Virus record (IMG/VR): IMGVR_UViG_3300027859_000009 | Location: 16,535-80,534 of that record | Source of the DNA: a virus | DNA: 64,000 nt | Direction: 5' to 3' (one strand) | Shown here: positions 1 to 64,000 of the stretch, piece by piece | Position numbering within the stretch: position 1 is the stretch's first letter | Layout: each line of letters opens with the position of its first letter | The notes under the pieces: model-generated | What the model was told of the DNA's origin: nothing | Database searches by the model: none | The model's input: only the letters and a program-made list of their open reading frames with translations | Program-made: the position numbers and the translations under genes

Positions 1-1
1 C

Positions 2-1051
2 CCTTTAGGGTCTGTCATGTCAGAAAGCGATTTTAGCGAAGTTACAGAATATATTGATACTGGAAATTATCACCTTAATGCATGTGTAAGTGGTTCACTT
101 TTTGGTGGATGGCCAAACAGTCGAACTTGTGCATTAGCTGGACCTTCCGGAACAGGTAAAACTTTTCTTATTTTAAATAGTATTAAAAGGGCAATCGATA
201 TGGGTTACAGCATCGTCTTCTATGATTCTGAAGCTGCAGTTGATAGACAATTAATGAAAAAGTTTGGAATTGACGTGAGTAAAGTTAACTACCAACCGAT
301 TAATACTGTTCAGGCATTTAGACATTCAGTAACTACAATTACTACAAAGATGCAAGAAGTCAAAGCAGCAGGTGGAGAAGTTCCAAAATTAATGATTATT
401 CTTGATAGTGCTGGTAACTTGGCAACTCAAAAAGAAATTAATGATGCAGTAAGTGGAAGTGAAAAAGCAGATATGACAAGAGCAAAAATTCTTAAATCAA
501 TTTTTAGAATTATAATGACTCCATTAGCAGATCTGAAAATTCCTTTCCTATTTACAAACCACACTTATATGTCGCAAGGTTTTATTGCACAGCAAATTGC
601 AGGTGGTGGAACTGGACCAGAATACGCAGCATCAATTGTTCTATTTTTAAATAAAGCACAATTAAAAGAAGGTACTGAAAAAACCGGAATTATTGTTACA
701 GCAAAACCAAATAAAAACAGATTTGCAAAACCAACACCAATCAAATTCCATTTACACTTTACAAAAGGAATGAATAGATATGTAGGTTTAGAACAATATG
801 CATCATGGGATATTTGTGGAGTAGCAAGAGGAACTATTGTAAAAGGTGAAAAAGTATTAAAAGAAACCGCAAGAACTTGGGTTTGCAAACATCTAGACAC
901 AACGGTTTCAAATGCTGACTTTTTTACAGACAAGGTTTTTACCAAAGAAGTACTAGAAAAAATAAACGAACATATCCAGCCAATATTCAACTATAACGAT
1001 ATTTCACACGATGTTGATGTTGATGAAATCTTAGAAGAGACAACAGAATGA
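2..1051 (+). CDS. uvsX: UvsX/RecA-like recombinase (5' end probably outside window)
   Basis: RecA-family strand-exchange ATPase of T4 UvsX type, which forms filaments on single-stranded DNA during recombination-dependent replication. Counting from the ATG at 17, a Walker A motif (GPSGTGKT) lies at residues 42-49, followed by FYDSE, a Walker-B-like strand ending LDSAGNL, TRAKILKSIFRI and FTNHTY, all in the UvsX order. The frame is open to base 2 and the Walker A motif sits nearer the N-terminus than in T4 UvsX (391 aa), so the true start is probably upstream and about 20 residues are missing. It overlaps the next gene by 4 nt. Confident family call. Confidence 0.93.
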   Translation, partial: PLGSVMSESDFSEVTEYIDTGNYHLNACVSGSLFGGWPNSRTCALAGPSGTGKTFLILNSIKRAIDMGYSIVFYDSEAAVDRQLMKKFGIDVSKVNYQPINTVQAFRHSVTTITTKMQEVKAAGGEVPKLMIILDSAGNLATQKEINDAVSGSEKADMTRAKILKSIFRIIMTPLADLKIPFLFTNHTYMSQGFIAQQIAGGGTGPEYAASIVLFLNKAQLKEGTEKTGIIVTAKPNKNRFAKPTPIKFHLHFTKGMNRYVGLEQYASWDICGVARGTIVKGEKVLKETARTWVCKHLDTTVSNADFFTDKVFTKEVLEKINEHIQPIFNYNDISHDVDVDEILEETTE

Positions 1052-1347
1052 TTTTACAGATAGACGAAGATAAATTACCCATAAAATATATTTTGGGAAT
1101 ACATGAGTCTTTACCAGAATATCCAACAGGTTTTGATATTTTATATGAAAAAATCAGAAGACATATTGGTGAAGATAGCAGAGGTAATTTTACCAAACAT
1201 GCTTCTATGAAATATCATTTAAAAGATGTAGAAGAATCTAAAGTAGATTTAGCATTAGAAGAATTGATAAATGACGGTTGGATACGAACAATAAATGAAA
1301 CAGAAGGCAAAGAGTCTTATAAAATACTTAAAAACCCATTTATATGA
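1048..1347 (+). CDS. Hypothetical protein between uvsX and helicase
   Basis: Unrecognised 99-residue protein. It starts inside an ATGA overlap with uvsX and its stop overlaps the helicase start by 4 nt, so the three genes are probably translationally coupled. The C-terminal half (an EELINDGWIRTINE segment, then a short strand) looks like a winged-helix wing. T4 has gene 40 at the same place, but I see no sequence similarity that would justify that name. A small replication or recombination accessory protein is an inference from position only. Confidence 0.75.
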   Translation: MILQIDEDKLPIKYILGIHESLPEYPTGFDILYEKIRRHIGEDSRGNFTKHASMKYHLKDVEESKVDLALEELINDGWIRTINETEGKESYKILKNPFI

Positions 1348-2660
1348 ATTTTAGTCAAGATTACGAAAAAATATTTTTTAGACTTTCTTTAGAAAAAACA
1401 AAGTACCTTACTACAATAAAATCAGGTTTTTACTCTTCTGAAGAAATTGATATATTGTCAAATCTTTCTTTAAAATTTTATAATAAATTTAATGAAACTC
1501 CTAAAAAAGACCAGCTTAAATTATTAGTTGACAATGCACCTGGAGCTAAAGATAGAATAAGTGATAATATTATAAATATAATATTTGATGTAAGCCTAGA
1601 AGAATATGACGAGGAATGGTTATTATCTACTGCAGAATCATGGATAAAATGGAGAAATTTTGATACAACTTTAAACGATACTATTGAATTTGTAAAAACA
1701 ACATCAGTAACTCCAGAAAATACAGACCATATAATTTCAAAAGTAAAGACATTAATTAATGAAAGAAATAATCTTACTTTTAATAGCGATATAGGTTTAG
1801 ATTTCTTTGATGTAGACTCACATGACCAAAAAAGTACTGAAAAAATCAGTTCCGGATATAACTTTTTAGATAGAGTTTTAGAAGGCGGTTATGATAAAGG
1901 CGGTAACTTGGTAGTGTATGCTGGAGAACAAAACATTGGTAAATCAATATATTTAGCAAATGATGCTGCTGAATTTGTTAAAGCAGGTACAAATACTGCT
2001 GTAATTACAGCGGAAATGGCAGCTCACAAATTTGTTAAAAGAATAGGTTCGAACCTCTTAAGCATTCCAATTAATGAATATACTGAAAAGTCTAAAAATA
2101 AAGACTATGTAAAAAGAAAATTAGAAACAGTAGGAAATGGTTTTACTCCTCCAGGAAGTTTATTTATCAAACAAATGCCAACTTCACAGGCAACTGTATT
2201 GGATATTGAAGCACATCTTTCTCAAATAGAAGAAGAAAAAGGAATAAAATTAGGCGCTGTAGTTATTGACTACATAAACATATTGTGTAATTATAGAAAC
2301 CCAAATAGTGAAAATACTTACATGAAAATTAAACAAATTGCAGAAGACCTTAGGGCAATGGGTGTAAGAAATAACTGGCTAATAATAACAGCAACTCAGA
2401 TAACAAGAAATGGTTATAATTCAACAGACATTACAATGAACGACATTGCTGAATCTGCAGGTTTATCGCATACTGCAGATGTAATGTTAGGAATTATTCA
2501 AGATGATATTATGAGAGCAAATGACGAGTATTGGCTTAAAATACTTAAAATAAGAGATGGTGAAGGTAAAGGTACAAAGTGCAAGCTTGATATCAATTGG
2601 AACTATCTAAGATTAAATGAAACTGATGAAATAACAACAAGCAATATACATTCAATATGA
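1344..2660 (+). CDS. 41: Replicative DNA helicase, gp41/DnaB-like
   Basis: Hexameric 5'-3' replicative helicase that unwinds the fork and works with primase. The N-terminal ~150 residues are a helical domain; the C-terminal RecA-like core has Walker A (GEQNIGKS, near residues 195-202), TAEMAAHK as the DnaB H1a-type motif, Walker B (VVIDYINIL, about residues 305-313) and ITATQITRNG as the H3-type motif. Length (438 aa) is close to T4 gp41 (475 aa). Overlaps neighbours on both sides by 4 nt. Confident call. Confidence 0.92.
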   Translation: MNFSQDYEKIFFRLSLEKTKYLTTIKSGFYSSEEIDILSNLSLKFYNKFNETPKKDQLKLLVDNAPGAKDRISDNIINIIFDVSLEEYDEEWLLSTAESWIKWRNFDTTLNDTIEFVKTTSVTPENTDHIISKVKTLINERNNLTFNSDIGLDFFDVDSHDQKSTEKISSGYNFLDRVLEGGYDKGGNLVVYAGEQNIGKSIYLANDAAEFVKAGTNTAVITAEMAAHKFVKRIGSNLLSIPINEYTEKSKNKDYVKRKLETVGNGFTPPGSLFIKQMPTSQATVLDIEAHLSQIEEEKGIKLGAVVIDYINILCNYRNPNSENTYMKIKQIAEDLRAMGVRNNWLIITATQITRNGYNSTDITMNDIAESAGLSHTADVMLGIIQDDIMRANDEYWLKILKIRDGEGKGTKCKLDINWNYLRLNETDEITTSNIHSI

Positions 2661-3097
2661 GAAAAAAGACAGACAAAATATTTGATAATAATTTTGATTC
2701 ACCGGAAAGTGAATTTGGTGGAAAAATATCTTTTAATTTAGACCCTAGTTTAGCAAGCGCAGATGAAGAAGATACTATTTATAGAGTTATGCTACAAAAA
2801 GAAATTCATGATTTAATTAATAATTCTAGATTTAGAAAATTTAACGAAATAGATGAATTTGCAAATGCAATAAAATTAAAAAAATTAGACATTAATGAGG
2901 TGTACGGTTTCATGTTAGATGAATTGCTAGCAAATTATTCTAGAATAGATATATTTTCTGAAATGTCGAGTTATTTTAATATTCATCCTACAAAATTTTA
3001 CAATTCATTATCTAATATATTTAAAGAAGGTTTAATAGAAGAACTAGATAAAAAAACCGGAGTACTTTCTAGAAAAAACATTAATAAATTATTTTAA
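2657..3097 (+). CDS. Hypothetical protein; possible late-transcription or clamp-binding factor
   Basis: Unrecognised 146-residue acidic/basic protein, ATGA-coupled to the helicase and one base from gp47. The N-terminus is low-complexity; the C-terminal ~90 residues are helical with an HTH-like spacing, and the protein ends in a short hydrophobic tail (NINKLF). T4 gp33 and gp55 end in short hydrophobic sliding-clamp-binding tails, so a gp33-like coactivator is one possibility, but sequence similarity is too weak to assign it. Confidence 0.72.
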   Translation: MRKKTDKIFDNNFDSPESEFGGKISFNLDPSLASADEEDTIYRVMLQKEIHDLINNSRFRKFNEIDEFANAIKLKKLDINEVYGFMLDELLANYSRIDIFSEMSSYFNIHPTKFYNSLSNIFKEGLIEELDKKTGVLSRKNINKLF

Positions 3098-3098
3098 T

Positions 3099-4214
3099 AT
3101 GATAAATCAAAAAGATTTAAAAAAACCAGTAAAAAGGGTTTGGGTCTTAGGTGATTTACATTTTGGAGTCAGATCAAATTCTTTAGAATGGTTAGAAATT
3201 CAAAAAGACTTTTTTGAAAACCTATTTATTCCTACACTTAAGAAACACTATAGACCTGGAGATGTTTTAGTGCAAGTAGGAGATACTTTTGATAATAGAC
3301 AGAGTATTAATATAAGAGTTTTAAATTATGCTATAAACTTATTTGAAAGATTAGGTGAAATTCTTCCAGTTCATATCATTGTCGGTAACCATGATATATG
3401 GGCTAAAAAATCAAATAGTGTAACTTCAATCGATAGTCTTAAATGGATACCCAACGTTCAAGTTTATACTGATCCGGAGATGTATGATTGGAATGATAGA
3501 AAAATATTACTTATGCCATGGAGAAGAGATTCTGCACATGAAGCAGAGACTCTTGCTGATAACCCAACAAGTGAAATAGTATTTTGCCATTCAGAAGTCC
3601 GTGGAATTTATCTTAATTCTAAAGTTAAGAATCAACATGGAAATGAAAGTAATATTTATGATAAATATACAAGGGTTTATAGCGGACATATTCATTACAG
3701 ACAAGAAAAAAATAAACTCTTAATGGTTGGGGTTCCATATCAACTTACCCGATCAGACATGAATAATACTAAAGGATTTGATTTGGTAGATTTAGAAACA
3801 ATGGAAGAGACTTTCTTTGAAAATAATATCAGTCCTAAATTTTTAAGGTACAATATTAAAATGCTATATGATATGAGTCTTGGTAATTTTAAAGAGCAAA
3901 TAGAAAATAATTTTATAGACCTTTACGTACCATCTGATGTTGCAACAACCTCAGCACTCTCAAATCTTATTAATAAAGTACAAAAAATCGGTAGAAAAAT
4001 AGAACCAAATATTTATCAAGAAGATAATATGATTGATAAAGACCTCTACGATATCGATGAAATAGAAGAAATGCAAAAGAATTATAGTGTTTTAGGTTTA
4101 TGTGAGAAGTTTATAGATTCATCTCACTATGATAAAAAACTGAAAAAAGAAATAAAACAAAAATTAGAAACTCTCTATAACTCCTGCGTAAACAACTATG
4201 ATACAGACCAATGA
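3099..4214 (+). CDS. 47: Recombination endonuclease subunit, gp47/SbcD/Mre11-like
   Basis: Metallophosphoesterase nuclease subunit of the gp46/47 (SbcCD, Rad50-Mre11) complex that resects DNA ends. The metal-binding motifs appear in order: GDLHFG (D19, H21), VQVGDTFDNR, IIVGNHDIW, FCHSEV and YSGHIHYR. Length 371 aa against 339 in T4. It overlaps the partner gene gp46 by 4 nt, as expected for a stoichiometric complex. Very confident. Confidence 0.94.
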   Translation: MINQKDLKKPVKRVWVLGDLHFGVRSNSLEWLEIQKDFFENLFIPTLKKHYRPGDVLVQVGDTFDNRQSINIRVLNYAINLFERLGEILPVHIIVGNHDIWAKKSNSVTSIDSLKWIPNVQVYTDPEMYDWNDRKILLMPWRRDSAHEAETLADNPTSEIVFCHSEVRGIYLNSKVKNQHGNESNIYDKYTRVYSGHIHYRQEKNKLLMVGVPYQLTRSDMNNTKGFDLVDLETMEETFFENNISPKFLRYNIKMLYDMSLGNFKEQIENNFIDLYVPSDVATTSALSNLINKVQKIGRKIEPNIYQEDNMIDKDLYDIDEIEEMQKNYSVLGLCEKFIDSSHYDKKLKKEIKQKLETLYNSCVNNYDTDQ

Positions 4215-5881
4215 GAATAAATAGTATAGAATTTAAAAACTTTGCAAGTTACGGAAATACTATTCAAAAGATAGAATTTGGTGATGAAGCTCAACTATAT
4301 TTAACGTTGGGAAAGAATGGTCACGGAAAAACTACAATTGCTAATAGTATTATTTATGCCCTTTATGGAAAGGTAGAAGGTGTAAAATTGGCAGATCTGC
4401 CAAATAGAATCAATAAAGAATTATGGGTAAAAATCAATTTAACATGTAAAGACATGCAGGTTGAGATTGAAAGAGGTCTTATGCCCGGAAGATTTAAAGT
4501 CATGGTAAATGGTGTTGAATTTGACAAGGCTGGAAAAAGATCGGTACAAGAGTATTTGGAAGATGAGATATTCGGTATACCCTACCACGTCTTTAAAAAC
4601 ATTATTATTTTAAGTATTAATGATTTTAAGTCTTTTTTAACCATGTCATCAGGTGATAAGAAACAGATAATCGATAAAATGTTCGGCTTCTCTGTCTTAA
4701 ATGATATGTTTAGAGAGGTTAAAGAAGAGAGAAAACAGATTAAAATGGAAGTTGACTCTTATAATTCTGAACTGAATCAGATTATGGAATCAATTTCTTC
4801 TGTAAAATATAAACTTAATAATCTTTTAGAAGAGAGTTCTAAAAAAGATAAGGCAAAAATAGAAGAGTTAAAAGAAAATCTTTTAGGTTATGGAGAAGAT
4901 ATTCAAAAGCTGAATGAAGCTAAATCTTCTATTTCTACAAAACTGGAAGAGTATTCTGAAGTTACTACAAAAACTTCAAATGAAGAAGGAGACCTTGTCA
5001 GAGAAAATAGATATATTGAAGATAAAATAGAGCTTTATAAAAAGGGTAAATGTCCAACTTGCGAAACAAGTTTAACTTCAACCGAGCATTTGAATAGACT
5101 TGCTGATTGGAAAGTTGACAAGGAAACAAATGAATCTAAAATAGATGAACTTAAAACTTTGATAAAAGATACTGAAGAAAAAGTATCAGCCCTTAAAACT
5201 AAAAAGAAACAAGTAGAGACCAGATCGACAAGCATCAAATATTCTATTAAAGAAATAAAGGACGAGCTGATTAAAATAAAAGAGACTACAAAAAACGCTA
5301 GTCAATTTCAGCATCTTAAACAGATAATAAAAGACTTTGAAAAAACAGAAAAAGAAAAAAGTAAAAAGAAGGTTGTTGTAGAAAAAGAAGACGCCTTTAT
5401 GACTATTCTTGAAGAAGTTTTAGGAGAAGATGGAGTTAAAAACTTGGCAGTAAAAACTATCCTACCTGGATTAAATGCAAATATTGCAATGATGGTTCAA
5501 ACAATGCACCTTCCATTCCATATTAAATTTGACGAAAAGTTCAATTGTATAGTAAATCATTTAGGAGAAGAAATTAACCCGTTAACACTGTCAACAGGAG
5601 AGAGAAAGAAAGCTGACTTTATAGTTATAATAGCTATTATAAAAATATTAAAACTGAGATTCCCTCAATTAAATCTAATGTTCTTAGACGAACTATTAAG
5701 CTCTGTCGACCAAGACGGAGTCTACAATATTCTCAAAATATTAAATGAGGTTATAAAAGAGAATGGATTAAATACATTTGTAATAAATCACACTGAATTA
5801 CCACATGAAATTTTCGACCAAAAAATACAAATATATAGAGAAAACGGCTTCTCTAAATTTGAGATAGAGAAGATTGATTAA
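4211..5881 (+). CDS. 46: Recombination endonuclease subunit, gp46/SbcC/Rad50-like ATPase
   Basis: SMC-type ATPase partner of gp47. Walker A (GKNGHGKTT) lies near residues 34-42; long coiled coils flank a zinc-hook motif CPTC at residues 281-284; the ABC signature LSTGERKK begins near residue 460 and Walker B (MFLDELLSSVD) lies near 490. Length 556 aa matches T4 gp46 (560 aa). ATGA overlap with gp47. Very confident. Confidence 0.94.
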   Translation: MRINSIEFKNFASYGNTIQKIEFGDEAQLYLTLGKNGHGKTTIANSIIYALYGKVEGVKLADLPNRINKELWVKINLTCKDMQVEIERGLMPGRFKVMVNGVEFDKAGKRSVQEYLEDEIFGIPYHVFKNIIILSINDFKSFLTMSSGDKKQIIDKMFGFSVLNDMFREVKEERKQIKMEVDSYNSELNQIMESISSVKYKLNNLLEESSKKDKAKIEELKENLLGYGEDIQKLNEAKSSISTKLEEYSEVTTKTSNEEGDLVRENRYIEDKIELYKKGKCPTCETSLTSTEHLNRLADWKVDKETNESKIDELKTLIKDTEEKVSALKTKKKQVETRSTSIKYSIKEIKDELIKIKETTKNASQFQHLKQIIKDFEKTEKEKSKKKVVVEKEDAFMTILEEVLGEDGVKNLAVKTILPGLNANIAMMVQTMHLPFHIKFDEKFNCIVNHLGEEINPLTLSTGERKKADFIVIIAIIKILKLRFPQLNLMFLDELLSSVDQDGVYNILKILNEVIKENGLNTFVINHTELPHEIFDQKIQIYRENGFSKFEIEKID

Positions 5882-5895
5882 AAATATTTGATATT

Positions 5896-6207
5896 ATGAA
5901 AATATTAGAAACATTCAACCAGTTTATTAATGAATCAGTAAATGTTGATGAATTAATAAAAGGTCTAGAAAAAGAATTCTCTTGGAATCAAGGATCTGCT
6001 AAAGAAATGACAACAAGTCCTGATTTTGCTTTTAGAAGAGGTGCTAAAGATGATAAAAACATTTTTATAACATATAGCGGTATGAAAGGCCAGTCAATTG
6101 CAAAAGATATTAGACAGTTTATCAAAGATTCCGGTGCAAAAGCATTACAAGTTGAAAAAGAAAACGGCGATAACGAGCACTATTACCATATAGAAATTAA
6201 AAGATAA
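5896..6207 (+). CDS. Small putative internal head protein with capsid-targeting-like N-terminus
   Basis: 103-residue protein of no recognised family. The first 13 residues end in ETFNQFINE followed by S, resembling the T4 capsid-targeting sequence (MKTYQEFIAE followed by A) that gp21 cleaves after the glutamate. The rest is a compact alpha-beta domain ending in a basic strand (HYYHIEIKR). Sits between gp46 and gp15. Packaging into the head is inferred from the N-terminus alone. Confidence 0.8.
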   Translation: MKILETFNQFINESVNVDELIKGLEKEFSWNQGSAKEMTTSPDFAFRRGAKDDKNIFITYSGMKGQSIAKDIRQFIKDSGAKALQVEKENGDNEHYYHIEIKR

Positions 6208-6208
6208 T

Positions 6209-6973
6209 ATGGCAACTTATAACTTAAAGTTTAATAAAGATGATAGTGTGGTTAGACACCTTATTATTGGCTTGCTTGCCGACTTAAATAAAAAAGTAAC
6301 ATTTTGGAGACAGTTAGACAATGAAACACGGTCATTAGTAGACGTTCCATTTTACTACTCAATAACAGGCGATGAAAATTTTGTAAAAGATAATTTTTTA
6401 TTTTCTACAGCAAATGGTCTAGATTGTGCACCCAATCCTGAAAAAGCAGATGGTAATTATGACGCTGTACCTAGAGGAGTAGTCAACATGTCGTCATTAT
6501 CAATAGATGCTTCTAAATTAATTAATAAAAGGAATAGAGGTAATTTTTCTAAAATGACTGACCAGGGAATTTTAGAAGGTTATCAAGCTGAATTTGAATT
6601 AATTCCAATAACAGTAGGTGTAGATATTGAAATAATACTTTCTAGCCAATTAGATATTTTTAAATGCAGCGAAGAAATAATTAAAAGACTTTACAAATCA
6701 AATCAATATAATGTCGAAGTAGGTCACTTAGACGAAGGACTTTATAGAATGGCAGCATACTATGCAATGCCAGATGAATATTCAAACGAAAGACCGGTAG
6801 AATTTTCTTTTGATGATAAAGGACAATATAAAATAACATTTAGTTTAGAAATTAACTCTTTTATTCCTTCTATAAACTTCGATACAGAACAACATGCTGG
6901 AAATAGGGTGTTTGGTTTTACTAGCGGATTGACTGACGGTAAAGAAATAGACCAACAACAAACAAATCAATAA
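6209..6973 (+). CDS. 15: Tail sheath terminator, gp15-like
   Basis: Protein that caps the contracted tube/sheath and joins it to the neck. The N-terminal pattern (RHLIIGLLADLNKKVTFWRQ, then VPFYYS) matches T4 gp15 (RRYATLMGDLFSNIQIKRQ, then VPITYA); later, SSQLDIFKCSEEII and KITFSLEINSFIPSI match the corresponding gp15 segments. Length 254 aa against 272. Unlike T4, where gene 15 precedes 16-17, it is separated here from the terminase block. Good call by motif order, unaided by a search. Confidence 0.8.
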   Translation: MATYNLKFNKDDSVVRHLIIGLLADLNKKVTFWRQLDNETRSLVDVPFYYSITGDENFVKDNFLFSTANGLDCAPNPEKADGNYDAVPRGVVNMSSLSIDASKLINKRNRGNFSKMTDQGILEGYQAEFELIPITVGVDIEIILSSQLDIFKCSEEIIKRLYKSNQYNVEVGHLDEGLYRMAAYYAMPDEYSNERPVEFSFDDKGQYKITFSLEINSFIPSINFDTEQHAGNRVFGFTSGLTDGKEIDQQQTNQ

Positions 6974-6982
6974 TTTTTAAAG

Positions 6983-6990
6983 GATATATA
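6983..6990 (+). promoter_or_regulatory. Late promoter motif GATATATA
   Basis: GATATATA followed by an A-run, 23 nt before the ATG at 7014. Recurs before most structural genes; likely the gp55-dependent -10 element. Confidence 0.7.
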
Positions 6991-7013
6991 AAAAAAATAA
7001 AATAATATTAAAA

Positions 7014-8168
7014 ATGGCAAAAGTTACACAAAACATTATCTCGCCTATTCATGTTAATGAAGACGAATCTACCTACATTTCTTTAGATGGTAAGGCGTTT
7101 TTAGTAAAAGAAAACGAGATTACAGAAGCAGAAATGACATCGGCACCAAACGAGTTTAAAAACCTAGTAGTGGCCCTTGATAAATTTAAAGTTACAAACG
7201 AAGGAGTTGCATGGTATCATGGAATTTCTAGATTTAGATATAATAAAGAAGATAATAAATTCTTTATTTCTAACTCAGAAGTTTTAAGTGAAAGTTTTAA
7301 AAACCACTTATTAGCAACAGGACTTGTAAGCTACTCTTTAAATCCAATGATTGACTTATTTGAAAATGCAGCTAAAAATCATGATAAATTTGTATCATTA
7401 GAATTTGCTAGTAAAATTTCAAATAAGAATATCCACTGCTATGTTATGGAGCAAAATGGAAATTTCTTTGTATATAAAATCAATGAATCAAATAAAATCT
7501 ATAAGTTTGAAAAAATGACTGCTAGTGAATGTTTTGATTATGTTAAAGAGCAAACTGGCCACGAATTAATAATGGCTTCAGAATTACTTGAGGGTGAAAG
7601 AGCTCAAGCAGCTGAAACTCACAAGAAAATAGAGATTTTAGAACAAATGATAGCATTCTTAAAAGACCAAAGAGGAGTTATTGCAGAAGCTGATAAATCT
7701 ATTGAAGAAATAAAAGAAGCAGATACTTTAATTAATTCAGAAATCAAAAGATTAGAAGAAGAAATTTTAAAAATAGAAGAAGCTAAAAACGAAGGAGAAG
7801 GAAATGACCCAGTAGAATTAGAAGATGAAACTAACGAAGTTGATTCTGACGAAGCTAGAGAAGAATTAGGAGAAGAAGCAGATAAAGAAGTACCTGAAGA
7901 CGAAGGAGAAGAAGGTGCAAAAGAAGTAGCTGAAAAAAAAACTAACGAGGCCGAGCTAGAAGAAGACCACGTTAGCAGAACTAATGGTTATGTTCCTGGA
8001 ACTCTTAAATTTGGAATCGAAAAATATGCTGAAGGAACTGAAGTAAAAGTAGATGCAGAAGGTTACACAACATCAGGTCAAGATGAATCAATTACTGTTT
8101 TTGTAGGAGATACTCCAGTAAAAGTTACTAAAAGAGAAGTTGCATTAGCAGATACTGAAACAATTTAA
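7014..8168 (+). CDS. Hypothetical late structural protein with coiled coil
   Basis: 384-residue protein behind a late promoter. The first ~180 residues look like a globular alpha-beta domain; residues ~200-255 form a heptad-rich coiled coil; residues ~260-320 are strongly acidic (runs of E and D); the last ~60 residues return to a beta-rich domain. The acidic linker resembles those in the core and protease-scaffold proteins of this phage. No family recognised. Virion or core protein is inferred from promoter and location. Confidence 0.82.
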   Translation: MAKVTQNIISPIHVNEDESTYISLDGKAFLVKENEITEAEMTSAPNEFKNLVVALDKFKVTNEGVAWYHGISRFRYNKEDNKFFISNSEVLSESFKNHLLATGLVSYSLNPMIDLFENAAKNHDKFVSLEFASKISNKNIHCYVMEQNGNFFVYKINESNKIYKFEKMTASECFDYVKEQTGHELIMASELLEGERAQAAETHKKIEILEQMIAFLKDQRGVIAEADKSIEEIKEADTLINSEIKRLEEEILKIEEAKNEGEGNDPVELEDETNEVDSDEAREELGEEADKEVPEDEGEEGAKEVAEKKTNEAELEEDHVSRTNGYVPGTLKFGIEKYAEGTEVKVDAEGYTTSGQDESITVFVGDTPVKVTKREVALADTETI

Positions 8169-8190
8169 AAAAATAGTCTATAATATACAG

Positions 8191-8559
8191 ATGAAAAAAG
8201 TAAACAATTTTGAAAGTTTTTTAAATGAAGGATTTAGCCAAGCTTACAACACCAGAACGCTAAAAGGTATTACATTTTCGTTACCACCATGGGAGCACGT
8301 AGATGATATGTTTAAAAAAGGAGATGAATTTGAAATAGCCTTTAATCAAAGAGCAGATACTGAAAAAATTTGGAATGACATTAGAAAGGCTCAAAAAGAA
8401 CATAAAGCTGTTAAGGCAATGAATATTGGTTGGATGTCAAATGAATTTCATGATGCTATCATTTCAGTTAAAGATGGAAATTACCCAGGTTTGACATATC
8501 TTTTTAAAGCATTAGATAAACATTATGGTAAATTCGGCGCAGCGATGGGTTGGAGATAA
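8191..8559 (+). CDS. Small putative internal head protein with capsid-targeting-like N-terminus
   Basis: 122-residue protein beginning MKKVNNFESFLNE then G, a close formal match to the T4 capsid-targeting/cleavage pattern (F-x-x-F-[IL]-x-E followed by a small residue). The mature part would be a ~109-residue alpha-beta domain ending in a short basic helix. No family recognised. It is followed by a strong terminator, closing the operon that starts at 6983. Confidence 0.82.
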   Translation: MKKVNNFESFLNEGFSQAYNTRTLKGITFSLPPWEHVDDMFKKGDEFEIAFNQRADTEKIWNDIRKAQKEHKAVKAMNIGWMSNEFHDAIISVKDGNYPGLTYLFKALDKHYGKFGAAMGWR

Positions 8560-8580
8560 ACACCAAATAAACTTACTACA

Positions 8581-8611
8581 AAGGGCTAAATGAAACATTT
8601 GGCCCTTTTTT
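8581..8611 (+). terminator. Intrinsic terminator
   Basis: 12-bp stem with one T-G pair (left arm 8581-8592, loop AAA, right arm 8596-8607) running into six Ts. Confidence 0.9.
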
Positions 8612-8638
8612 CATATAATAAAGTAAAATATACAAATA

Positions 8639-9019
8639 ATGCCTAGAAAAAAGAATTATTTAAACAACAAAGACCTTAGAGAGCAAATAATAATTTCTTT
8701 AGAACAAGATGAATTAACTAGAGAAGCTCAAAAAATGCTACAATTATTGGCTGAAAAAACAATTAATAAATTAAGATATGCTAATGAGGATGATAGAAAG
8801 GATTGCCTTCAATTCGCTCTTTTAGACCTTTTAAAATATTGGAGAGGTTACAAGCCTCAATACCCAAATGCATTTGCATATTATACTGAAATAGCAAAAA
8901 GAGGTTATGCAAAAGGATGGAATAAACTTCATCCCCACAAATATAAAGGAACGCTTTCAATGGATAGAATTAATTCTAATGATAGCGATTCAGGAAATTC
9001 AGGAATGTTTAATATTTAA
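8639..9019 (+). CDS. 55: Late-transcription sigma factor, gp55-like
   Basis: Minimal sigma-70-region-2 protein that directs host RNA polymerase to late promoters. YLNNKDLREQII at the N-terminus parallels T4 gp55 YVNNKELLQAII; the LQFALLDLLKYWRGY and PNAFAYYTEIAKRGYAKGW segments parallel the gp55 sigma-2 helices (conserved Y-x-NPHAYIT-like motif). Length 126 aa, shorter than T4 (185 aa): the C-terminal linker is reduced, and the clamp-binding tail, if present, would be the final GMFNI. It probably recognises the GATATATA motifs listed here. Confidence 0.82.
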   Translation: MPRKKNYLNNKDLREQIIISLEQDELTREAQKMLQLLAEKTINKLRYANEDDRKDCLQFALLDLLKYWRGYKPQYPNAFAYYTEIAKRGYAKGWNKLHPHKYKGTLSMDRINSNDSDSGNSGMFNI

Positions 9020-9020
9020 A

Positions 9021-9494
9021 ATGTCCATAAAAAATAATAAGCCTTCTGGCAATTCCAACTGGAATCAGGGTTATTATAACCCTGTATATCCCCAAAAATA
9101 CACTGGAAAAGGACCTATTATATATAGAAGCTCATGGGAGTTAAAATTTATGAAAATGTGCGATAATAGAGAAGATATTGTACTATGGTCAAGTGAACCG
9201 GTAGAAATAAAATATTGGAGTTCGCTTGACAATAAAGAACATTCATATTTTCCAGATTTTTATATCAAAGTTAAAAAAGATGAAAGTTTTGAAGAAACTT
9301 TGATAGAAATTAAACCAGAAGAGCAAATAAAAAAACCACAACCACCTACAAAAAATAGTAAACAAGCTCTTAAAAACTATAAATTTCTTGCAGAGCAGTT
9401 CATAAAAAATAGAGATAAATATAAATATGCACAAGAATGGGCAAAGTCAAGAGGCTGGAGATTTGTAGTCATGACAGAAAAAAGTCTTAAATAA
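9021..9494 (+). CDS. 4: Head completion protein, gp4-like
   Basis: T4 gp4/50-type head completion protein, with a nuclease-like PD-(D/E)xK fold. Visible are RSSWELKFMKMCD, VLWSSEPVEIKYW, YFPDFYIKV and LIEIKPEEQ, the last two giving the D...ExK pair, then the C-terminal EWAKSRGWRFVVMTE. 157 aa from this ATG matches T4 gp4 (150 aa). An ATG at 8907 in the same frame lies deep inside gp55 and would add 38 residues unlike the family, so the start at 9021, one base after the gp55 stop, is chosen. Confidence 0.87.
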   Translation: MSIKNNKPSGNSNWNQGYYNPVYPQKYTGKGPIIYRSSWELKFMKMCDNREDIVLWSSEPVEIKYWSSLDNKEHSYFPDFYIKVKKDESFEETLIEIKPEEQIKKPQPPTKNSKQALKNYKFLAEQFIKNRDKYKYAQEWAKSRGWRFVVMTEKSLK

Positions 9495-10084
9495 TGGGTC
9501 AAGTTAGAAACGATATAAAAAAACTAATTAAAGAAAATGGAAGTTTAGCTAAGGCTTCTTCTGCTTCTCAAGATTGGTTTGATGCTGGTAAAAAATCTGT
9601 AAATGAAAAAGGTGCAAGTTTTACCTCTAAAAGGTTTTTTCCAGGAAAAATATACATTTTTAGATATACGCCTTTAAATTCAAAAAATCTACCATGGTTT
9701 GATAAAAACCCAGTAGTTTTAGCTTTAGACCCTGCAGGTGCAAATGATGTTGGAATAAATTTAAACCTTTTACCAAAAGATGTAAAAGAAAATTTATTAG
9801 ATAAGGTATATAGTATGTTTGAGGCAGAAATTAAAAGTAATTCAGTAGGAGGTGCAGCAAATAACGTTAAAAGACAAAAGCATCTATCAATGACTTGGGA
9901 AAATATGAAAGGTTTTTTAAAAGGACCTGGATATGATTTTGCGTTAAGGCAATACATTGTTGGTAGAAAGTCTGCACAGGCATTTGTTAGTTATGAAAAC
10001 TGGGCAAAAATAGTATTATGTGATTTTGCAGATTTGCAAGGAACTTCGTATGCTGAATTAGAAAGGCTTTTTAAAAAGAAATAG
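9494..10084 (+). CDS. Conserved virion-associated protein, unassigned
   Basis: 196-residue protein, start overlapping the gp4 stop by one base. Residues ~47-100 have the pattern F-x-P-G-x-[IY]-x-F-x-Y, LPWFDKNPVV, GINLNLLP, followed by a helix: a signature I recall from T4-like phage structural proteins, but I cannot tie it to a numbered T4 gene. Position between head completion and portal genes suggests a neck, tail-completion or DNA-end role. Function not assigned. Confidence 0.82.
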   Translation: MGQVRNDIKKLIKENGSLAKASSASQDWFDAGKKSVNEKGASFTSKRFFPGKIYIFRYTPLNSKNLPWFDKNPVVLALDPAGANDVGINLNLLPKDVKENLLDKVYSMFEAEIKSNSVGGAANNVKRQKHLSMTWENMKGFLKGPGYDFALRQYIVGRKSAQAFVSYENWAKIVLCDFADLQGTSYAELERLFKKK

Positions 10085-10093
10085 AATAAAAAG

Positions 10094-10101
10094 AATATAT
10101 A
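10094..10101 (+). promoter_or_regulatory. Late promoter motif variant (AATATATA)
   Basis: GAATATATAA, a one-base variant of the late motif, 22 nt before the portal ATG. Confidence 0.55.
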
Positions 10102-10123
10102 AATTGAAAAAGTATTAAAAATT

Positions 10124-11725
10124 ATGGCAGGTTTTGCAGATAAGGACCCTAGAAATGGGCCTTTTAGTACAGGTAAAAGACCATTTAGTCTAAGTAATAC
10201 ACTAAAAAGATTATCTTCATTTGGTATGAGATATGATGATTTAGTACTTAGGCAATCACAGGCTATTGGTCCTTTAGAAGATAAATTCGGATATGGCGAC
10301 ATTAACCCTATGGGTATTGACGATGATAATATGTATGCGGCATTTGCTGCATTATCAATGGCCGATACAACAATGCGAAAAAATGTACCTTTTTTCGATC
10401 AGCAATATGTTGTAAAAAGAGAAGAACTTAGAAGATTTTCAGTAAATGATGAAATTGAAGATATTTTAGATATTCTTTGTGATGAAACAATAGTATATGA
10501 TAATAAAAATTTCTTTGGTTCTCCTGAAATATTAGGAGTTGAGGTTTCTGATGGAATTCAAAAAGACTTAAATAGATATTTTAGACAAATATATCATGCA
10601 TTTGGATTTAATTCAGATCAATCTGCTTGGTACTACTTTAGGAAATGGTTAATTGACGGATATCTTGCATTTGAAATTATTTATTCACCAGATCAATCAG
10701 AAATTATAGGTTTTAAAGAATTAGACCCAGTAAGTTTAATTCCTGGATATAATAAAGATGATGGTAAAAAAGTTTGGATTCAATTTAAGGATGACCCTGT
10801 AAAAGAAAGAACTCTTTATGATTCTCAAGTAATTTATCTTTCTTATTCTTCAATAACTACAGCCTCTAGAGTATCTTATGTTGAAAGATTAACAAGGTCA
10901 TTTAACTTATTAAGAATTATGGAGCACACCAGGGTAATTTGGGCTGTTACTAATAGTTCATATAGAATGAAATTTGTAATACCTGTAGGTGGTAAATCTA
11001 AGACTAGAGCAAAACAATCTTTAGCACAACTTATGAATTCGTATAAAGAAGTTGTTGATTTTGATTGGGAATCTGCTTCAATGCAAACAAATGGACAGCC
11101 AATGTTACAATTTAATAAAGAGTATTGGTTACCAAGTAAAGACGGAGATAGTCCAGAAATAGAAACATTAGATAGTTCAGGTCCGGACCTTTCAGACACA
11201 GAAGCATTAAAATATTTTAGTGATAAATTAAAACACGTTTCTAAAATACCGTATTCAAGATTTTTATATGAAGATGGAGGTGGAGACTTTAATCTTGCTG
11301 CAGATGGAATGATTAGAGATGAAATAAAATTCAGTAAATTTGTTAAGAGACTTAGAGCAGCTTTCCAAGAAATTTTAGTTAAGCCTCTTTATTTACAAAT
11401 GTGCATTAAATATAAAGACCTTTCTGAAGACCCACAATTTAAAACTCAAGTGGCTTTAAGATATTATAAAGATAATGATTTTGCAGCATTAAAAGAAATG
11501 GAAATCATGGAACGTAGATTAGACTTCGTTTCAACAATGAGAGATTCATTGATGACAACAAATCAAGAAACTATGGAAGAAGAATACTACTTTGATATGG
11601 AGTTCTTAGTTGATAGATATCTGCAGCTTAGCCCAGATGATATTGCAGCAAATGCAGCGGCTAAAGCTAAGGAAGAAAGAGAAAAAGAAGAAGCACCTGA
11701 GCCAGAAGACCCAATGGCAATGTAA
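10124..11725 (+). CDS. 20: Portal vertex protein, gp20-like
   Basis: Dodecameric portal at the unique head vertex, through which gp17 pumps DNA. Recognised by the long alpha-beta portal architecture: NDEIEDILDILCDETI, GYLAFEIIYSPD, FKELDPVSLIPGYN, an RVIWAVTNSSYRMKF wing segment and LSDTEALKYFSDKL. Length 533 aa is close to T4 gp20 (524 aa). It is followed, as in T4, by small core protein, protease and capsid genes. Confidence 0.92.
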   Translation: MAGFADKDPRNGPFSTGKRPFSLSNTLKRLSSFGMRYDDLVLRQSQAIGPLEDKFGYGDINPMGIDDDNMYAAFAALSMADTTMRKNVPFFDQQYVVKREELRRFSVNDEIEDILDILCDETIVYDNKNFFGSPEILGVEVSDGIQKDLNRYFRQIYHAFGFNSDQSAWYYFRKWLIDGYLAFEIIYSPDQSEIIGFKELDPVSLIPGYNKDDGKKVWIQFKDDPVKERTLYDSQVIYLSYSSITTASRVSYVERLTRSFNLLRIMEHTRVIWAVTNSSYRMKFVIPVGGKSKTRAKQSLAQLMNSYKEVVDFDWESASMQTNGQPMLQFNKEYWLPSKDGDSPEIETLDSSGPDLSDTEALKYFSDKLKHVSKIPYSRFLYEDGGGDFNLAADGMIRDEIKFSKFVKRLRAAFQEILVKPLYLQMCIKYKDLSEDPQFKTQVALRYYKDNDFAALKEMEIMERRLDFVSTMRDSLMTTNQETMEEEYYFDMEFLVDRYLQLSPDDIAANAAAKAKEEREKEEAPEPEDPMAM

Positions 11726-11731
11726 AAAAAA

Positions 11732-11739
11732 GATATATA
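11732..11739 (+). promoter_or_regulatory. Late promoter motif GATATATA, very close to start codon
   Basis: GATATATA ends only 4 nt before the ATG at 11744. If transcription starts 6-7 nt downstream as in T4, the mRNA would be leaderless or start inside the gene; it may mainly serve the protease gene. Confidence 0.55.
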
Positions 11740-11743
11740 AAAC

Positions 11744-12130
11744 ATGAAAATACAAAGAATAACATCGTACGAACAATTTTCAAGAGTTTTCGGTCCTATA
11801 AGTGAGGAAAAGAAAGAATCTTTATCTTCTATTAAAGCAGGTGATGAAAGTAAAGTTGAAGTATCAGATCAAAAAACTTCAGATGGTAAAATTATTTCTG
11901 CACAGGAGATTCTAGGTCAAATAATTGCTTCTGAAACAGAAGGAGATTTTAAAAAATATTTTTATGATAAGTATGGAACTACTAAATTCGATACTGAGAC
12001 AATGGGACAAATGGTAACAACTTACCAGGAATATAATAAAGAACTTGCAGCTGAAGAAAAGGAAGAAGAAAAGGAAGGCGGTGAAGGTGAAGGAGGTGAA
12101 GAAGATCCACTTGCAGGACTAGATGTTTAA
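11744..12130 (+). CDS. Prohead core protein (gp67/68 position), capsid-targeting-like N-terminus
   Basis: 128-residue acidic protein in the slot T4 uses for core genes 67 and 68 (between portal and protease). The N-terminus contains SYEQF and a possible cleavage site PISE followed by E at about residue 21; the C-terminal ~30 residues are almost entirely E, K and G. Charge-rich composition fits a scaffold component degraded by the prohead protease. Similarity to gp67/68 is positional, not by sequence. Confidence 0.83.
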   Translation: MKIQRITSYEQFSRVFGPISEEKKESLSSIKAGDESKVEVSDQKTSDGKIISAQEILGQIIASETEGDFKKYFYDKYGTTKFDTETMGQMVTTYQEYNKELAAEEKEEEKEGGEGEGGEEDPLAGLDV

Positions 12131-12149
12131 AAAATAAAATTTTATTAAA

Positions 12150-12157
12150 GATATATA
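12150..12157 (+). promoter_or_regulatory. Late promoter motif GATATATA
   Basis: GATATATA 19 nt before the protease-scaffold ATG at 12177. Confidence 0.7.
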
Positions 12158-12176
12158 CAAAAAATAAGAAACAAAA

Positions 12177-14060
12177 ATGGATAAACTTATCGACAAGACA
12201 AGCAATTTTGATTTGTTAATAGTAGAGAAGTCCTCATCAATTTTAACAAAATCTGGTGATGACAAAGACTATGTTTTAGAAGGTACTTTTGGAGAGATTG
12301 ATGTTAAGAATAAAAACAACAGAATTTATACAGAAGGAGAATATTTACCACAAATTGAATCATTGCAAAATAAAATTAACTCTTCTAAGTTATTAGGAGA
12401 ATTAGACCATCCTCAGCAATTTGATATATCTTTAAAAAACGTATCGCATATTATTGAAGAATTAAGATATGATAAAGAAAATAAAAAAGTAAAAGGTAAA
12501 ATCAGACTACTTGATACCGACGCAGGAAGACAAGCTAAGGCTTTAGTAGACGCTGGTGTACCTTTACACATTAGCTCTAGGGCAGCAGGTGAAGTATCAG
12601 AAGGAGGTAAAGTAAAAATAAAGCAATTATTTACTTATGACCTCGTTGCAGACCCTGGTTTTCAAAATGCAGAATTAACAAGAGTAAATGAATCTTATGG
12701 ATATTCAAATGACGAAAACTTATTTATTTACGAGTTATTTAAAAGAAAAGAAGAAAATAAAAACCAAAACATAATAGAAAATAAAAACAAAAAAGAAATG
12801 GAAGAATTTGTAAAAACAGATGATTTCAACAACTACACAAAGTATCTTGCTGAGCAGATCAAAGGTTTAAAATCGGTTATTTCTGAATTATCAGAAAAAA
12901 CAAATAATGGTTCGGATGAAACAAATGAAACTATTGAAAATGTAACAGCACATAACGACAGTATTGTTGAACAATTAAACAATTTAACAGAGTACGTTAA
13001 ATATGTTGCAGAAAAAACAGACCAAAACATCTCATACACTGAGCATGTTGCAGAAAAAACAGACCAAAGTATTCAATATGCTGAGTACGTTGCGGAAAAA
13101 GTAGACCAAGGAATCGGATACACTGAACACGTAGCAGAATCTTTAACATCTTTAAAAGAGTATGCAAACTACGTTGCAACATCTTACAACGAAGGTGCTG
13201 AAACAACAGAAAAATTAATAGAGTATGTTGAGTATTTAAGAGGTAATGTACAAAATATCAGTGAATATGCTAATTATATTGCTGAATCTATCAACGAAAA
13301 TCTAGTAATAGAAGGCGATGATGAAACAGCAAAAGAATTCGATGAATCAGATGAAGATAACGAATTAGAAAAAGTAGGAGATAACTCTGGAGAAGCTAAT
13401 AGAGCTGATGGTGGAGCTGGTCAAGAAAAAGAAGATTTAGATAACGATTTAAAAGACGTTACTACACCTGATGAAAAAGAAGAAGCTGATAAAGAAGTTC
13501 CTAAAAATTCAGGAGCAGACGGTGCTGATGACCCGCTAGAATCATATAAAGATGAAATTTCAGGTAAATTAAGTAGTTTACTAGAAAAAGCAGCTACAAA
13601 AGAAAATAAAGACCCTCATTTCTTTAAATTAGTTAGTTCTACAACAGCAGAAAAATATAATAACTTAGATGAAAATTCTAAAACTGCAGCTAGAAAATCA
13701 ATTACTGAATCAGGATTTTTAACAGAATCTCAAATTATCAGAATCATTGAAAACGTTAATGAAGTATCAGGAAACGTTTCAAATGAGCCTTTATTTATTA
13801 CAGCTATGCCGTCTGAATATAAAGATAAATGGAATTCACTTTCAGAATCTAAGAAAAGACAAATTGTTGCACAGTCTAAGACTCGTAAATTAGAAACAGA
13901 ATATCAAGTAAGAAACTTCTGGCAAACTAGAGACCTTAGAGAATTTGCTCCAGTAATGGAAAAAGTAGAAATGATTAACGAAAGTAAAAAAGAAGAACCA
14001 AAATTACCTTATAGTCTAGATGGTGTACAAGAGGCATTATCAAAAAGATTTAATAAGTAA
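12177..14060 (+). CDS. 21: Prohead protease fused to scaffold/core domain (gp21-gp22-like fusion)
   Basis: 627 residues. Residues ~30-175 are a T4 gp21-type serine protease: EGTFGEIDVKNKNNRIY, catalytic His in GELDHP (H78), catalytic Ser in HISSRAAG (S133 or S134) and YDLVADPGF. VNE at residues 170-172 followed by S173 is a plausible autocleavage site. Residues ~208-380 are coiled coil with 14-residue repeats (YxEYVAEKxDQxI); then an acidic linker and a helical C-terminal domain. T4 has protease (212 aa) and scaffold gp22 (269 aa) as separate genes, and no separate gp22 is visible here. An in-frame ATG at 12799 after an A-rich stretch could give the scaffold alone. Confidence 0.88.
   Translation: MDKLIDKTSNFDLLIVEKSSSILTKSGDDKDYVLEGTFGEIDVKNKNNRIYTEGEYLPQIESLQNKINSSKLLGELDHPQQFDISLKNVSHIIEELRYDKENKKVKGKIRLLDTDAGRQAKALVDAGVPLHISSRAAGEVSEGGKVKIKQLFTYDLVADPGFQNAELTRVNESYGYSNDENLFIYELFKRKEENKNQNIIENKNKKEMEEFVKTDDFNNYTKYLAEQIKGLKSVISELSEKTNNGSDETNETIENVTAHNDSIVEQLNNLTEYVKYVAEKTDQNISYTEHVAEKTDQSIQYAEYVAEKVDQGIGYTEHVAESLTSLKEYANYVATSYNEGAETTEKLIEYVEYLRGNVQNISEYANYIAESINENLVIEGDDETAKEFDESDEDNELEKVGDNSGEANRADGGAGQEKEDLDNDLKDVTTPDEKEEADKEVPKNSGADGADDPLESYKDEISGKLSSLLEKAATKENKDPHFFKLVSSTTAEKYNNLDENSKTAARKSITESGFLTESQIIRIIENVNEVSGNVSNEPLFITAMPSEYKDKWNSLSESKKRQIVAQSKTRKLETEYQVRNFWQTRDLREFAPVMEKVEMINESKKEEPKLPYSLDGVQEALSKRFNK
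12993..13160 (+). repeat. 42-bp tandem repeats encoding coiled-coil heptad pairs
   Basis: Four consecutive 42-nt units (12993, 13035, 13077, 13119), each coding Y-x-[EK]-[YH]-V-A-E-[KS] and mostly followed by x-D-Q-x-I. The fourth is diverged and degenerate copies continue to about 13300. Two heptads per unit predicts a regular coiled coil in the scaffold part. Confidence 0.9.
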
Positions 14061-14082
14061 TAAAATTCTATTTTTGTTTTTT

Positions 14083-14109
14083 AAAGCCCAGAATTTTCTG
14101 GGCTTTTTT
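14083..14109 (+). terminator. Intrinsic terminator
   Basis: AAAGCCCAGAA/TTCTGGGCTTT stem followed by Ts, 22 nt after the protease-scaffold stop. Confidence 0.9.
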
Positions 14110-14122
14110 ATGTTCCTAGAAA

Positions 14123-14130
14123 GATATATA
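14123..14130 (+). promoter_or_regulatory. Late promoter motif GATATATA
   Basis: GATATATA 16 nt before the ATG at 14147, directly after a terminator. Confidence 0.7.
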
Positions 14131-14146
14131 ATAAAAAACATCAGTT

Positions 14147-14338
14147 ATGATTAAACATATATTTCACTTATTACCGGTTATTTTATGCTTAGGGTTTTCT
14201 ATCCTTTGGCCTTTTTGGTTAGCAAACGGATATTTAGATACTTTATACCTTAAAGCAGCAACTTTTATAGCGGCTTATGGTGGCTTTATAGGAGGTACTG
14301 TATGGTACATTCAATGGGTTAAAAGAAACAAAAGATAA
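14147..14338 (+). CDS. Small membrane protein, two transmembrane segments
   Basis: 63 residues: two hydrophobic helices (about 7-27 and 34-55) joined by a short loop and ending in a basic tail (KRNKR). It has its own late promoter and lies between the protease-scaffold and capsid genes, so it is made with the virion proteins. No family recognised; membrane anchoring of head assembly is one possibility. Confidence 0.68.
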   Translation: MIKHIFHLLPVILCLGFSILWPFWLANGYLDTLYLKAATFIAAYGGFIGGTVWYIQWVKRNKR

Positions 14339-14439
14339 TCCTATAATCAAATACTCTACTTTTATTTAAAAAATATACAACTTTATTATATGATTCTAGT
14401 TATATAATATTAATGTAGTATTTTATTGAAAAATAAAAA

Positions 14440-14447
14440 GATATATA
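14440..14447 (+). promoter_or_regulatory. Late promoter motif GATATATA before major capsid gene
   Basis: GATATATA 47 nt before the ATG at 14495, giving one of the longer leaders here. The rest of the 157-nt gap (14339-14494) holds only AT-rich sequence. Confidence 0.72.
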
Positions 14448-14494
14448 AAACATATTCGACGATTTGGCTAAAGAAGCAGAAAGCCATGTAAATA

Positions 14495-15946
14495 ATGTCG
14501 AAAACTAAAACGCAAAAAAATAAATTTAACAAAATGGCAAATTTAATTAACGAAGCGGAAATTAGAGATACATGGTCACCGATTATTGAATCGGCAACTG
14601 GTATCAAAGACGCTGAAAAATTATCATGGATGTCTGAGTACTGTCACAATCACAAACTTTACGAAGACGCAAACATCATGTCCCTTAACCCAGGAATGAA
14701 CTTAACAGGTATGGGTGCAGTAGCATTCCCATCAAACTTTGACGGTGCAGCTGACGGTTCAGGAGACAAAGCTCCAACTTTACTTCCTTTAGCGATGCAA
14801 GTTGCAGCTCAAACAATCGGATTAGACTTAGTACCAGTTGTACCAATGGCTGGACCTATGGGTCTTTTATCTTACCTAGACTTCGTATACGAAGGAGGTA
14901 CTTTAGGTGCTGGAGCTTCCGGTGCTGATGGTACTGTAGCACCTACATACATCAAATCAGGAGCAACTGCTGCTTCTACTGGTGATACTATCGTAGGTAC
15001 ATCTAGAATTGACGGAAAATCAATCATCAAAATTGGAGCAACAACTGAAGCTGCAGCACCAGTAACTAACACTTACGCTGACGCTGAATTAGTTGCTGCA
15101 TTAGACGACCATATCCCTGGTTTCGTTGGAAATGATGATGGAACTCCATACACTAGAGAAGTTGGTGAATCAACTCCGGACAGAGTTATGGGTCTTTCAT
15201 TGTTCAGTAAATCAGTAGACGCTAGAACTTATCAAGTTGCTGCTGCAGTTACTAGAGAGCAAGTACAAGATTTAAAACAATTCGGTGTAGATGCAGTTGC
15301 TCAAGTAGAGGCTGTATTAACTAACGAGCTTACTCAAACAATCAATGATTTAATTATCAATAACATCGATTCACTTGCTACTGCTAACATGGCAGCTGCT
15401 GGTATCGCTGGAAACTTAAACGTAGCTTTAACTCCTGTTGCATCTGCAGCTGGTGGTGCTACTGAAGGTTCACAACACAGAAAAGTATTAACAGGTATTC
15501 TTGCTGCTGCTAACTTAATTGCTAACAGAGGTAGAAGAGGTGCTGGTAACTTTGCTGTAGTTGGACCACAGGTTGCTACATTAATTCAATCGGTTTCAGG
15601 ATTTGTTCCTAACCCATTCGCTAACACGGCAAACCAATCAGCAGGTGCTATTTATCCTGTAGGTTCTGTTGCTGGTGTACAAGTTTATACTAACCCAAAA
15701 TGGAATTGGTCTTACAATGAAGTATTAGTTGGTAGAAAAGGAGACGGAAACGGACCTGGATTAGTATTCATGCCTTACTTAATGGCAGAATCAGTACAAA
15801 CAATTGCTGAAGGAACTATGGCTCCTAAAGTAGCTGTTAAGTCTAGATTCAGAATCGTTGAAGCTGGTTTCCACCCAGAAACACAATATGCAAAATTTGC
15901 AATTACTGTTGCTGGTGGTGGTACTGATTTAGTAAACATCGCTTAA
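14495..15946 (+). CDS. 23: Major capsid protein, gp23-like
   Basis: HK97-fold shell protein. Near the N-terminus NLINE followed by AEIRD parallels the T4 gp23 cleavage site (FLTE followed by AEIGG), so prohead protease should cut after E20. Further T4-like stretches are ALDDHIPGF, AAVTREQVQDLKQFGVDA, LTNELTQTINDLII, NRGRRGAGNFAVVGPQVATL and VLVGRKGDGNGPGLVFMPY. 483 aa against 521 in T4. An in-frame ATG at 14534 (M14) has the AACAAAATG context typical of this phage and could be the real start, leaving a 7-residue propeptide. GC- and alanine-rich codons suggest high expression. Confidence 0.93.
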   Translation: MSKTKTQKNKFNKMANLINEAEIRDTWSPIIESATGIKDAEKLSWMSEYCHNHKLYEDANIMSLNPGMNLTGMGAVAFPSNFDGAADGSGDKAPTLLPLAMQVAAQTIGLDLVPVVPMAGPMGLLSYLDFVYEGGTLGAGASGADGTVAPTYIKSGATAASTGDTIVGTSRIDGKSIIKIGATTEAAAPVTNTYADAELVAALDDHIPGFVGNDDGTPYTREVGESTPDRVMGLSLFSKSVDARTYQVAAAVTREQVQDLKQFGVDAVAQVEAVLTNELTQTINDLIINNIDSLATANMAAAGIAGNLNVALTPVASAAGGATEGSQHRKVLTGILAAANLIANRGRRGAGNFAVVGPQVATLIQSVSGFVPNPFANTANQSAGAIYPVGSVAGVQVYTNPKWNWSYNEVLVGRKGDGNGPGLVFMPYLMAESVQTIAEGTMAPKVAVKSRFRIVEAGFHPETQYAKFAITVAGGGTDLVNIA

Positions 15947-15971
15947 TAAACTTTTAATAGTTTTAAGATAT

Positions 15972-15998
15972 AAAGGGAAACGTAAGTTTCCCTTTTTC
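15972..15998 (+). terminator. Strong intrinsic terminator after capsid gene
   Basis: 10-bp perfect stem (AAAGGGAAAC/GTTTCCCTTT, loop GTAA) running into Ts. Confidence 0.92.
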
Positions 15999-16009
15999 TG
16001 ATTTAAAAG

Positions 16010-16017
16010 GATATATA
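16010..16017 (+). promoter_or_regulatory. Late promoter motif GATATATA
   Basis: GATATATA 29 nt before the ATG at 16047, right after the capsid terminator. Confidence 0.7.
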
Positions 16018-16046
16018 CTATATTAATCTAAATAAAATTAACAAAA

Positions 16047-17072
16047 ATGAAAAGATTTTACCTAAAAGAAAATTTAAAAACATACAGTGAGTTTACATCA
16101 CTTAATGAAGAAATCAATATTGAAAACCAACAAGAAACCTCTATATCAGGTCAAGATATTGAGGGCGATGTCATAACTGGAGATAATCTTTCCGGTGAAA
16201 TTGATACCATCTTAGATAAATTAAAAGAATTAGAAGATGGAATAGAAGAAGAACTTGCGGTTAAATATTTAGGTCTTATAGAAGATAGAGACCTTTTTGA
16301 AGAAGAAGATGGCGCAATGGCCAAAATAAAAGATTTTGTATTTGTAGCACCTAAAGTTACAAAAATGCAGAAAAAAGCTAATAAAATTAGACTTAATAAA
16401 GAGGTCTTAGATATGACTGTACAAAATCCTGAAATAGATGGTAAGAAAAAGAAATCGTTAGAACAAAAAAGAGACGGACTTAAAGACCAACTTAAAGATT
16501 TAGAAAATGCAGTTACCCAATATCAAAAAGATAACGGTGGAAAATATTCTGCTAGAAAACTTGCTAAAACAAAAATTGAAGGTCAATTAGCAGCTATTAA
16601 GAAAAAGACTGGTATGTCAGATGACCCAAAACAGCAAAAGTCATTAGCACAAGATGCTAAAGAACTTGCAGTAAGATACAAAGAAGAAGTTGCAGCAACA
16701 AAAGAAATTGCAGATGCTGATAAGCCTTCACCGGAAGAAGTAGCTAAAGCTAAAGCTGATGAAATCAAAACTCAAAGAAAAGAACTTATCGATAAGAAAG
16801 AGTCTACTGATGATAAAAAAGCACAAGCAACTTTACAAGTAGAAATAGAAACACTTAACGTAAAAATAGCTGCATTAGAGAAAGAAGGTGAAGCAGAAGC
16901 TAAACAAGATTTAAAAGATGCTAAGGCAAAATTAGCAGAAATTGAATCTGGAGGAGCAGAAGCAGAAGCAGGAGCTGAAGGAGAAGCAGGAGCTGAAGGA
17001 GAAGCAGGAGCTAAAGGATATAATGAGTCTGAATTTGATGGTTCTGGTAGAAGTTTACCTATCGCAGAATAG
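16047..17072 (+). CDS. Putative prohead core/internal protein with capsid-targeting-like N-terminus
   Basis: 341 residues, highly charged. Residues ~10-21 read LKTYSEFTSLNE before another E, containing the KTY-x-x-F core of the T4 capsid-targeting sequence. The middle is K/E-rich coiled coil; residues ~308-327 are a repeated A-E-G/A-G-A tract. Like T4 core proteins it is rich in Ala, Lys and Glu and lacks Cys. Own late promoter directly behind the capsid gene. Assigned as head core or internal protein by composition, signal and position. Confidence 0.83.
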   Translation: MKRFYLKENLKTYSEFTSLNEEINIENQQETSISGQDIEGDVITGDNLSGEIDTILDKLKELEDGIEEELAVKYLGLIEDRDLFEEEDGAMAKIKDFVFVAPKVTKMQKKANKIRLNKEVLDMTVQNPEIDGKKKKSLEQKRDGLKDQLKDLENAVTQYQKDNGGKYSARKLAKTKIEGQLAAIKKKTGMSDDPKQQKSLAQDAKELAVRYKEEVAATKEIADADKPSPEEVAKAKADEIKTQRKELIDKKESTDDKKAQATLQVEIETLNVKIAALEKEGEAEAKQDLKDAKAKLAEIESGGAEAEAGAEGEAGAEGEAGAKGYNESEFDGSGRSLPIAE

Positions 17073-17083
17073 TATTTTTTAAA

Positions 17084-17695
17084 ATGATACCTAAGATAAT
17101 ACACCAAATATGGATAGGAGATAAACCTATCCCAGAAAAATGTAAAGCTTTTAGTGCAAAAATGAAGCAACTACATCCAGACTGGAAATATGTTTTTTGG
17201 GACAATAATAAAATATTTAACGAAGTTTATAAAGAAGATGAATATCTGCAAAGCTACTACGAGGATATTAATACCCATTTTAAACCTGCCCATATTGCGG
17301 ATAGAGCTAGACTTTTAATATTAAGAGATTTTGGAGGAGTTTACGTGGATATGGATGCTAACCCTATAAAATCGTTTAATAATATTCATGAAAAACTAAA
17401 CGAATCAATTACTTTTTTTGGAGGTGTTAGGCCTAAAAGTAAAGAAGAAAAAAGAGGAGCATTAATAGACTGTACTGTTTTAGGAGCTGAAAAAAACTCA
17501 AGAATAATCAATGAGGTTTTAAAAATTTATAAGAGTAAAAATTGGGCATGGGGAGGAAGAGCACTTTCTGATAAAATGTTTGAAAATTTAGGACCTGATG
17601 TTGCACTTTTTAACTATAAAAAATTTTACGATACAGAAATAACAGAAGAAACTATAGTTTCTCATGACTCAAATAGACTATGGTCTTGGTTATAA
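17084..17695 (+). CDS. Glycosyltransferase, GT32 (OCH1/capsular-polysaccharide type)
   Basis: 203-residue sugar transferase. It opens with IPKIIHQIWIGDKPIP, then DRARLLILRDFGGVYVDMD, where DMD is the metal- and nucleotide-sugar-binding DXD motif: both are hallmarks of the GT32 family. It is complete for the catalytic domain and has no membrane anchor. It is 11 nt after the core-protein gene and probably shares its late transcript, which suggests glycosylation of a virion or cell-surface component late in infection. Substrate unknown. Confidence 0.85.
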   Translation: MIPKIIHQIWIGDKPIPEKCKAFSAKMKQLHPDWKYVFWDNNKIFNEVYKEDEYLQSYYEDINTHFKPAHIADRARLLILRDFGGVYVDMDANPIKSFNNIHEKLNESITFFGGVRPKSKEEKRGALIDCTVLGAEKNSRIINEVLKIYKSKNWAWGGRALSDKMFENLGPDVALFNYKKFYDTEITEETIVSHDSNRLWSWL

Positions 17696-17696
17696 T

Positions 17697-18188
17697 CTAA
17701 GATTTCTTACCCTTTTTAACAATACGTATAAACTCTTGTTGGTCTTCCAGCAGGAGTTTTTTACAATATTTTCGAAATTCAATACTGCTTTTAAGAATAC
17801 GACTATCTACCATACTTTGTTTCAGGATATCAGAATACTCAGGGTGAATAAAATTTTCAAGCTGAAAGTTATTAAATTTAGCTTTAATGGGTTTACGACT
17901 TATTGCGCAGAACCAATCTATGGTATCATACGAATTAATTAGCTCTTCCATCTTAACAGGTGTTTGATTTGTCCAATCATAATAAAACTTATCTCTTAAA
18001 ACGGTGTTTTTTAGTTTTAACTCTTTTTGTTTAATTCTAAGAATTTGCTCCATAAAAACCATATCATTTTTCCATCTACGTAGATTTCTGTGTTCTATCA
18101 TAAATTTACGAAGAGTTCTAGGAAGGCCATCAAGTCTTACTCCATGCCGATGAGCCTGTTTAGGATTGTTTGAGCGTTTTATTTGCAT
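17697..18188 (-). CDS. Hypothetical protein, only minus-strand gene in window
   Basis: 163-residue basic protein with no recognised family; N-terminus rich in R, H and K (SNNPKQAHRHGVRLDGLPRT), then mostly helical with Trp and Tyr. It ends one base from the convergent glycosyltransferase stop. Upstream on its own strand is AAATATATAAATAA just before the ATG, close to the late motif. A 163-codon open frame in DNA this AT-rich is unlikely by chance, and the competing + frame looks random. Function unknown. Confidence 0.7.
   Translation of the reverse strand: MQIKRSNNPKQAHRHGVRLDGLPRTLRKFMIEHRNLRRWKNDMVFMEQILRIKQKELKLKNTVLRDKFYYDWTNQTPVKMEELINSYDTIDWFCAISRKPIKAKFNNFQLENFIHPEYSDILKQSMVDSRILKSSIEFRKYCKKLLLEDQQEFIRIVKKGKKS
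17731..17763 (+). terminator. Terminator for the + strand, inside the 3' end of the minus-strand gene
   Basis: 12-bp stem with two wobble pairs (arms 17731-17742 and 17747-17758 approximately, loop about TCTT) followed by a T-run on the + strand. It would end the glycosyltransferase transcript. Confidence 0.65.
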
Positions 18189-18220
18189 TTATTTATATAT
18201 TTGTTAAAAATAATTGCCCT

Positions 18221-18267
18221 CAGATTTTTTTATGTCGTTTATAATGATTATATTTATACTATATTAA
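18221..18267 (+). promoter_or_regulatory. Early-type conserved promoter element
   Basis: CAGATTTTTTTATGTCG, then TTATATTTATACT; 17 nt before the ATG at 18284. One of ten copies of the same ~48-bp element. The box TATATTTA resembles the Bacteroidota TAnnTTTG. Confidence 0.8.
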
Positions 18268-18283
18268 TCAAAACGAATAAATT

Positions 18284-18850
18284 ATGGAATTTTTACACTA
18301 CTTAGGAAAAGGATTAGGATGGTTACTAATGTACGGTGCCATTGCGGCATCAATAATATACAGTGTATTGCTACTATTCGGTTTAATAATATATTCTACT
18401 AGATATGTTATTTGGAAATTAATCTTAAGAAAAGAAACTTCAACTGAGTTTCTTGATAGACTTGCTATAGAAAAAGGATATACGTCATATCAGGAGATGC
18501 GTGATATATGGAAGAACCAGTTCGGCTCACATTTTGAGTGGTCTTACTACGCAGCATCTGAACAGAACCTTGAACCCTATCTTGAAGAAGAAGACAGGAC
18601 TGATCGAGAATATAGCAAAATGTATGACAATTTGTATGATATTTATAGAAAACACAACGAAACTTATAATAATCCATGGAAGAAAAGATGGTATATCTTA
18701 ACTGATTACAAATTTACAGCTAATAAAGAATGGAAAGGCGAGGCTTTTGTAGTTGCAGCAACCACGTTCATTATTTCAATATCAGCATATATGATAGCAG
18801 CACTCACATATTATATGGAGCATGGACAAAAGATGCCTCTACTATTTTAA
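18284..18850 (+). CDS. Membrane protein, early class
   Basis: 188 residues. A long hydrophobic N-terminal region (about residues 10-40) forms one or two membrane helices, a soluble charged middle section with many Tyr and Glu follows, and a third hydrophobic segment lies at about 157-177. First gene behind a strong early-type promoter, so probably an early host-takeover or membrane protein. No family recognised. Confidence 0.82.
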   Translation: MEFLHYLGKGLGWLLMYGAIAASIIYSVLLLFGLIIYSTRYVIWKLILRKETSTEFLDRLAIEKGYTSYQEMRDIWKNQFGSHFEWSYYAASEQNLEPYLEEEDRTDREYSKMYDNLYDIYRKHNETYNNPWKKRWYILTDYKFTANKEWKGEAFVVAATTFIISISAYMIAALTYYMEHGQKMPLLF

Positions 18851-18868
18851 AAAAAGTGAAAAATAAAT

Positions 18869-18917
18869 CACTCCAGATTTTTTTATGTCGTTTATTTTTC
18901 TTATATTTATACTGTAA
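18869..18917 (+). promoter_or_regulatory. Early-type conserved promoter element
   Basis: CACTCCAGATTTTTTTATG, TCGTTTATT and TTATATTTATACTGT, with the ATG at 18937. Upstream AGTGA pairs with TCACT, a remnant of the full hairpin seen at 58206. Confidence 0.82.
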
Positions 18918-18936
18918 CAAATTAATAATAACAACA

Positions 18937-19104
18937 ATGAAATTACCTTTTGAACTTAAATTTTTATTAACAATTATAATAATGGCAATCTTTATTATTT
19001 GGATTCCAGTATTATTCGCTTTGAATATTGAAGATATCAGAATTTTAATACCAATTTGCACAGTATATGGATTTTGTTTAGGTAAATTAATTGCAAATAA
19101 CTAA
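18937..19104 (+). CDS. Small membrane protein, early class
   Basis: 55 residues with two hydrophobic segments (about 7-28 and 34-52). The frame is open further upstream to an ATG at 18730, but that would overlap the previous gene and span the early promoter at 18869-18917; the ATG at 18937, 20 nt after the promoter, is therefore chosen. No family recognised. Confidence 0.75.
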   Translation: MKLPFELKFLLTIIIMAIFIIWIPVLFALNIEDIRILIPICTVYGFCLGKLIANN

Positions 19105-19107
19105 AAA

Positions 19108-19845
19108 ATGAATTTAGAAAACTTAAATTTCACATCACCTGAACAGCATATACCAGCTGTTACTATCCCAGCAAAAACTTATATTTTTGCAGAAGAACTA
19201 GAAAAAGCAGTACTTAAGTACATGGAAGATAGATATCATTATCTTGCAGAAGGAAGACATATCCTTGATGACTTAAGTCCATCGTCTTATATTAAGAACC
19301 TCGCAAATATTTTCACAAAAGTATCATATCATGATATTGAAAAGCACTTTAATGCTCTTGGTGAAAAAATCACGGCTGAAAGATTAAAAAAAGAAAGAGA
19401 AGAGTATTTTGAACATCATGGCATTGATGTTAAAATAGACTCAGAAATGTTACTTCAATCATGTAAGTTTTTAAGAGAAAGGTTTCTTAAAAATAGACCT
19501 ACGAAAGGATGGAATACAAATAAAATGGACAAATGGAGACTTCAAAACGAAGAACTACTCTATGAAGAACTTGGTTTAAAAACATATACAAAATCTGATA
19601 AAAATTGTTTAGACCTTAGAGGCTATGAAGACATAGACATCATAATTCACACTGATGGAATATTCCCAAGAAATGAGTGGGAGGCTGATAGAGGAATGGA
19701 ATCTTTCTACATTAAAGCCCATTTTCCTAACGAATTTAGATGGGCAGAGCAGAAAAAACACGGTTCAGTAGGTATCTTAGAGATATACTACAGCAAGCGC
19801 AAAAATGAAATAAGAAATAATACAAACACAATAAAAATTAAATAA
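19108..19845 (+). CDS. Hypothetical protein
   Basis: 245-residue soluble protein, 3 nt after the preceding stop and in the same early operon. Mixed helical region up to ~170, then an alpha-beta section with YEDIDIIIHTDG and GILEIYYSKRKNE. No motif I can name. Unusually large for this block of small genes. Confidence 0.82.
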   Translation: MNLENLNFTSPEQHIPAVTIPAKTYIFAEELEKAVLKYMEDRYHYLAEGRHILDDLSPSSYIKNLANIFTKVSYHDIEKHFNALGEKITAERLKKEREEYFEHHGIDVKIDSEMLLQSCKFLRERFLKNRPTKGWNTNKMDKWRLQNEELLYEELGLKTYTKSDKNCLDLRGYEDIDIIIHTDGIFPRNEWEADRGMESFYIKAHFPNEFRWAEQKKHGSVGILEIYYSKRKNEIRNNTNTIKIK

Positions 19846-19846
19846 A

Positions 19847-20209
19847 ATGAGAAAAAGAAGAATAGATTGGTTTAGAGTAACAATGGTAGGTACTTTTGTA
19901 TTGGTAGCAGCAATAATACTAGGAGGTATTGGCTTAGAAGTAGCGTACTATCAAACATCAGATACTGTTACATTTACAGTAACGGATAAAGAAACAAAAG
20001 TAACATCAGATGGAGAACACGTATCTTCAAAGTATATTGTCTTTACAGAAAACGAAACCTTTGAAAATACAGACCTTTTATTTGGGGGTAAATTTAACTC
20101 TTCAGATATCCAAGGAAAACTTAAAAGAGGAGAAACATACACTGCTGAGGTTTATGGATGGAGAGTTCCTTTCTTCTCAATGTACAGAAATATAGTAGTA
20201 ATTAAATAA
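19847..20209 (+). CDS. Membrane-anchored small protein (DUF1523-like by eye)
   Basis: 120 residues: basic N-terminus (MRKRR), one membrane helix at about 11-33, then an extracytoplasmic beta domain with VTDKETK, YIVFTENETFEN, GKFNSSDIQG and YGWRVPFFSMYRNIV. This pattern recurs in phage proteins annotated as a small conserved family (DUF1523 in my recollection). Function unknown. Confidence 0.8.
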   Translation: MRKRRIDWFRVTMVGTFVLVAAIILGGIGLEVAYYQTSDTVTFTVTDKETKVTSDGEHVSSKYIVFTENETFENTDLLFGGKFNSSDIQGKLKRGETYTAEVYGWRVPFFSMYRNIVVIK

Positions 20210-20219
20210 AATAATAAAA

Positions 20220-20402
20220 ATGACTAAACAAGAAGCATTAAATGAAATAATGAAAGCAGTGGAATATAAAGTACCTGGATATGATAACACAGAATTAGTA
20301 AAGGCTATTCTAGGAGTTTTTGAAAAACAGGTAAGAATAGACCAGATAGAAAAAGACCGCGAAATGAGTATGAAAACCCTAAATATTACTAAAATTAAAT
20401 AA
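20220..20402 (+). CDS. Small hypothetical protein
   Basis: 60 residues, largely helical and charged, last gene of the early operon before the clamp-loader block. No family recognised. Confidence 0.7.
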   Translation: MTKQEALNEIMKAVEYKVPGYDNTELVKAILGVFEKQVRIDQIEKDREMSMKTLNITKIK

Positions 20403-20440
20403 ACAAATCAAAGATTTTTTCTATAAAATAAAAATAAAAT

Positions 20441-21406
20441 ATGCAAGCAGTTCAACAACTTTTCACAGAAAAATACAGACCAAAAAATCTTAGTGAACTT
20501 ATTCTACCAGAAAGAGTGATGAATAAATTCAAAGACGGGTTAGTTCAAAACATGTTATTAGCGGGTAGTCCAGGTACTGGAAAAACATCAACAGCTAAAG
20601 CAATTGTTAATCAATTTAACATGCCGTATCTTTACATAAATGCATCGACAGATACTTCAGTAGACGTAATTAGAACAAGAATCACAGACTTTTGTTCTAC
20701 AGTTTCTATTATGGACGGACCTAGTTCTATGAAGGTTGTAATATTAGATGAGGTTGATGGTGTATCAGATCAATTCTTTAAAGCACTTCGTGCTACAATG
20801 GAAACCTTCGCATCAAATAGCAGATTTATTGCTACATGTAATTATATAAATAAATTACCAGATCCAATACTTTCAAGATTTGAAGTTATTAATTTTGATT
20901 TTGACAAAGAAGACGAAGCTGAACTAACTAAAAAATATATTAGAAGAGTTTACGAAATATGTCAAAATGAAGGACTTGAAATAGAAAAACCAGCTCTATT
21001 AGAATTTGTAAGGCGAAATTTTCCAGATCTAAGAGATACTCTTAATAAACTGCAGGGCTTTAAATCTCAAGGAACTTTAGATATTAAAGTAGAAGACGTA
21101 AAAAGATTTAACTCTGTCTATAAAGACATATTTGAACTCATATTTAATGAAACAAATCCAGTAGTTAATTATAAAACATTAGTAAGCAATTATTCAAACA
21201 GAGTTGAAGATGTATTGCAGAGCTTAGGTAGCGATTTTATTGATTATATAAATCAAGAAAAAAGCCAGTACACAAAGCATATTCCAGAAATAACAGTGGA
21301 AGTTGCACAGCATCAAGCACAGAGACTTTCTGTAATAGACCCTGTAATTACAATGCTTTCATTAGTGTTTAAAATACAAACAATAATAAAAGAAACAAAG
21401 GTATGA
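20441..21406 (+). CDS. 44: Sliding-clamp loader large subunit, gp44-like
   Basis: AAA+ ATPase that opens and loads the sliding clamp on primed DNA. FTEKYRPKNLSELILP at the start, Walker A GSPGTGKTS (residues 42-50), Walker B VVILDEVDG and SNSRFIATCNY, LSRFEVINFDF with the arginine-finger SRF (canonical SRC in cellular loaders). Length 321 aa against 319 in T4. Overlaps the RNase H gene by 4 nt. Confidence 0.93.
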   Translation: MQAVQQLFTEKYRPKNLSELILPERVMNKFKDGLVQNMLLAGSPGTGKTSTAKAIVNQFNMPYLYINASTDTSVDVIRTRITDFCSTVSIMDGPSSMKVVILDEVDGVSDQFFKALRATMETFASNSRFIATCNYINKLPDPILSRFEVINFDFDKEDEAELTKKYIRRVYEICQNEGLEIEKPALLEFVRRNFPDLRDTLNKLQGFKSQGTLDIKVEDVKRFNSVYKDIFELIFNETNPVVNYKTLVSNYSNRVEDVLQSLGSDFIDYINQEKSQYTKHIPEITVEVAQHQAQRLSVIDPVITMLSLVFKIQTIIKETKV

Positions 21407-22635
21407 TGAAAAAAGGAGGACATACACTATTAATAGATGGCAATTATTTTTTGCACAGCAGACTTTTTGTTCTTCCAAGACCATCTAGTGGTAAAATGAT
21501 GGAAGATGAAGAATCAAGAGCCAATCTTATGCGCAAATTAGCGATAGACTTAGCATCCGAAGTAAGAAAGATGAGAGACTTTATAGATAAAGTTGTAGTA
21601 ACAGTAGATGCTAGAAGTTGGCGCAAAGACCTATTCCCACAAGCAGAATATAAAGGTACTAGAAAGCAAGATTCTAAAATAGATTGGACTGGCGTATATG
21701 GAATTTATGAAGAATTTCAAGCTATTTTACAAAAGCACGGTGTTATTGTACATAGAATAGACGGCGCAGAAGCAGATGATGTTCTTTTTGGTTGGTCAAC
21801 TTACTTAAACAATAAAGGTAAAAATTGTATAATATGGACAGGTGATAGAGACCTTATTCAATTAGTAAATTATTCAATACCAAATGATGCATACACACTA
21901 TGGTATTCAAGTGCTCATAAAAGTTTATATACTTTTCCTAACTTTGAAGAAGTTATTAATAGGAAAGAAGATATAGATAAAAATGACATGTTATTTAATA
22001 TGAGTCACTATAAAGGTCTTTCTCAAGAATCTAGACACTCTCTTAAATTATGGATGGAAAATAATAAAGTAAAATTAACTGAAGTAGATTGTGACGAGTT
22101 TTTATTTAAAAAAATACTTGTAGGTGACAGTGGTGATAACATACCATCTGTTATTACTTGGCAAAAAGTAATGAAGAATGGTAAATTAAGAACTTATTCT
22201 ATTACAGATAAAATGGCAGATAAAATATATGCTCAGTTTACAAAAGAATCAGATGGATTTGTTGTAGATACCTTATTTGTAAAAAGCGAATTAGAAAGAA
22301 TGGCTGATGTTGTTTATAGGGTAGTAGGTAGAGAATCTGCAAAGATTATATCTAACAGGATATTTGATAATATGTCTCTAATGATGCTTCACTCTAGAGT
22401 AATACCTGAACCTATTCAGAACGAAATATACAAAGCAGTAGAAAATGAATTTTCTTTGCTAGATAGAATGGACCTATCTAAGTTAACAAACAAAGATAAA
22501 ATATTAGAAAATACAAAATGGTTAGATATTAAAAAATCTAAAAAAGCAGATATTTTCTCTAATTTAGATATAGAAGATAACCAGCCTAAAAAATTAAAAT
22601 TAATAAATAAGAATAACAAAAATAAATTGTTCTAA
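21403..22635 (+). CDS. rnh: RNase H / 5'-3' exonuclease (flap-nuclease family)
   Basis: FEN/5' nuclease that removes Okazaki primers. LLIDGNYFLH, EYKGTRK, EADDVLFGW, WTGDRDLIQLV and VGDSGDNIPSV supply the acidic metal-binding residues in the family order. At 410 aa it is about 100 residues longer than T4 RNase H (305 aa): there is extra sequence between the TGDRD and GDSGDN motifs, plus a lysine-rich C-terminal tail ending NKNNKNKLF that may bind the clamp. Located between the two clamp-loader genes. Confidence 0.9.
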   Translation: MMKKGGHTLLIDGNYFLHSRLFVLPRPSSGKMMEDEESRANLMRKLAIDLASEVRKMRDFIDKVVVTVDARSWRKDLFPQAEYKGTRKQDSKIDWTGVYGIYEEFQAILQKHGVIVHRIDGAEADDVLFGWSTYLNNKGKNCIIWTGDRDLIQLVNYSIPNDAYTLWYSSAHKSLYTFPNFEEVINRKEDIDKNDMLFNMSHYKGLSQESRHSLKLWMENNKVKLTEVDCDEFLFKKILVGDSGDNIPSVITWQKVMKNGKLRTYSITDKMADKIYAQFTKESDGFVVDTLFVKSELERMADVVYRVVGRESAKIISNRIFDNMSLMMLHSRVIPEPIQNEIYKAVENEFSLLDRMDLSKLTNKDKILENTKWLDIKKSKKADIFSNLDIEDNQPKKLKLINKNNKNKLF

Positions 22636-23060
22636 TGTTAGACGACACAAAACTTTTTGATTTTATTAAAATAATGTTTACAAAACCGGAGCATTATAAT
22701 AAATTAAAAAACTTTTCAAAGAAAAGGCATCATTTTATGGTAAATAGATTTATGTCAATTAAACACCCAACAACTGCAAATTTATTTAATATAAATGGTA
22801 TTGATGGCGGAAGAGTAATTGATTGTTGGCACAAAGTTACTAGTAGATTTAATAAAGTCCCAGGTTGGATATACACTAAGACTAAAAGTTCAAAGAAAAA
22901 TATTAAAGAAAAATACCAACCAAGTGAAGAAGCTTTAAGAATTTATATGGAAAAAAATGAAATAGGAAAAAGAGAAATAGAAGAGTTAAAAAAATTTTGC
23001 AAAGAAGAGTTATATCAAGATTTAAAAACATTAGAAAATCAAATAAAAGTTTATGGCTAA
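22635..23060 (+). CDS. 62: Clamp-loader small subunit, gp62-like
   Basis: 141 residues. SKKRHHFMVNRFMSI, TANLFNINGI, DCWHKVTSRFNKVPGWIYTK and YQPSEEALRIYMEKNEIG follow the layout of gp62 in T4-like phages of other hosts (FIVNRSLS..., ...KKRFSKWHK, ...YYG.S..KA). Starts on the last base of the RNase H stop. The partner of gp44 is needed and no other candidate is present, which supports the call; similarity to T4 gp62 itself is weak. Confidence 0.68.
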   Translation: MLDDTKLFDFIKIMFTKPEHYNKLKNFSKKRHHFMVNRFMSIKHPTTANLFNINGIDGGRVIDCWHKVTSRFNKVPGWIYTKTKSSKKNIKEKYQPSEEALRIYMEKNEIGKREIEELKKFCKEELYQDLKTLENQIKVYG

Positions 23061-23700
23061 CTATCTTTTTCCTGAAATTGTAGCTATAACTCTACAAAAA
23101 CATAATTCAATAGACAATAAAATTTACACTCTTATAAAAAATAAAGGGTGTTTTACTAAACATGCTAATACTATTTTAGTAAAAAGCGAAGAATTATATT
23201 CCATTCTTAAAGAAAATTATGAATTAGAATTAGAAAAATTAAATACTATTTCTAATAAAAACCTATATAAAGGAGCAACTACAATTTACTTTCTTAATAA
23301 ATTCATGAAAGACATGAAAAACTTAAGATGGTTTCAAATCACTTTATGTAAAAATATATCTTATAGTAGAATTAGTAGCAATCATCAGCCAGATGAAGAA
23401 AAAACTTTAAATTTTGATTTTAAAGTAATAAGAGGAAGTTTTAGAACTTTTGATTTATTTAAAGAAGAATTATTACCATCGGTTAATAAAATTTTAAAAC
23501 TAGTAGGATGTGTTAACAAATCACACTACGCTGTAGTAAAACTAAAAAATTTAGAAAATAGAATTTTAAATTTTAAAGAATCTTCCAATGACTTAACAGA
23601 AGAAGAAAATAGTATATGTAGTACTTTAATCTATCATTTTTCAGAATGGTCAGATGATAATCCACAAACACTTATAGTCACAGATTTCTTAGATATATAG
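23053..23700 (+). CDS. Hypothetical protein in replication block
   Basis: 215 residues overlapping gp62 by 8 nt. Mixed alpha-beta with no motif I recognise; the second half has two short beta-rich segments around FDFKVIRGSFRTF. Co-location with clamp loader and RNase H suggests a DNA-metabolism role, by inference only. Confidence 0.78.
   Translation: MANYLFPEIVAITLQKHNSIDNKIYTLIKNKGCFTKHANTILVKSEELYSILKENYELELEKLNTISNKNLYKGATTIYFLNKFMKDMKNLRWFQITLCKNISYSRISSNHQPDEEKTLNFDFKVIRGSFRTFDLFKEELLPSVNKILKLVGCVNKSHYAVVKLKNLENRILNFKESSNDLTEEENSICSTLIYHFSEWSDDNPQTLIVTDFLDI
23692..23699 (+). promoter_or_regulatory. Late promoter motif GATATATA
   Basis: GATATATA overlapping the last codons of the preceding gene, 20 nt before the ATG at 23720; starts the neck-terminase-tail transcription block. 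Confidence 0.68.
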
Positions 23701-23719
23701 TAGAAATACGTATTATATT

Positions 23720-23965
23720 ATGAAAGATAACAAGACTTTTTTTGAAAAGTTGCTTTCTGATGTTGATGGTCAGCCATCTTCTAAAAGATTAGTAACTTTA
23801 GTAGCATTCGTTTTAATTTCCGGAGCATTTGTTATAAATATTTTTGCTGAAATACCATTAAAAGAATATATGTTTGAGGGTATGCTTTGGTTAACTGGAG
23901 CTGGAATAGGTTCAGCAACAGTTGAGAAGTTTAGTAGAAAAGGGTTTAAAGACGAATCAGAATAA
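23720..23965 (+). CDS. Small membrane protein, holin-like topology
   Basis: 81 residues with two membrane helices (about 23-42 and 53-70) and a charged C-terminus. SDVDGQPSSKRLVTL at the front and EKFSRKGF at the end match a layout common in small phage membrane proteins sometimes annotated as holins. Late promoter directly upstream. Holin function is only a possibility; it is far from the amidase gene. Confidence 0.75.
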   Translation: MKDNKTFFEKLLSDVDGQPSSKRLVTLVAFVLISGAFVINIFAEIPLKEYMFEGMLWLTGAGIGSATVEKFSRKGFKDESE

Positions 23966-23981
23966 ACTAGATAAATAAAAC

Positions 23982-25943
23982 ATGGTTACAAGTTACACAG
24001 CATCCGAAGTAGGAGATATTATCATTGCTAAATTAGTAGAACCTTACAAAGGGGCAGAGCAAATTTTAGATTGGGATATACAAGCCGGTTTTTCTAATGA
24101 GTTTACTGTTGGAAAAATAACTTTTGTACAAGGAAGTTCAACAGTTACTGGGATTGGAACAAATTTAGACCTTAATTCCGGAGATATTATTTTAGCAGCA
24201 GGTTATGAATTCGAAGTATCTTCTACACCTGACCCTAATACAATAGAACTATCTTCACCATCTCTTTATGATTTAACAGATGTTGAGTTTCATATAAAAG
24301 AAAACGAATGGAATTATTTTAAATACGAGTTTAGATGGTCGCAAAATGATGTAATAGAAAAAGGAGGAGAGCATAGTGAATGGCATCCCTTAAATAAAAC
24401 AAATATTTTAGGAGATATTTTAACTTTAGATATAAATCCAGCAGCCCCTTTTTGGGTAGAAATAAAATCAACAGTTCAGGATTTACAACCTCTCCATACT
24501 ATTTCTTTTTTAAAAGTAACATACACTATTCAATATGAAAATGGTACAATAGAAGAATGTCCTCAAATATGCGCAGAATGTGAACCTTATGATGTCATAG
24601 GATGTGCTAATATTTTAGTAGAATGTGACTCAGAAAATCTTTATAACCCCTATGGTTTAAGTAGGCCTGTAAAAATCTATAATAGTTTATCTAATTTAGC
24701 AAATCAAGTTTATGGTCATCCTGTAACATATTATAGAGTTGAACCAAATGTTAGGAGTAAAGATGTTATTTTAAAAGAATATTCGCTTTATGATGTTATT
24801 GAAAAGGCAACAATAAAGATAATGGTACCAGATAACGAATTTCCTACAGAAGCTGCAAGTTTTGATATTTTTGGGATGGGTTTTGAAGATTTTGAAATTC
24901 ACATGTTAGGTTCTGAATTTAGAAAGCATTTTGGTGAAGGTAAAAGCCCCAGATCAAGGGACTATTTATTTATACCATACAATAATAGAATGTATGAAGT
25001 AAATTCAGTTTCTTTAGCCGACGAATTTAATAAAGAGCTAACTTATTTCAAACTACATTTGAAAAAATATGAAAATAGAACTTCTACTAATAAAGGAGAT
25101 TTTGCAGAAGATTTAACAGACTTAGTAGTAGGAGTAGAAGAAGTTCTAGGAGAAGACATAAAAGAAGAGTTCACAAAAGTTACAAAACCTTTACAATACC
25201 AAGCAACTCATCATGCATCACAGGACGGTGTTAGAAAATATGTTCATAAAGATTTAGAAATTAGAGATATTAATTTAATGAATAAATGGACGGTTGTTTC
25301 TAGAAATTACTACGAAACATCAAGTATTTTAGGAGATGAATCTCAAAGTCCTGCTGTTATTTATAATGAAATTTCTAAAAATGGAGTTGGTGAAAATCTT
25401 TCACTACACCACTGGTTTCAACCAACTAAAAGATTCGATTACAAAAAAGCTGAACAGTATACAACATTAGATGGAACTGATATTGAAGGAAATGGACTTG
25501 CTTTAAAAATATCATCAAAGGGTATTATTGTTAGAATAAACAATCAAGATTATTTATTTAAACATAAAATAATATTTGGTTCAGATCATTGGTACTCAAT
25601 AGTTGTTAACATGAGTAACACTTATAACGAAGTTTCTGTAAGTATTTTTAAATTAGATGGGCAAAATAATTATAATAGCCCTACAGGTCCTATGGAACTT
25701 GAAGAAATGTTTTTTGGTAAATTAGATATGCTTTCAATTCAAACTTGGGAAACCGATGTTAATTGGTCTTTAAGAGGCAGCGAATTAAACATAACTAATG
25801 TTAGAATATTTAAAAAGACTATCGAAGACGAACAAAAAGTTCCAGTATTACACCAATATGTAGTAAGAGATGCACATCACCTTTTATTAGCAGATAATGC
25901 CATACCATCGTTAATGTTACAGAAGTATGGTCAATCTAGATAA
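23982..25943 (+). CDS. 14: Neck protein with gp14-like domain and lectin-like C-terminus
   Basis: 653 residues. Residues ~245-375 match the order of T4 gp14: VTYYRVEPNV, DVIEKATIKIMVPDNE, ASFDIFGMGFEDFEIHM, GKSPRSRDYLFIPYNNRMYEV and a following beta segment. It is flanked by an N-terminal ~230-residue beta-rich region containing four CxxC-like cysteines (CPQICAEC) and a C-terminal ~220-residue region with NKWTVVSRNYYE, FGSDHWYSIVVNMS and LNITNVRIFKKT, typical of a concanavalin/LamG jelly roll. T4 gp14 has 256 residues, so this version carries large additions. Located just before gp16 as in T4. Confidence 0.78.
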   Translation: MVTSYTASEVGDIIIAKLVEPYKGAEQILDWDIQAGFSNEFTVGKITFVQGSSTVTGIGTNLDLNSGDIILAAGYEFEVSSTPDPNTIELSSPSLYDLTDVEFHIKENEWNYFKYEFRWSQNDVIEKGGEHSEWHPLNKTNILGDILTLDINPAAPFWVEIKSTVQDLQPLHTISFLKVTYTIQYENGTIEECPQICAECEPYDVIGCANILVECDSENLYNPYGLSRPVKIYNSLSNLANQVYGHPVTYYRVEPNVRSKDVILKEYSLYDVIEKATIKIMVPDNEFPTEAASFDIFGMGFEDFEIHMLGSEFRKHFGEGKSPRSRDYLFIPYNNRMYEVNSVSLADEFNKELTYFKLHLKKYENRTSTNKGDFAEDLTDLVVGVEEVLGEDIKEEFTKVTKPLQYQATHHASQDGVRKYVHKDLEIRDINLMNKWTVVSRNYYETSSILGDESQSPAVIYNEISKNGVGENLSLHHWFQPTKRFDYKKAEQYTTLDGTDIEGNGLALKISSKGIIVRINNQDYLFKHKIIFGSDHWYSIVVNMSNTYNEVSVSIFKLDGQNNYNSPTGPMELEEMFFGKLDMLSIQTWETDVNWSLRGSELNITNVRIFKKTIEDEQKVPVLHQYVVRDAHHLLLADNAIPSLMLQKYGQSR

Positions 25944-25947
25944 AAGG

Positions 25948-25955
25948 AATATATA
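25948..25955 (+). promoter_or_regulatory. Late promoter motif variant (AATATATA)
   Basis: GGAATATATAA 16 nt before the small-terminase ATG. Confidence 0.55.
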
Positions 25956-25971
25956 ATCTAAATTAATAAGA

Positions 25972-26622
25972 ATGTCAGAAGATAAAAAGAAGACTATTTC
26001 AGAACAAGCTGAATTTATTAGAAAAGACTTAGAAGACCTTTTAGGTCCAGATAATAGTATAGACGTAGAACAAGACCCGTCAGATTTACCTATTCCTAAA
26101 TTTCATAATGCAAAACCAGCTGTAAATTATTCTGAAATGAAAGGTATTTCAGAAAAACAGGCTAAAAAAACTATCTCTAGCCTAATGGAATTTTACTTAG
26201 ATTCAGAAATCATTGAAAAAGATGAATATTTACAAGCTAAGAAAAAAATGGATGAAATGACTATGGGCTCTCTTGTGTATCAGCTACAAGCAGGTGAAAG
26301 AGCACTAACAACATTATTAGAAACTATTGAAGGAGGAGAATTAGCACCCAGAATGTTTGAGGTATTAGCAACATTGCAAAAATCAATGTTAGATATTATT
26401 AAAAGCCAAACCATGTACCTTATGGCAACTGAAGAGAGCGCAAAAAGAATAGCAAGAGATATTGAACTCTATAAAAAGAGAGATAGAGATGATGAACTAG
26501 AACAGGTTGGAGGAAAAGAAAATGGAAATATTCAAAGAGGTACAAAAGACCTTATGAATCAAATTCAAGCAGGTATAAATAAAGCTGACATAGAAGATAT
26601 AGAACCAGAAACAGATGAGTGA
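25972..26622 (+). CDS. 16: Terminase small subunit, gp16-like
   Basis: DNA-recognition and regulatory partner of gp17. The central coiled coil contains APRMFEVLATLQKSMLDI, matching T4 gp16 PRHMEVFATLMGQMTTT, and a C-terminal LEQVGGKENGNIQRGTKDLM parallels the gp16 tail (EQVGTKG...). 216 aa against 164, with a longer N-terminus. Overlaps the large subunit by 8 nt. Confidence 0.87.
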   Translation: MSEDKKKTISEQAEFIRKDLEDLLGPDNSIDVEQDPSDLPIPKFHNAKPAVNYSEMKGISEKQAKKTISSLMEFYLDSEIIEKDEYLQAKKKMDEMTMGSLVYQLQAGERALTTLLETIEGGELAPRMFEVLATLQKSMLDIIKSQTMYLMATEESAKRIARDIELYKKRDRDDELEQVGGKENGNIQRGTKDLMNQIQAGINKADIEDIEPETDE

Positions 26623-28429
26623 TAACGTTTGGATTCCTAAAGAAACAGGCCAGGCAACTTCAGAAAGACTTGTTTGGACAACTAAAAAAGTAAATGATTT
26701 AGAAGTAGCACTTGACCAAGGTTATAAACCACAGGTTAAAATGCCATTTTATGAAGGAAAGCAATTTTTAAGAAGAGGTAATATTGTATTTGAATACACT
26801 GATGGAGAGATTCAAGAGCTGGCTAGATGCGCGTCAGATATTGTATATTTTGCAGAAAAATATGCAGTTGTTTTAACTGATGAGGGAATTCAGCAGGTAA
26901 AATTAAGAGATTATCAAAAGGAAATGTTGCGTAATTTCCAAAATAATAGATTTAATATTTGTTTAGCAGCCCGCCAAATGGGTAAAACAGTTATGGCAAG
27001 TATTTTTAATGCATGGTTCTTAACTTTCAATACAGATAAAAACACACTGTTATTAGCAAATAAATCTGACACAACAAAAGAAATTATCGATAAAGCAAAG
27101 GTTGTTATAGAAAATCTTCCATTCTTTATGAAACCTGGAATTACAAAATATGATGTAATGAACGTAAAATGTGACAATGGCTGCAGACTTGTAGGACAGA
27201 GCACGACAGCTAAAGCAGGTATTGGTTTTACAATTCATTTATTATTTTTAGATGAGTTTGCACATATTCACCCTTCTATAGTTGACGCTTTTTACGAAAA
27301 TGTTTATCCTACACTTTCTGCTTCTAAGGTGTCCAGGATTATTATCACAAGCACACCAAACGGCTTTAATAAGTTTTATCAAATATACACCGCAGCTGAA
27401 AGAGGAGATAACGAATATAATTCTATGAGAATAGATTGGTGGCAGCATCCCGATAGAGACGACGCTTGGTATAAAAGAGAACTTGGAAACTTAGGAACTG
27501 TTGAGGCTTTTAATAGACAATATGGAAATGAATTTGTAAGTTCATCAAATTTGCTTTTAGACCCAGGGTCTATGAAAAAGATGAGAAGTTCAATGAAAGA
27601 ATATGTACATCATGAATTCGATTGTTTTACCGATAACCAAATAGATATAAAAGGTTTTTTAAGTTTTCACCCAGGCTTTGATGTAGAAACTTTAAAAGAC
27701 AAAGATAAATATTGGCTTTTAACAGTAGATATTGCTGAAGGAAACGGAGGAGACTATTCTATTATTAATATATTTAGAATCGACCCAATGACTAAAAAAC
27801 AGATAAAAAATGTTACAACACCAGGTGCAATGTATGACTTTTTTAAATTAAATCAAGTCGGTGTTTTTAGAAGCAATGAACATATTATTGAAGATTTTTC
27901 AAAAATACTTTATTTAGTAGGAGTAGAATTGCTATATAATGAAAACACAAAGATAATCGTAGAATTTAATACTTATGGTTCAGTTCTTTTAAAATATTTA
28001 CAAACTGTATTCCCTAGAACAAATGATTTTGATGAAGAGATGATTTTAAGATTTAAACACAGGCACGATAGTAAAGGTTTAAAACATGGAATAAAAATAA
28101 AAAATGATAATAAGCCAATATTTTGTCAAAATTTCAAATCTCTTTATGAAAATAATAAAATAAACATTACTGAATTTCAAACAACAAACGAAATAAGTCT
28201 TTTTGGAACTTTACCCTCAGGAAACTATGGTGCTCAGATGGGCAATGATGACCTTGCAATGTCAAGTATTATAGCAACTGAATATTTTAATACAGCAGCA
28301 TATGCTGATTCAGTAGAAGAATTGTTAGACTTAATTGACCCAGACTTGCATGATTTCATGGAAACTACGTTATTTAAAGATAATCAAGACCAAGGAGACT
28401 TAAATTTCGACATTTATGACCTATTATAG
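26615..28429 (+). CDS. 17: Terminase large subunit, gp17-like
   Basis: Headful packaging motor and nuclease. Walker A-like AARQMGKT at residues 118-125, Walker B LLFLDEFA with D213-E214, SRIIITSTPNGFNKF as the coupling motif, then an RNase-H-like nuclease domain starting LTVDIAEGNGGDYS (D372) with GTLPSGNYGAQMGNDDLAMS near the end. 604 aa against 610 in T4. Confidence 0.95.
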   Translation: MSDNVWIPKETGQATSERLVWTTKKVNDLEVALDQGYKPQVKMPFYEGKQFLRRGNIVFEYTDGEIQELARCASDIVYFAEKYAVVLTDEGIQQVKLRDYQKEMLRNFQNNRFNICLAARQMGKTVMASIFNAWFLTFNTDKNTLLLANKSDTTKEIIDKAKVVIENLPFFMKPGITKYDVMNVKCDNGCRLVGQSTTAKAGIGFTIHLLFLDEFAHIHPSIVDAFYENVYPTLSASKVSRIIITSTPNGFNKFYQIYTAAERGDNEYNSMRIDWWQHPDRDDAWYKRELGNLGTVEAFNRQYGNEFVSSSNLLLDPGSMKKMRSSMKEYVHHEFDCFTDNQIDIKGFLSFHPGFDVETLKDKDKYWLLTVDIAEGNGGDYSIINIFRIDPMTKKQIKNVTTPGAMYDFFKLNQVGVFRSNEHIIEDFSKILYLVGVELLYNENTKIIVEFNTYGSVLLKYLQTVFPRTNDFDEEMILRFKHRHDSKGLKHGIKIKNDNKPIFCQNFKSLYENNKINITEFQTTNEISLFGTLPSGNYGAQMGNDDLAMSSIIATEYFNTAAYADSVEELLDLIDPDLHDFMETTLFKDNQDQGDLNFDIYDLL

Positions 28430-28449
28430 AATAATTCCCATAATTCTTA

Positions 28450-28457
28450 GATATATA
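28450..28457 (+). promoter_or_regulatory. Late promoter motif GATATATA
   Basis: GATATATA 32 nt before the tail-sheath ATG. Confidence 0.7.
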
Positions 28458-28489
28458 CTTTAACAAACTAAAAAAAAATAATTTCAATT

Positions 28490-30742
28490 ATGGCACTAAG
28501 TCCTCAATTATTACAATTCAAATCAAGCGGTGTTTACCGTTTAGAATTTGATAAGTCTCAAGTATCTACAGTTACTGCAGAGACTATTAGGTTATTGGCA
28601 GGTCACTCTAAAAAAGGACCAATCAATACACCAGTATATTGCGAAGATACAGAATCTTTTACTCTTATCTTTGGTAATATCGATAAAAAATTAGAAAAGA
28701 AAGGAATGTTCTTTCACAGAAGTTGTTTAGAAGCTCTTAAAAGAGGTCCTATTCTAGCTATTAATTTAGCAGACCTTTCATCAGCAGATAAAGCTGACTA
28801 TTGGAAAATTTCAACAGATGCGACAGGAGCATCTGCTGCAGCATCTTCAACTTCAGATGATGAATATGAATCATTCCACAACACTGACAAATTTATGTTT
28901 GCATCAGACTCTGAGTTTTTAGCAACTGTCGGAGAACACCCTGAAGAAGCATTAAACATTGTTAATTTAGGTAATGATAATCTTTCAGTTATCGTAAGAC
29001 AAGCACAAGATGTTAAAGCTTTTGAAGTACAGGCTAGAGATTGGTATGGAACAGGAAATATTCCAGAAGGAATTTCTGAACTAGACTATATTTCAGACTA
29101 CATGGTCGATGTCTTTGTATTTAAAGGTAAATTTGACGCAGCTGCGTTAGATGCAGACCCTGTATATGGAGATTACTTTACTTCAACTGGTCTTAAAAAA
29201 GATAAACTTAACGCTTTTGCAGATGAAAGACAAATCACTTTATTATCACAGTATACTGGTTCAATCATACCAAACTTTCAAGATTTAGAAGGAAATGGTC
29301 TATACATTGAACAAATAATAAATGCAGAAACTAGAAGAACTGGTTTATTTTGTGCAGTTAATGAAGAAGCTGTAGAAGATTCAAAAGTAAATTTAGTAGG
29401 AATAAATGCTGCTGTTGCTATTGACGCTTTATCTTATCAGATTGGAGCTACAGCTAGAGCCATAGATTTCTCAACAACTGATTTCGTTTATACTTCAAAT
29501 GGTTCATCATTTGATTTCGAATCTGCATCAAATGATGATTTAGATTTAGTTGTAGGAGACTATTTTCCAGGAGCAACAGGTACAGATTTAGTTAAAGTAA
29601 CTAGAATTTCACAACAAGGTACTTCACCGACAGTATATACTGTTACATGTTCAGGACCAGTTGATTCAGGTTTTACAGTATCTTCTGATGTTGCGTTTAA
29701 ATCTCTTGAAAAAACAGCTACTGAGTACAGAATTTTTAATTTTGATGCAGCAACTTTAGCAGATCAGTCTATTTCAGATTGTTTAACTGCTATTTCATCA
29801 GATGGATTATTCTCTGCATTAACAGATAGAGACGTTATAGATTTAAGATATATTGTAGATACTTTTGGTTCAATAGATGGTTCAAACCTTTTAAATAAAA
29901 ATGAATTTACAAGAATCGCAAAAGAAAGACAAAACGTATCTTGTATATTAAATGCACCTACAGTTGCTGAATTTAAAAAATCAACAGACCCGTCGTTTAA
30001 AGATGCTACTACAAAGAAATTTAATACAAGATTTGTAAAAGATGGTGGTGATTTATCACAAAATCCAACTGCAATTTATTCGCTACCTTCAATTGCTGAA
30101 GGAGCTAATTACGGTTTTTATTACGGACCTGGTTTAGAAGTAAGAGAAAACGGAAAAGTTAAAACAGTTGTACCAGCAGCTTACGTATCTAATAACTATA
30201 TTGATAAATTTACAAATGCACTTCCTTGGTCTATTGTATCAGGACCTAGAAGAGGAGTTATTACAGGAACTAACGTTATTGGAGCTGAATATGCATTCGA
30301 TAAAACAGACAGAGATAATTTAGAACCTTTTGGAATCAACCCAATTGTATTTGAAAGAGGAGTTGGACTAAATATTAAAGGTAATAAAACAGGACAGCAA
30401 AGCGTAAAATCGGCTTTAAGTTCAGCTCACGTAAGAGAGGTATTAATCTTCATCGAAAATGGTTTAGCAGATATACTTAAAGATTACTTATTTGAGTTTA
30501 ACACTGCACAAACTAGATTAGAAATTAAAACACTTGCTGATTCATTCATGGATGGTGTTTTAGCAGATGAAGGTGTATTTGCATATAATAATGTAATAGA
30601 CTCAACTAACAACACAAATGAAGTTATAGATGCTAATATGGGTATCCTTGATACATTTGTAGAACCAGTTAAAGGTTTAGAAATTATTGTACATAGAACA
30701 ACAGTACTTAATACTGGAGATATAGCTTCAGGTAACTTCTAA
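28490..30742 (+). CDS. 18: Tail sheath protein, gp18-like
   Basis: Contractile sheath subunit. Typical N-terminus (SSGVYRLEFDKSQVSTV, then AGHSKKGPINTPV) and conserved C-terminal domain (GVGLNIKGNKTGQQSVKSAL, HVREVLIFIENGLADILKDY, FVEPVKGLEIIVHRTTV). The middle is variable, including an S/T/D-rich stretch. 750 aa against 659 in T4. Followed by a hairpin that would set its high expression level. Confidence 0.93.
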   Translation: MALSPQLLQFKSSGVYRLEFDKSQVSTVTAETIRLLAGHSKKGPINTPVYCEDTESFTLIFGNIDKKLEKKGMFFHRSCLEALKRGPILAINLADLSSADKADYWKISTDATGASAAASSTSDDEYESFHNTDKFMFASDSEFLATVGEHPEEALNIVNLGNDNLSVIVRQAQDVKAFEVQARDWYGTGNIPEGISELDYISDYMVDVFVFKGKFDAAALDADPVYGDYFTSTGLKKDKLNAFADERQITLLSQYTGSIIPNFQDLEGNGLYIEQIINAETRRTGLFCAVNEEAVEDSKVNLVGINAAVAIDALSYQIGATARAIDFSTTDFVYTSNGSSFDFESASNDDLDLVVGDYFPGATGTDLVKVTRISQQGTSPTVYTVTCSGPVDSGFTVSSDVAFKSLEKTATEYRIFNFDAATLADQSISDCLTAISSDGLFSALTDRDVIDLRYIVDTFGSIDGSNLLNKNEFTRIAKERQNVSCILNAPTVAEFKKSTDPSFKDATTKKFNTRFVKDGGDLSQNPTAIYSLPSIAEGANYGFYYGPGLEVRENGKVKTVVPAAYVSNNYIDKFTNALPWSIVSGPRRGVITGTNVIGAEYAFDKTDRDNLEPFGINPIVFERGVGLNIKGNKTGQQSVKSALSSAHVREVLIFIENGLADILKDYLFEFNTAQTRLEIKTLADSFMDGVLADEGVFAYNNVIDSTNNTNEVIDANMGILDTFVEPVKGLEIIVHRTTVLNTGDIASGNF

Positions 30743-30757
30743 AAATAATTAAGATAA

Positions 30758-30785
30758 ATCAGGAAAGACTTCGGTCTTTCCTGAT
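30758..30785 (+). terminator. Hairpin with UUCG tetraloop after sheath gene
   Basis: 12-bp perfect stem closed by C(TTCG)G, the very stable tetraloop. No long T-run follows, so it could be an mRNA-stabilising 3' structure or weak terminator rather than a classic intrinsic terminator. Confidence 0.8.
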
Positions 30786-30804
30786 AAATTTTAAAAAAGA
30801 ATTA

Positions 30805-30812
30805 GATATATA
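30805..30812 (+). promoter_or_regulatory. Late promoter motif GATATATA
   Basis: GATATATA 28 nt before the tube ATG. Confidence 0.7.
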
Positions 30813-30840
30813 AAACATAAATAAAAATAAAAATAAAGAA

Positions 30841-31395
30841 ATGGCATTACCACATTATTCAAACGACCAAACTAGCAAGAAAGGTAAGAATTTTGAACCA
30901 GTATTAGCGAATATGTTTGAGGTAACTATTCTTCCACCAGCAGGAGTTGGAGGTCAAGAATTATTAATTCAACATATTAACAGTATTTCAGGTTTAGAAC
31001 TTCATAAAGATTTGGGAACAGTAACCCAAAAATTCAAATGGTCTACAAGGTCTTTTACAGGTGTACCTGGAGATTCCTTCTTAGACGTTACCGTTAATTT
31101 CTCATTAAACTTAAACGATGCAAATCAAATGTACCTTTACAAAACATTAAGAGATTGGTACAGACTAGCATATAACCCAGAAACTGGAGAAACGGGTCTT
31201 AAAAAAGACTACGTTGGACAGATGGTTATAGTTCAATTCAACAGAAAAGGTGATATTTTTAGAAAAATCACACTAGACGATTGTTTCGTATATTCACCAT
31301 TGAATCCATTGGCTGAAAATAACTATGAAACAGGAGACCCACAAGCAATTGATTGTGTATGGAGAGCTGACGTATGGTCAGAAGAATTAGCATAA
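30841..31395 (+). CDS. 19: Tail tube protein, gp19-like
   Basis: Inner tube subunit. NMFEVTILPP, ISGLELHKDLGTVTQKFKWS, TRSFTGVPGDSFLDVTVNF and FRKITLDDCFVYSPLNPL are tube-protein features (two-sheet barrel with a long loop). 184 aa against 163 in T4. It is isolated by a hairpin upstream and a strong terminator downstream, allowing independent dosage relative to the sheath. Confidence 0.92.
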   Translation: MALPHYSNDQTSKKGKNFEPVLANMFEVTILPPAGVGGQELLIQHINSISGLELHKDLGTVTQKFKWSTRSFTGVPGDSFLDVTVNFSLNLNDANQMYLYKTLRDWYRLAYNPETGETGLKKDYVGQMVIVQFNRKGDIFRKITLDDCFVYSPLNPLAENNYETGDPQAIDCVWRADVWSEELA

Positions 31396-31412
31396 CAGCA
31401 TTAAATTTTAAG

Positions 31413-31444
31413 AAAGAGAAGGCAATAAAACCTTCTCTTTTTTT
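31413..31444 (+). terminator. Strong intrinsic terminator after tube gene
   Basis: 10-bp perfect stem (AAAGAGAAGG/CCTTCTCTTT) followed by a T-run. Confidence 0.92.
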
Positions 31445-31476
31445 ACACTGAAAATATAATATAATAATATTTTAAT

Positions 31477-31680
31477 ATGTCCAACAAAAAAGATTATTTA
31501 GTAGATAAGTTAATTAAAAAAATTCAAGTTTTATTAACAGAGCCGGAGTTTGAGGAGTTAAATAATATTATTTTAAGCGAAGCACTTCAAAATAAACAAA
31601 GACCTAGGTCTGTAAGTGCTTTTGTTAGAGAACTTGTTAAAAAAGAAATAAAAAGAATCGAAGATTCTGAAACAAAATAA
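31477..31680 (+). CDS. Putative ribbon-helix-helix protein
   Basis: 67 residues. A short strand (KKIQVLLT) is followed by two helices (EPEFEELNNIILSEAL and SVSAFVRELVKKEIKR), the arrangement of CopG/Arc-type ribbon-helix-helix DNA-binding proteins. It sits between tail genes, where it could be a regulator or simply a small helical tail accessory. Preceded by AT-rich TATAAT-like sequence but no clear late motif. Confidence 0.72.
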   Translation: MSNKKDYLVDKLIKKIQVLLTEPEFEELNNIILSEALQNKQRPRSVSAFVRELVKKEIKRIEDSETK

Positions 31681-31715
31681 ATTAAATTTATATAAACCTT
31701 AAAAATTCATTAAAA

Positions 31716-32735
31716 ATGAGCAAAGAAGAAAACAAAAATGAAGAATTTGATAAATTCTTAAACAAAAAAGAAGAAGGCAACGGATACGATTCTGTTGAAA
31801 ACACTTCAACAGAAAAAGCTGGACCAGACTCAAACCCTGAGTTAGCCTCTTTTGAAGAAACAATCAATGAAAAAGGATTGGGTTCTGTAGATATTTCAAA
31901 CTATGGAAGAAAAAAGGCAGATTCTACAGATACTGTATTAGGTTATGTACCTCTATCTATGGAAACACTTTTTTCTAAAGGTAGATTTTATCCACAAGAC
32001 GCATCTATTCATGTTAGATCTGCAAAAGTTGCAGAAATTAGACATTTTTCAACAATGAACGAGCAAAATATTTTGGACATTGAAGAAAAATTAAACAACA
32101 TTGTAAAATCTTGTATTAGATTTGAATCAAAATCTAAAAAGCTTTCATATAAAGACCTTATGGAAGAAGATAGAATTGCAGTACTTTTAGCAATTAGAGA
32201 CCTTACTTTTCCAGAGCCTGAAAACAAAATCATAGTTCAAGCAGAAAATAGTTATGGTCAAACTAAAGATGTTGAGATTGCTACAAATAATTTTGTTGCA
32301 AATGAAATTCCAGAAGAAATAGAAAAGTATTACGATGTAGTTTCAAGATGTTTTAGAATTCAAACTCGCTCATCTGGAGAAATATTAATGAGACCCCCTT
32401 CTATTGGAGTTATGGAAGAAGTTACTAAGTATATTAGAACTCAGCAGGAAAGTAAAAAAAGATGGGACCAGGCCTTTATTCAAATCTTACCATATATTCA
32501 GTTAGATTGGAGAGGTTTTAGTTCAAAAGAAATCTTTAATCAAGAGATAGACTTCCAAGGTTGGAATGAGAAAAAATACATGGTAGTATATAGATTAGCA
32601 GAAAAAATGAGAATTGGCGCACAGCCGGAAATGCAAGTAGATGTTGACGGGGAGGACGTTTCGGTCCCTCTCGATTTCCCAGGTGGAGTCAAAAGCCTTT
32701 TCATTATTTCAGATCTCGCTGGAGAGCTTCTTTAA
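31716..32735 (+). CDS. Tail assembly chaperone, upstream frame
   Basis: 339 residues. The first ~85 are acidic and disordered; then GYVPLSMETLFSKGRFYPQD, SIHVRSAKVAEIRHFSTMNE and EEDRIAVLLAIRDLTFPEPE, with the 'P-S-x-G-x-F-Y ... I-x-I-R' layout seen in tail/baseplate chaperones (T4 gp26-like region). It lies just before the tape measure and its 3' end overlaps a second frame by 95 nt, the classic arrangement of frameshifted tail assembly chaperones. Product would bind the tape measure during tail assembly. Confidence 0.82.
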   Translation: MSKEENKNEEFDKFLNKKEEGNGYDSVENTSTEKAGPDSNPELASFEETINEKGLGSVDISNYGRKKADSTDTVLGYVPLSMETLFSKGRFYPQDASIHVRSAKVAEIRHFSTMNEQNILDIEEKLNNIVKSCIRFESKSKKLSYKDLMEEDRIAVLLAIRDLTFPEPENKIIVQAENSYGQTKDVEIATNNFVANEIPEEIEKYYDVVSRCFRIQTRSSGEILMRPPSIGVMEEVTKYIRTQQESKKRWDQAFIQILPYIQLDWRGFSSKEIFNQEIDFQGWNEKKYMVVYRLAEKMRIGAQPEMQVDVDGEDVSVPLDFPGGVKSLFIISDLAGELL

Positions 32736-32982
32736 GGCTAAATTCTATCTGGGTTTTCATTTGCATCTCCAGCCTAGTGAAATTGATGCACTCGACTTTT
32801 ATGAGTATCAGTATTATATACAAAATCTTACTGAGCATCTTAAAAAGCAAAATAAAGAAGAGGCTGAACAAAATGAACAGATGCAAGAGCAATATGGTAC
32901 AAAAGCACCAAAAACACCAAAAATGAGTGATTATGGGGTAAATATGCCTAAAATTCCAAGTATGAAAATGCCTAAGTTTTAG
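32641..32982 (+). CDS. Tail assembly chaperone, frameshift-extension frame
   Basis: Open frame +1 relative to the previous gene. Its sense-looking part starts near 32731 (FFKAKFYLGFHLHLQPSEID, then ALDFYEYQYYIQNL), which looks like the C-terminal extension domain of tail chaperones; the last 40 residues are Q/E-, then P/K/M-rich. The ATG at 32641 directly follows a stop and the first ~30 codons are atypical for this genome (CGG, AGG, TCG, GGG), so independent initiation there is unlikely. Fusion after L339 would give 421 residues. Confidence 0.75.
   Translation: MLTGRTFRSLSISQVESKAFSLFQISLESFFKAKFYLGFHLHLQPSEIDALDFYEYQYYIQNLTEHLKKQNKEEAEQNEQMQEQYGTKAPKTPKMSDYGVNMPKIPSMKMPKF
32721..32736 (+). 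promoter_or_regulatory. Probable +1 programmed frameshift site (prfB-like)
   Basis: GGAGAG-CTT-CTT-TAA-G: an SD-like purine hexamer, 3-nt spacer, CUU and an in-frame stop, the same order and spacing as the RF2 (prfB) site AGGGGG-UAU-CUU-UGA. Slippage of the P-site tRNA from CUU to UUU puts AAG of the second frame in the A site. Confidence 0.72.
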
Positions 32983-32983
32983 A

Positions 32984-32991
32984 GATATATA
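32984..32991 (+). promoter_or_regulatory. Late promoter motif GATATATA
   Basis: GATATATA two bases after the chaperone stop and 19 nt before the tape-measure TTG start. Confidence 0.68.
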
Positions 32992-33010
32992 ATAAAAATA
33001 CTTAAGTTAG

Positions 33011-36000
33011 TTGGCAAGACCATTTTCATCCCCGTTTGAAAAATTATCAGTAGATAATCAGAAAGTTTTAATCGAACAGCTCTCCCCAGGAGGAGAGCTG
33101 TTTAGTTTGTTTGAAGAAATTTTAAATCAACTTCAAAGTACTGACGATCGCCAGCAAAAAGACGAAGCAAAAACAAAAGTAAGTTTATTTTCTGGTTTAA
33201 CAATTAAAGAAGCATTAGCATGGAAACTGCTAGGAGAAAAAGGTCTTCAATCTATAGGTAAAGGTTTAGGAGCGATAGCTGAAGTTATTGACAAAATGAC
33301 CACTGCCGGTAAAGAAGTTAAAGAAAGAATAGAAGGTATAGCGATGGGTATCGAAACGGTATTTGGCATTGCTCCTAAAATTCTTAAGTTTGCATTTACC
33401 ATGGTGCTAGCTCTTCCACTTTTAATGCTTGCCGTAGTAGCAGTGCCTTTTATAGGGCTATTGCTATTAGGTACTTTAGCAATAATGGGTATTTTAAGTA
33501 AAGTTGCAGAGAAACAAAAAGGAATGTATGAGAGTCTAGCTCTTTTAGGAGATGTAGGCGCTGCAATATTAAAATTTGGAGGTTATTTAGCACTTTCTGC
33601 ACTGGTATATCCAATAGCGTTACTTGGTATGATAGTAGTTATACCTACGTTGCTAATAATGTTAGCTGCGTTAACACTTATAGGACGTTTAGTAGACCCT
33701 AAATCTATGGAAAAATATAAAGGTTTAGAAGAAGTAGGTAAAGCAATACTTTTATTCGGTGGATATTTAGCACTCTCTTTATTAATATATCCATTTGCTA
33801 TATTAGCAACACCTATGGTTCTCGGAGTAATAGTTGGTTTTGCTGTAGTATTTGCTCTTTTAGATAGATTTGGTTTTGTAAAATCTGTAAATAAAGCTGG
33901 AAAAGCACTTAAACAAGTAGGAATAGCAATATTAGTATTAGGTGCCGCTTTATTTATTTTTGGACTTATTTTTCCACCTACCGTAGAAACATTTCAAACT
34001 TTAGGTTTTGTAATGTTAGTACTTGTAGGTATTTCTGCCGCTATGTGGTTAGTCGGTAAAATGTATAAAAAAATGAGAAAAGGTGCAATAGGACTTGCCT
34101 TAACAGGTCTTGCTATTCTAGTATTAGGATATGCCCTTAAGAAATTTGAAGAATCTTTGCCTGCCAATCCATGGGAATTCTTTGCTGAATTAGGAGTTGC
34201 ACTTGTAGGTTTAGGTGTAATAATGTATGGTTATGGTTCACAATGGAAAAGTATAGCAAAAGGTGCATTAGTACTTGCCGGATCTGGATTAGCCCTTGCA
34301 CTTATGGGATATGGTATTTCAGAAATAGGAGAAGCTTTAAATAGTACAGGAGATGCTTGGATGTTTATGGCTGAACTTGGAGTATTTCTTGTTGGTATGG
34401 GAGTTATGGCAGCAGGTTGGGGTGCAGCAGTAATGTTGATAGGTCCGGGTCTTTTAGCAATGGGTGGTGCAGGAGTTGCATTAAAATCAGTATCATGGGG
34501 TCTAGAAGGATTTATACCTATATTTAAAGGTTCAGAATGGAAATCTATGGTAGGCGAACATCATAAATCTAAAGGTATTTTAGGAATGGGTGGTGGATCT
34601 GTATCTAATTTTCAAGCTCTAATGGAAGCTGTAGGTTATAGCTTTATTTGGAACCCTGTTTCGGTTGCCGGTATTTTAGGAGGAGCAGCAGCTCTTGGTG
34701 CAGCAGGATTGGCATTAAAGCCTCTTGCTAAAGGTATTAATGATATGATTCCTATATTTAAAGGAAAAGGTTGGAAAGAAATGGTTGAAACTAAAGGAAA
34801 CCCTAAAGCCGGAGGTATTTTAGGATTTGGTGCTACTGAACAAACAAATATTCAACTTTTAATAAGTTCTATAGCAAACTCCTTTAAATTAGGCTTTGGT
34901 GTTATTAATGTAGGTGCAGGTGCAGGTGCAATGGCAATTGTAGGAAAATCTTTAAGTAAATTAGCAGTAGGACTAAATGATTTTATGAAATATAAAATAA
35001 GTAAAACTATTGCAAAGAATATTGCTTCTATGGTTGATGCAGTCGCCGGTACTTTTGGTGAGATAGGAAAAGAATATGGAGGTGCTGGCTTTTTTGGTTT
35101 GGGCGCAGGACCATTATATGATGGTATTGAAGCAACGATGGGAATGGGTGATGCTTTAACTAGCATCGCAAAAGGTATGGCTGCTGTAGCAGAACTTAGA
35201 TTTCCTACTTATGGAGACCCTAAAAACCCTGGTAAAATAACTGAATATATTACTTTAGATAAAGGTAAAATGAGAGACGTTTCAGCCAATGTTGCAGATA
35301 TGGTTGATGCTCTTGCAAGTGCTTTTGGTGAAGTAGGAAAGAGATATCCTAATAAGCCTGCATCTGGTTTATGGGGCTTTTTTGGAGGAACAGAGAATCC
35401 TGTAAAAACAGGTCTATCTTCAGTTAGTGGTATGGGAAGTGCATTAGGAGGAATTGCACAGGGAATGCAAGATTTCTCAACTCTTAAATTTCATAAATAT
35501 GATGACCCTACTAACCCTGAAAAAATAACAGCAACAATTGACTTAACCCAAGGAGACGTACTTAGTGAAGTTACTGCAAACATAGTTTCGATGATCGATT
35601 CTTTAGCAACAGGTTTTGCTCAAATAGGTATAAGATATCCAAAAGTAAAAAAGAAAGGTTGGTTCGGTATAACTTATTCTACTAATGGACCTGTTGGTGT
35701 AGGTATTGAACAATCTTCAGGTATGGGTGCTATTGTAGCGGCAATAGGTCAGGGAATGAGAGATTTTTCAGAAATGAAATTTCCGGTATATGATGGAACT
35801 AAAGTAGTAGAATACATTGATTTGACAAAAGGAAATGCCCTTAAAAAAGTTACAAGCAATATTACTGAAATGGTTCTATCTTTAGCTGGAGGTTTTGCTG
35901 AAGTTGCAAGAAGGTTCCCTAGAAAAAAATACAAAACTTGGTGGGGAGCTACCAGATATGCACCGGACGGTACAGTAGGTGAAGGGGTAAAACAGGCATC

Positions 36001-37363
36001 AGGTATGGGTGGTGTAATATCAGAATTAGGTTCTGGTTTAAAAGACTTTTCTACACTTAAATTTCCAATTTACAAAGGTACTAAAGTAGTAGGATATACC
36101 ACTCTTACTAGTCAGACTATGGGTAAGACGACTGACAATATCGTATATATGATAGAATCTCTCATGAATGGTTTTGCTAAGATAGGAGATAAATACGGTT
36201 CTTGGCCAGGTACTAGAAGTTCAGTACAACAAGGTGTACAAGCTGCGCAGGGCGCAGGATTTGAAGTTGCAATGTTGGCTATAGGTTTAAAGTCAATGGC
36301 TATGTTAAGATTCCCAATTTATAAAGGTAAGAGAATTGTAGGTTATGAATCTCTTACGGGAGATGGTATAGAAAAAGTAGCAAGAAATATTTATATGATG
36401 ATATCCTCTCCTTTAGATGCTTTCGGTAGGATTGGTAAAAAATATGGTGGAGAAGTCGTTAGTTTTATGGGAGTTAGAAGCGGAGATGGAGGAGACGTAG
36501 GTAAAGGTATTCTAGCCGCAAAAGAATTACCTAAAGGATTAGGAACAGTAATGGGTTCTATTTTGGGAGTAGTAAGTCATAAAAACTTTAAAGAAGTTGT
36601 AAAAGCAACACCTATAGTTTCTAAAATGGTTACTATGATAGGAGAATCATTTGAACCACTTGCTAAAGCAGGCCCTGATGGCATTATGGCTTCTGCAAAT
36701 GCAGTTAAATATTATTTTGAGCAGTTTGCAACTATAGAAACTCCAATCAAAAATTGGTTAAAGTTATCAGATAATTATAGAACTATGCAACTAACAAATA
36801 GATATTTTGCAGGTATCGCTCGCTCAACTAAAGAAATTGGAGAAACTCCAGTATTTGGTGCAATGATGCTTTCTAGATTAACTAAAACCCTACAAGATAG
36901 AAAATTAATGAAAACTGCCTTAGCAATGACACATATTGCAAATGCTTATAAAAAAATACAGGTATCTTCTACTGAAATGGAAATTGAGGCTTTAGAAAAG
37001 TCAACAGAGATGTTTAAAGCACTTTCTTATCTTACTGAACAGGGAGGTGAAACTGCAATAGAGGCATTAGGAGATAATTTAATTGAAGCTGTAAAAGAAT
37101 TAGCATCAATGATAGCTAATTTTGAACAGACTGTTGGTGACGCTAAAGACCAGAATGCTGATGTTGCTGAAAAAATGGAAAATACAGGAAGCATATTTGA
37201 TAGAGTAGCAGCAGTATTTTCAGATAATCCTGCAACACCAATAGGTCAGCCAACTCCTTCAGCTGATCCTTCACCATCTTCATCTTCTGGAGATATGCAA
37301 GAGTTAATAGATATATTGACTAGTGGTGACGCAATAGTTCAAGTACAAAAGACTTTTGATTAA
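33011..37363 (+). CDS. Tail tape measure protein
   Basis: 1450 residues, the longest gene here. The start is TTG at 33011, the first codon after an in-frame TAG, giving ARPFSSPFEKLS. Residues ~110-560 are strongly hydrophobic Gly/Ala/Leu/Val/Ile stretches (many potential membrane helices, as in tape measures that are injected); residues ~670-1150 are tandem ~95-100-residue repeats; the C-terminus is helical, then a Pro/Ser tail. At the usual ~0.15 nm per residue the length would suggest a tail of about 0.2 micrometre, an inference. Confidence 0.9.
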   Translation: MARPFSSPFEKLSVDNQKVLIEQLSPGGELFSLFEEILNQLQSTDDRQQKDEAKTKVSLFSGLTIKEALAWKLLGEKGLQSIGKGLGAIAEVIDKMTTAGKEVKERIEGIAMGIETVFGIAPKILKFAFTMVLALPLLMLAVVAVPFIGLLLLGTLAIMGILSKVAEKQKGMYESLALLGDVGAAILKFGGYLALSALVYPIALLGMIVVIPTLLIMLAALTLIGRLVDPKSMEKYKGLEEVGKAILLFGGYLALSLLIYPFAILATPMVLGVIVGFAVVFALLDRFGFVKSVNKAGKALKQVGIAILVLGAALFIFGLIFPPTVETFQTLGFVMLVLVGISAAMWLVGKMYKKMRKGAIGLALTGLAILVLGYALKKFEESLPANPWEFFAELGVALVGLGVIMYGYGSQWKSIAKGALVLAGSGLALALMGYGISEIGEALNSTGDAWMFMAELGVFLVGMGVMAAGWGAAVMLIGPGLLAMGGAGVALKSVSWGLEGFIPIFKGSEWKSMVGEHHKSKGILGMGGGSVSNFQALMEAVGYSFIWNPVSVAGILGGAAALGAAGLALKPLAKGINDMIPIFKGKGWKEMVETKGNPKAGGILGFGATEQTNIQLLISSIANSFKLGFGVINVGAGAGAMAIVGKSLSKLAVGLNDFMKYKISKTIAKNIASMVDAVAGTFGEIGKEYGGAGFFGLGAGPLYDGIEATMGMGDALTSIAKGMAAVAELRFPTYGDPKNPGKITEYITLDKGKMRDVSANVADMVDALASAFGEVGKRYPNKPASGLWGFFGGTENPVKTGLSSVSGMGSALGGIAQGMQDFSTLKFHKYDDPTNPEKITATIDLTQGDVLSEVTANIVSMIDSLATGFAQIGIRYPKVKKKGWFGITYSTNGPVGVGIEQSSGMGAIVAAIGQGMRDFSEMKFPVYDGTKVVEYIDLTKGNALKKVTSNITEMVLSLAGGFAEVARRFPRKKYKTWWGATRYAPDGTVGEGVKQASGMGGVISELGSGLKDFSTLKFPIYKGTKVVGYTTLTSQTMGKTTDNIVYMIESLMNGFAKIGDKYGSWPGTRSSVQQGVQAAQGAGFEVAMLAIGLKSMAMLRFPIYKGKRIVGYESLTGDGIEKVARNIYMMISSPLDAFGRIGKKYGGEVVSFMGVRSGDGGDVGKGILAAKELPKGLGTVMGSILGVVSHKNFKEVVKATPIVSKMVTMIGESFEPLAKAGPDGIMASANAVKYYFEQFATIETPIKNWLKLSDNYRTMQLTNRYFAGIARSTKEIGETPVFGAMMLSRLTKTLQDRKLMKTALAMTHIANAYKKIQVSSTEMEIEALEKSTEMFKALSYLTEQGGETAIEALGDNLIEAVKELASMIANFEQTVGDAKDQNADVAEKMENTGSIFDRVAAVFSDNPATPIGQPTPSADPSPSSSSGDMQELIDILTSGDAIVQVQKTFD
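33075..33102 (+). other. Perfect hairpin in the start of the tape-measure gene
   Basis: 11-bp perfect stem AACAGCTCTCC/GGAGAGCTGTT with a 6-nt loop, 64 nt after the TTG start, followed by TTTAGTTTGTTTG. Possible attenuator or translation-control structure. The left arm is also complementary over 8 nt to the frameshift region (32721-32728). Confidence 0.7.
35020..36440 (+). repeat. Tandem ~100-residue repeats in the tape measure
   Basis: Five to six diverged copies of a unit: SGMG, ~10 residues, QGMxDFSxxKFPxY, a short strand (VVEYIDLT), a helix NIxxMVxSLAxGFAEVxxRYP, then a W/G-rich loop. Copies begin near 35120, 35420, 35715, 35995 and 36230. Confidence 0.8.
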
Positions 37364-37408
37364 ACTTTTTAATTTTATCTTATATAAAAATAAAATAAAA
37401 TAAAAATT

Positions 37409-37648
37409 ATGCCAAAATTATCAGAAACTGTAAAATATAATTCAAGTACCATAAAATCTTCTCACTATAATTTTAAAGATAAAAATTTAGAAGTAATGTT
37501 TAAATCCGGTTCTGTATATGAATATAAGAGCGTTCCGATTATAAACTATACTTTTTTTAGAGATGGTGTTTCAACTGGAAAATCTTTTAACGAATATATC
37601 AAAGATTTTGATTTTACTAAAATTTTTGAAGAAGCAAAAGTTGATTAA
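37409..37648 (+). CDS. KTSC domain protein
   Basis: 79 residues matching the KTSC domain: SSTIKSSHYNFKDKNLEVMF, SGSVYEYKSVP and a closing STGKSFNEYI. This small single-stranded-nucleic-acid-associated fold is found alone in many phages and often next to other DNA enzymes. No biochemical role can be read from the sequence. Confidence 0.83.
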   Translation: MPKLSETVKYNSSTIKSSHYNFKDKNLEVMFKSGSVYEYKSVPIINYTFFRDGVSTGKSFNEYIKDFDFTKIFEEAKVD

Positions 37649-37654
37649 TATATA
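37647..37654 (+). promoter_or_regulatory. Late promoter motif variant (AATATATA)
   Basis: TTAATATATACTT overlapping the KTSC stop, 19 nt before the ATG at 37674. Confidence 0.45.
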
Positions 37655-37673
37655 CTTAAAATAAATACAAACA

Positions 37674-37805
37674 ATGGCAAAATCAATATCATCTAAAGAA
37701 AAGGTACAAAAAACAAAAAGACCAGGAGTTCATTCTAAAAACAACACATCTAGGTCTAAAGAATCCAAAAACTATAAAAAGAAGTACAGAGGACAGGGCA
37801 AATAA
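37674..37805 (+). CDS. Very small basic protein
   Basis: 43 residues, over one third Lys/Arg: KVQKTKRPGVHSKN near the front and NYKKKYRGQGK at the end. The sequence resembles short Lys-rich proteins I recall from Bacteroidota and their phages. It could bind nucleic acid or ribosomes. The start is supported by the ACAATG context and a late-like motif 19 nt upstream. Confidence 0.72.
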   Translation: MAKSISSKEKVQKTKRPGVHSKNNTSRSKESKNYKKKYRGQGK

Positions 37806-37814
37806 CCCGGTTAC

Positions 37815-37916
37815 ATGGACTTACCTACTAAAATGGTCACATTAATAGCAGTTCTTGCATTTTTCATGATAGGCTTTGCCTTAAACCACATTGACAAAAA
37901 GTGGCCAAATAAATAA
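37815..37916 (+). CDS. Very small single-pass membrane protein
   Basis: 33 residues with one membrane helix (about 7-24) and a basic tail (HIDKKWPNK). It follows the basic protein by 9 nt. Small size makes it uncertain, but the hydrophobic helix and tight spacing support it. Confidence 0.5.
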   Translation: MDLPTKMVTLIAVLAFFMIGFALNHIDKKWPNK

Positions 37917-37935
37917 AACTTTTTTAAAAAAAAGT

Positions 37936-37985
37936 CACTCCAGATTTTTTTATGTCGTTTATTATTGTTATATTTATACTATAAT
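37936..37985 (+). promoter_or_regulatory. Early-type conserved promoter element
   Basis: CACTCCAGATTTTTTTATG, TCGTTTATTATTG and TTATATTTATACTATAATT; 15 nt before the ATG at 38001. Confidence 0.85.
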
Positions 37986-38000
37986 TAATTAATCAAAACA

Positions 38001-38285
38001 ATGACAAAAATGACAAAAGTTAAAGTAGGAGACAAAGTTAGAAGTTTCGACTTCGATAGTCACGAAGTAAAAGGAAAAGATGCTTGTTACGTTGAAGGCG
38101 TAGTAGAAAGCATAGAAGGTCACCCGATGAGCGGTGACGGAGAATACGCTAAATTCAAAATCACTCTTAAAATCTTCGGTGGAGAAGAGAGAACAGAAGC
38201 TGTTGGAGAATATAACTGGGTTCCTCAAAATGGCCAAGAAACTTGGCTCGGAAAATTAACTAATCACTTAACAATAATAGCATAA
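38001..38285 (+). CDS. Small early protein, beta-rich
   Basis: 94 residues, probably a small beta-barrel: KVGDKVRSFDF, YVEGVVESIEG and YAKFKITLKIFGGEE resemble a KOW/SH3-like arrangement. A second in-frame ATG lies 9 nt on. First gene behind an early promoter. No family recognised. Confidence 0.8.
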   Translation: MTKMTKVKVGDKVRSFDFDSHEVKGKDACYVEGVVESIEGHPMSGDGEYAKFKITLKIFGGEERTEAVGEYNWVPQNGQETWLGKLTNHLTIIA

Positions 38286-38286
38286 T

Positions 38287-38499
38287 ATGTCAAACTCAAA
38301 GAAAAAATCATTTCCAGTATTTACAATAATATTTCTAATATTTTTAACTTTAAAGCTTGCTGAAATTGGACAAGTAGCAGCTTGGTCATGGTGGTGGGTA
38401 ACCGCACCTTTATGGCTACCTCTTATAGTAGGATTATTCGTAATAGGATTAACAATCACAGTAGGTGTAATTATAGCCTACATAAATAGTAAATTATAA
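38287..38499 (+). CDS. Small membrane protein (WSWWWVTAPLW type)
   Basis: 70 residues, two membrane helices (about 9-31 and 40-65) around the aromatic loop AAWSWWWVTAPLWLPL. This motif is shared by a family of tiny phage and prophage membrane proteins (annotated 'transmembrane Fragile-X-F protein' in my memory). Function unknown. Confidence 0.78.
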   Translation: MSNSKKKSFPVFTIIFLIFLTLKLAEIGQVAAWSWWWVTAPLWLPLIVGLFVIGLTITVGVIIAYINSKL

Positions 38500-38519
38500 A
38501 CCCTTAAAAACCAAAAATT

Positions 38520-38981
38520 ATGCCATGTTCAGATGCAGGAGCCTACGATTACTTAAACGACCACAGGACTCAAAGACAGTTAAATGAAAACGAAGCTCTT
38601 AGAAAAGAAGTTTTAAGACTTGAAAAACGATTAGAAGAATCTAAAACTGAAAAAGAATTAAAGCTTGAAGCAGAACTTCAAACTGCAAAAATAGCAGCTA
38701 AAGATTTCGCACAAAGATTAAATAAGACAACAGAGCTTTTATGTAATGCAACCTTTATATTATTCGAAGAAGGATATTTGCACGGAAATTCAAAACTTCA
38801 AGAGTGGTTTAACAATCATACCGAAGAAGACGCTAAAAGAATGAAAACCGATTTAGATAAAATAATGAAACGTAAAAACGGTACTATTCAAAGCCTTATT
38901 AAATGGTACGAAACCCTAGATGCAAAAGAGCAATGGGTATTTGAAACTCATAAAAATTTCAAAGGATATAAATTAAACTAA
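38520..38981 (+). CDS. Hypothetical coiled-coil protein
   Basis: 153 residues starting MPCSDAGAYDYL, then a heptad-rich coiled coil over ~25-70 and a helical C-terminus. The MPCSD opening occurs in other small phage proteins, without known function. Early operon. Confidence 0.78.
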   Translation: MPCSDAGAYDYLNDHRTQRQLNENEALRKEVLRLEKRLEESKTEKELKLEAELQTAKIAAKDFAQRLNKTTELLCNATFILFEEGYLHGNSKLQEWFNNHTEEDAKRMKTDLDKIMKRKNGTIQSLIKWYETLDAKEQWVFETHKNFKGYKLN

Positions 38982-38982
38982 A

Positions 38983-39183
38983 ATGGAAATAACATTAAAC
39001 AGAAAACACACAATAGACCAGATAGAATGGGTAACAACTGAATTCGAATGGCCTGAAGTAATGAGAAAAGAATGGGTTTCTTTTTTAAGAAGTAAAAAAG
39101 TTCATGAATTAAAAGATTTAAAAAGTTTACCTATGGAAGAATTAAACGAAATATACGGAGAAGCATATTCTCTATTAACATAA
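38983..39183 (+). CDS. Small hypothetical protein
   Basis: 66 residues, one base after the previous stop; charged and helical with several Trp. No family recognised. Confidence 0.75.
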   Translation: MEITLNRKHTIDQIEWVTTEFEWPEVMRKEWVSFLRSKKVHELKDLKSLPMEELNEIYGEAYSLLT

Positions 39184-39196
39184 AAACAAAATAAAA

Positions 39197-39391
39197 ATGA
39201 AAAATATTTTAGAATACAAATTAAGTAGAATGGTACAACTGGTCGCTTTATTTAGTCTTCCAATAATTATATACGGCGAATGGATCGAACCTTACAGCCT
39301 TGAAAACAACATTTGGATAGGAATTAATGGAGCAGTATGGTTACACTTTTTAGACCGAGCACGAAATGGTCTACCATCTAAAAAAGTTTAA
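39197..39391 (+). CDS. Small membrane protein
   Basis: 64 residues with two hydrophobic stretches (about 10-25 and 38-53) and a basic C-terminus. Last gene of the early operon that starts at 37936. Confidence 0.72.
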   Translation: MKNILEYKLSRMVQLVALFSLPIIIYGEWIEPYSLENNIWIGINGAVWLHFLDRARNGLPSKKV

Positions 39392-39399
39392 AAATAAAT

Positions 39400-39448
39400 C
39401 ACTCCAGATTTTTTTATGTCGTTTATTTTTATTATATTTAACTATAAT
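39400..39448 (+). promoter_or_regulatory. Early-type conserved promoter element before DNA ligase
   Basis: CACTCCAGATTTTTTTATG and TCGTTTATTTTTATTATATTTAACTATAAT; the proximal box is slightly diverged (TATATTTAAC). Confidence 0.78.
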
Positions 39449-39471
39449 TAATTAATCAAAACAATAACAAT

Positions 39472-40776
39472 ATGCTAGATAGACTACAAGAATTCGTAGA
39501 GAGGAGTAACTCAACAAACTCAAACACTGATAAATTAGATGTCTTAAGAGACTACTCGACAGATCAGGAGGTACTAGGAGCTCTTAGGTATACTTATTCA
39601 CCATTTAAACAATATCATGTTACTTCAAAAAATCTTAAAAAGAGAAGTGACCTGGTTAGTCCAATCGGAAACCAATACGGTAGTATATTTACCCTATTAG
39701 ATACGTTAAATGATAGAATAATCACAGGACATGATGCTATTGCAGCCGTAAACAGATTTATTCTCGAGAACAGACAATATGAAGAACTCATCTATAATAT
39801 TATAGATCGAAATCTTAAGACCCGTTCTACAGCTTCAATGATTAATAAAGTTGTACCCGGTCTCATACCAGGATTTGATGTTGCATTAGCCGCAACCTAT
39901 GATGAGAAAACAAAAAAGAAAGTCGATCTTGATACTGATGATTGGTACCTTTCTAGAAAATTGGACGGAGTCAGATGTTTAGCATTCTTCGACAACTTCG
40001 GAACTGTTACTTTTAAAAGTAGAAGTGGCAAACCATTTGATACACTTGGAAAAGTTGCTAAAGAACTTGAAGAACTGAAACTTTACAACGTCGTGATGGA
40101 TGGAGAGATTTGCATTGTTGATGAAAATGGTGATGAAGATTTTCAATCAATCATCAAAGAAATCAAAAGAAAAGACCACACTATCAAAAACCCATTATTT
40201 CAAATTTTTGATATGATATCGTTAGAAGACTTTGAGAATAAGACTTCAAGGGAAAAATTAAGTGAAAGACTTGATAATCTTGAAATGGTCTTCCATCACT
40301 TCGACCCTAAATACACCAAAGTACTTGAACAAGACCTCTTAACCAGTTGGGATATGTTTGAGTCTAAGATGGACCTAGCCGTTCAGAGTGGTTGGGAAGG
40401 TCTAATGCTACGAAAAGACGAGAAGTACAAAGGTAAAAGAAGTACAGATATCCTGAAGGTAAAGAAATTCTATGATGAAGAATATATCGTCGTAGACGTA
40501 GAGAACTCCCCCAATCGTGTAATTGTTGATGGAGTCGAAGTAGAAGAGATGATGCTAAAGAACGTCATCATAGAACACAAAGGCAATAGAGTACAGGTTG
40601 GAAGTGGTTTTACAATTGATGAAAGAAGAAACTATTTTGAAAACCCTAATAAAATATTAGGAAAGACCATAACAGTGCAGTACTTTGAAGAGACTACAAA
40701 TCAAAATGGCACCCATTCATTGAGGTTCCCAGTGATTAAAGCAGTCTACCAAAACGGAAGAGTTGATTATGTATAA
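39472..40776 (+). CDS. ATP-dependent DNA ligase
   Basis: Seals nicks in phage DNA. Nucleotidyltransferase motifs in order: SRKLDGVR with adenylated K163 (motif I), FKSRSG (III-like), MDGEICI (III), GWEGLMLRK (IV) and ILKVKKF (V), then an OB-fold C-terminal part (VQVGSGFTIDERR). 434 residues, similar in scale to T4 gp30 (487 aa). An N-terminal ~110-residue helical domain precedes the core. Own early promoter. Confidence 0.92.
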   Translation: MLDRLQEFVERSNSTNSNTDKLDVLRDYSTDQEVLGALRYTYSPFKQYHVTSKNLKKRSDLVSPIGNQYGSIFTLLDTLNDRIITGHDAIAAVNRFILENRQYEELIYNIIDRNLKTRSTASMINKVVPGLIPGFDVALAATYDEKTKKKVDLDTDDWYLSRKLDGVRCLAFFDNFGTVTFKSRSGKPFDTLGKVAKELEELKLYNVVMDGEICIVDENGDEDFQSIIKEIKRKDHTIKNPLFQIFDMISLEDFENKTSREKLSERLDNLEMVFHHFDPKYTKVLEQDLLTSWDMFESKMDLAVQSGWEGLMLRKDEKYKGKRSTDILKVKKFYDEEYIVVDVENSPNRVIVDGVEVEEMMLKNVIIEHKGNRVQVGSGFTIDERRNYFENPNKILGKTITVQYFEETTNQNGTHSLRFPVIKAVYQNGRVDYV

Positions 40777-40788
40777 ACCAAAACTGAG

Positions 40789-40956
40789 ATGAGTAAAGAA
40801 GAAAGATTTGAGTTATGGGTAAATAAATTCAGAAATGAATTAACAGAAGGACAAATAGAAGTTCTACAAGATAGTTTATCTAATTTCGAATGGCCAGATG
40901 AATATAAAGAATTGATACAAGATAGAATAGAAGAACTTAAACCAAAACAAAGATGA
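40789..40956 (+). CDS. Small hypothetical protein
   Basis: 55 residues, acidic and helical (LWVNKFRNELTEGQIEVLQD). Its stop overlaps the next ATG as ATGA. First of four tiny chained genes behind the ligase. Confidence 0.68.
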   Translation: MSKEERFELWVNKFRNELTEGQIEVLQDSLSNFEWPDEYKELIQDRIEELKPKQR

Positions 40957-41132
40957 GTCCAAATAAAGATGAAAAGAAATACTGGAATAGAATTTATGGT
41001 TTTTTAGGTAATAGTATTTATGAAATCTATGATACTGAAACGGCAGAAAAGAGAAAACTAAAAGGACAGAAAGTTTTTAAAGAGTTATTAGAACAGAGAT
41101 TAAACCGAAAAAAAGATGAAAGTAATAATTAA
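40953..41132 (+). CDS. Small hypothetical protein
   Basis: 59 residues, basic (KKYWNRIYGFLGNSIYE, then KRKLKGQKV). ATGA overlap on the upstream side and 17 nt overlap with the next gene. Confidence 0.65.
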   Translation: MSPNKDEKKYWNRIYGFLGNSIYEIYDTETAEKRKLKGQKVFKELLEQRLNRKKDESNN

Positions 41133-41292
41133 ATACAATCCAGAATATAAGACTTCAGTAAAAGTACATGAAGTTAAAGAAGAAGAAGATGCTTGGGATC
41201 TAATAGATGAAGCCAAGCAAAGTTTTGGTCAAGGAATTATATTGACTGACCAGGAGTTTGCGCAATTAATAAACCAAAACAAAGATGAGTAA
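41116..41292 (+). CDS. Small hypothetical protein
   Basis: 58 residues with a beta strand start (MKVIIKYNP) and an acidic helix. Overlaps both neighbours. No family recognised. Confidence 0.62.
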   Translation: MKVIIKYNPEYKTSVKVHEVKEEEDAWDLIDEAKQSFGQGIILTDQEFAQLINQNKDE

Positions 41293-41389
41293 AATTTGGA
41301 AATACATTTTTAAAAAGAGATATAATTTTTTAGATGTAGTCATGGTTGCTATTATTAGTCAAATCATATATGAATACATTATAAAGTAA
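41285..41389 (+). CDS. Very small membrane protein
   Basis: 34 residues with one hydrophobic helix (LDVVMVAIISQIIYEYII) after a basic N-terminus. Coupled to the previous gene by an 8-nt overlap. Confidence 0.5.
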   Translation: MSKIWKYIFKKRYNFLDVVMVAIISQIIYEYIIK

Positions 41390-41401
41390 ACCAAATTAAA
41401 G

Positions 41402-41941
41402 ATGATTTGTAAAAAATGTAACGAAATTATTCCACAGGCTAGAGTAGATTTAGGTTACTCTGTTTGTGTTGAATGCTCAGAAGTAGAAAAGTATGGATGT
41501 GTTGATGTTGTACAGCATAAGACTGGAAATACAATCGAAGTACTTTCTAGAAAAGATGCAGAACAGGCAAACAAATTAACTCAAAGGACTGGGTTTGGAA
41601 CTCTAAGAAGTTTAAGATCTGGCACCACTAAAAAAGAAAAACATGTTGGTGGTCAATGTTGTTCAAATGCTTTTGTAGGAAACGAAAAAAGTTTTGAAGA
41701 AGTTGGAAAAGACTGTATGTTATGGGTAGAACTTGAAGATTGGAATAAAGTAACTTATACTCTTCAAAAAGCTCTAGATAAAAGAGAAATTTCAAAAAGT
41801 CAATGGCATCAACTAACCCGAATATTTAAAGAGTTCATGCCGAAAGAAGAAAACAAAATACAAAAAACGATTATAAAATCAGTAGATGAAGAAATCAACC
41901 ATGTATTTAAAAATTGGCGAAATTCAAAAATTTATAAATAA
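41402..41941 (+). CDS. Zinc-finger protein, TraR/DksA-type N-terminus
   Basis: 179 residues. The first 30 hold two CxxC pairs (CKKC and CVEC) around IPQARVDLGYSV, the pattern of DksA/TraR-family zinc fingers, but without the DksA coiled coil. Two further adjacent cysteines (QCCSN) occur near residue 83. The remainder is helical. A transcription-related or nucleic-acid-binding role is a guess from the finger. Confidence 0.75.
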   Translation: MICKKCNEIIPQARVDLGYSVCVECSEVEKYGCVDVVQHKTGNTIEVLSRKDAEQANKLTQRTGFGTLRSLRSGTTKKEKHVGGQCCSNAFVGNEKSFEEVGKDCMLWVELEDWNKVTYTLQKALDKREISKSQWHQLTRIFKEFMPKEENKIQKTIIKSVDEEINHVFKNWRNSKIYK

Positions 41942-41955
41942 AAGTTAAAATAAAT

Positions 41956-42003
41956 CACTCCAGATTTTTTTATGTCGTTTATTATGATTATATTTATACT
42001 ATA
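41956..42003 (+). promoter_or_regulatory. Early-type conserved promoter element before NAD genes
   Basis: CACTCCAGATTTTTTTATG, TCGTTTATTATGA and TTATATTTATACTATAAC; 13 nt before the ATG at 42017. Confidence 0.85.
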
Positions 42004-42016
42004 ACAAATTAAAGAT

Positions 42017-42880
42017 ATGCTACAACTTAACTTATATCCAAATCAGAAAAAAGGAATCAACTACGAAATTTATAAATTTCCAGACGGTCAACAATCTATT
42101 AAAATAGATGAATTTGCATTTCAACATGATCGATTTGAGGTAGAAATTGTAAGTCCTTTTACTTCATTCCTAGATTTAGAATTAATAATCTGTGCAAATC
42201 AAGCTCTTAAAGAAATGGGAGTTCAAAAAGTCAGTTTATATACACCATATTTCTTAGGTGGTAGAAGTGATAGAAAATTCGAAGAAGGAACTTCAAACTA
42301 TTTAAAAACAGTAGTTTGCCCAATTATTAACAGTCAAAACTTTCATAGAGTTACTGTTTTAGACCCACATTCAGATGTAATAGAAGCGTGTCTTAATAAC
42401 TTTAAAGGAATCGATACTGTTGATTTCGCTGAACAAGTTTTAAAAGATGTAAAAGCTCAATATTATCCGGTACAAGATTTAGAATATCCTATCGTGCTTG
42501 TATCTCCAGATGCAGGTGCTCTCAAAAAAGTATTTAAAATTCAGAAAAGTACAGGTATTAAAAACCTAGTTATTGGTTCTAAGAATAGAGATGTCAAAGG
42601 ACAAATAACACATACTTCTATTTCAGGACTGAAAGACATAAATATCTCAAACGCAACCTATATTATCTTCGATGATATATGCGATGGAGGTAGAACTTTC
42701 CTTGAACTTGCTAAAGTTATAAAAAAGGAAAAAGAAAATGCTAGAATAGTTTTAGCAGTAACACATGGTCTTTTTACTAAAGGTCTTCCGATCGAACATG
42801 TTGACCACGTATACACCACAGACTCTATTGTTCGTGAATTTGAATCAAAGAGTCTTACTATTATAAATTGTAACAAATAA
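42017..42880 (+). CDS. Ribose-phosphate pyrophosphokinase-like (PRPP synthetase family)
   Basis: 287 residues of the Prs family: VEIVSPFTSFLDLELIICAN, the SLYTPYFLGGRSDRKFEEG ATP-binding region, VLDPHSD, VLVSPDAGALKKV and the PRPP-loop IIFDDICDGGRTF. The catalytic flexible loop that normally carries KRR reads GSKNRDVKGQ. Followed 11 nt later by a NAMPT-like gene. Could make PRPP for NAMPT or, as in NARP1, act on ADP-ribose (Adps); sequence alone does not decide. Confidence 0.9.
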   Translation: MLQLNLYPNQKKGINYEIYKFPDGQQSIKIDEFAFQHDRFEVEIVSPFTSFLDLELIICANQALKEMGVQKVSLYTPYFLGGRSDRKFEEGTSNYLKTVVCPIINSQNFHRVTVLDPHSDVIEACLNNFKGIDTVDFAEQVLKDVKAQYYPVQDLEYPIVLVSPDAGALKKVFKIQKSTGIKNLVIGSKNRDVKGQITHTSISGLKDINISNATYIIFDDICDGGRTFLELAKVIKKEKENARIVLAVTHGLFTKGLPIEHVDHVYTTDSIVREFESKSLTIINCNK

Positions 42881-42891
42881 AAATCAATAAT

Positions 42892-44409
42892 ATGAAAATG
42901 AACAGCTTATTTTTAACAGATGGTTATAAAACTGGACACCATCAACAATATCCAAAAGGAACAAACACAGTTTATTCTAACTGGACACCAAGAGGAAACA
43001 AGTATGCACCGAGAGGTTGTGATAAAGTCGTTTCATTTGGACAACAAATGGTAATTCAATGGTTAGTAGACCATTTTAATGATAACTTCTTTAGTCAACC
43101 TAAAGAAAAAGTTTGCGGTCAAATGAAAGCTGAATTGTCAATGTACTTAAATACAGACTATGATGTAACTCATTTCGAAGAACTTCACGATTTAGGTTAT
43201 CTTCCTATTGAAGTTAAATCTTTAGAAGAAGGAATCGAAGTTCCTTTAAGAGTTCCAATGTTGACAGTACAAAATACTGGAAACTTTGGATGGTTAACTA
43301 ACTTTTTAGAGACTATTTTATCTAATATGTTATGGCAACCAATGACTTCAGCGACAATCGCTTTGTTATACAAGCGAATTTTAACTGAAGGTGCTTTAAA
43401 AACAGACAAAGATGCAATTGGTTTTGTAGACTTCCAGGGACATGATTTTTCTATGAGAGGAATGGGAGGATTTATGAGTACTATCTTAAGTGGACTAGGA
43501 CATGCTGCCGCATTTAGTGGAAGTGATTCTTTGCCAGTTATTGCAGCAGCCAGAAACTACTACAACGAATCTGGTTTCGTTGTCGGTTCAGTAAATGCCA
43601 CGGAGCATTCAGTAATGTGTGCTGGAACTAAAGGAGATGAATTAGGAACCTTTAGAAGATTAATGGATACCTATCCAACAGGAATATTAAGTATTGTATC
43701 TGATACCTGGGACTTATGGACAGTAGTCACTGATTATTTACCAGCATTAAAAGACGAAATTATGAGTCGAGATGGTAAAATAGTTATTCGACCTGACAGC
43801 GGAGACCCGGTAGATATTCTTTGTGGATATAACTCTCTTACGACAGACGAGTTCAAGGGCAAGGCAATCACTGTGGGTGATGCACATCCTGCTAATAAAG
43901 GTTTAATTGAACTTTTATGGGAAACCTTTGGAGGAACTACAAATTCACAGGGCTACAAAGTCTTAGACCAACATATTGGAGCAATTTATGGAGATAGTAT
44001 TACTCCAGATCGAGCAAGACAAATTATTGAAAGACTTGCTAGAAAAGGATTCGCTTCTACAAACGTAGTTCTAGGTATTGGAAGTTACACTTATCAATAT
44101 AACACTAGAGATACATTTGGTTTCGCAATGAAAGCAACCTATGTTGAAGTTGAAGGAAAAGGAAGAGAAATCTTTAAAGACCCTATCACAGATGATGGAA
44201 CCAAAAAATCTGCAAAAGGTTTATTACATGTAAGTAAGAACCCAGAAACTGGAGAACTAGAACTAAGAGATATGGTTTCTAGAAAAACAGAAGCAGAAGG
44301 AGAATTAAAAACTATTTTCAAAGACGGTAAATTCTACAATAGAACTACCTTAACTGAAGTTAGAAATAAAATCTCTAACTTGATTACAGACCCTAAATTG
44401 GTTAAATAA
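42892..44409 (+). CDS. nadV: Nicotinamide phosphoribosyltransferase-like (NAMPT/NadV family)
   Basis: 505 residues, full NAMPT length. SLFLTDGYKTGHHQQYP at the start, DFQGHDFSMRGMGGF, catalytic-His region ATEHSVMCAG (H239), IVSDTWDLW and the phosphoribosyl-binding RPDSGDP (D302). Paired with the Prs-like gene in one early operon ended by a strong terminator. Either an NMN-forming salvage enzyme or a nicotinamide ADP-ribose transferase (Namat) of the NARP1 pathway. Confidence 0.93.
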   Translation: MKMNSLFLTDGYKTGHHQQYPKGTNTVYSNWTPRGNKYAPRGCDKVVSFGQQMVIQWLVDHFNDNFFSQPKEKVCGQMKAELSMYLNTDYDVTHFEELHDLGYLPIEVKSLEEGIEVPLRVPMLTVQNTGNFGWLTNFLETILSNMLWQPMTSATIALLYKRILTEGALKTDKDAIGFVDFQGHDFSMRGMGGFMSTILSGLGHAAAFSGSDSLPVIAAARNYYNESGFVVGSVNATEHSVMCAGTKGDELGTFRRLMDTYPTGILSIVSDTWDLWTVVTDYLPALKDEIMSRDGKIVIRPDSGDPVDILCGYNSLTTDEFKGKAITVGDAHPANKGLIELLWETFGGTTNSQGYKVLDQHIGAIYGDSITPDRARQIIERLARKGFASTNVVLGIGSYTYQYNTRDTFGFAMKATYVEVEGKGREIFKDPITDDGTKKSAKGLLHVSKNPETGELELRDMVSRKTEAEGELKTIFKDGKFYNRTTLTEVRNKISNLITDPKLVK

Positions 44410-44427
44410 AAATCATAGATAAATATA

Positions 44428-44456
44428 GCAGAGTGAAACTATTCACTCTGCTTTTA
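44428..44456 (+). terminator. Intrinsic terminator after NAD operon
   Basis: 10-bp perfect stem (GCAGAGTGAA/TTCACTCTGC, loop ACTA) followed by TTTTAT. Confidence 0.92.
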
Positions 44457-44466
44457 TATTAAAAGT

Positions 44467-44730
44467 ATGCAGTTAAAAGAACAAATTATATACGTTAAAA
44501 AAATTGTAAGTAGTTGCAAAACAGAAGAACAAAAAACTGTAGCGACTTCTTGGGCTGAAAACTGGGCTAAAAGAATGCAAAAGATATTTCCCAATGTTAT
44601 AGATAATTGGGTAGATTTATTTATAGAGGTTATGCAAGTTAAATGTACATGTTCAACTGGAAAAGTTGTTAAGTCACATAACCCAAACTGCAGTTATATG
44701 AATGAAATCTTTGGAGAAAATGTGGGATAG
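44467..44730 (+). CDS. Small hypothetical protein with CxC...C cysteines
   Basis: 87 residues; helical N-terminus with Trp-rich AENWAKRM, then KCTCSTG and NPNCSY that could bind a metal. The stop overlaps the next gene's start. No family recognised. Confidence 0.72.
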   Translation: MQLKEQIIYVKKIVSSCKTEEQKTVATSWAENWAKRMQKIFPNVIDNWVDLFIEVMQVKCTCSTGKVVKSHNPNCSYMNEIFGENVG

Positions 44731-44989
44731 AGATAGTAGAATTTTAATGGTATTTCTTTTATTCCTTTTAGGTTTAATTCTTTTAGCATCTTGTGGAACT
44801 AAAGTAATTACAATAAAAGAGCAATTTCCAGTAACTTTTAAATATGAACTAGAGATTCCCCACCATAACTTAAATAATGAGTGTTTTCCTGAAAAAACCA
44901 TAACATTTTTATGTAAAGATACCATTAAATTAGAATATGAATATGTTAGAAATTTTAAAAGATATATAAGGAGAAATGGCAAAAAATAA
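44720..44989 (+). CDS. Putative lipoprotein
   Basis: 89 residues from this ATG. A hydrophobic helix (about 8-22) ends in LLASC, a lipobox, so the mature protein would be lipid-anchored at the cysteine with a ~65-residue periplasmic part. An ATG at 44702 gives six more residues; the start at 44720, close to the preceding stop, gives a more normal signal sequence. Possible o-spanin-like or surface protein; not proven. Confidence 0.68.
   Translation: MWDRDSRILMVFLLFLLGLILLASCGTKVITIKEQFPVTFKYELEIPHHNLNNECFPEKTITFLCKDTIKLEYEYVRNFKRYIRRNGKK
44961..44968 (+). promoter_or_regulatory. Late promoter motif GATATATA
   Basis: GATATATA then AGGAG, within the end of the previous gene and 7 nt before the ATG at 44976. 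The AGGAG here is one of the few SD-like sites. Confidence 0.5.
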
Positions 44990-45299
44990 AAAGTCAGTGA
45001 AAAAGCTTAAAGTAATACATGAAGAGTATAAAACTCTAAAACCAGGTGAGTTTAGACACGTTATTTTAGAGAATTTCTTTTTTGGTTTAAGTGGAGCTAT
45101 CATAGTCCCATTTATCGCAGTTAGGTTAGATATAGCTGTTCTTATATGTTATATGATTCACTATTTCTATATTAGTAAAGTTATTAATAGGCCTAAATAT
45201 GTTACTAGCCTTGCAAAATTTTTATTATTTCCTATTCCTACTGCACTAGGAGGCTTTACAGGATACAAACTAGCATATTATATAAGTACACTACTATGA
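44976..45299 (+). CDS. Membrane protein
   Basis: 107 residues; basic N-terminus (AKNKKSVKKLK), membrane helices at about 33-62 and 80-104. Overlaps both neighbours by 4-14 nt. No family recognised. Confidence 0.76.
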   Translation: MAKNKKSVKKLKVIHEEYKTLKPGEFRHVILENFFFGLSGAIIVPFIAVRLDIAVLICYMIHYFYISKVINRPKYVTSLAKFLLFPIPTALGGFTGYKLAYYISTLL

Positions 45300-45475
45300 C
45301 GAAAAAAACAGCATCTCAGAAAGATTACGAGCACATTAATTTAATTTTAAATGAAGCTGAAAAGCATGGTTTAAAATGGGAAGTAGAACACGATGCTATA
45401 AAAATAATGAAAGAGCACCCAACTATGGATATGGTAGACGCATTTACACATGCATTTAATAATTGGGTAAAATAA
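45296..45475 (+). CDS. Small hypothetical protein
   Basis: 59 residues, helical (DYEHINLILNEAEKHGLKWEV), starting in an ATGA overlap. No family recognised. Confidence 0.66.
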   Translation: MTKKTASQKDYEHINLILNEAEKHGLKWEVEHDAIKIMKEHPTMDMVDAFTHAFNNWVK

Positions 45476-45481
45476 ACTAAA

Positions 45482-45670
45482 ATGGCAAAATTAATAAAAA
45501 CAGTAGTAATACAAAAAACAATTACATACGAGGCAGATCTTTCTAAACAAGAGATAGAACAGTATTTAGAAAATGAAGATAGTTGCGTACTATTTGACTT
45601 TAAAGAAACTGAAGCTAAAGAAAGACAAACAGAGTGGGTAAGAATTTACACAGACCAAACACCATATTAA
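45482..45670 (+). CDS. Small hypothetical protein
   Basis: 62 residues; a beta strand (LIKTVVIQKTITYEADL) then an acidic helix, an arrangement seen in small phage proteins of unknown role. Confidence 0.68.
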   Translation: MAKLIKTVVIQKTITYEADLSKQEIEQYLENEDSCVLFDFKETEAKERQTEWVRIYTDQTPY

Positions 45671-45835
45671 ATGACAAGAAAAGAATACGACAATAAACTT
45701 AATCAACTTTTAGAAAAAATTGAAGAACTAGAAAACAGCTCTGAAAAAAATTCTTTAGAAAAATTAAAACAATTAAGAAACGAAGTAGCAAGACTTAAAT
45801 TAGAAAATTTAAACTTTTCTAATATTTTAGGTTAA
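45671..45835 (+). CDS. Small coiled-coil protein
   Basis: 54 residues, almost wholly heptad-patterned (LNQLLEKIEELENSSEKN). Starts on the base after the previous stop. Confidence 0.6.
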   Translation: MTRKEYDNKLNQLLEKIEELENSSEKNSLEKLKQLRNEVARLKLENLNFSNILG

Positions 45836-45871
45836 GTCATAAACTTTTTTTATTTTTTTAATATAACATAC

Positions 45872-46345
45872 ATGAAAATTATTTTAGTAGGAAAAGCAGC
45901 AGCAGGAAAAGATTATTTAAGAGAAAGATTAGAAAATAAATCTTTTATTTCTGGTGTAAGTCATACAACTAGACCTCCAAGAAAAACAGAAAAAGACGGT
46001 GTAGATTATCATTATACTACAGAAGAAAAGTTTATAGAACTTATAGATTCCGGAGAAATGTTAGAACACATGATATTCAAAGGAACTTATTATGGTTTAA
46101 CAAAAGAAGAGTTTGAAAAAGGAGATATACTTATTATGTCTCCAGAAGGTTTAGAGCTTTTACCAGAAGACCTTAAAAATAAGTGCTTAATAATCTATTT
46201 AGATATTGAACCTACTACCAGATTAGTCCGATTAATCTTACGTAATGATAAAAACGACACATTAGAACGTAGATTCGAGGCAGATGAAAAGCAATTTAAA
46301 AACTTTCAAGAATTCGATTTAAGGGTAACGAATTCAGAATTTTAA
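45872..46345 (+). CDS. Guanylate kinase-like nucleotide kinase
   Basis: 157 residues. P-loop GKAAAGKDYL (residues 7-16), the GMP-binding signature SHTTRPPRKTEKDGVDYHY, EHMIFKGTYYGL and an arginine-bearing lid (RNDKNDTLERRFEAD). Shorter than cellular guanylate kinase (~200 aa). Would phosphorylate (d)GMP for phage nucleotide pools. Confidence 0.85.
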   Translation: MKIILVGKAAAGKDYLRERLENKSFISGVSHTTRPPRKTEKDGVDYHYTTEEKFIELIDSGEMLEHMIFKGTYYGLTKEEFEKGDILIMSPEGLELLPEDLKNKCLIIYLDIEPTTRLVRLILRNDKNDTLERRFEADEKQFKNFQEFDLRVTNSEF

Positions 46346-46346
46346 A

Positions 46347-46354
46347 GATATATA
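46347..46354 (+). promoter_or_regulatory. Late promoter motif GATATATA
   Basis: GATATATA just after the kinase stop, 24 nt before the ATG at 46379. Confidence 0.68.
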
Positions 46355-46378
46355 ATTAACACCCTAAAATTTATATAA

Positions 46379-46927
46379 ATGTCAAAACTAGAAGACTTAA
46401 GAAAAAGAAGAGATGAACTAGAAAAAGAAGCACAGAGACTAACAGAGCTAGAAGCATCTAAAATTTTCACAGTAAAAATCGATGATGTGAAAATGATTAA
46501 AACAATCCAAGACCACCTTAACAAAGGTTACACATGGACCACAAAAAACGCAGCAATTATCGTAACTCTATACGATAAGTTGAAAACTGAAAGAACTAGA
46601 ATTACTAAAGAGGTTGCTGAACTTGGAACAGACCAAGAGGTTACTGATTACCAATCAGTTCTTGAATTAAAAGCCTATGAGCTTAATGGTTTGTATCAAG
46701 CTCTATTGAATGTAAGCGGAGAAGGTATCGAAAATGCTAGAAAATTTATTAGAATGCTAACACTTGTTGGCGAATCAGTTACCGGAGCAATGAATGAAAT
46801 GACCGAATCTAATAAAGTTATTACAGACCTGCACGTTGAATTAAATGACCTAGATGGAACTATTCAGCACCTAGAAGAGTCAGAAAAAACAGAAGAACTC
46901 GAACCTACTTTGACTAAAGACGTTTAA
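46379..46927 (+). CDS. Hypothetical coiled-coil late protein
   Basis: 182 residues, mostly helical with heptads at both ends (KLEDLRKRRDELEKEAQRL and LHVELNDLDGTIQHLEES). Late promoter. Codon use is slightly more GC-rich than its neighbours, suggesting good expression. No family recognised. Confidence 0.8.
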   Translation: MSKLEDLRKRRDELEKEAQRLTELEASKIFTVKIDDVKMIKTIQDHLNKGYTWTTKNAAIIVTLYDKLKTERTRITKEVAELGTDQEVTDYQSVLELKAYELNGLYQALLNVSGEGIENARKFIRMLTLVGESVTGAMNEMTESNKVITDLHVELNDLDGTIQHLEESEKTEELEPTLTKDV

Positions 46928-46936
46928 TTTTTCTAA

Positions 46937-47464
46937 ATGAAAGGTAAAACTTATATCACATCAAATATGCAACTTGGAAGGCCTTCTGCCATTGGAAAAT
47001 GGAAAAGGCCTTTTAAAAATGTTGATGAAATGACAGAAACTCTAATAAAAAATTGGAACGATACTGTCACAGAAAGAGATACTGTATATCATTTGGGTAA
47101 TTTTGCATGGGACCCTAAAACAGCATACGACTCTATACAAGCATTAAAAGGATTAAATATTTACTTTATTCTTGCTGAAACTGATGAGCCTTTATTAGAA
47201 TTATGGGATAAAAATACACTTCCTAAAAATGTAAAAATAATAGATGATATTTATTTCGATTCTGATAATAATAGAGTTTATTCATATTGGCCTTTGAAAG
47301 AATGGAAAAATAAATCAAAAGGAGCGTATAATATTGTTGGATATCCCAATAGAAAATATAAAACTTTACCAAAAAATAAAGTTATCAATTGCAGTGTAGA
47401 CCAGTGTAATTTTAAACCGCAAGACTTAGAATCAATATTAGGTCTTCTTAAAGAAATAGAATAA
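46937..47464 (+). CDS. Catalytically dead metallophosphoesterase-like protein
   Basis: 175 residues clearly built on the phage calcineurin-like phosphoesterase template (RPFKNVDEMTETLIKNWN, TERDTVYHLGNFAWD, YSYWPLKEW, VINCSVDQCNFKP), but every metal ligand is replaced: the S-D-x-H-x-G-H motif is SNMQLGR (N10, Q12, R15), GDF is GNF (N55), GNHD is AETD (81-83), the HYP histidine is S116, and GHxH is GYPN (135-138). The scaffold is otherwise intact, so a binding or structural role rather than decay is suggested. Confidence 0.82.
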   Translation: MKGKTYITSNMQLGRPSAIGKWKRPFKNVDEMTETLIKNWNDTVTERDTVYHLGNFAWDPKTAYDSIQALKGLNIYFILAETDEPLLELWDKNTLPKNVKIIDDIYFDSDNNRVYSYWPLKEWKNKSKGAYNIVGYPNRKYKTLPKNKVINCSVDQCNFKPQDLESILGLLKEIE

Positions 47465-47482
47465 AAATTTTAAAAATAAATG

Positions 47483-47530
47483 ACACAGGATTTTTTTATG
47501 TCGTTTATTTTTCTTATATTTATACTATAT
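47483..47530 (+). promoter_or_regulatory. Early-type conserved promoter element before ECF sigma gene
   Basis: CACAGGATTTTTTTATGTCG, TTTATTTTTC and TTATATTTATACTATAT; ATG at 47554. Confidence 0.82.
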
Positions 47531-47553
47531 TAAAAACACAAAAACGTACATAT

Positions 47554-48153
47554 ATGAAACAATTAACTTACAGAGAATTAGGAGAAAACTTCTACAACAC
47601 CCGATCAGAAAAAGACTATAATAAGCTTTATTTAAGAGTAAAACCAGGTCTTAAAAATTATATATTTAAAGTAGTAAAAGACAGTGAAGTTGCTGAAGAT
47701 TTACTATCTAATACTCTTGTAAAATTGTGGACTAAAATAGACCAATACAATCCAGAGTGGCAAATAACTACTTGGTTGTATAAAATTGCGTTTAACGAAT
47801 CTCTTGCATATATCAGAGAAAGAAATAAAAAGTCTTCTCTAGATGGAATGCGAGATGCTGGAGTTCAGCTATCAAGTAGTGGCGTAGTTAATGATTCTCT
47901 TTCTAGCTTAATAGAAAGCTTTGAACAAAAAACCGAAGAAGACTTTATTATGGAAGATGAAGAAATCATGAACCAATATCATAGTGCTCTTAAAGCAATT
48001 GATAATTTAAAGCCAATGTATAAAGGTATTATGGAAGACCGTCTTATTAAAAATATGAAATACGAAGATATTGCAGATAAGCATAAAGTCAATCTACAAA
48101 CTGTTAAGAACAGAATTAGACGTGGTAAGGTATTAATCTCAGAAAATATTTAA
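47554..48153 (+). CDS. ECF-type sigma-70 factor
   Basis: 199 residues. Region 2 at about 25-95 (VVKDSEVAEDLLSNTLVKLW, ITTWLYKIAFNESLAYIRER) and region 4 at about 145-198 (KYEDIADKHKVNLQTVKNRI, a helix-turn-helix), joined by a Ser-rich linker; no region 3. Host-like two-domain sigma, unlike the region-2-only gp55. Its own gene has the early-type promoter. It could redirect host RNA polymerase to a phage promoter class in the early or middle phase. Confidence 0.88.
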   Translation: MKQLTYRELGENFYNTRSEKDYNKLYLRVKPGLKNYIFKVVKDSEVAEDLLSNTLVKLWTKIDQYNPEWQITTWLYKIAFNESLAYIRERNKKSSLDGMRDAGVQLSSSGVVNDSLSSLIESFEQKTEEDFIMEDEEIMNQYHSALKAIDNLKPMYKGIMEDRLIKNMKYEDIADKHKVNLQTVKNRIRRGKVLISENI

Positions 48154-48155
48154 AA

Positions 48156-48341
48156 ATGGATAAAGATTTAACAGAAAAAGAAGTAGAGATGTTAGTAAGA
48201 TTAAATTCTAGAGCTTTAAAGATAGTTAAAATAGAAGAACATTTCTTAAAAAATAAATTAAGAATAGATACCAAATATCTAGATACACTTACAACAAAAG
48301 AAATAGATAACATAATAAATACGCACTGCATTGAAAAATAG
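48156..48341 (+). CDS. Small hypothetical protein next to ECF sigma factor
   Basis: 61 residues, helical, 2 nt after the sigma stop. Its position recalls anti-sigma genes, but it has no membrane segment or zinc motif and the role is unknown. Confidence 0.68.
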   Translation: MDKDLTEKEVEMLVRLNSRALKIVKIEEHFLKNKLRIDTKYLDTLTTKEIDNIINTHCIEK

Positions 48342-48513
48342 TAAAAGTATAAAAATAACCTATTATGGCTCAGGAGAAATATCCATGATAGAGGTTCCTA
48401 CTTTAACACAGCACTCTTTAGAATTTTATATGGAACAATATCAAAGAAATAGAGAAGCTTTTAAGTGGGAAATTGTAGAAGATAATAAAAAGATATATAA
48501 AAAAACAAAGTAA
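48331..48513 (+). CDS. Small hypothetical protein (TTG start)
   Basis: 60 residues from a TTG that overlaps the previous gene by 11 nt; an ATG at 48385 is the alternative. Beta start (SIKITYYGSGEISMIEVP) and helical, charged end. No family recognised. Confidence 0.55.
   Translation: MKNSKSIKITYYGSGEISMIEVPTLTQHSLEFYMEQYQRNREAFKWEIVEDNKKIYKKTK
48492..48499 (+). promoter_or_regulatory. Late promoter motif GATATATA
   Basis: GATATATA followed by A-run, 19 nt before the ATG at 48519, inside the end of the preceding gene. Confidence 0.6.
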
Positions 48514-48518
48514 AAAAG

Positions 48519-48830
48519 ATGGAAGAAAAAGAACATATATTAGATACTATTCTGAATAAAGTAGGAGATTCATTGACTGAAGGAGTTGAGATTTTTTTAG
48601 CTAGAGACCCTGAAGATAATGAAGTTTTAGCAATTCAAACAAAAGATTGGCAAAAAGGTCTTTCAATAGATCAGCTAGTTAATAGTTATGGAAGTTTTAG
48701 AATATACACTGCAGATTCAGAAGAAGATGCTATCGAACAATTAGTAGAAAGCATTAAATTATCGATAGAAAACATGTTAAAAGAAGAACTTCCTTCTGAT
48801 GAAGATAAAACAGAGGAAGACAAAAGTTAA
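48519..48830 (+). CDS. Small acidic hypothetical protein
   Basis: 103 residues with an acidic tail (DEDKTEEDKS). Central YGSFRIYTADSEEDAIEQL suggests an alpha-beta fold. Ends 6 nt before the tRNA and may be co-transcribed with it. Confidence 0.75.
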   Translation: MEEKEHILDTILNKVGDSLTEGVEIFLARDPEDNEVLAIQTKDWQKGLSIDQLVNSYGSFRIYTADSEEDAIEQLVESIKLSIENMLKEELPSDEDKTEEDKS

Positions 48831-48836
48831 TCGTTC

Positions 48837-48909
48837 GGGGGATTGATGAAATCGGCTATCATAGCACCCTTGCACGGTGCCTTTCCGAGTTCGAGTCTCG
48901 GATCCTCCA
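48837..48909 (+). tRNA. tRNA-Ala (anticodon TGC)
   Basis: Complete cloverleaf: acceptor 48837-48843 with 48902-48908; D stem 48846-48849 with 48859-48862; anticodon stem 48864-48868 with 48876-48880, anticodon TGC at 48871-48873; T arm 48885-48901 with TTCGAGT loop. The third acceptor pair is G-T (48839-48906), the G3:U70 alanine identity element. The discriminator is A48909 and the next bases are CAC, so CCA is not encoded. Confidence 0.95.
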
Positions 48910-48913
48910 CACA

Positions 48914-48940
48914 AAAGCCCTATTAATTTAGGGCTTTTTT
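48914..48940 (+). terminator. Intrinsic terminator after tRNA
   Basis: AAAGCCCT/AGGGCTTT stem with an 8-nt AT loop and T-run. Confidence 0.9.
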
Positions 48941-48997
48941 GTTTTTAAACAAAATACAAAAAAATTATATAATATACATAACTTTAAAATCTAAAAT

Positions 48998-49195
48998 ATG
49001 AGTGAAGAAAGAAAAATAATGCTAGAACTATTAGAACAATTACAAGAGACATTAAATGATGTACAAGAAGATGCTACAAAATTTAGTGAAAAAGGAAATA
49101 AAGCAGCCGGTACTAGAGTACGTAAGCAAATGCAAACAATTAAGTCATTGGCACAAGACGTAAGAGTCGCAGTTTCAGCAGCAAATAACGCTTAA
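48998..49195 (+). CDS. Histone H1-like DNA-binding protein (Bacteroidota type)
   Basis: 65 residues, helical, with KGNKAAGTRVRKQMQTIKSL near the C-terminus, the signature of the small histone-H1-like proteins encoded by Bacteroidota chromosomes. It lacks the long KKA-rich tail of some homologues. It probably binds host or phage DNA and is the best host-phylum marker in the window. Confidence 0.82.
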   Translation: MSEERKIMLELLEQLQETLNDVQEDATKFSEKGNKAAGTRVRKQMQTIKSLAQDVRVAVSAANNA

Positions 49196-49201
49196 TAAAA
49201 T

Positions 49202-49230
49202 TAATAAGGGTACTAAACATGCCCTTATTA
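49202..49230 (+). terminator. Hairpin after H1-like gene
   Basis: 9-bp stem TAATAAGGG/CCCTTATTA, 11-nt loop; followed by As rather than Ts, so termination on the + strand is uncertain. Confidence 0.5.
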
Positions 49231-49246
49231 AAAAACAAATTAAATC

Positions 49247-49732
49247 ATGAAACTTATATACAATTACATATTTTATCCTGTTCTATACTGGTATGGATTT
49301 TTAAAAGAGATTAGAATATGGCTTAAATTTATGAACACTACTAAGAAAAATAAAAAATTATTAGAAGAAAGTGAATTAAGAGTAGATTGGATAGGAAGAG
49401 TTTACGGTGTAGTCAATGTTCCTGATGAAGTTTTAGGAGCTGCTGAAGAAATTCAACAAGCTTATGTATTAAAAGAAATGGGAAGGTATGGAAAAGTTAT
49501 GACAGAATTAAAACTTTCAAATGTTGTGTATCCTCAAATGCAAGAAATACAAGGAACTGGGGCATACTTAGTTATATTTTGGCCAATACTCGATAAGCTC
49601 GACATACTTATTATTTTAGCAAATATATTAGGTTCAATTGCATGGTTCTTTTTAAATTGGATAATAGTTAAAATTTTAATTACTACCGGTGTAATATCTA
49701 CATTATGGAACTTTATATATAATTTAATATGA
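49247..49732 (+). CDS. Membrane protein
   Basis: 161 residues; an N-terminal aromatic hydrophobic segment (about 4-30), a soluble middle, and one or two C-terminal hydrophobic segments (about 100-158). The stop overlaps the next ATG. No family recognised. Confidence 0.76.
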   Translation: MKLIYNYIFYPVLYWYGFLKEIRIWLKFMNTTKKNKKLLEESELRVDWIGRVYGVVNVPDEVLGAAEEIQQAYVLKEMGRYGKVMTELKLSNVVYPQMQEIQGTGAYLVIFWPILDKLDILIILANILGSIAWFFLNWIIVKILITTGVISTLWNFIYNLI

Positions 49733-49884
49733 ATTATATGGAAGATTTAAAAAAATACGCAGATGAAATTTCTTTTAGATTACTGGCAACTAGAAATCAT
49801 GAGGATTACGAATGGCTATTAGAAATTTTAAAAAAAATAAAAGATAGCGATGTTGATAAAAGTAAAGAGAGATTGGATAACTAA
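49729..49884 (+). CDS. Small hypothetical protein
   Basis: 51 residues, helical, starting in an ATGA overlap at 49729 (a second ATG is 9 nt on). Overlaps the next gene by 35 nt. Confidence 0.58.
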   Translation: MNYMEDLKKYADEISFRLLATRNHEDYEWLLEILKKIKDSDVDKSKERLDN

Positions 49885-50041
49885 AGAATTCGAGGTAGAA
49901 GTAGAAGGAGAAATTCTCATATTTAAAATTGTAAAAAAAGGAGAAAAAACCACTTACTTTATAGACAATATGCCTTATAACCCTAAATCGCCTTTTCATG
50001 AAAAGTTTATGAATAATTGGCCAAATTCATTTTTAATATGA
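49850..50041 (+). CDS. Small hypothetical protein
   Basis: 63 residues, beta-rich N-terminus (LIKVKRDWITKEFEVEVEGE). Stop overlaps the nuclease ATG as ATGA. Confidence 0.66.
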   Translation: MLIKVKRDWITKEFEVEVEGEILIFKIVKKGEKTTYFIDNMPYNPKSPFHEKFMNNWPNSFLI

Positions 50042-50799
50042 CTGAAGAAATTAAAAGAGTTTATAAAGAAGACGGAAAACGTTTTTATGAAGTAACTCAA
50101 GAAGGTAAAGTTATAGCAACTTTACCATCCGTAACAACGGTTATGGGTTCTATGGCTGATAAGTCTGGTTTAGAAAAATGGCGACAAAAAGTAGGCGAAG
50201 AAGAAGCTGATAGAATCAGTAACCTTTCAATGAACAGGGGAACTATCATGCATCGACTTATAGAATTGTATAAACCTTTACCAGGTTCACCTCAAGAAAA
50301 GAGAGATTATTTAGAAGACACTGCAGCAAATGATACTGAAGTTTTAGAAATAACAGAACTTGAAAACGGTCAATTATATTACAATGAAGCTTGGAAAATG
50401 TTTGATAAGTTTTGGTACAATAATAGCAGATTTTTTGGAAAAGTTGATGAGGTTTTAGAATCAGAAAGATTTTTATGGACTGTTAAAGGAGGAGAGTTTG
50501 CTGGAACATTAGATAATGTTTCTAGGCTAAAAGATGGCACCGTAAAAATTATCGATTACAAAAATTCAAGAAGACCTAAAAGAAAAGAATGGATTCAAGA
50601 TTATTTCAGACAAACTGCAGCATATTGGGTTGCTTATTGGGATAGAACCGGAATAAAAGCCGATGGCGCCGAGATATGGATAGCAAATGAAATAGATTTA
50701 ACGCCACAGTGTTTTGAACTTACCAAAGAAGAATTAGAAATGTATTACAAAAGTTTTATGGATATTAGAAAAGATTTCCGTGAAAAATTTGGATATTAA
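50038..50799 (+). CDS. PD-(D/E)xK nuclease, RecB/Cas4-like
   Basis: 253 residues from the ATGA-coupled start (an upstream in-frame ATG at 50017 is less likely). Motifs: GTIMHRLIE (His), FAGTLDNVSRL (Asp), VKIIDYKNSRRPKR (D-x-K, motif II/III) and YFRQTAAYWVAYW (QxxxY). A 5'-3' exonuclease or repair nuclease is likely. Confidence 0.84.
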   Translation: MTEEIKRVYKEDGKRFYEVTQEGKVIATLPSVTTVMGSMADKSGLEKWRQKVGEEEADRISNLSMNRGTIMHRLIELYKPLPGSPQEKRDYLEDTAANDTEVLEITELENGQLYYNEAWKMFDKFWYNNSRFFGKVDEVLESERFLWTVKGGEFAGTLDNVSRLKDGTVKIIDYKNSRRPKRKEWIQDYFRQTAAYWVAYWDRTGIKADGAEIWIANEIDLTPQCFELTKEELEMYYKSFMDIRKDFREKFGY

Positions 50800-50803
50800 A
50801 ATA

Positions 50804-50811
50804 GATATATA
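50804..50811 (+). promoter_or_regulatory. Late promoter motif GATATATA
   Basis: GATATATA 22 nt before the ATG at 50834; starts the probable lysis group. Confidence 0.7.
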
Positions 50812-50833
50812 AATTATTAAAAAAAATAGAACT

Positions 50834-51136
50834 ATGAATAAATTTGATAAATTTTTTGCAGAACACGGAATAAAAGTAATATGCGTACTTTTAGTCCTAA
50901 CTTACTTTAGAGCATGTTCAACTTCAAGATCTGTTGCTAGAGTAGATGAAGACATCGAAGTAGTAGACAAGAAAATTGAAAATATCAGAAAAGATTTTGA
51001 AAACAAAATAATCTCTGCGCCTGAAATGATAGACATTATTAAAAATACTCCAGCATGGAGAACTTTAGAAATAGAAGAATTAAGCGATAAAAATAGAATT
51101 CCTATCAATTCTTTCAAGAATAAAGAAGAAAACTAA
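50834..51136 (+). CDS. Membrane-anchored coiled-coil protein, possible spanin
   Basis: 100 residues: one membrane helix (about 13-27) containing RACS, then a coiled-coil extracytoplasmic part (EDIEVVDKKIENIRKDFENK). Topology is i-spanin-like and it starts the operon that ends in the amidase. The cysteine after the helix is not a good lipobox. Function inferred. Confidence 0.7.
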   Translation: MNKFDKFFAEHGIKVICVLLVLTYFRACSTSRSVARVDEDIEVVDKKIENIRKDFENKIISAPEMIDIIKNTPAWRTLEIEELSDKNRIPINSFKNKEEN

Positions 51137-51750
51137 TGAAACCAAGCGTAGTAAGAAAATTTATTATAGGAATATTCTGTTCACTTTATATTCTAGTCTC
51201 TTTAATATCAACAGTTCATGTTATTGACTTTTTTGAAGTAGCTAATCCAAGTTGGATGGCAATAACTTTGGCAGTTGCTTTTGAAATAGGAGCAGCAGCA
51301 TCTTTAGCGTCTCTAGTTATTTTAGATAAGATGAATAAAACTTTAGTGTGGGCTCTTTTCATTGCTATTACACTTATGCAAATGCAGGGAAATCTCTATC
51401 ATGCATTTACACATTTAGGAGATTACAGTCAATGGTCAGAACTTTTTTGGTTATCTGAAGAAGAACCCTTATTTCAAAAAAGAGTATTTTCACTAGTTGC
51501 CGCAGGTATTTTACCATTAGTTGCATTAGGTTTTATTAAGTCTTTAGTAGATTATATTAAACCAGGAGAAACTGAAGAACTTAAAGAAGATTTAGACGAT
51601 ATTTTAGACCCTCCGGGCAATCCAGAATATATTCCGCATGATTTTGAATTATATCAAGAAGAATCTGAAATAGACCCCCTAGATGCTGCTACCAAGAAAA
51701 ATGAAGATGATAAAAAATCTGAAATTTTAAAAGGAGAGGATGATAAATGA
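51136..51750 (+). CDS. Membrane protein, four predicted helices
   Basis: 204 residues: helices at about 8-30, 40-62, 70-85 and 115-135, then a long acidic cytoplasmic tail (EELKEDLDDILDPPG...). Starts on the last base of the previous stop. Possibly part of the lysis group; no family recognised. Confidence 0.78.
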   Translation: MKPSVVRKFIIGIFCSLYILVSLISTVHVIDFFEVANPSWMAITLAVAFEIGAAASLASLVILDKMNKTLVWALFIAITLMQMQGNLYHAFTHLGDYSQWSELFWLSEEEPLFQKRVFSLVAAGILPLVALGFIKSLVDYIKPGETEELKEDLDDILDPPGNPEYIPHDFELYQEESEIDPLDAATKKNEDDKKSEILKGEDDK

Positions 51751-52156
51751 TATAAAATTTCAATTACCTAGTCTTTATATAACTAAGCCGATTGAATGTA
51801 CTTCTTTAGAAAATATAAAAAATGAGAACTTTAATGTTATCAAAAGAATTTATATGATTAAAAATGAAGTAAACCCTGAATATTATTTTATGGAACTGGA
51901 TATTTCTTCCGGGTTTACTTTATCTGCAAAAATAATACCTAATTATGTCATAGTAGGAAACGCAGCCAAGCAACTAAAAAAAGCAAAAATTAAAAATAAA
52001 AGTGACCTGTCTCCCTATTTTAAAATAAAAGCAGCCTTATATAAAATAAATGAATATGAAAATATTTGGGAGTTTTCTCATATTACTAAAAAAGAAAGCG
52101 AAATATATAAAATAATAAAACAAATAAAAAAACAAATTCCACATGAGCTCAAATAA
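51740..52156 (+). CDS. Hypothetical protein
   Basis: 138 residues, Ile/Lys-rich, alpha-beta. Overlaps both the membrane protein and the amidase gene. No motif recognised. Confidence 0.75.
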   Translation: MINDIKFQLPSLYITKPIECTSLENIKNENFNVIKRIYMIKNEVNPEYYFMELDISSGFTLSAKIIPNYVIVGNAAKQLKKAKIKNKSDLSPYFKIKAALYKINEYENIWEFSHITKKESEIYKIIKQIKKQIPHELK

Positions 52157-53048
52157 TGTAATTTTAAAATTTGGAAGCACTGGAGAACTAGTAGGTATAT
52201 TACAGGGAATCTTAAATATTACTGTAGATAATCACTTTGGTAAATTAACACATGTCGCAGTTACAAAATTCCAAAAATCAAAAAATTTAGTAGCAGATGG
52301 TATTGTAGGACCTCTTACATGGAAAACATTAGGATATAGTCCTTTAGAATTTGAACTAGATACTGATAGGTCTACTTACGAGAACTGGATTGAAAAATAC
52401 CACCTTCCTAAAGGAGAATATATTCATAAAATAACTAATAAAGAATGGATAATGCTTCACCATACTGCAGGTAGAGAAAACCCGTATAGAACAGTAGATG
52501 GCTGGGCAAGAGATAGTAGAGGTAGAGTAGGCACCAATTACGTTATCGGAGGAGTATCTACTAATGGAAAAAATACAAAAGATGATGGAAGAGTTTTAAG
52601 AGCGATAGATGACGAATATTTTGGTTGGCATATAGGTAACGGAGGAATTTATGCTCTTAAAGAAAAGTCTTTAAGTATAGAAGTTTGTAGTGCTGGTGGA
52701 TTAAAACAAAAAAATGGAAAATGGTATACTTGGTTTAAAGAAGAAGTAGACCCTAGTCAAGTATGTATTTTAGATGAACCGTTTAGAGGATATAAGGCAT
52801 TTCATAAATATTCAGAAGAACAAATAAAGTCATTAAAAGCTCTTTTAATATTCCTAGGAGAAAAACATGGTATCGATATAAAACAAGGAATGTCAGCAAT
52901 GCTTCATTCAAACGTTAATGCATTTGAATGGAACAAAGGAGTATGTGAAGGTAAAATAAAAGGAATCATAAATCATACAAATATCAGAAAAGATAAAAGT
53001 GACATGTTTCCACAGCCAGAACTTATAGAAATGCTATTAAGTCTTTGA
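52143..53048 (+). CDS. N-acetylmuramoyl-L-alanine amidase endolysin
   Basis: 301 residues. An N-terminal peptidoglycan-binding domain at about 5-62 (GSTGELVGILQGIL, FQKSKNLVADGIVGPLTWKT) is followed by an Amidase_2 domain: zinc ligand in WIMLHHTAG, FGWHIGNGGI, and HTNIRKDKSDMFPQP near the end. Cleaves the glycan-peptide bond of the cell wall at lysis. No signal peptide, so export depends on a holin. Confidence 0.92.
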   Translation: MSSNNVILKFGSTGELVGILQGILNITVDNHFGKLTHVAVTKFQKSKNLVADGIVGPLTWKTLGYSPLEFELDTDRSTYENWIEKYHLPKGEYIHKITNKEWIMLHHTAGRENPYRTVDGWARDSRGRVGTNYVIGGVSTNGKNTKDDGRVLRAIDDEYFGWHIGNGGIYALKEKSLSIEVCSAGGLKQKNGKWYTWFKEEVDPSQVCILDEPFRGYKAFHKYSEEQIKSLKALLIFLGEKHGIDIKQGMSAMLHSNVNAFEWNKGVCEGKIKGIINHTNIRKDKSDMFPQPELIEMLLSL

Positions 53049-53078
53049 AACTAATTAAATAAACCTTATATAATATTT

Positions 53079-53273
53079 ATGGAAAATAAAGAAATGACAT
53101 TACAGGAAGCAGTAAGAGTTCTACATCAAGTTGCAGAATTAGCTCAAAAAGCTGGAATACTTTCGATGCAGGATGCAGCATTAACATTTAGCGCAGTAAA
53201 TATAACTACTAAAGAAATATTGACAGAACTGAATACTGACAAAAAAAGTGACGAGGCGATAGCTGAAGCATGA
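53079..53273 (+). CDS. Small hypothetical protein
   Basis: 64 residues, helical, Ala-rich (VRVLHQVAELAQKAGILSMQ). ATGA overlap with the next gene. Confidence 0.72.
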   Translation: MENKEMTLQEAVRVLHQVAELAQKAGILSMQDAALTFSAVNITTKEILTELNTDKKSDEAIAEA

Positions 53274-53467
53274 ACCAGGAAGTTAAAGAAATATTAGATA
53301 AGATTCAAGTTCTTAAAAAAGAGCTTGAATCTATTCAGAAAAAATGTACTCATGAAGAATATTCAGTCGAGTTAATAGATGGTAGTTTAATAAGGATATG
53401 TCGCTTCTGTAAAAAAAATATAGGATACGCAAACCAAGAAGACTTAGAAGGATCTGGATATATATAA
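53270..53467 (+). CDS. Small zinc-ribbon-like protein
   Basis: 65 residues; an N-terminal helix, then CTHEEY and CRFCKK, giving a C-x-H ... CxxC set that could bind zinc. No family recognised. Confidence 0.7.
   Translation: MNQEVKEILDKIQVLKKELESIQKKCTHEEYSVELIDGSLIRICRFCKKNIGYANQEDLEGSGYI
53457..53464 (+). promoter_or_regulatory. Late promoter motif GATATATA(TA)
   Basis: GATATATATAA at the end of the zinc-ribbon gene, 14 nt before the ATG at 53479. Confidence 0.55.
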
Positions 53468-53478
53468 AAAATCACATT

Positions 53479-53766
53479 ATGAAAAATAATATAAACAAAT
53501 TTTTAGAACTTTTTTCAGACTTTGATTTGGTAGTTACTAAATCTGGAAAATACTCAGAATCAGATGAATATTACAAATCATTGGTAGAAACAGAATTAAA
53601 TCTTTCAGTTCAAGACCTTAAAAAAAGTATTAAGAGATTAGAAAAAGAATATTCTGCGGCTAAAAAAGCTTGGAAAGCCGGAAAACTACAAAGAGAAGAG
53701 CTTTATGATTATGAATGGAGGTTATTTGAGTTAAAAGAAGAACTCAAAAAAATTCAAGGAGAATGA
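53479..53766 (+). CDS. Hypothetical helical protein
   Basis: 95 residues. Amphipathic N-terminus (NNINKFLELFSDF) recalls the head-targeting starts here but lacks a glutamate cleavage site; the rest is a K/E coiled coil. Confidence 0.72.
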   Translation: MKNNINKFLELFSDFDLVVTKSGKYSESDEYYKSLVETELNLSVQDLKKSIKRLEKEYSAAKKAWKAGKLQREELYDYEWRLFELKEELKKIQGE

Positions 53767-54071
53767 AAGACCTAGTGGCAAATCACATTATAGAGTGGGC
53801 AATTGTTGCATTTTCTGCGTTTTTAGGATTTGCATTAAAAGATTTAATACAAAACTTTTTTGTAGGTCTTCAATTTTTATGGGGCCATGATTTTGATGTA
53901 GACGATATCGTATACATTAAAGGTAATAAAAAGGCAAGAATAGTCAGACAAAATATATGGAAAACAACATTTTATGTTTTTCCACATCAAAGAAAATTTA
54001 TTATTCCAAACTCTCTGCTTTGGAAGCTAGATATAGAAAAACAATTACCTTTAAATAACGACTCAAAATGA
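53763..54071 (+). CDS. Mini-MscS-like membrane protein
   Basis: 102 residues: a membrane helix (about 8-40, including LKDLIQNFFVGLQFLW), then FDVDDIVYIKGN, KARIVRQNIWKTTFYV and KFIIPNSLLW. This matches the pore-helix and beta-domain junction of MscS channels (in E. coli FRAGEYVDLGG..., STTMRTADGK, IPNGKI). Only one membrane segment and no C-terminal vestibule remain. ATGA coupled with the next membrane protein. Confidence 0.78.
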   Translation: MKDLVANHIIEWAIVAFSAFLGFALKDLIQNFFVGLQFLWGHDFDVDDIVYIKGNKKARIVRQNIWKTTFYVFPHQRKFIIPNSLLWKLDIEKQLPLNNDSK

Positions 54072-54340
54072 CAGATTCATTAATTTATGGCTTTTTTGCA
54101 GCCTTTCTTTTAATATTTTTAAATTATACAGTTCTTAAAATATACAAGCAATTTCCAACTTATGGAATTGCACTTGTATGGGGAAGCTTAGGTGTAAAAC
54201 TTTTATTTATTTCTGCGTTTACAATTTTAATACAAGTTTCTATTAAAGAGCCTATAATTTATGCTTTTACTATTTTAGCGGGTATATTATTTTCAAATGT
54301 TCAAACTTTATTAACTTTAAAGAAAAACGGTGATATATAA
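54068..54340 (+). CDS. Membrane protein, three helices
   Basis: 90 residues with helices at about 4-22, 32-56 and 64-80. Coupled to the mini-MscS-like gene, so a joint membrane complex is possible. Confidence 0.74.
   Translation: MTDSLIYGFFAAFLLIFLNYTVLKIYKQFPTYGIALVWGSLGVKLLFISAFTILIQVSIKEPIIYAFTILAGILFSNVQTLLTLKKNGDI
54332..54339 (+). promoter_or_regulatory. Late promoter motif GATATATA
   Basis: GATATATA forms the last codons of the membrane protein, 7 nt before the ATG at 54347. Confidence 0.5.
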
Positions 54341-54346
54341 ACCGTT

Positions 54347-54934
54347 ATGAGCCCAAACGAGTTAAACGAAGCGAAACCTTATAAAGATTCCGGAAAAATA
54401 TTAGTTTTTGACCTAGACGATACTATAATTGTATCAGCAGCAAGAATATGGGTTACTAATAAATCAACCGGAGAAAAGTTCTCTCTAACTCCAGAAGAAT
54501 TTAATTCATTTCAAAAAAAGCCAAATCAAGTTTTAAATTTTGATGAATTTCAAAGTTTAGAAATTATGAAAGCAGGTAAGCTAATTAATTATTATTTTAA
54601 AATATTTAAAGAAGCATATAGAAATAAAATTGCAATTGCCATTGTAACTGCAAGAGATGACCATAGAATGATTTATAGATGGTTGAAAGAGCACTTAAAA
54701 CACCCAATAGATTCAGATCTGGTTTTTGCAGTAAACGATAATGGACATCATAGATTTAAAGGAGATATTGCAGATCGTAAAAAAGAAGCATTTAGAGAAA
54801 TTATTGCAAAGGGTTTTGATGATTTGCAGTTTTACGATGACGATGACGCTAACTTAAGACTAGTGAAATCTTTAGAAGATGAATATCCAGACATAAATAT
54901 TTCTACAATTAAAGCAAAAAAATATCATAGATAA
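54347..54934 (+). CDS. HAD-family phosphatase (polynucleotide-kinase-phosphatase-like)
   Basis: 195 residues. Nucleophile motif VFDLDDTII (motif I DxDDT), motif II in AIVTARDDH, and FYDDDDANLR as the acidic motif IV. Resembles phage HAD phosphatases such as the 3'-phosphatase half of T4 PseT, but lacks a kinase domain. The N-terminus reads SPNELNE then A, a possible prohead-protease site, and a late motif precedes it. Confidence 0.82.
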   Translation: MSPNELNEAKPYKDSGKILVFDLDDTIIVSAARIWVTNKSTGEKFSLTPEEFNSFQKKPNQVLNFDEFQSLEIMKAGKLINYYFKIFKEAYRNKIAIAIVTARDDHRMIYRWLKEHLKHPIDSDLVFAVNDNGHHRFKGDIADRKKEAFREIIAKGFDDLQFYDDDDANLRLVKSLEDEYPDINISTIKAKKYHR

Positions 54935-54955
54935 AGAAACTTTCTGAAATTCTTT

Positions 54956-54963
54956 GATATATA
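54956..54963 (+). promoter_or_regulatory. Late promoter motif GATATATA
   Basis: GATATATA 31 nt before the ATG at 54995. Confidence 0.68.
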
Positions 54964-54994
54964 AATTAATAAACCCTAAAAACATTTATTAAAG

Positions 54995-55165
54995 ATGGAC
55001 AGAATTTCAGAAGCCAAAACTTCTGAAATGAAACCAATTCAACCTCAAGAGGAGTTTGAAAAAACCTTACAACAGGAAGATATTTTCAGTATCTTCTTAA
55101 GCGAAGGTACAGATGATGAATCAGATGATGAAATGTTTCTTTTCGGAGTAGGTGGCCCAGCTTAA
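54995..55165 (+). CDS. Small acidic late protein
   Basis: 56 residues with its own late promoter and terminator, so a monocistronic late gene. Contains two possible protease sites (RISE then A; FLSE then G) and ends in a strongly acidic DDESDDEMFLFGVGGPA. T4 heads contain small acidic internal peptides cut from core proteins; this could be a dedicated gene for such a peptide, by inference. Confidence 0.66.
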   Translation: MDRISEAKTSEMKPIQPQEEFEKTLQQEDIFSIFLSEGTDDESDDEMFLFGVGGPA

Positions 55166-55171
55166 AACATT

Positions 55172-55196
55172 AAGGACTCTAAGGAGTCCTTTTTTA
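55172..55196 (+). terminator. Intrinsic terminator
   Basis: 8-bp stem AAGGACTC/GAGTCCTT, loop TAAG, then a T-run. Confidence 0.9.
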
Positions 55197-55244
55197 TTAA
55201 ATCCGTGTTAACAAAAACAATAACATTTTATTAAGAATTAAATC

Positions 55245-55293
55245 TACTTCAGATTTTTTTATGTCGTTTTTTATTCTTATATTTATAGTATAT
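55245..55293 (+). promoter_or_regulatory. Early-type conserved promoter element
   Basis: CTTCAGATTTTTTTATGTCG, TTTTTTATTC and TTATATTTATAGTATAT, upstream of the nucleotidyltransferase gene. Confidence 0.8.
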
Positions 55294-55300
55294 TAAAAAC

Positions 55301-55308
55301 GATATATA
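55301..55308 (+). promoter_or_regulatory. Late motif GATATATA directly downstream of the early element
   Basis: GATATATA 4 nt before the ATG at 55313, giving this gene both promoter classes. Confidence 0.5.
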
Positions 55309-55312
55309 ATTT

Positions 55313-56467
55313 ATGAGAATTAAGCCAATAAACGAATTCATGAACATTTTAGAAGCACAGCAAAATTTAAAGTTGAATGTACCAAAAGATGTTAAAGACC
55401 TTCATAAACTTTTTAAGAAGAATAAAAGGGAATTGTACATTGTTGGAGGAGCTGTTCGAGATGCCCTTCTTGGTCAAAAACCAAAAGACTTTGATTTAGC
55501 AACTGATGCTAAACCGGATGAGGTTGTAAAAATATTAAAATCCGGAGGAATTCCTACAATTGGAGAAGTTGGCCAGCAATTTGGTGTAGTTATTGCAAAA
55601 ACACCAAGTTTTGCAGAAGGAATGGAAATTGCTACATTCAGAGAAGACATTGGAAAGGGTAGAAGACCTGACGCTGTAGAATACTCAACAATAGATAAAG
55701 ATGTTCTTAGAAGAGACCTTACAATTAACGCACTTTTTTACGATATTGAAAGTCAAGAAGTAGTTGACCTAGTAGGAGGAGTTGCAGATATTCAAAGTAA
55801 CACTATTAGAACAGTTGGTAGGGCACAAGAAAGATTTGATGAAGACCCTCTTAGAAAATTAAGAGCATTAAGATTTGCAGGTAGAACAGGAAGTAAACTT
55901 GAAAAAAATACAGCCGAGGCTATTATCAGCGATAACAGTTTAGAAGATATTAGTAGTGAAAGAATTAGAGACGAGTTTAAGAAATCTGTAGAAAGCGCAA
56001 AGTCAGCTAGATTTTACTTAGATATGGTTTCAGAATTTAGTCTTTGGGGAGTAATGTTTCCAGGTTTAGAAATCAATAAAACTTTCTTAGATACTAACAA
56101 TTGGCTTTTACAAATAACACAGTTATTTGGAGATAATCAAGAAGAACTTCTTAAAAAAGAATTAAATAAGATGTCTTTTTCAAATCAAGAAATAGATACA
56201 ATTGTATTCTTTAAAAGATTTTTAGAACTTAAACCAGAAAATGCATTTCAATTAAATAAAGAATGGAAAATTGTAAAACTTGATAAAAAATTACTATTAG
56301 AATTTTCTAAGATAAATAAATTAGATATTAAATTAGTAAAAACATTCCTTAAATATAAACCTTCTACAAACGGAGGCCAAGTTATGAAAGAATTTGGTAT
56401 TAAAGGTTCTGCAATTGGAGATAAAATAAAAGAAATAGAAACCGAAAAATTTAAACAATTATTATGA
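55313..56467 (+). CDS. tRNA nucleotidyltransferase (CCA-adding/poly(A) polymerase family)
   Basis: 384 residues. Class II nucleotidyltransferase core: IVGGAVRDALLG with DFDLAT (metal-binding DxD), EIATFRED, DVLRRDLTINALFYD and DEDPLRKLRALRFAGR, followed by the helical body. Family members repair or add the 3' CCA of tRNA. An extra N-terminal ~35 residues begin MRIKPINEFMNILE then A, resembling the head-targeting signals of this phage. Fits the phage tRNA-Ala, which lacks encoded CCA. ATGA-coupled to the next gene. Confidence 0.9.
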   Translation: MRIKPINEFMNILEAQQNLKLNVPKDVKDLHKLFKKNKRELYIVGGAVRDALLGQKPKDFDLATDAKPDEVVKILKSGGIPTIGEVGQQFGVVIAKTPSFAEGMEIATFREDIGKGRRPDAVEYSTIDKDVLRRDLTINALFYDIESQEVVDLVGGVADIQSNTIRTVGRAQERFDEDPLRKLRALRFAGRTGSKLEKNTAEAIISDNSLEDISSERIRDEFKKSVESAKSARFYLDMVSEFSLWGVMFPGLEINKTFLDTNNWLLQITQLFGDNQEELLKKELNKMSFSNQEIDTIVFFKRFLELKPENAFQLNKEWKIVKLDKKLLLEFSKINKLDIKLVKTFLKYKPSTNGGQVMKEFGIKGSAIGDKIKEIETEKFKQLL

Positions 56468-56868
56468 AACAGCAGTGGAAAGAAATATTTGAAGAAACCT
56501 TAAATGAATCAGGCTTTTTTGGAATTTTTAAAAAGAGAAAGAAAGAAATAGCAAAAGAGAAGCCTATAGATTATAACCCTAATAAAATAGGATATGACCA
56601 TCCTGACTTTGAAGAAGAATTTCCTGGTTTTGCAAAAAACCCTGAAGAAAGAATCGAAAAGGCATTCAAAACTCTTCAGGCAGCTGAAAATAAAATGTCC
56701 GGTCCGATGAACGAGATGGAAATCGATCTTCATGAAATACGAGAAATGTTTGCTCAACAGGATATGGTTAATGGAAATTCGGCAAATGCTAAATATATTT
56801 TAGAAATAGATAAGTTTCTTAAAGAACATGAATCATTTTGGTTTAAAATAAGAAAAGGAATTTGGTAA
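56464..56868 (+). CDS. Putative internal head protein
   Basis: 134 residues starting with an amphipathic helix WKEIFEETLNE before S, a likely capsid-targeting and cleavage site; then a basic stretch (KKRKKEIAKEK) and a helical body. Shares an operon with the nucleotidyltransferase and a GNAT-like protein. No family recognised. Confidence 0.75.
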   Translation: MKQQWKEIFEETLNESGFFGIFKKRKKEIAKEKPIDYNPNKIGYDHPDFEEEFPGFAKNPEERIEKAFKTLQAAENKMSGPMNEMEIDLHEIREMFAQQDMVNGNSANAKYILEIDKFLKEHESFWFKIRKGIW

Positions 56869-56869
56869 T

Positions 56870-57490
56870 ATGAAATATTTAAAAGAATTTGCAGCTTTTT
56901 CAAAGCAAGGAAAGCATTTAGTAGACACTTCAACAGGACTTCCTTTAAAGGCATTATCATTAGATGCCGTAAACGATAACATCACTATCTTTTTTAATGA
57001 AAAACAAAACATCATGTTTCCAGCCGGAAAAATATTAGCATATTTCCATGATGAAAAATGGTTACCTTTATACGATGAAGGTAAAGCTGGAATTTTGATG
57101 TTTAACCCGATGAGGGGAAGTCTTAGTCAATATGGTGCATCACCTATCACAGATATTTGGAAAAAGAGTTATAATAAAAGAATTGAAAATTCAGAAATGA
57201 TATGGTCTTGTATAGAAGGACAAATAGTTGATGGATATCTTATTATTGAAATGATGAGTACCAGACCAGGTTATAAGAGAAATAGCATTAATAAGAAAAT
57301 GTTAGATGCTATCGTTAAAGACCATAAAGAGCCACTCGTTTGGGACTCTCCAACTGAAGACGGACTTAAATTCATAAAAAGTTATAGCGGAGATGATGCT
57401 AAGTTTTGGTTTTCTGGCAACTACGGAAGGCCAAAGAACTTTTTAAAATTGTACCCCGATGGGGAAGAAAGAGTAATAAAATTTGATTAA
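56870..57490 (+). CDS. GNAT-like acetyltransferase candidate
   Basis: 206 residues. Residues ~120-175 contain DGYLIIEMMSTRPGYKRNSI followed by a helix and then WDSPTEDGLKFIKSY: the strand, acetyl-CoA loop and helix order of GNAT motif A and the late T-x-x-G-x-x-F motif, though the Q/RxxGxG/A loop is degenerate (YKRNSIN). The N-terminus (KYLKEFAAFSKQG) resembles the targeting helices but has no obvious glutamate site. Confidence 0.65.
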   Translation: MKYLKEFAAFSKQGKHLVDTSTGLPLKALSLDAVNDNITIFFNEKQNIMFPAGKILAYFHDEKWLPLYDEGKAGILMFNPMRGSLSQYGASPITDIWKKSYNKRIENSEMIWSCIEGQIVDGYLIIEMMSTRPGYKRNSINKKMLDAIVKDHKEPLVWDSPTEDGLKFIKSYSGDDAKFWFSGNYGRPKNFLKLYPDGEERVIKFD

Positions 57491-57505
57491 TGTAAAACTT
57501 TTTTT

Positions 57506-57541
57506 AATCTGGTGCGAAAATAATTCACACCAGATTTTTTT
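57506..57541 (+). terminator. Intrinsic terminator fused to early promoter
   Basis: 9-bp stem AATCTGGTG/CACCAGATT (57506-57514, 57528-57536) then six Ts. The right arm and T-run are also the front of the promoter element. Confidence 0.88.
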
Positions 57542-57575
57542 ATGTCGTTTATTTTTCTTATATTTATACTATAAT
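57528..57575 (+). promoter_or_regulatory. Early-type conserved promoter element
   Basis: CACCAGATTTTTTTATGTCG, TTTATTTTTC and TTATATTTATACTATAAT; ATG at 57597. Confidence 0.85.
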
Positions 57576-57596
57576 TAATTAATCAAAACAATAGAA

Positions 57597-57812
57597 ATGA
57601 TTAGAAAGAAACAACCCAAAAGAGAAATCATCATAGACCTAACAGGTCCAGATGGAAATGCATTTGTACTAATTGGAAAAGCGATGAGATTTGCAAGTCA
57701 ATTAGGTTTAGATGGAAATAGTATTAAAGAAGAAATGATGTCAGGAGATTATGAAAACCTTTTAGAGGTATTTGATAAAAACTTCGGTCACTTCGTAATT
57801 TTAGAAAGATAA
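57597..57812 (+). CDS. Small early protein
   Basis: 71 residues: basic start (MIRKKQPKREIIID), then LTGPDGNAFVLIGKAM and helices. A layout I recall from short proteins in many phages; function unknown. Confidence 0.78.
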   Translation: MIRKKQPKREIIIDLTGPDGNAFVLIGKAMRFASQLGLDGNSIKEEMMSGDYENLLEVFDKNFGHFVILER

Positions 57813-57829
57813 TTTAAAAACAAATAAAA

Positions 57830-58018
57830 ATGATAAATTCAAGATTAGTATCAGTAGAAGAGAGACAATCTATTTTAGATCGAATTCAAATCGCATTAGT
57901 AGTTGGTAATTATCCGACTTCAGCTAACGACCCTCTTATGAAAGATTTACAAAGGTTGATAACAGATGCAACTGAAAAAGTAATTAGTAAACAACTAGAA
58001 AAATTAAAAACCAAATAA
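57830..58018 (+). CDS. Small hypothetical protein
   Basis: 62 residues, helical, in the early operon. No family recognised. Confidence 0.7.
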   Translation: MINSRLVSVEERQSILDRIQIALVVGNYPTSANDPLMKDLQRLITDATEKVISKQLEKLKTK

Positions 58019-58029
58019 AAACAGAAACC

Positions 58030-58188
58030 ATGAAAAAAGAAACCATGAAAAAAGAAACCATGACAAAAGAAGAAATAAGATTAAACCATTCTATTTTTAA
58101 TTTTTTAAACAATTTAGTTAAGAAATATCCTAATGACGCAGATCTTGGTGAAGCTATCAGGGAAATATGGATTAATCCATCAAAATAA
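58030..58188 (+). CDS. Small hypothetical protein with triplicated start region
   Basis: 52 residues from the first ATG. The beginning is three copies of a 15-nt unit (ACCATGAMAAAAGAA), each carrying an in-frame ATG (58030, 58045, 58060), so initiation could occur at any of three sites. The C-terminal part is helical. Confidence 0.62.
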   Translation: MKKETMKKETMTKEEIRLNHSIFNFLNNLVKKYPNDADLGEAIREIWINPSK

Positions 58189-58205
58189 ATTGTTAATAAC
58201 TTTTT

Positions 58206-58241
58206 AATCTGGAGTGAAAATAAATCACTCCAGATTTTTTT
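58206..58241 (+). terminator. Intrinsic terminator fused to early promoter (most complete copy)
   Basis: 12-bp perfect stem, left arm 58206-58217 and right arm 58225-58236, loop AAATAAA, then TTTTTAT. The right arm begins the next promoter. Confidence 0.92.
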
Positions 58242-58275
58242 ATATCGTTTATTATGATTATATTTATACTGTAGT
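58225..58275 (+). promoter_or_regulatory. Early-type conserved promoter element
   Basis: CACTCCAGATTTTTTTATATCG (one base changed from GTCG), TTTATTATGA and TTATATTTATACTGT; ATG at 58308. Confidence 0.85.
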
Positions 58276-58307
58276 TAATTAATAATAACCTTTAAAAAAT
58301 ATAAAAT

Positions 58308-58817
58308 ATGAAAAATTTACTTAATAAAAATCGAATCTTTAAAAAATCTGAAATCGTAGACAAATACTACGCTAACATAGATGGTGTAAAAACCTATTTA
58401 ACTCCTGCTAATCGCGGAGAAGCTCCATTCTTAGACCATTATAAAGACTTAATGGCTGCTAAGTCTACTATACGTAGAGCTGCCGATCAATGGATGGCTG
58501 TTAAGCCTAAAAGAGTTAAAGTAACTCAAAAAGAAGTTGAGAGTGCTTTATTACGTCTTTGGTTTAAAAATATAACTGAAGAAATCTCAAAAGAAGATTG
58601 GGCTTCTGAAATGAAGTCTTTATTTCCTTATGTAACTACTTACTCTGGTTGGAAAGGAATTGTATCTAGAATGTATACACTTTTATGGTTTGCATATTCT
58701 CAATCTTCTGCTGTTAGAGATGGAGATACTTCTAACTATGGATATCGTCTCCATTATAAGACATTTGAATCTTTCCATACTAGTTATAAAAAATATGAAA
58801 ATGTTGGACAGTGTTAA
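58308..58817 (+). CDS. Hypothetical early protein
   Basis: 169 residues, basic and aromatic, mostly helical (RRAADQWMAVKPKRVKVTQK, KGIVSRMYTLLWFAYSQ). Codon use is less A-ending than in neighbouring genes. Single-gene early unit. No family recognised. Confidence 0.8.
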   Translation: MKNLLNKNRIFKKSEIVDKYYANIDGVKTYLTPANRGEAPFLDHYKDLMAAKSTIRRAADQWMAVKPKRVKVTQKEVESALLRLWFKNITEEISKEDWASEMKSLFPYVTTYSGWKGIVSRMYTLLWFAYSQSSAVRDGDTSNYGYRLHYKTFESFHTSYKKYENVGQC

Positions 58818-58850
58818 TAACATTGTTCATAACTTGTTCATAACTTTATG

Positions 58851-58900
58851 GCACCAGATTTTTATTTATCGCATATAATAGTTATATTTATACTGTAGTT
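58851..58900 (+). promoter_or_regulatory. Early-type conserved promoter element (diverged)
   Basis: CACCAGATTTTTATTTATCG, CATATAATAG and TTATATTTATACTGT; ATG at 58935. Shorter T-run and altered centre. Confidence 0.75.
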
Positions 58901-58934
58901 AATTAATAATAATAACCTTTAAAACACGTAAAAA

Positions 58935-59252
58935 ATGGAAAATTCAACAAATTACTTCGATCAAAAACAACCAACTTTAATCGCTCAACTAGGGCCAGAA
59001 AAAGAGGTGGTATATACTAACAAGTCTTTTACTGAGATAGAGGCTATCATAGAACCTTTTAGAATAGCCAATCCTGAAATGGGTTGTGGAATCAAAACTC
59101 CAAAAGGAAATAGCTGGGTCGGATTAGTTACTTGGGCTGATCAGATGGAAATGTTCTGGGAGTACCCAACATATACTCCAGAAGGAGACAGACTTGCGGC
59201 GCTTCGTAAAGCAGAGCAGGATGCTAAAGGAATATTAGCATCTTGGGGATAA
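58935..59252 (+). CDS. Hypothetical early protein
   Basis: 105 residues, alpha-beta, with several Trp (NSWVGLVTWADQMEMFWEYP). No family recognised. Confidence 0.78.
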   Translation: MENSTNYFDQKQPTLIAQLGPEKEVVYTNKSFTEIEAIIEPFRIANPEMGCGIKTPKGNSWVGLVTWADQMEMFWEYPTYTPEGDRLAALRKAEQDAKGILASWG

Positions 59253-59280
59253 TCAATTAATAACCCTTAAAAACAAAAAA

Positions 59281-59508
59281 ATGAAAAATTTTAACTTTAA
59301 AGAAATGATAAACATCTTCAAAACCTTATGCATGTTTGGACTTATTGCCTTTGTTAGCATTTGGATAACATATACATTGATTTCATTCATTGTATGGTAT
59401 TTTACTATGATGTTCTTATACCCTACAACTGCATTAATAGTTTTGATTTTAGGCTGTCTTGCATTCGCTGGAATAACTAAAGCATTAGAAATTTATAATA
59501 ATTTATAA
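59281..59508 (+). CDS. Small membrane protein
   Basis: 75 residues with two or three hydrophobic helices (about 12-38, 40-50 and 52-66). Early operon. Confidence 0.74.
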   Translation: MKNFNFKEMINIFKTLCMFGLIAFVSIWITYTLISFIVWYFTMMFLYPTTALIVLILGCLAFAGITKALEIYNNL

Positions 59509-59524
59509 TAACAAATAAAAACAA

Positions 59525-60007
59525 ATGAAAAAAAGATTAGAACAAAGAATGTACGGATTGGTGCCTTATAACCTTAGTCCAATCCAACAAGGAATTCAAT
59601 TTGGACATGCTGTAGTAGAATATAGTTTAAACCATTATTCTTACACTGAACAAAAAGGTTCGAACCCATATAGTCAATGGGCGCACTATGATAAAACATT
59701 TATTATCCTGAACGGTGGAACCACAAACAATAACGCAGAACATTGGGGTACTCTTAATCAAGCAGTCTTAGAACTTGGAAGACTAAGAGTTGAAAAGGCA
59801 ACTTTCAATGAACCAGACCTTGGAGACCAATTAACTGCCGTAGTATTTTTAGTAGATGAGCGGGTTTGGGACAAAGAGAAATATCCAGAGTATAACCCTC
59901 ACCATACTGATTTGGAACCTTGGGATTATTATGATTTAGTTTTCGGAGAAGATGCCAAGCATATATTAGAAATGAGAGATTTCCTTTCTAAATACAAACT
60001 AGCCTAA
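59525..60007 (+). CDS. Hypothetical protein, peptidyl-tRNA-hydrolase-2-like start
   Basis: 160 residues. The opening YGLVPYNLSPIQQGIQFGHA has the pattern strand, then S-x-x-Q-x-x-x-Q-x-x-H-A that is shared with Pth2-fold proteins (SMGKIAAQCAHA); later TAVVFLVDERVWD would be a core strand. A Pth2-like fold is plausible, activity unproven. Confidence 0.72.
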   Translation: MKKRLEQRMYGLVPYNLSPIQQGIQFGHAVVEYSLNHYSYTEQKGSNPYSQWAHYDKTFIILNGGTTNNNAEHWGTLNQAVLELGRLRVEKATFNEPDLGDQLTAVVFLVDERVWDKEKYPEYNPHHTDLEPWDYYDLVFGEDAKHILEMRDFLSKYKLA

Positions 60008-60041
60008 TAGAAACATTTTAAAAAACTGCAATATAAAATAT

Positions 60042-60191
60042 ATGTTTAAAAACAAAAGAATATCAGAAGTGATGCCGCATCTAGAATCAGTTGCTAGAGA
60101 CCACGGTCTCAAGTTAAATTACACTAAAGATTTTAAAATAGCAAGAAAACTTTTACTAATTAGATATTTGTCTTATGGGAATTTTAAATAG
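60042..60191 (+). CDS. Small hypothetical protein
   Basis: 49 residues, basic and helical, overlapping the lysozyme-like gene by 17 nt. No family recognised. Confidence 0.55.
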   Translation: MFKNKRISEVMPHLESVARDHGLKLNYTKDFKIARKLLLIRYLSYGNFK

Positions 60192-60654
60192 AATAAACCT
60201 TTTCCTTACATTTTTATACATTCCACTTTTTCCAATTGGAGAAAACTTTAAATCTTCAGTTGTTGTTGAAAAAGAGGAAAAGAAAATAGAAGTAGTAGAG
60301 GTAGTAGAAGAATCAAATCTTTTAGAAGCAATGATTCAAGTAGAAAGCAGAGGAAATGAATCTGCAGTTGGAGACACTCACATGGACGTTCCATCAATTG
60401 GGGTTTTACAAATTAGACCTATCATGGTTAAGGAAGTAAATAGAATTCTTGGAAAGGAAGTTTATACTTTAAAAGACCGAGCTAGCCGTGAAAAATCAAT
60501 TGAAATGTTCGAAGTATGGAAAAATCACCACCATAAAAATTCAAGTGATGAAAAAATAGCGAGATGTTGGAACGGAGGGCCTTTAGGTTATAAATATAGT
60601 GGGACAGATCATTATTGGTCAAAAGTTCAATTGGAGATGCAAGTTAGTAGGTAG
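60175..60654 (+). CDS. Lytic-transglycosylase/lysozyme-like protein
   Basis: 159 residues. An N-terminal hydrophobic anchor or signal (about 7-20) and an acidic linker precede an SLT-type domain: LLEAMIQVESRGNESAVGD (catalytic Glu in QVESRGN), SIGVLQIRPIMVKEVN and CWNGGPLGYK. Could degrade peptidoglycan during entry or release. Ends about 75 nt before the next late gene; the gap has a slightly GC-richer stretch without clear function. Confidence 0.82.
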   Translation: MGILNRINLFLTFLYIPLFPIGENFKSSVVVEKEEKKIEVVEVVEESNLLEAMIQVESRGNESAVGDTHMDVPSIGVLQIRPIMVKEVNRILGKEVYTLKDRASREKSIEMFEVWKNHHHKNSSDEKIARCWNGGPLGYKYSGTDHYWSKVQLEMQVSR

Positions 60655-60698
60655 GTCCGTGTAACCGGAGAGTATACAAAAGTGGCACCAATAAAAAA

Positions 60699-60706
60699 GA
60701 TATATA
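60699..60706 (+). promoter_or_regulatory. Late promoter motif GATATATA
   Basis: GATATATA 23 nt before the ATG at 60730. Confidence 0.7.
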
Positions 60707-60729
60707 ATTAATAAAAATAAATTAAGAAA

Positions 60730-62523
60730 ATGAGTAGAGTTTTAACATCAGAAGCATTCATGCTTGTAAACGGTTTAGATATTCAACATTCAAGTGAATG
60801 GGAAGATTATTTAGAAATGAACGCGCAGATAAATGGTTTAACAAGAGAAGAATATGCAGCATACTATTTAAACACGCAATGGCAAATGCAGTGTATGGAA
60901 AGTATTGTTACTTTATTTGAAGCTAAAAAAGTTACAAGAAAGCAATTAGATAAGGCTCTTGGTGAAATTACAAGAATTACTCAAGATTTAAAGTCAACTG
61001 TCCTTTTATGGAAAGATGCTAAAGAAAATGGAAATGGTGCTAAAGAAAAAGAACATTTAGATACTTTAAAGAAATTAAATGCTGAGAAAAAAGAAGCAGA
61101 GAAAGAAGTAGAAGGGTTTATTAAAGGACTTGATAAGAATGTAGAATTAAGCATTACAGAAGCCATCGAAGTTACCAAAGAAATGTGGGACAAGGAATGG
61201 CCACTTAAAAAAGTATTTGGAAAAGACTACGAGGCTAATTTCGCAAAAAGAGTAGAAGCAGCAATGTCAAAAGCCAAAAACGAAGAACAGGCTGAAGAAT
61301 GGGCTTATAAAAACTTTAAACAATTACCAAACCCTGCAAAAGGGATGACTATAGAAGAATCAGTTATGAATGAATATGGCCCAATGCGAGGTTCTGGTAA
61401 TAGAGATTATAGTACTAGTGAACTTGTTGATAGAGCTGGCGAACTAGATGATATTTTTCAAGATTCTAGAAATCGTAGAGCTATTAGAGATTGGGAAGAA
61501 TATACTGAAGACCTATTTGGTGAATATGCAGGAGACCAAGACGGTGGAACACAAGATGTATATTGGGCAGATATTCCAGAACATGAACTTCAAACAGCAA
61601 TCGATGTTGGCGAGGATATTATGAATAAGTATAAGATTAAAGAATCAGTTATGAATGAAGCAAAAGGCGCACCATGGCCAGAACAATTAGAAAAAGGGTT
61701 AACTCATTGGGGTTACAAAAAAGGAACCCATACTAGAGAACTTAAAACACTTCCTTGTAGAATTGGAAGAAATGCACAAGAATTTGGTGGACCTAACCAT
61801 GCCCAATCAGTTGTAGACCTTAATATGAAAGACCCAATGGTCAAGAAATTCTTTAAGCCTAAATTTAAAGTTAGAGCAGATGGAAATTACGTAAATGATT
61901 ATGTTGAACTAATTCCTAAAAAGGGTTATTTATATAGTCTACATGTAGGTACTGGACAATTTGAATATTTTTGTTTAGCAATTAAACCAGGAGAGGTTTA
62001 CATATTTAGAAAATATGACGAAGCCTATGGACAATATGAATATTTCAAATTCGAAGAGAATATGTCAACAAGATCTGGAGTATTTGATTTTAAAAGACAT
62101 AGAGAAGAAGAACAATGGAAATGGAATAAATTAAAACCAGACGGTGCAAGTCATTTCGTATCAGTTGGATGGGGAATCATGGATATTGGTTTAGAATATA
62201 CTCAATTAGAATTACCATTTGAACATCTAAAAACTTACGAAAGTTTTGTTACTGAAAAAAAAAACTTATCTAGTTCAATTAAAGCAGCATTAAAAAATGG
62301 TTTAGTTAATGTTGGAGGAGACAAGGTTAAAGTTTCTGTTACTAATAAAAACCAATATAAAATCCAACCATACGACTCTCTTGTTGGCGGTGATTGGGCA
62401 GAGGCAGATCTACGAGATAATTTCAAAGACTTGGTTGATGACCTTAATTTTTCTTTAAAAGGCAAATATTCATTTTCACCAATCGATGTTACTAATAAAG
62501 AATGGATAATAGAATTACTCTAA
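60730..62523 (+). CDS. Putative internal-protein polyprotein with three protease-like sites
   Basis: 597 residues of no recognised family. Three segments resemble capsid-targeting/cleavage signals: MTIEESVMNE before Y (site after E215), KIKESVMNE before A (after E310) and LKTYESFVTE before K (after E509), the last closely matching T4 KTYQEFIAE. Cutting there would release pieces of ~215, 95, 199 and 88 residues. Piece 1 is helical with a coiled coil near 100-145; piece 3 is a beta-rich globular domain; piece 4 a small alpha-beta domain. Own late promoter. Confidence 0.85.
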   Translation: MSRVLTSEAFMLVNGLDIQHSSEWEDYLEMNAQINGLTREEYAAYYLNTQWQMQCMESIVTLFEAKKVTRKQLDKALGEITRITQDLKSTVLLWKDAKENGNGAKEKEHLDTLKKLNAEKKEAEKEVEGFIKGLDKNVELSITEAIEVTKEMWDKEWPLKKVFGKDYEANFAKRVEAAMSKAKNEEQAEEWAYKNFKQLPNPAKGMTIEESVMNEYGPMRGSGNRDYSTSELVDRAGELDDIFQDSRNRRAIRDWEEYTEDLFGEYAGDQDGGTQDVYWADIPEHELQTAIDVGEDIMNKYKIKESVMNEAKGAPWPEQLEKGLTHWGYKKGTHTRELKTLPCRIGRNAQEFGGPNHAQSVVDLNMKDPMVKKFFKPKFKVRADGNYVNDYVELIPKKGYLYSLHVGTGQFEYFCLAIKPGEVYIFRKYDEAYGQYEYFKFEENMSTRSGVFDFKRHREEEQWKWNKLKPDGASHFVSVGWGIMDIGLEYTQLELPFEHLKTYESFVTEKKNLSSSIKAALKNGLVNVGGDKVKVSVTNKNQYKIQPYDSLVGGDWAEADLRDNFKDLVDDLNFSLKGKYSFSPIDVTNKEWIIELL

Positions 62524-62560
62524 AATAGACTTATATCAAATCTATCTTAAATATATCTTA

Positions 62561-62568
62561 GATATATA
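62561..62568 (+). promoter_or_regulatory. Late promoter motif GATATATA
   Basis: GATATATAAAAG 20 nt before the ATG at 62589, preceded by a similar ATATATC. Confidence 0.7.
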
Positions 62569-62588
62569 AAAGAAAAGATAGATTTATA

Positions 62589-62966
62589 ATGTCACAAAAA
62601 TCAAACGCTGAATTAGTAAAAGAATTAATAGATGCTTTTTCTGAGTTAAAAACTAAACTCGAAGACCCAAATAGAGTTTATTTAGAAAGTTCTATAAAAC
62701 AGCTTATTGAAAATCAAAATGAGATGAAAGATGCTATTTCAAGTTTGAAAAAAGAAATCTTAAATCCATACAGTGGAGTAGTTGTAGAAACAATTAAGAA
62801 TACTGAATTTAGGCAGAAAATGGAAGAAAAGGGAGACCTTGGAATCGATCTATTGACAGAGCACAAAGAACTTATGAAATGGAAAAGTACTATCACTAAA
62901 ATGGGCTGGATGGTAATTACCACAATATTTGGTATTTTGGCTTTTTTAATTACAGGAAACATTTAA
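62589..62966 (+). CDS. C-terminally anchored coiled-coil membrane protein
   Basis: 125 residues: coiled coil over ~1-60, then a soluble part and one C-terminal membrane helix (about 104-122). Topology resembles some phage holin-like or membrane-tether proteins; no family recognised. Late. Confidence 0.78.
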   Translation: MSQKSNAELVKELIDAFSELKTKLEDPNRVYLESSIKQLIENQNEMKDAISSLKKEILNPYSGVVVETIKNTEFRQKMEEKGDLGIDLLTEHKELMKWKSTITKMGWMVITTIFGILAFLITGNI

Positions 62967-62967
62967 A

Positions 62968-63471
62968 ATGGTTGCAGATAGAATATCATTAATAACAATT
63001 TATAGGTCTCTTTTGGCTATTAATAGCAGTGACGGTAAAATAGATTCTATTTTATTAAATAGGAAAAATGATTATGGGACAAAATCAATTCCTAAATTTA
63101 ATTCTTTACTAGAATTAAAAGAATTTATAGATACTTTATATCCTTATAAAAATGCAACTAATTGTAATTGCCTTACTAGTAATGAGGGAATATATAATTT
63201 AATAAGTTTTAGTTTTAAAAATAAAGAAGAGTTTATTTATGTAAATAATATGCAAACTAAATTTGAAACATCTAAACCTAAAAAAATAACTGAAATAAAT
63301 TTCAAAGGTTTAGATAACATAAATTCTATAAATGCAGAACTAAATAAACTTTACGGCGACTATGTATGTTTTCCATATATGGAATATGGGTACACTGAAT
63401 GTAATTACATTGAAATGATAACCAATGAAAGATACGATGACCTAATAGAATTATATAAAAAAATAAAATAA
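62968..63471 (+). CDS. Hypothetical protein
   Basis: 167 residues, alpha-beta, with NATNCNCLTS holding two close cysteines. One base after the previous stop and 3 nt before the fibre gene, so co-transcribed with a structural gene. No family recognised. Confidence 0.78.
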   Translation: MVADRISLITIYRSLLAINSSDGKIDSILLNRKNDYGTKSIPKFNSLLELKEFIDTLYPYKNATNCNCLTSNEGIYNLISFSFKNKEEFIYVNNMQTKFETSKPKKITEINFKGLDNINSINAELNKLYGDYVCFPYMEYGYTECNYIEMITNERYDDLIELYKKIK

Positions 63472-63474
63472 ACA

Positions 63475-64000
63475 GTGAGTAAACTTTTAGACCAATACAC
63501 AGCATTAGATTCTCAAGCTTTTGCAGATAATATCCACAGAGAAGCAAATGGATATTGGAAACCAATATATCCAGGAGAATTAAATAGACCTCTTAAGCAT
63601 GTAGAGGCAGATTACAATTATAAAGTTCTTACAGGAACTTTAGCAAATTATAGAATTTATCCATCTGCAATTTTACCAGGAACAACAGGTGCTGCAGTAG
63701 AAGATTTTACTGGAGATGATAATAAAGTACTGCAATTAAAGTATGATGCAACTGAAGGTTGGTATTGGACTCTTCTTTTGGGTGGTTCGGGAACTACTGG
63801 TCCTGCTGGTCCTACCGGTGCTGCTGGTCCTACCGGTGCTGCTGGTCCTACCGGTGCTGCTGGTCCTACCGGTACAAATGGTGCAACAGGTCCTGCTGGT
63901 CCTACTGGTGTCAGCGGAACTCCTTATGCGAATAGTAAAACAGAAACTTACACTTCAGCAAACATACTTGCAGGCGACAAAATTAATCTTTTAAACAGTT
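63475..64000 (+). CDS. Collagen-like tail fibre or virion protein (GTG start, 3' end outside window)
   Basis: Frame open from GTG at 63475 to the window end (175 codons seen). Residues 1-105 form a globular head ([48 protein letters not shown]). Residues ~106-145 are Gly-X-Y triplets ([13 protein letters not shown]...), a collagen-like triple helix, followed by a new globular region that continues outside. Typical of trimeric phage fibres. The GTG is chosen because no upstream ATG fits and it is 3 nt after the preceding stop. Confidence 0.82.
63808..63873 (+). repeat. 18-bp tandem repeats coding GPTGAA
   Basis: Units GGTCCTACCGGTGCTGCT at 63808, 63826 and 63844 with a partial fourth at 63862; nearly identical at DNA level, so recently expanded and likely length-variable. 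Much more GC-rich than its surroundings. Confidence 0.92.

Follow-up and report, generated by a model that had tools for sequence, protein, structure and literature searches.

The window analysed here is a stretch of 64,000 nucleotides belonging to an 80,534-bp IMG/VR virus record (IMGVR_UViG_3300027859_000009, positions 16,535 to 80,534). Its 26.6-37.4 kb region carries a T4-type large terminase together with tail sheath and tail tube genes, two overlapping reading frames and a tape measure ORF. The elements around the overlap are distributed as follows:

28490-30742: tail sheath gene, upstream of the tail tube gene
30841..31395, + strand: tail tube protein (phrog_45 / phrog_34521), upstream neighbour
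31716..32735, + strand: ORF1 ("G", gp26/gp51-family chaperone, 339 aa), frame 0, product of ordinary decoding
32641-32982, + strand: ORF2, frame +1 relative to ORF1, overlapping the end of ORF1
32695..32982, + strand: T extension in the +1 frame (GCC TTT TCA ... TAG), which the shift would join to ORF1
33011..37363, + strand: tape measure protein ORF, 1450 aa, TTG start, downstream neighbour, assigned by position and length

One 67-aa ORF lies between the tail tube gene and ORF1, and a family search with the tape measure ORF gave no strong match. The order of the genes (sheath 28490, tube 30841, ORF1 31716, tape measure 33011), with a second ORF conserved in another frame as an extension of ORF1, is that of a G / GT locus. 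ORF1 stops at TAA 32733-32735, and a shift of +1 or -2 is needed to pass from frame 0 into ORF2, as the first-pass annotation had it. The T extension (A-F-S-L-F-Q-I-S-L-E-S-F-F-K-A-K...) is present in a single copy in the 80.5-kb record, and only in the +1 frame. The overlap is indeed GC-rich: positions 32641-32700 contain 53% G+C compared to 31% for the window, the 99.6th percentile of 60-nt windows. A hairpin proposed at 32649-32672 found no support, since shuffled sequence folds equally well (z 0.0, identical locus L002) and relatives have no consistent counterpart.

Other features were observed in the window and its relatives. A 12-bp inverted repeat, ACAGCTCTCC-CCAGGA-GGAGAGCTGT, is located at window positions 33075-33103, early in the tape measure ORF, and a longer version (15-16 bp) occupies the same place in close relatives L003 and L006. 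In L026, L028, L030, L047 and L060, a hairpin of 11-13 bp is found about 25 nt after the T stop, before the tape measure gene; its arms (AGGGGTATG...CATACCCCT, AGGGGCATG...CATGCCCCT) show compensatory changes, and it possibly regulates tape measure translation. Further downstream, an adjacent ribose-phosphate pyrophosphokinase (phrog_619) and nicotinamide phosphoribosyltransferase (phrog_448) at 42017-44409 form a NAD+ salvage pair. The only tRNA found in the window is tRNA-Ala(TGC), at 48837-48910.

The distribution of this gene arrangement among viruses was analyzed. A scan of viral contigs for ORF1, confirmed by tblastn, gave 62 loci, and a second large clade (clade 2), about 25-28% identical to the window, comprises 80 loci. 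ORF1 homologues were thereby identified in 62 + 80 viral loci and 31 phage records; the more distant ones include Lak megaphages, PAU, pT24, PTm1, MA9V-1/2, MaF61 and several uncultured huge phages. The two-frame layout is shared by over 160 metagenomic loci, and cultured phages have it as well. In the close relatives that reach the junction, ORF1 ends with a Leu codon followed by CTT-TAA-G, and the same +1 peptide comes after. From these comparisons, the overlapping frames are a genuine recoding locus. PAU gp94 (L069 3962-4099) is annotated as an independent 45-aa gene with its start inside the T domain; the frameshift extension has probably been annotated here in truncated form. The +1 T domain of the Lak phages (L065, L066, L084) starts at a more downstream position, and in Lak-B ribosomes would get to it only by decoding TAG as an amino acid, a recoding known for these phages. 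A literature search combining Lak phage, frameshift and tail found no paper.

To which protein family do the two frames belong? Five of 17 family members match PF12322 (T4_baseplate), with a best E of 3.4e-8. Only L064 exceeds the curated cut-off (29.2 bits against 24.5), and the ORF1 protein of the window is itself not above the PF12322 / phrog_150 cut-off; membership in the T4 gp26/gp51 family, defined by homology to PF12322 / phrog_150, is established through family members. The predicted fold of ORF1 (pLDDT 76) matches "baseplate hub assembly protein, bacteriophage T4-like" and gp51-like proteins, while the search with this fold in PDB returned nothing. ORF2 matches phrog_634 (baseplate hub assembly catalyst) at E 3.8e-6, as do 10 of the 17 family members at E up to 1, which identifies a gp51-type C-terminal extension. 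An hhalign comparison of the T domain with the single gp51 sequence was negative, so the homology between them rests on phrog_634 and on the reading of the alignment. The T-domain model has no significant fold match; the helix predicted for T is continuous across the zero-frame stop and junction, with moderate confidence.

T4 gp26 and gp51 are paralogues, as each of them matches PF12322 as well as phrog_150. They are separate genes on opposite strands, and gp51 has about 45 extra C-terminal residues, within the phrog_634 region that ORF2 matches. The second frame at our locus encodes the counterpart of this extension, which sets gp51 apart from its paralogue gp26. The simplest reading of these homologies would be that T4 possesses G and GT in the form of gp26 and gp51, encoded by duplicated genes; T4 seems to have split a frameshifted pair into two genes. 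The G-T frameshift is among the most conserved recoding events in tailed phages. The T4 literature describes gp26 and gp51 as hub assembly chaperones and gp51 as an essential protein whose function is unknown (PMC3004832). A 2016 review describes the G-T frameshift as conserved in long-tailed phages "except T4", with -1, -2 and +1 shifts all used in the G-T genes of different phages (PMC5009743). We found no paper equating gp26/gp51 with G/GT in the literature collection searched.

To locate the change of frame, we examined the constraint on each codon position. The elements of the junction considered below, all on the + strand, are:

32676..32681, + strand: TTC CCA, ancestral UUU_C(rare codon) position, altered in the clade of the window according to alignments, tree and codon usage
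32676..32696, + strand: bracket of the frameshift, TTC CCA GGT GGA GTC AAA AGC, codons -19 to -13
32681..32686, + strand: SD-like AGGTGG, 4 nt upstream of AAA, putative stimulator
32691..32694, + strand: candidate slip site AAA_A, where a P-site AAA would re-pair with AAA in the +1 frame
32697..32732, + strand: dual-coding stretch, frame 0 LFIISDLAGELL, frame +1 FSLFQISLESFF
32721..32736, + strand: GGAGAG-CTT-CTT-TAA-G, containing the zero-frame stop and unlikely to be the main shift site

Pairwise variability by codon position was calculated for 27 dereplicated close relatives. In codons -50 to -16 the frame-0 third positions vary. From codon -15 and throughout the dual-coding stretch they are almost fixed, and it is the first positions, i.e. 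the third positions of frame +1, that vary; past the zero-frame stop, constraint bears on frame +1 only. Clade 2 shows the same pattern, with frame-0 third positions free to codon -17 (compared to -16 in clade 1) and a switch at codon -17/-16. The switch in constraint is confirmed by 56 dereplicated clade-A sequences. We also counted the possible single-base changes that are silent in frame 0 but not in +1. In clade 1 such changes are observed at 52/55 sites of codons -50..-20 compared to 5/28 of codons -12..-1, and in clade 2 at 37/48 upstream sites compared to 2/20 in codons -12..-1. It is because these changes are scarce there that 32697-32732 is considered dual-coding. Within the stretch itself, which is under constraint in both frames, a Fisher test does not reach significance alone (p 0.2-0.4). 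The +1 frame is constrained over some 12-15 codons upstream of the stop in two independent and divergent clades, and the conserved helix of the T domain begins at that point. The V/I/L-F-S-L-F... alignment of the T domain is conserved across lineages, and distant relatives keep the +1 peptide V/I/L-F-S-L-F/I... upstream of the stop without CTT-TAA or SD.

These data bracket the shift. The upper limit is given by +1-frame stops found just upstream of codon -20 in L024 and L064. The lower limit is given by the +1 constraint, which starts at about codon -15 to -13, and by the conserved V/I/L-F-S-L-F. The counterpart in T4 gp51 of the upstream +1 residues is D-V-F-K-L-L; because a hydrophobic residue precedes F-x-L there too, +1 reading would start by codon -13. 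The shift probably takes place about 13 codons before the site at the end of ORF1 that the first-pass annotation had favoured.

Which codon slips seems to differ between lineages. Most lineages have TTT followed by C at codon -19 or its counterpart: TTT CCC in clade 2, L024, PAU, pT24 and L070, TTT CGT/CGC in L043, L051, L052, L057 and L061, and TTT followed by CGA (MaF61), CAA (L064, Lak) or CCT (L079, L082). In clade 2 the CCC is fixed in 54/54 unique sequences, and CCC accounts for 32 of 2375 Pro codons (1.3%). CGN codons are likewise rare in most of these genomes, PAU being an exception for CGT. UUU_C followed by a rare codon is thus found in clade 2, L024, L043, L051, L061, PAU, pT24 and MaF61, and not in the window, which has UUC_CCA. 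There is no slip sequence common to all lineages: MA9V has neither UUU_C nor AAA_R, and PTm1 has neither of them at this position. In the ORF1 tree the UUC clade of the window is nested among UUU_C lineages, therefore its slip site is derived; four clade-A sequences still have TTT. Many relatives carry AGGAGGU (GAGGAGGTCCAC) 16 nt upstream of UUU_C, with third positions nearly all fixed in clade 2. An example is L075 (clade 2), codons -29 to -26 before the zero-frame stop. GAGGAGGTCCAC is a perfect Shine-Dalgarno complement inside a gene, and the likely hosts rarely use SD. It looks like a real RNA-level signal; as a prfB-type stimulator of UUU_C it was rejected, the spacing of 16 nt being too long.

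In the clade of the window, the favoured site is AAA_R with an SD-like stimulator, with chances that we put a little short of even. It is favoured because AAA (32691-32693, then A or G) is the only codon of the bracket whose tRNA would re-pair after a +1 slip, and because the third positions of AGGUGG are fixed while the next one is free: in clade A, codons -18 and -17 are fixed at their 4-fold sites (CCA 55/56, GGT 56/56) and codon -16 has a free third base (C40/A15/T1). The AAA codon is AAA in 54/56 clade-A sequences and AAG in 2/56, and these two argue against an AAA_R site. AGGUGG has an internal mismatch in the register giving a prfB-like spacing, and Bacteroidota ribosomes occlude their anti-SD (PMC8710568). 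A clade-A hairpin predicted by alifold between GYCCCU (32664-32669) and AGGUGG (32681-32686) shows almost no compensatory change and is not claimed. The fusion peptide predicted from a shift at AAA is AFSLFQISLESFFK, which a CTT-TAA site cannot yield; other sites of the bracket would give a longer +1 part.

A variant within the same bracket is that the window, too, slips at the ancestral position, UUC_CCA (32676-32681), with incomplete re-pairing in the P site. Two observations speak for it: codons -18 and -17 are fixed at their 4-fold sites, a pattern shared with the UUU_CCC block in clade 2, and four clade-A sequences retain TTT. Yet UUC to UCC mispairs in the middle and CCA is a common codon, so that TTC CCA would make a poor +1 site, and we regard this variant as unlikely.

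The slip proposed in the first-pass annotation, a prfB-like +1 shift at the end of ORF1 with P-site CUU re-pairing on UUU at CUU_UAA_G and SD-like GGAGAG 3 nt upstream, is less probable again, at roughly one chance in eight. The motif GGA GAG CTT CTT TAA G was found as described at 32721-32736, in the layout of SD-like hexamer, 3-nt spacer, CUU and stop. CTT TAA G is kept in 61/62 close loci (the remaining one does not reach the junction) and in 73/73 unique clade-A sequences. The prfB frameshift is itself widely retained among Bacteroidia, and that of F. johnsoniae has a perfect SD (PMC8710568). However, constraint on the +1 frame sets in before the zero-frame stop is reached, not from the CUU-stop onwards. 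The SD-like hexamer is lost in several lineages: GGAGAG is replaced by TCAGAA in L051, L057, L058 and L059 and by GACGAA in L061 and L064, all without a GGAG element. CTT TAA is missing from clade 2 and other distant relatives, in which the upstream +1 peptide nevertheless persists; their stop contexts are AAA GAA TAA in clade 2, TTT TCT TAA in PAU, CTT ATT TAA in MA9V-1, TTA TTA TAA in pT24 and CTA TTA TGA in PTm1. UAA is found in all close relatives, not the UGA read by RF2 only on which prfB autoregulation is based. Moreover the invariance of CTT-TAA-G is imposed by the two overlapping frames (L-L-stop and F-F-K), therefore its conservation is no evidence for a slip there. The claim of a programmed +1 (or -2) frameshift in a tail assembly chaperone is supported, while its placement at CTT-TAA is not; this is probably not the main shift site and could be a minor second one. 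A shift there would yield the predicted fusion peptide SLFIISDLAGELLK.

A -1 slippery heptamer X XXY YYZ does not apply, the target frame being +1/-2. A -2 shift at AGC_CUU_UUC (32694-32702), where A-site UUC would re-pair with UUU, has a precedent in the arterivirus -2 site. Its product would read ...SLFSLFQ..., compared to AFSLFQ... from the bracket. Most lineages have NTT TTY, among them MA9V, PTm1 and L072, which have no UUU_C there, but it is absent in L061, L079/L082, pT24 and Lak, and NTTTTC follows from dual coding. The hydrophobic +1 residue before F-S-L-F is conserved, also in T4 gp51, which places the start of +1 reading earlier; we hold a -2 shift at this point to be quite remote.

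Production of the T protein by internal initiation or re-initiation inside ORF1, with no frameshift, is about as hard to sustain and marginally less probable. The window has an ATG at 32641 in the +1 frame, but upstream of the T domain this frame contains no ATG in 138/164 loci and no ATG/GTG/TTG at all in 19/164, and the +1 constraint begins at the bracket and not at a start codon. An internal start for ORF2 was rejected, its start codon not being conserved. A sequencing indel splitting one gene, with nothing in its favour beyond the split itself, has practically no chance of being the cause, because the relatives (>160 independent contigs, PAU, pT24, PTm1, MA9V-1/2 and MaF61) carry the same split.

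We consider it probable that the locus encodes a hub chaperone pair of the gp26/gp51 family, expressed by programmed +1 ribosomal frameshifting within 32676-32696. Most ribosomes would read ORF1 to TAA and make a short chaperone, the presumed counterpart of gp26 and lambda gpG. Some would slip by +1 within 32676-32696, 13-19 codons before the stop, and make a fusion of about 420 aa with the helical T extension, the presumed counterpart of gp51 and lambda gpGT. The direction (+1 rather than -2), the exact P-site codon, the efficiency and these roles are suggested by the comparisons above. At the ancestral site, UUU_C before a very rare codon, P-site tRNA-Phe would move from UUU onto UUC during the delay at the A site. 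In the clade of the window UUU_C became UUC_CCA, and the slip would most likely have moved to AAA_A (32691-32694) behind AGGUGG, a prfB-like layout without a stop codon.

Tail assembly chaperone frameshifts were reportedly treated by Xu, Hendrix and Duda in 2004. As for lambda G / GT, our locus lies between tail tube and tape measure and has a short product with a frameshifted extension; unlike lambda, the shift would be +1 (or -2), there is no XXXYYYZ heptamer, and the proteins belong to the T4 gp26/gp51 family with a long dual-coded overlap. As for T4, the ORF1 family matches PF12322 and the +1 extension has its match in the C-terminal region of gp51 (phrog_634), whereas T4 has two opposite-strand genes instead of one gene with a frameshift. 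Concerning prfB (RF2), GGAGAG-CUU-CUU-UAA resembles its site and AGGUGG-N-RUC-AAA_A has a similar geometry; the differences are UAA in place of UGA, an SD at CUU_UAA that is not conserved, and a change of frame upstream of the stop. Influenza A PA-X UUU_CGU is a known +1 site with a rare A-site codon, and CCC +1 sites are known in SPP1 and Listeria PSA. UUU_CCC, UUU_CGU, UUU_CGC and UUU_CGA are carried by relatives of the window, while the window itself has UUC_CCA. SPP1 uses rare CCC in another gene (PMC6316719).

Extending this to the family, we lean towards the view that large phages of Bacteroidota (PAU, pT24, PTm1, MA9V and Lak relatives) use a single gene for both the gp26-type and the gp51-type chaperone, with a +1 shift at a rare-codon UUU_C site whose position in the overlap has changed during evolution, where T4 uses duplicated genes. 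The family would offer a natural series of +1 sites (UUU_CCC, UUU_CGY, AAA_R) in hosts with a hidden anti-Shine-Dalgarno, and corrects annotations that list T as a gene of its own or omit it, such as PAU gp94. If gp26 and gp51 are paralogues, of which one has a T extension, and these relatives make both from one frameshifted gene, T4 fits the G-T scheme, and a testable role would emerge for gp51, so far described as having no known function.

What the first reader, a model, noticed from the sequence alone, without database searches (positions are those of the whole stretch)
60730..62523. A putative polyprotein of internal head proteins, with three T4-like targeting/cleavage signals in one chain
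The sequence shows three separate segments (after residues 215, 310 and 509) of the form [IV]-x-E-S-x-M-N-E or KTYESFVTE, each followed by a new domain. T4 internal proteins carry one such sequence at the N-terminus (MKTYQEFIAE followed by A), cut by prohead protease gp21. Having several inside one chain implies a precursor cut in the prohead into four products. The KTYESFVTE segment matches the T4 signal at K, T, Y, F and E. I do not know a described phage polyprotein of this kind.
Basis: partly seen in the sequence, partly recalled or inferred. Interest (0 to 1): 0.85.

Follow-up and report, generated by a model that had tools for sequence, protein, structure and literature searches.

The report
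Phage polyprotein of swappable head modules
A T4-like environmental phage seems to make several small proteins, probably carried inside its head and injected into the host, as one long chain that its own head protease cuts apart at repeated marker sequences, and related phages exchange whole pieces of the chain exactly at those markers.

Summary
ORF 60730-62523 (597 aa) carries TIEESVMNE|, KIKESVMNE| and KTYESFVTE|, ending at residues 215, 310 and 509. A fourth site, SITE|A (ending at residue 144), was missed. Shuffled copies give 0.03 such motifs; 3 were found.

Comparison supports the polyprotein idea. Relatives on seven IMG/VR contigs share a ~145-aa N-terminal domain, then a different series of modules, each preceded by the same hydrophobic-[N/T/D]-E signal. 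Modules are lost, swapped or inserted at the signals: 51 of 68 breakpoints lie within 10 residues of one, against 21% expected. In the window the first two signals bracket a module that is replaced in the nearest relative. Two further polyprotein genes in relatives share modules with this family. A module internal to one of them is elsewhere a stand-alone gene with an N-terminal T4-type capsid-targeting signal, whose cut point aligns with the internal site.

The phage has the cognate S77 prohead protease, T4-type portal and capsid protein, and stand-alone genes with the same N-terminal signal.

Not shown: cleavage, presence in virions, injection. Structure models were unusable. The protein lacks a canonical N-terminal signal. 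No described phage polyprotein of this kind was found.

The parts
60730..62523 (+). polyprotein ORF (597 aa), here called PolyA
   Evidence: relatives; dN/dS 0.10-0.31 in the comparable modules
60730..61161 (+). conserved N-terminal domain, residues 1-144 (predicted helical, no known family)
   Evidence: 59-95% identical in the relatives; no Pfam hit
60898..60921 (+). candidate additional site, residues 57-64 ESIVTLFE|A (weaker)
   Evidence: L-x-E conserved in all relatives
   Evidence: aligns with ESKVNE|G of L003; a 98-aa module is absent from the window here
61162..61374 (+). module 145-215 (71 aa)
   Evidence: 94% identical over 69 aligned residues to L003 247-317, dN/dS 0.13
61351..61374 (+). 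site 1, residues 208-215 IEESVMNE|Y
   Evidence: IEESVFNE|A in L003
61375..61659 (+). module 216-310 (95 aa), replaced by an unrelated 64-aa module in L003
   Evidence: only 24% identity over 50 aa while both flanking modules are 87-94% identical
61636..61659 (+). site 2, residues 303-310 IKESVMNE|A
   Evidence: FDESIVNE|K in L003
61660..62256 (+). module 311-509 (199 aa)
   Evidence: 87% identical to L003, dN/dS 0.29
62230..62256 (+). site 3, residues 501-509 KTYESFVTE|K, full T4-type targeting and processing signal
   Evidence: T4 IpII/IpIII KTYQEFIAE|A, gp23 SFLTE|A
62257..62520 (+). module 510-597 (88 aa)
   Evidence: 84% identical to L003, dN/dS 0.31
12177..14060 (+). prohead protease (S77, T4 gp21 type), 627 aa with C-terminal extension
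   Evidence: Pfam PF03420 1.4e-10, phrog_207 2.3e-39
13284..13298 (+). same signal in the protease itself: ESINE|N, residues 370-374, between the protease/coiled-coil part and the C-terminal extension
   Evidence: AESINE|N conserved in G001 and G002
14495..15946 (+). major capsid protein (gp23 type) with LINE|AEI near the N-terminus (codons at 14543-14554)
   Evidence: PF07068 9.7e-41; LINEAEI conserved in G001 and LR756500
5896..6207 (+). stand-alone gene with N-terminal signal MKILETFNQFINE|S
8191..8559 (+). stand-alone gene with N-terminal signal MKKVNNFESFLNE|G

Best explanation
The ORF encodes a precursor of several small cargo or core proteins of the phage head. A conserved N-terminal domain is followed by four modules of 71-199 aa, each preceded by a prohead-protease site of the form [VILM]-[NT]-E|. 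The chain is taken into the prohead core as one unit; the T4-type S77 protease then cuts after each Glu and releases modules of the size of T4 internal proteins, which stay with the DNA and are probably ejected into the host. Because every module brings its own site, recombination between the short repeated site-coding stretches adds, removes or swaps modules without disturbing the others. Shown here: the sites, their statistical excess, module exchange at the sites, purifying selection on the modules, stand-alone counterparts of modules (in sister polyprotein families) with the N-terminal signal, and the cognate protease gene. Inferred: cleavage, location in the head, ejection, and a counter-defence or take-over function of the modules.
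For: Motif excess over shuffles and over other proteins. Relatives with the same N-terminal domain and other modules at the same signals. Window versus L003: one module missing and one replaced, edges at the sites, flanks 84-96% identical. G005 carries in tandem the two modules that G001 and G002 carry singly. Breakpoints: 51 of 68 within 10 aa of a site, median 4 against 31 at random. A module shared between PolyA of G005 and the Poly3-type protein of L062 (71% identical). Empty and filled sites: S1 gene MVHTTFSGFINE|AKIKDARK (G001, 170 aa) against MVHTTFSGFLNE|module..ESVDE|AKIKDARK (G002, 252 aa); S2 gene MNNIKNFNDFINE, 140 aa in G001 against 297 aa in L071. Stand-alone equals internal: MKSLNEFLNE|ALKTKEIDPS (L082, 300 aa) aligns at the cut with VKESFVNE|ELPTQEIDPN inside the 1142-aa protein of L012; the C-terminal module of Poly2 is related to a stand-alone gene MNHTKLFEQFVNE|N in the window's own contig, G000:7127-7624. 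T4 form of the signal (PMC9026906). Protease, portal and capsid protein of T4 type present, with the same signal inside the protease.
Against: No proteomics. The ORF does not begin with a canonical capsid-targeting signal, unlike Poly2 (MATFEEFLNE) and Poly3. Serine in ES[h]NE is always coded TCN (28 of 28 sites) though AGY makes up 29% of serine codons in these genes, so part of the motif conservation is DNA copied with the modules, not independent selection. No stand-alone counterpart was found for the window's own four modules. AlphaFold models were poor (pLDDT 40.6 and 41.4), so it was not shown that the sites lie outside folded domains. Some breakpoints (17 of 68) are not near a site. No module has an assigned function.
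Confidence: 0.78

Rival explanations
1. In-frame fusion of neighbouring internal-protein genes, with the internal signals now mere relics: the chain stays whole in the head (or cell) as a multidomain protein, like the polyvalent proteins.
For: About half of the internal sites (51 of 101) have a Met shortly upstream, against 34% expected, and some look like old gene starts (ENTMKNLQTLESFINE|A). Site DNA looks copied with the modules.
Against: Relics should decay. Between window and L003 the P1 Glu is kept at all four sites although P3 changes among hydrophobic residues (M/F, M/V, I/V) and the module between two sites is replaced. Inserted modules bring a site with them.
Confidence: 0.12
2. The repeated signal is primarily a recombination or insertion mark of mobile modules (DNA level), not a protease site.
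For: Breakpoints sit on the signal; serine codon bias TCN; same modules in different contexts.
Against: The signal varies in length and DNA (ESVNE, ESVMNE, ESFINE, ESAVTE, ESIVTE) while hydrophobic-x-E is kept; the same residues form the N-terminal signal of stand-alone genes and a conserved point in the protease itself.
Confidence: 0.05
3. Separate products arise by internal translation starts rather than by cleavage.
For: Some sites follow an in-frame ATG (MNKYKIKESVMNE, MTIEESVMNE).
Against: Half of the sites have no nearby Met; site 3 of the window has none in the residues listed upstream.
Confidence: 0.03
4. A multidomain structural protein of the tail or fibre (the neighbourhood has a collagen-like fibre gene), with ESxNE as linkers.
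For: Position between a transglycosylase-like gene and a collagen-repeat gene.
Against: Signals match head-protease sites; two other polyprotein genes of the same plan lie elsewhere in the genome; T4 ip genes also lie outside the head cluster, next to lysozyme.
Confidence: 0.02

Closest known systems
T4 internal proteins IpI, IpII, IpIII and Alt with capsid-targeting sequence (PMC9026906, PMC3012670)
   Same: Same signal form (KTYQEFIAE|A against KTYESFVTE|K), same protease family, small products, high turnover of the cargo behind a constant signal.
   Different: T4 has one signal per gene at the N-terminus; here several sites lie inside one chain with several cargo modules, and modules are exchanged at the sites.
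Polyvalent proteins of phages and plasmids (Iyer et al. 2017, PMC5512222)
   Same: Many domains in one chain, rearranged modules, proposed release of parts, proposed injection with the DNA.
   Different: Those often carry an embedded zincin-like or other peptidase and known catalytic domains; here no peptidase domain is found in the chain and the cut signals are those of the separate prohead protease.
SPN3US and phiKZ head proteins with long propeptides cut several times (PMC5694885, PMC10052503)
   Same: Several prohead-protease sites (A-x-E) in one protein.
   Different: There the multiple cuts remove an N-terminal propeptide in pieces and leave one mature protein; here the pieces between cuts are conserved domains under purifying selection.
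Polyproteins of eukaryotic viruses
   Same: One ORF, several products, sites for a viral protease between modules.
   Different: Prokaryotic dsDNA phage, protease encoded elsewhere and acting in the prohead, modules probably cargo rather than the replication and capsid core.

Membership tests
T4-type internal protein with capsid-targeting sequence | 10-20 residue N-terminal signal with targeting residues (Y4, F7) and processing residues (I8, E10) | tested here: not met
   The ORF starts MSRVLTSEAFMLVNG; a full signal occurs only internally at residues 501-509. Poly2 and Poly3 of relatives do start with one.
T4-type internal protein with capsid-targeting sequence | processing site hydrophobic-x-Glu, and an S77 prohead protease encoded by the phage | tested here: met
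   Sites at 144, 215, 310 and 509 and S77 protease gene. The cut itself was not testable.
T4-type internal protein with capsid-targeting sequence | present in the mature head and ejected | not testable with these tools
   needs virion proteomics
T4-type internal protein with capsid-targeting sequence | constant signal, variable cargo between related phages | tested here: met
Polyvalent proteins | several distinct domains in one polypeptide | tested here: met
   module network
Polyvalent proteins | embedded peptidase domain (common: about 36% have a zincin-like MPTase, PMC5512222) | tested here: not met
   no Pfam peptidase in the window protein or the relatives scanned
Polyvalent proteins | transferred into the host with the DNA | not testable with these tools
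   needs an ejection experiment
Viral polyprotein | protease sites at module borders | tested here: met
   51 of 68 exchange breakpoints within 10 aa of a predicted site
Viral polyprotein | modules able to exist as separate proteins | tested here: met
   For modules of sister polyproteins: L081/L082/L088 gene against L012 and G000:7127-7624 against the Poly2 C-terminus. Not found for the window's own modules.
Viral polyprotein | actual cleavage into separate products | not testable with these tools
   needs protein chemistry

The most novel reading that the evidence does not exclude
A previously undescribed way for tailed phages to load the head: cassette polyproteins in which an open-ended series of small effectors is carried as one chain, cut apart in the prohead by the maturation protease, and re-assorted between phages at the protease sites, so that the cleavage signal doubles as the exchange joint. 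At least three such genes exist per genome in two relatives (G001, G002), and chains of about 1550 residues in other phage contigs (L090, L092) may use the same strategy with another signal.
Probability: 0.65. Interest if true: 0.9.

Novelty: new variant of a known kind. Interest (0 to 1): 0.82.

Why it matters
If right, it shows how a phage can evolve and dose many injected proteins from one gene under one head-entry event, and it gives a sequence rule (module between hydrophobic-N/T-E sites) to find unknown injected phage proteins, probably including counter-defence factors, in metagenomes. It would also add polyproteins to the head biology of tailed phages.

Tried and rejected
Structure prediction of the window protein and of a long relative gave pLDDT about 41, too low for fold searches, so none was run; pLDDT dips near some sites are only suggestive. 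tblastn against 50,697 phage records: no match to PolyA or Poly2; Poly3 matched only by its DUF5824 module. A scan of 84,980 bacterial and archaeal genomes with the N-terminal domain: nothing. Pfam, PHROGs: no function for the window protein; only a weak phrog_4283 hit, E 0.05. LR756500 (nearest capsid protein, 51%) has stand-alone N-terminal signals but no clear polyprotein in the 442 kb read; Tenacibaculum phage PTm1 has few signals and no clear polyprotein. HTVC008M and Melnitz proteins share DUF5824 but not a clear site-module pattern. The regex used for sites fixes P3, P2 and P1 by construction, so the logo is descriptive, not a test. Breakpoint edges are not independent, since several genomes enter more than one pair.

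Full report
What is there. ORF 60730-62523 (+) is a 597-aa frame in an 80,534-bp virus record. The record encodes T4-type portal, S77 prohead protease and gp23-type capsid protein. The nearest capsid proteins among annotated phages are those of uncultured phage LR756500 (51%), Prevotella Lak phages and Tenacibaculum PTm1, so a Bacteroidetes host is likely but not shown. A fourth, SITE|A, ends at residue 144.

Chance. For the pattern ES.{0,2}[ILVMF][NTD]E the window protein has 3 hits beyond residue 100, against 0.028 in shuffles (0 of 2000 reached 3). Relatives have 4-6. T4's own proteins, read from AF158101, show the model: IpII/IpIII MKTYQEFIAE|A, gp23 SFLTE|AEIGG. In T4 IPIII, residues 4 and 7 matter for targeting and 8 and 10 for processing (PMC9026906). 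KTYESFVTE has both sets; the other sites have the processing set only.

Relatives of the gene. Scans of IMG/VR found it on seven other contigs: L003 and L004 (near-identical, 668 aa; L002 is the same gene split in two frames), G001=L007 (680), G002=L006 (662), G005=L005/L010 (at least 775, cut by the contig end) and L038 (902). All keep the N-terminal ~145 aa (59-95% identity); what follows is a varying series of modules set off by the signal. Window against L003: residues 1-144, 145-215, 311-509 and 510-597 are 96, 94, 87 and 84% identical over the aligned residues with dN/dS 0.10, 0.13, 0.29 and 0.31, but 216-310 is replaced by an unrelated stretch and a 98-aa module is missing at residue 144. 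G005 carries in tandem the two modules that G002 and G001 carry as alternatives, plus a further one.

The same plan in other genes. G001 and G002 contain two more such genes: Poly2 (MATFEEFLNE|..., 678-1170 aa in six distinct versions, conserved ends, variable middle) and Poly3 (a DUF5824 protein whose two halves are separated by inserted modules; a 180-aa form without inserts is L065). In close pairs the edges of inserted, lost or swapped blocks fall within 10 residues of a predicted site in 51 of 68 cases (random 21%; median 4 against 31). Modules are shared across gene families: G005 PolyA 381-467 and L062 Poly3-type 326-413 are 71% identical.

Module equals stand-alone protein. A ParB-like stretch (ILDGHHRWAA; the family guess is mine by eye, no Pfam hit) inside the 1142-aa Poly3-type protein of L012 is preceded by VKESFVNE|ELPTQEIDPN. 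In L081, L082 and L088 it is a separate gene; in L082 it starts MKSLNEFLNE|ALKTKEIDPS, and the alignment puts the two cut points together. The C-terminal module of Poly2 is related (about 35%, E about 1e-9) to a separate 165-aa gene of the window's own record, MNHTKLFEQFVNE|N (G000:7127-7624). Two small genes show empty and filled sites: MVHTTFSGFINE|AKIKDARK (G001) against MVHTTFSGFLNE|module..ESVDE|AKIKDARK (G002), and MNNIKNFNDFINE, 140 aa in G001 against 297 aa in L071. I found no stand-alone counterpart of the window's own four modules.

Protease side. The S77 gene (627 aa) has a conserved ESINE|N at residues 370-374, between its protease and coiled-coil part and a C-terminal extension, and no separate scaffold gene lies between it and the capsid gene, suggesting a protease-scaffold fusion; PTm1's counterpart is annotated 'prohead core scaffolding protein and protease'. 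The capsid protein has LINE|AEI near its N-terminus in three genomes. These are independent places where the same protease could be expected to cut.

Mechanism. Most likely the chain enters the prohead core as one unit and is cut after each Glu. T4's internal proteins are a varied set of defence and take-over proteins behind a constant signal (PMC3012670, PMC9026906); the module turnover here is of that kind, so a counter-defence role is the natural guess but is not tested. The DNA of the sites looks copied (serine TCN in 28 of 28), which fits recombination through short repeated site-coding stretches.

Limits. No proteomics; no usable structure model; the N-terminal domain has no recognised signal or family; genomes are metagenomic contigs, although several versions recur in independent contigs (L003/L004; L067-L070). 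The literature searches found no phage polyprotein paper, in a library that holds open-licence papers only.

Noticed in passing
G001:59139-61592 (L020/L070), G002:103635-105755, L071-L076: Second cassette polyprotein family (Poly2), 678-1170 aa, starting with a canonical MATFEEFLNE| signal.
   Followed up: yes
G001:141370-143430 (L051), G002:23976-25868, L012:15441-18869: Third family (Poly3): DUF5824 protein split by inserted modules; short forms without modules in L065, L066, L083-L086.
   Followed up: yes
window 12177-14060: Prohead protease of 627 aa with coiled-coil repeats and C-terminal extension, no separate gp22 gene before the capsid gene: probable protease-scaffold fusion.
   Followed up: partly
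L090:3020-7636, L092:1784-6448: Chains of about 1540-1550 aa with DUF5824-like parts and repeated EEVELDE-type segments in other phage contigs; possibly the same strategy with another signal.
   Followed up: no
window 55313-56467: tRNA nucleotidyltransferase starting MRIKPINEFMNILEAQ; the G001 counterpart starts MRRLKLYEEFSLIQEAQ, a capsid-targeting-like start on an enzyme.
   Followed up: no
L038:7317-8081 and 8184-8948: A pair of genes (163 and 86 aa) appears twice in tandem with the same printed N-termini.
   Followed up: no
L002:8001-10007: PolyA split into 294- and 361-aa frames; the second begins MTIEESVFNE. Assembly error or real frameshift not decided.
   Followed up: no
window 63475-64000: Collagen-repeat (GPTGAA) fibre-like gene running off the window.
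   Followed up: no
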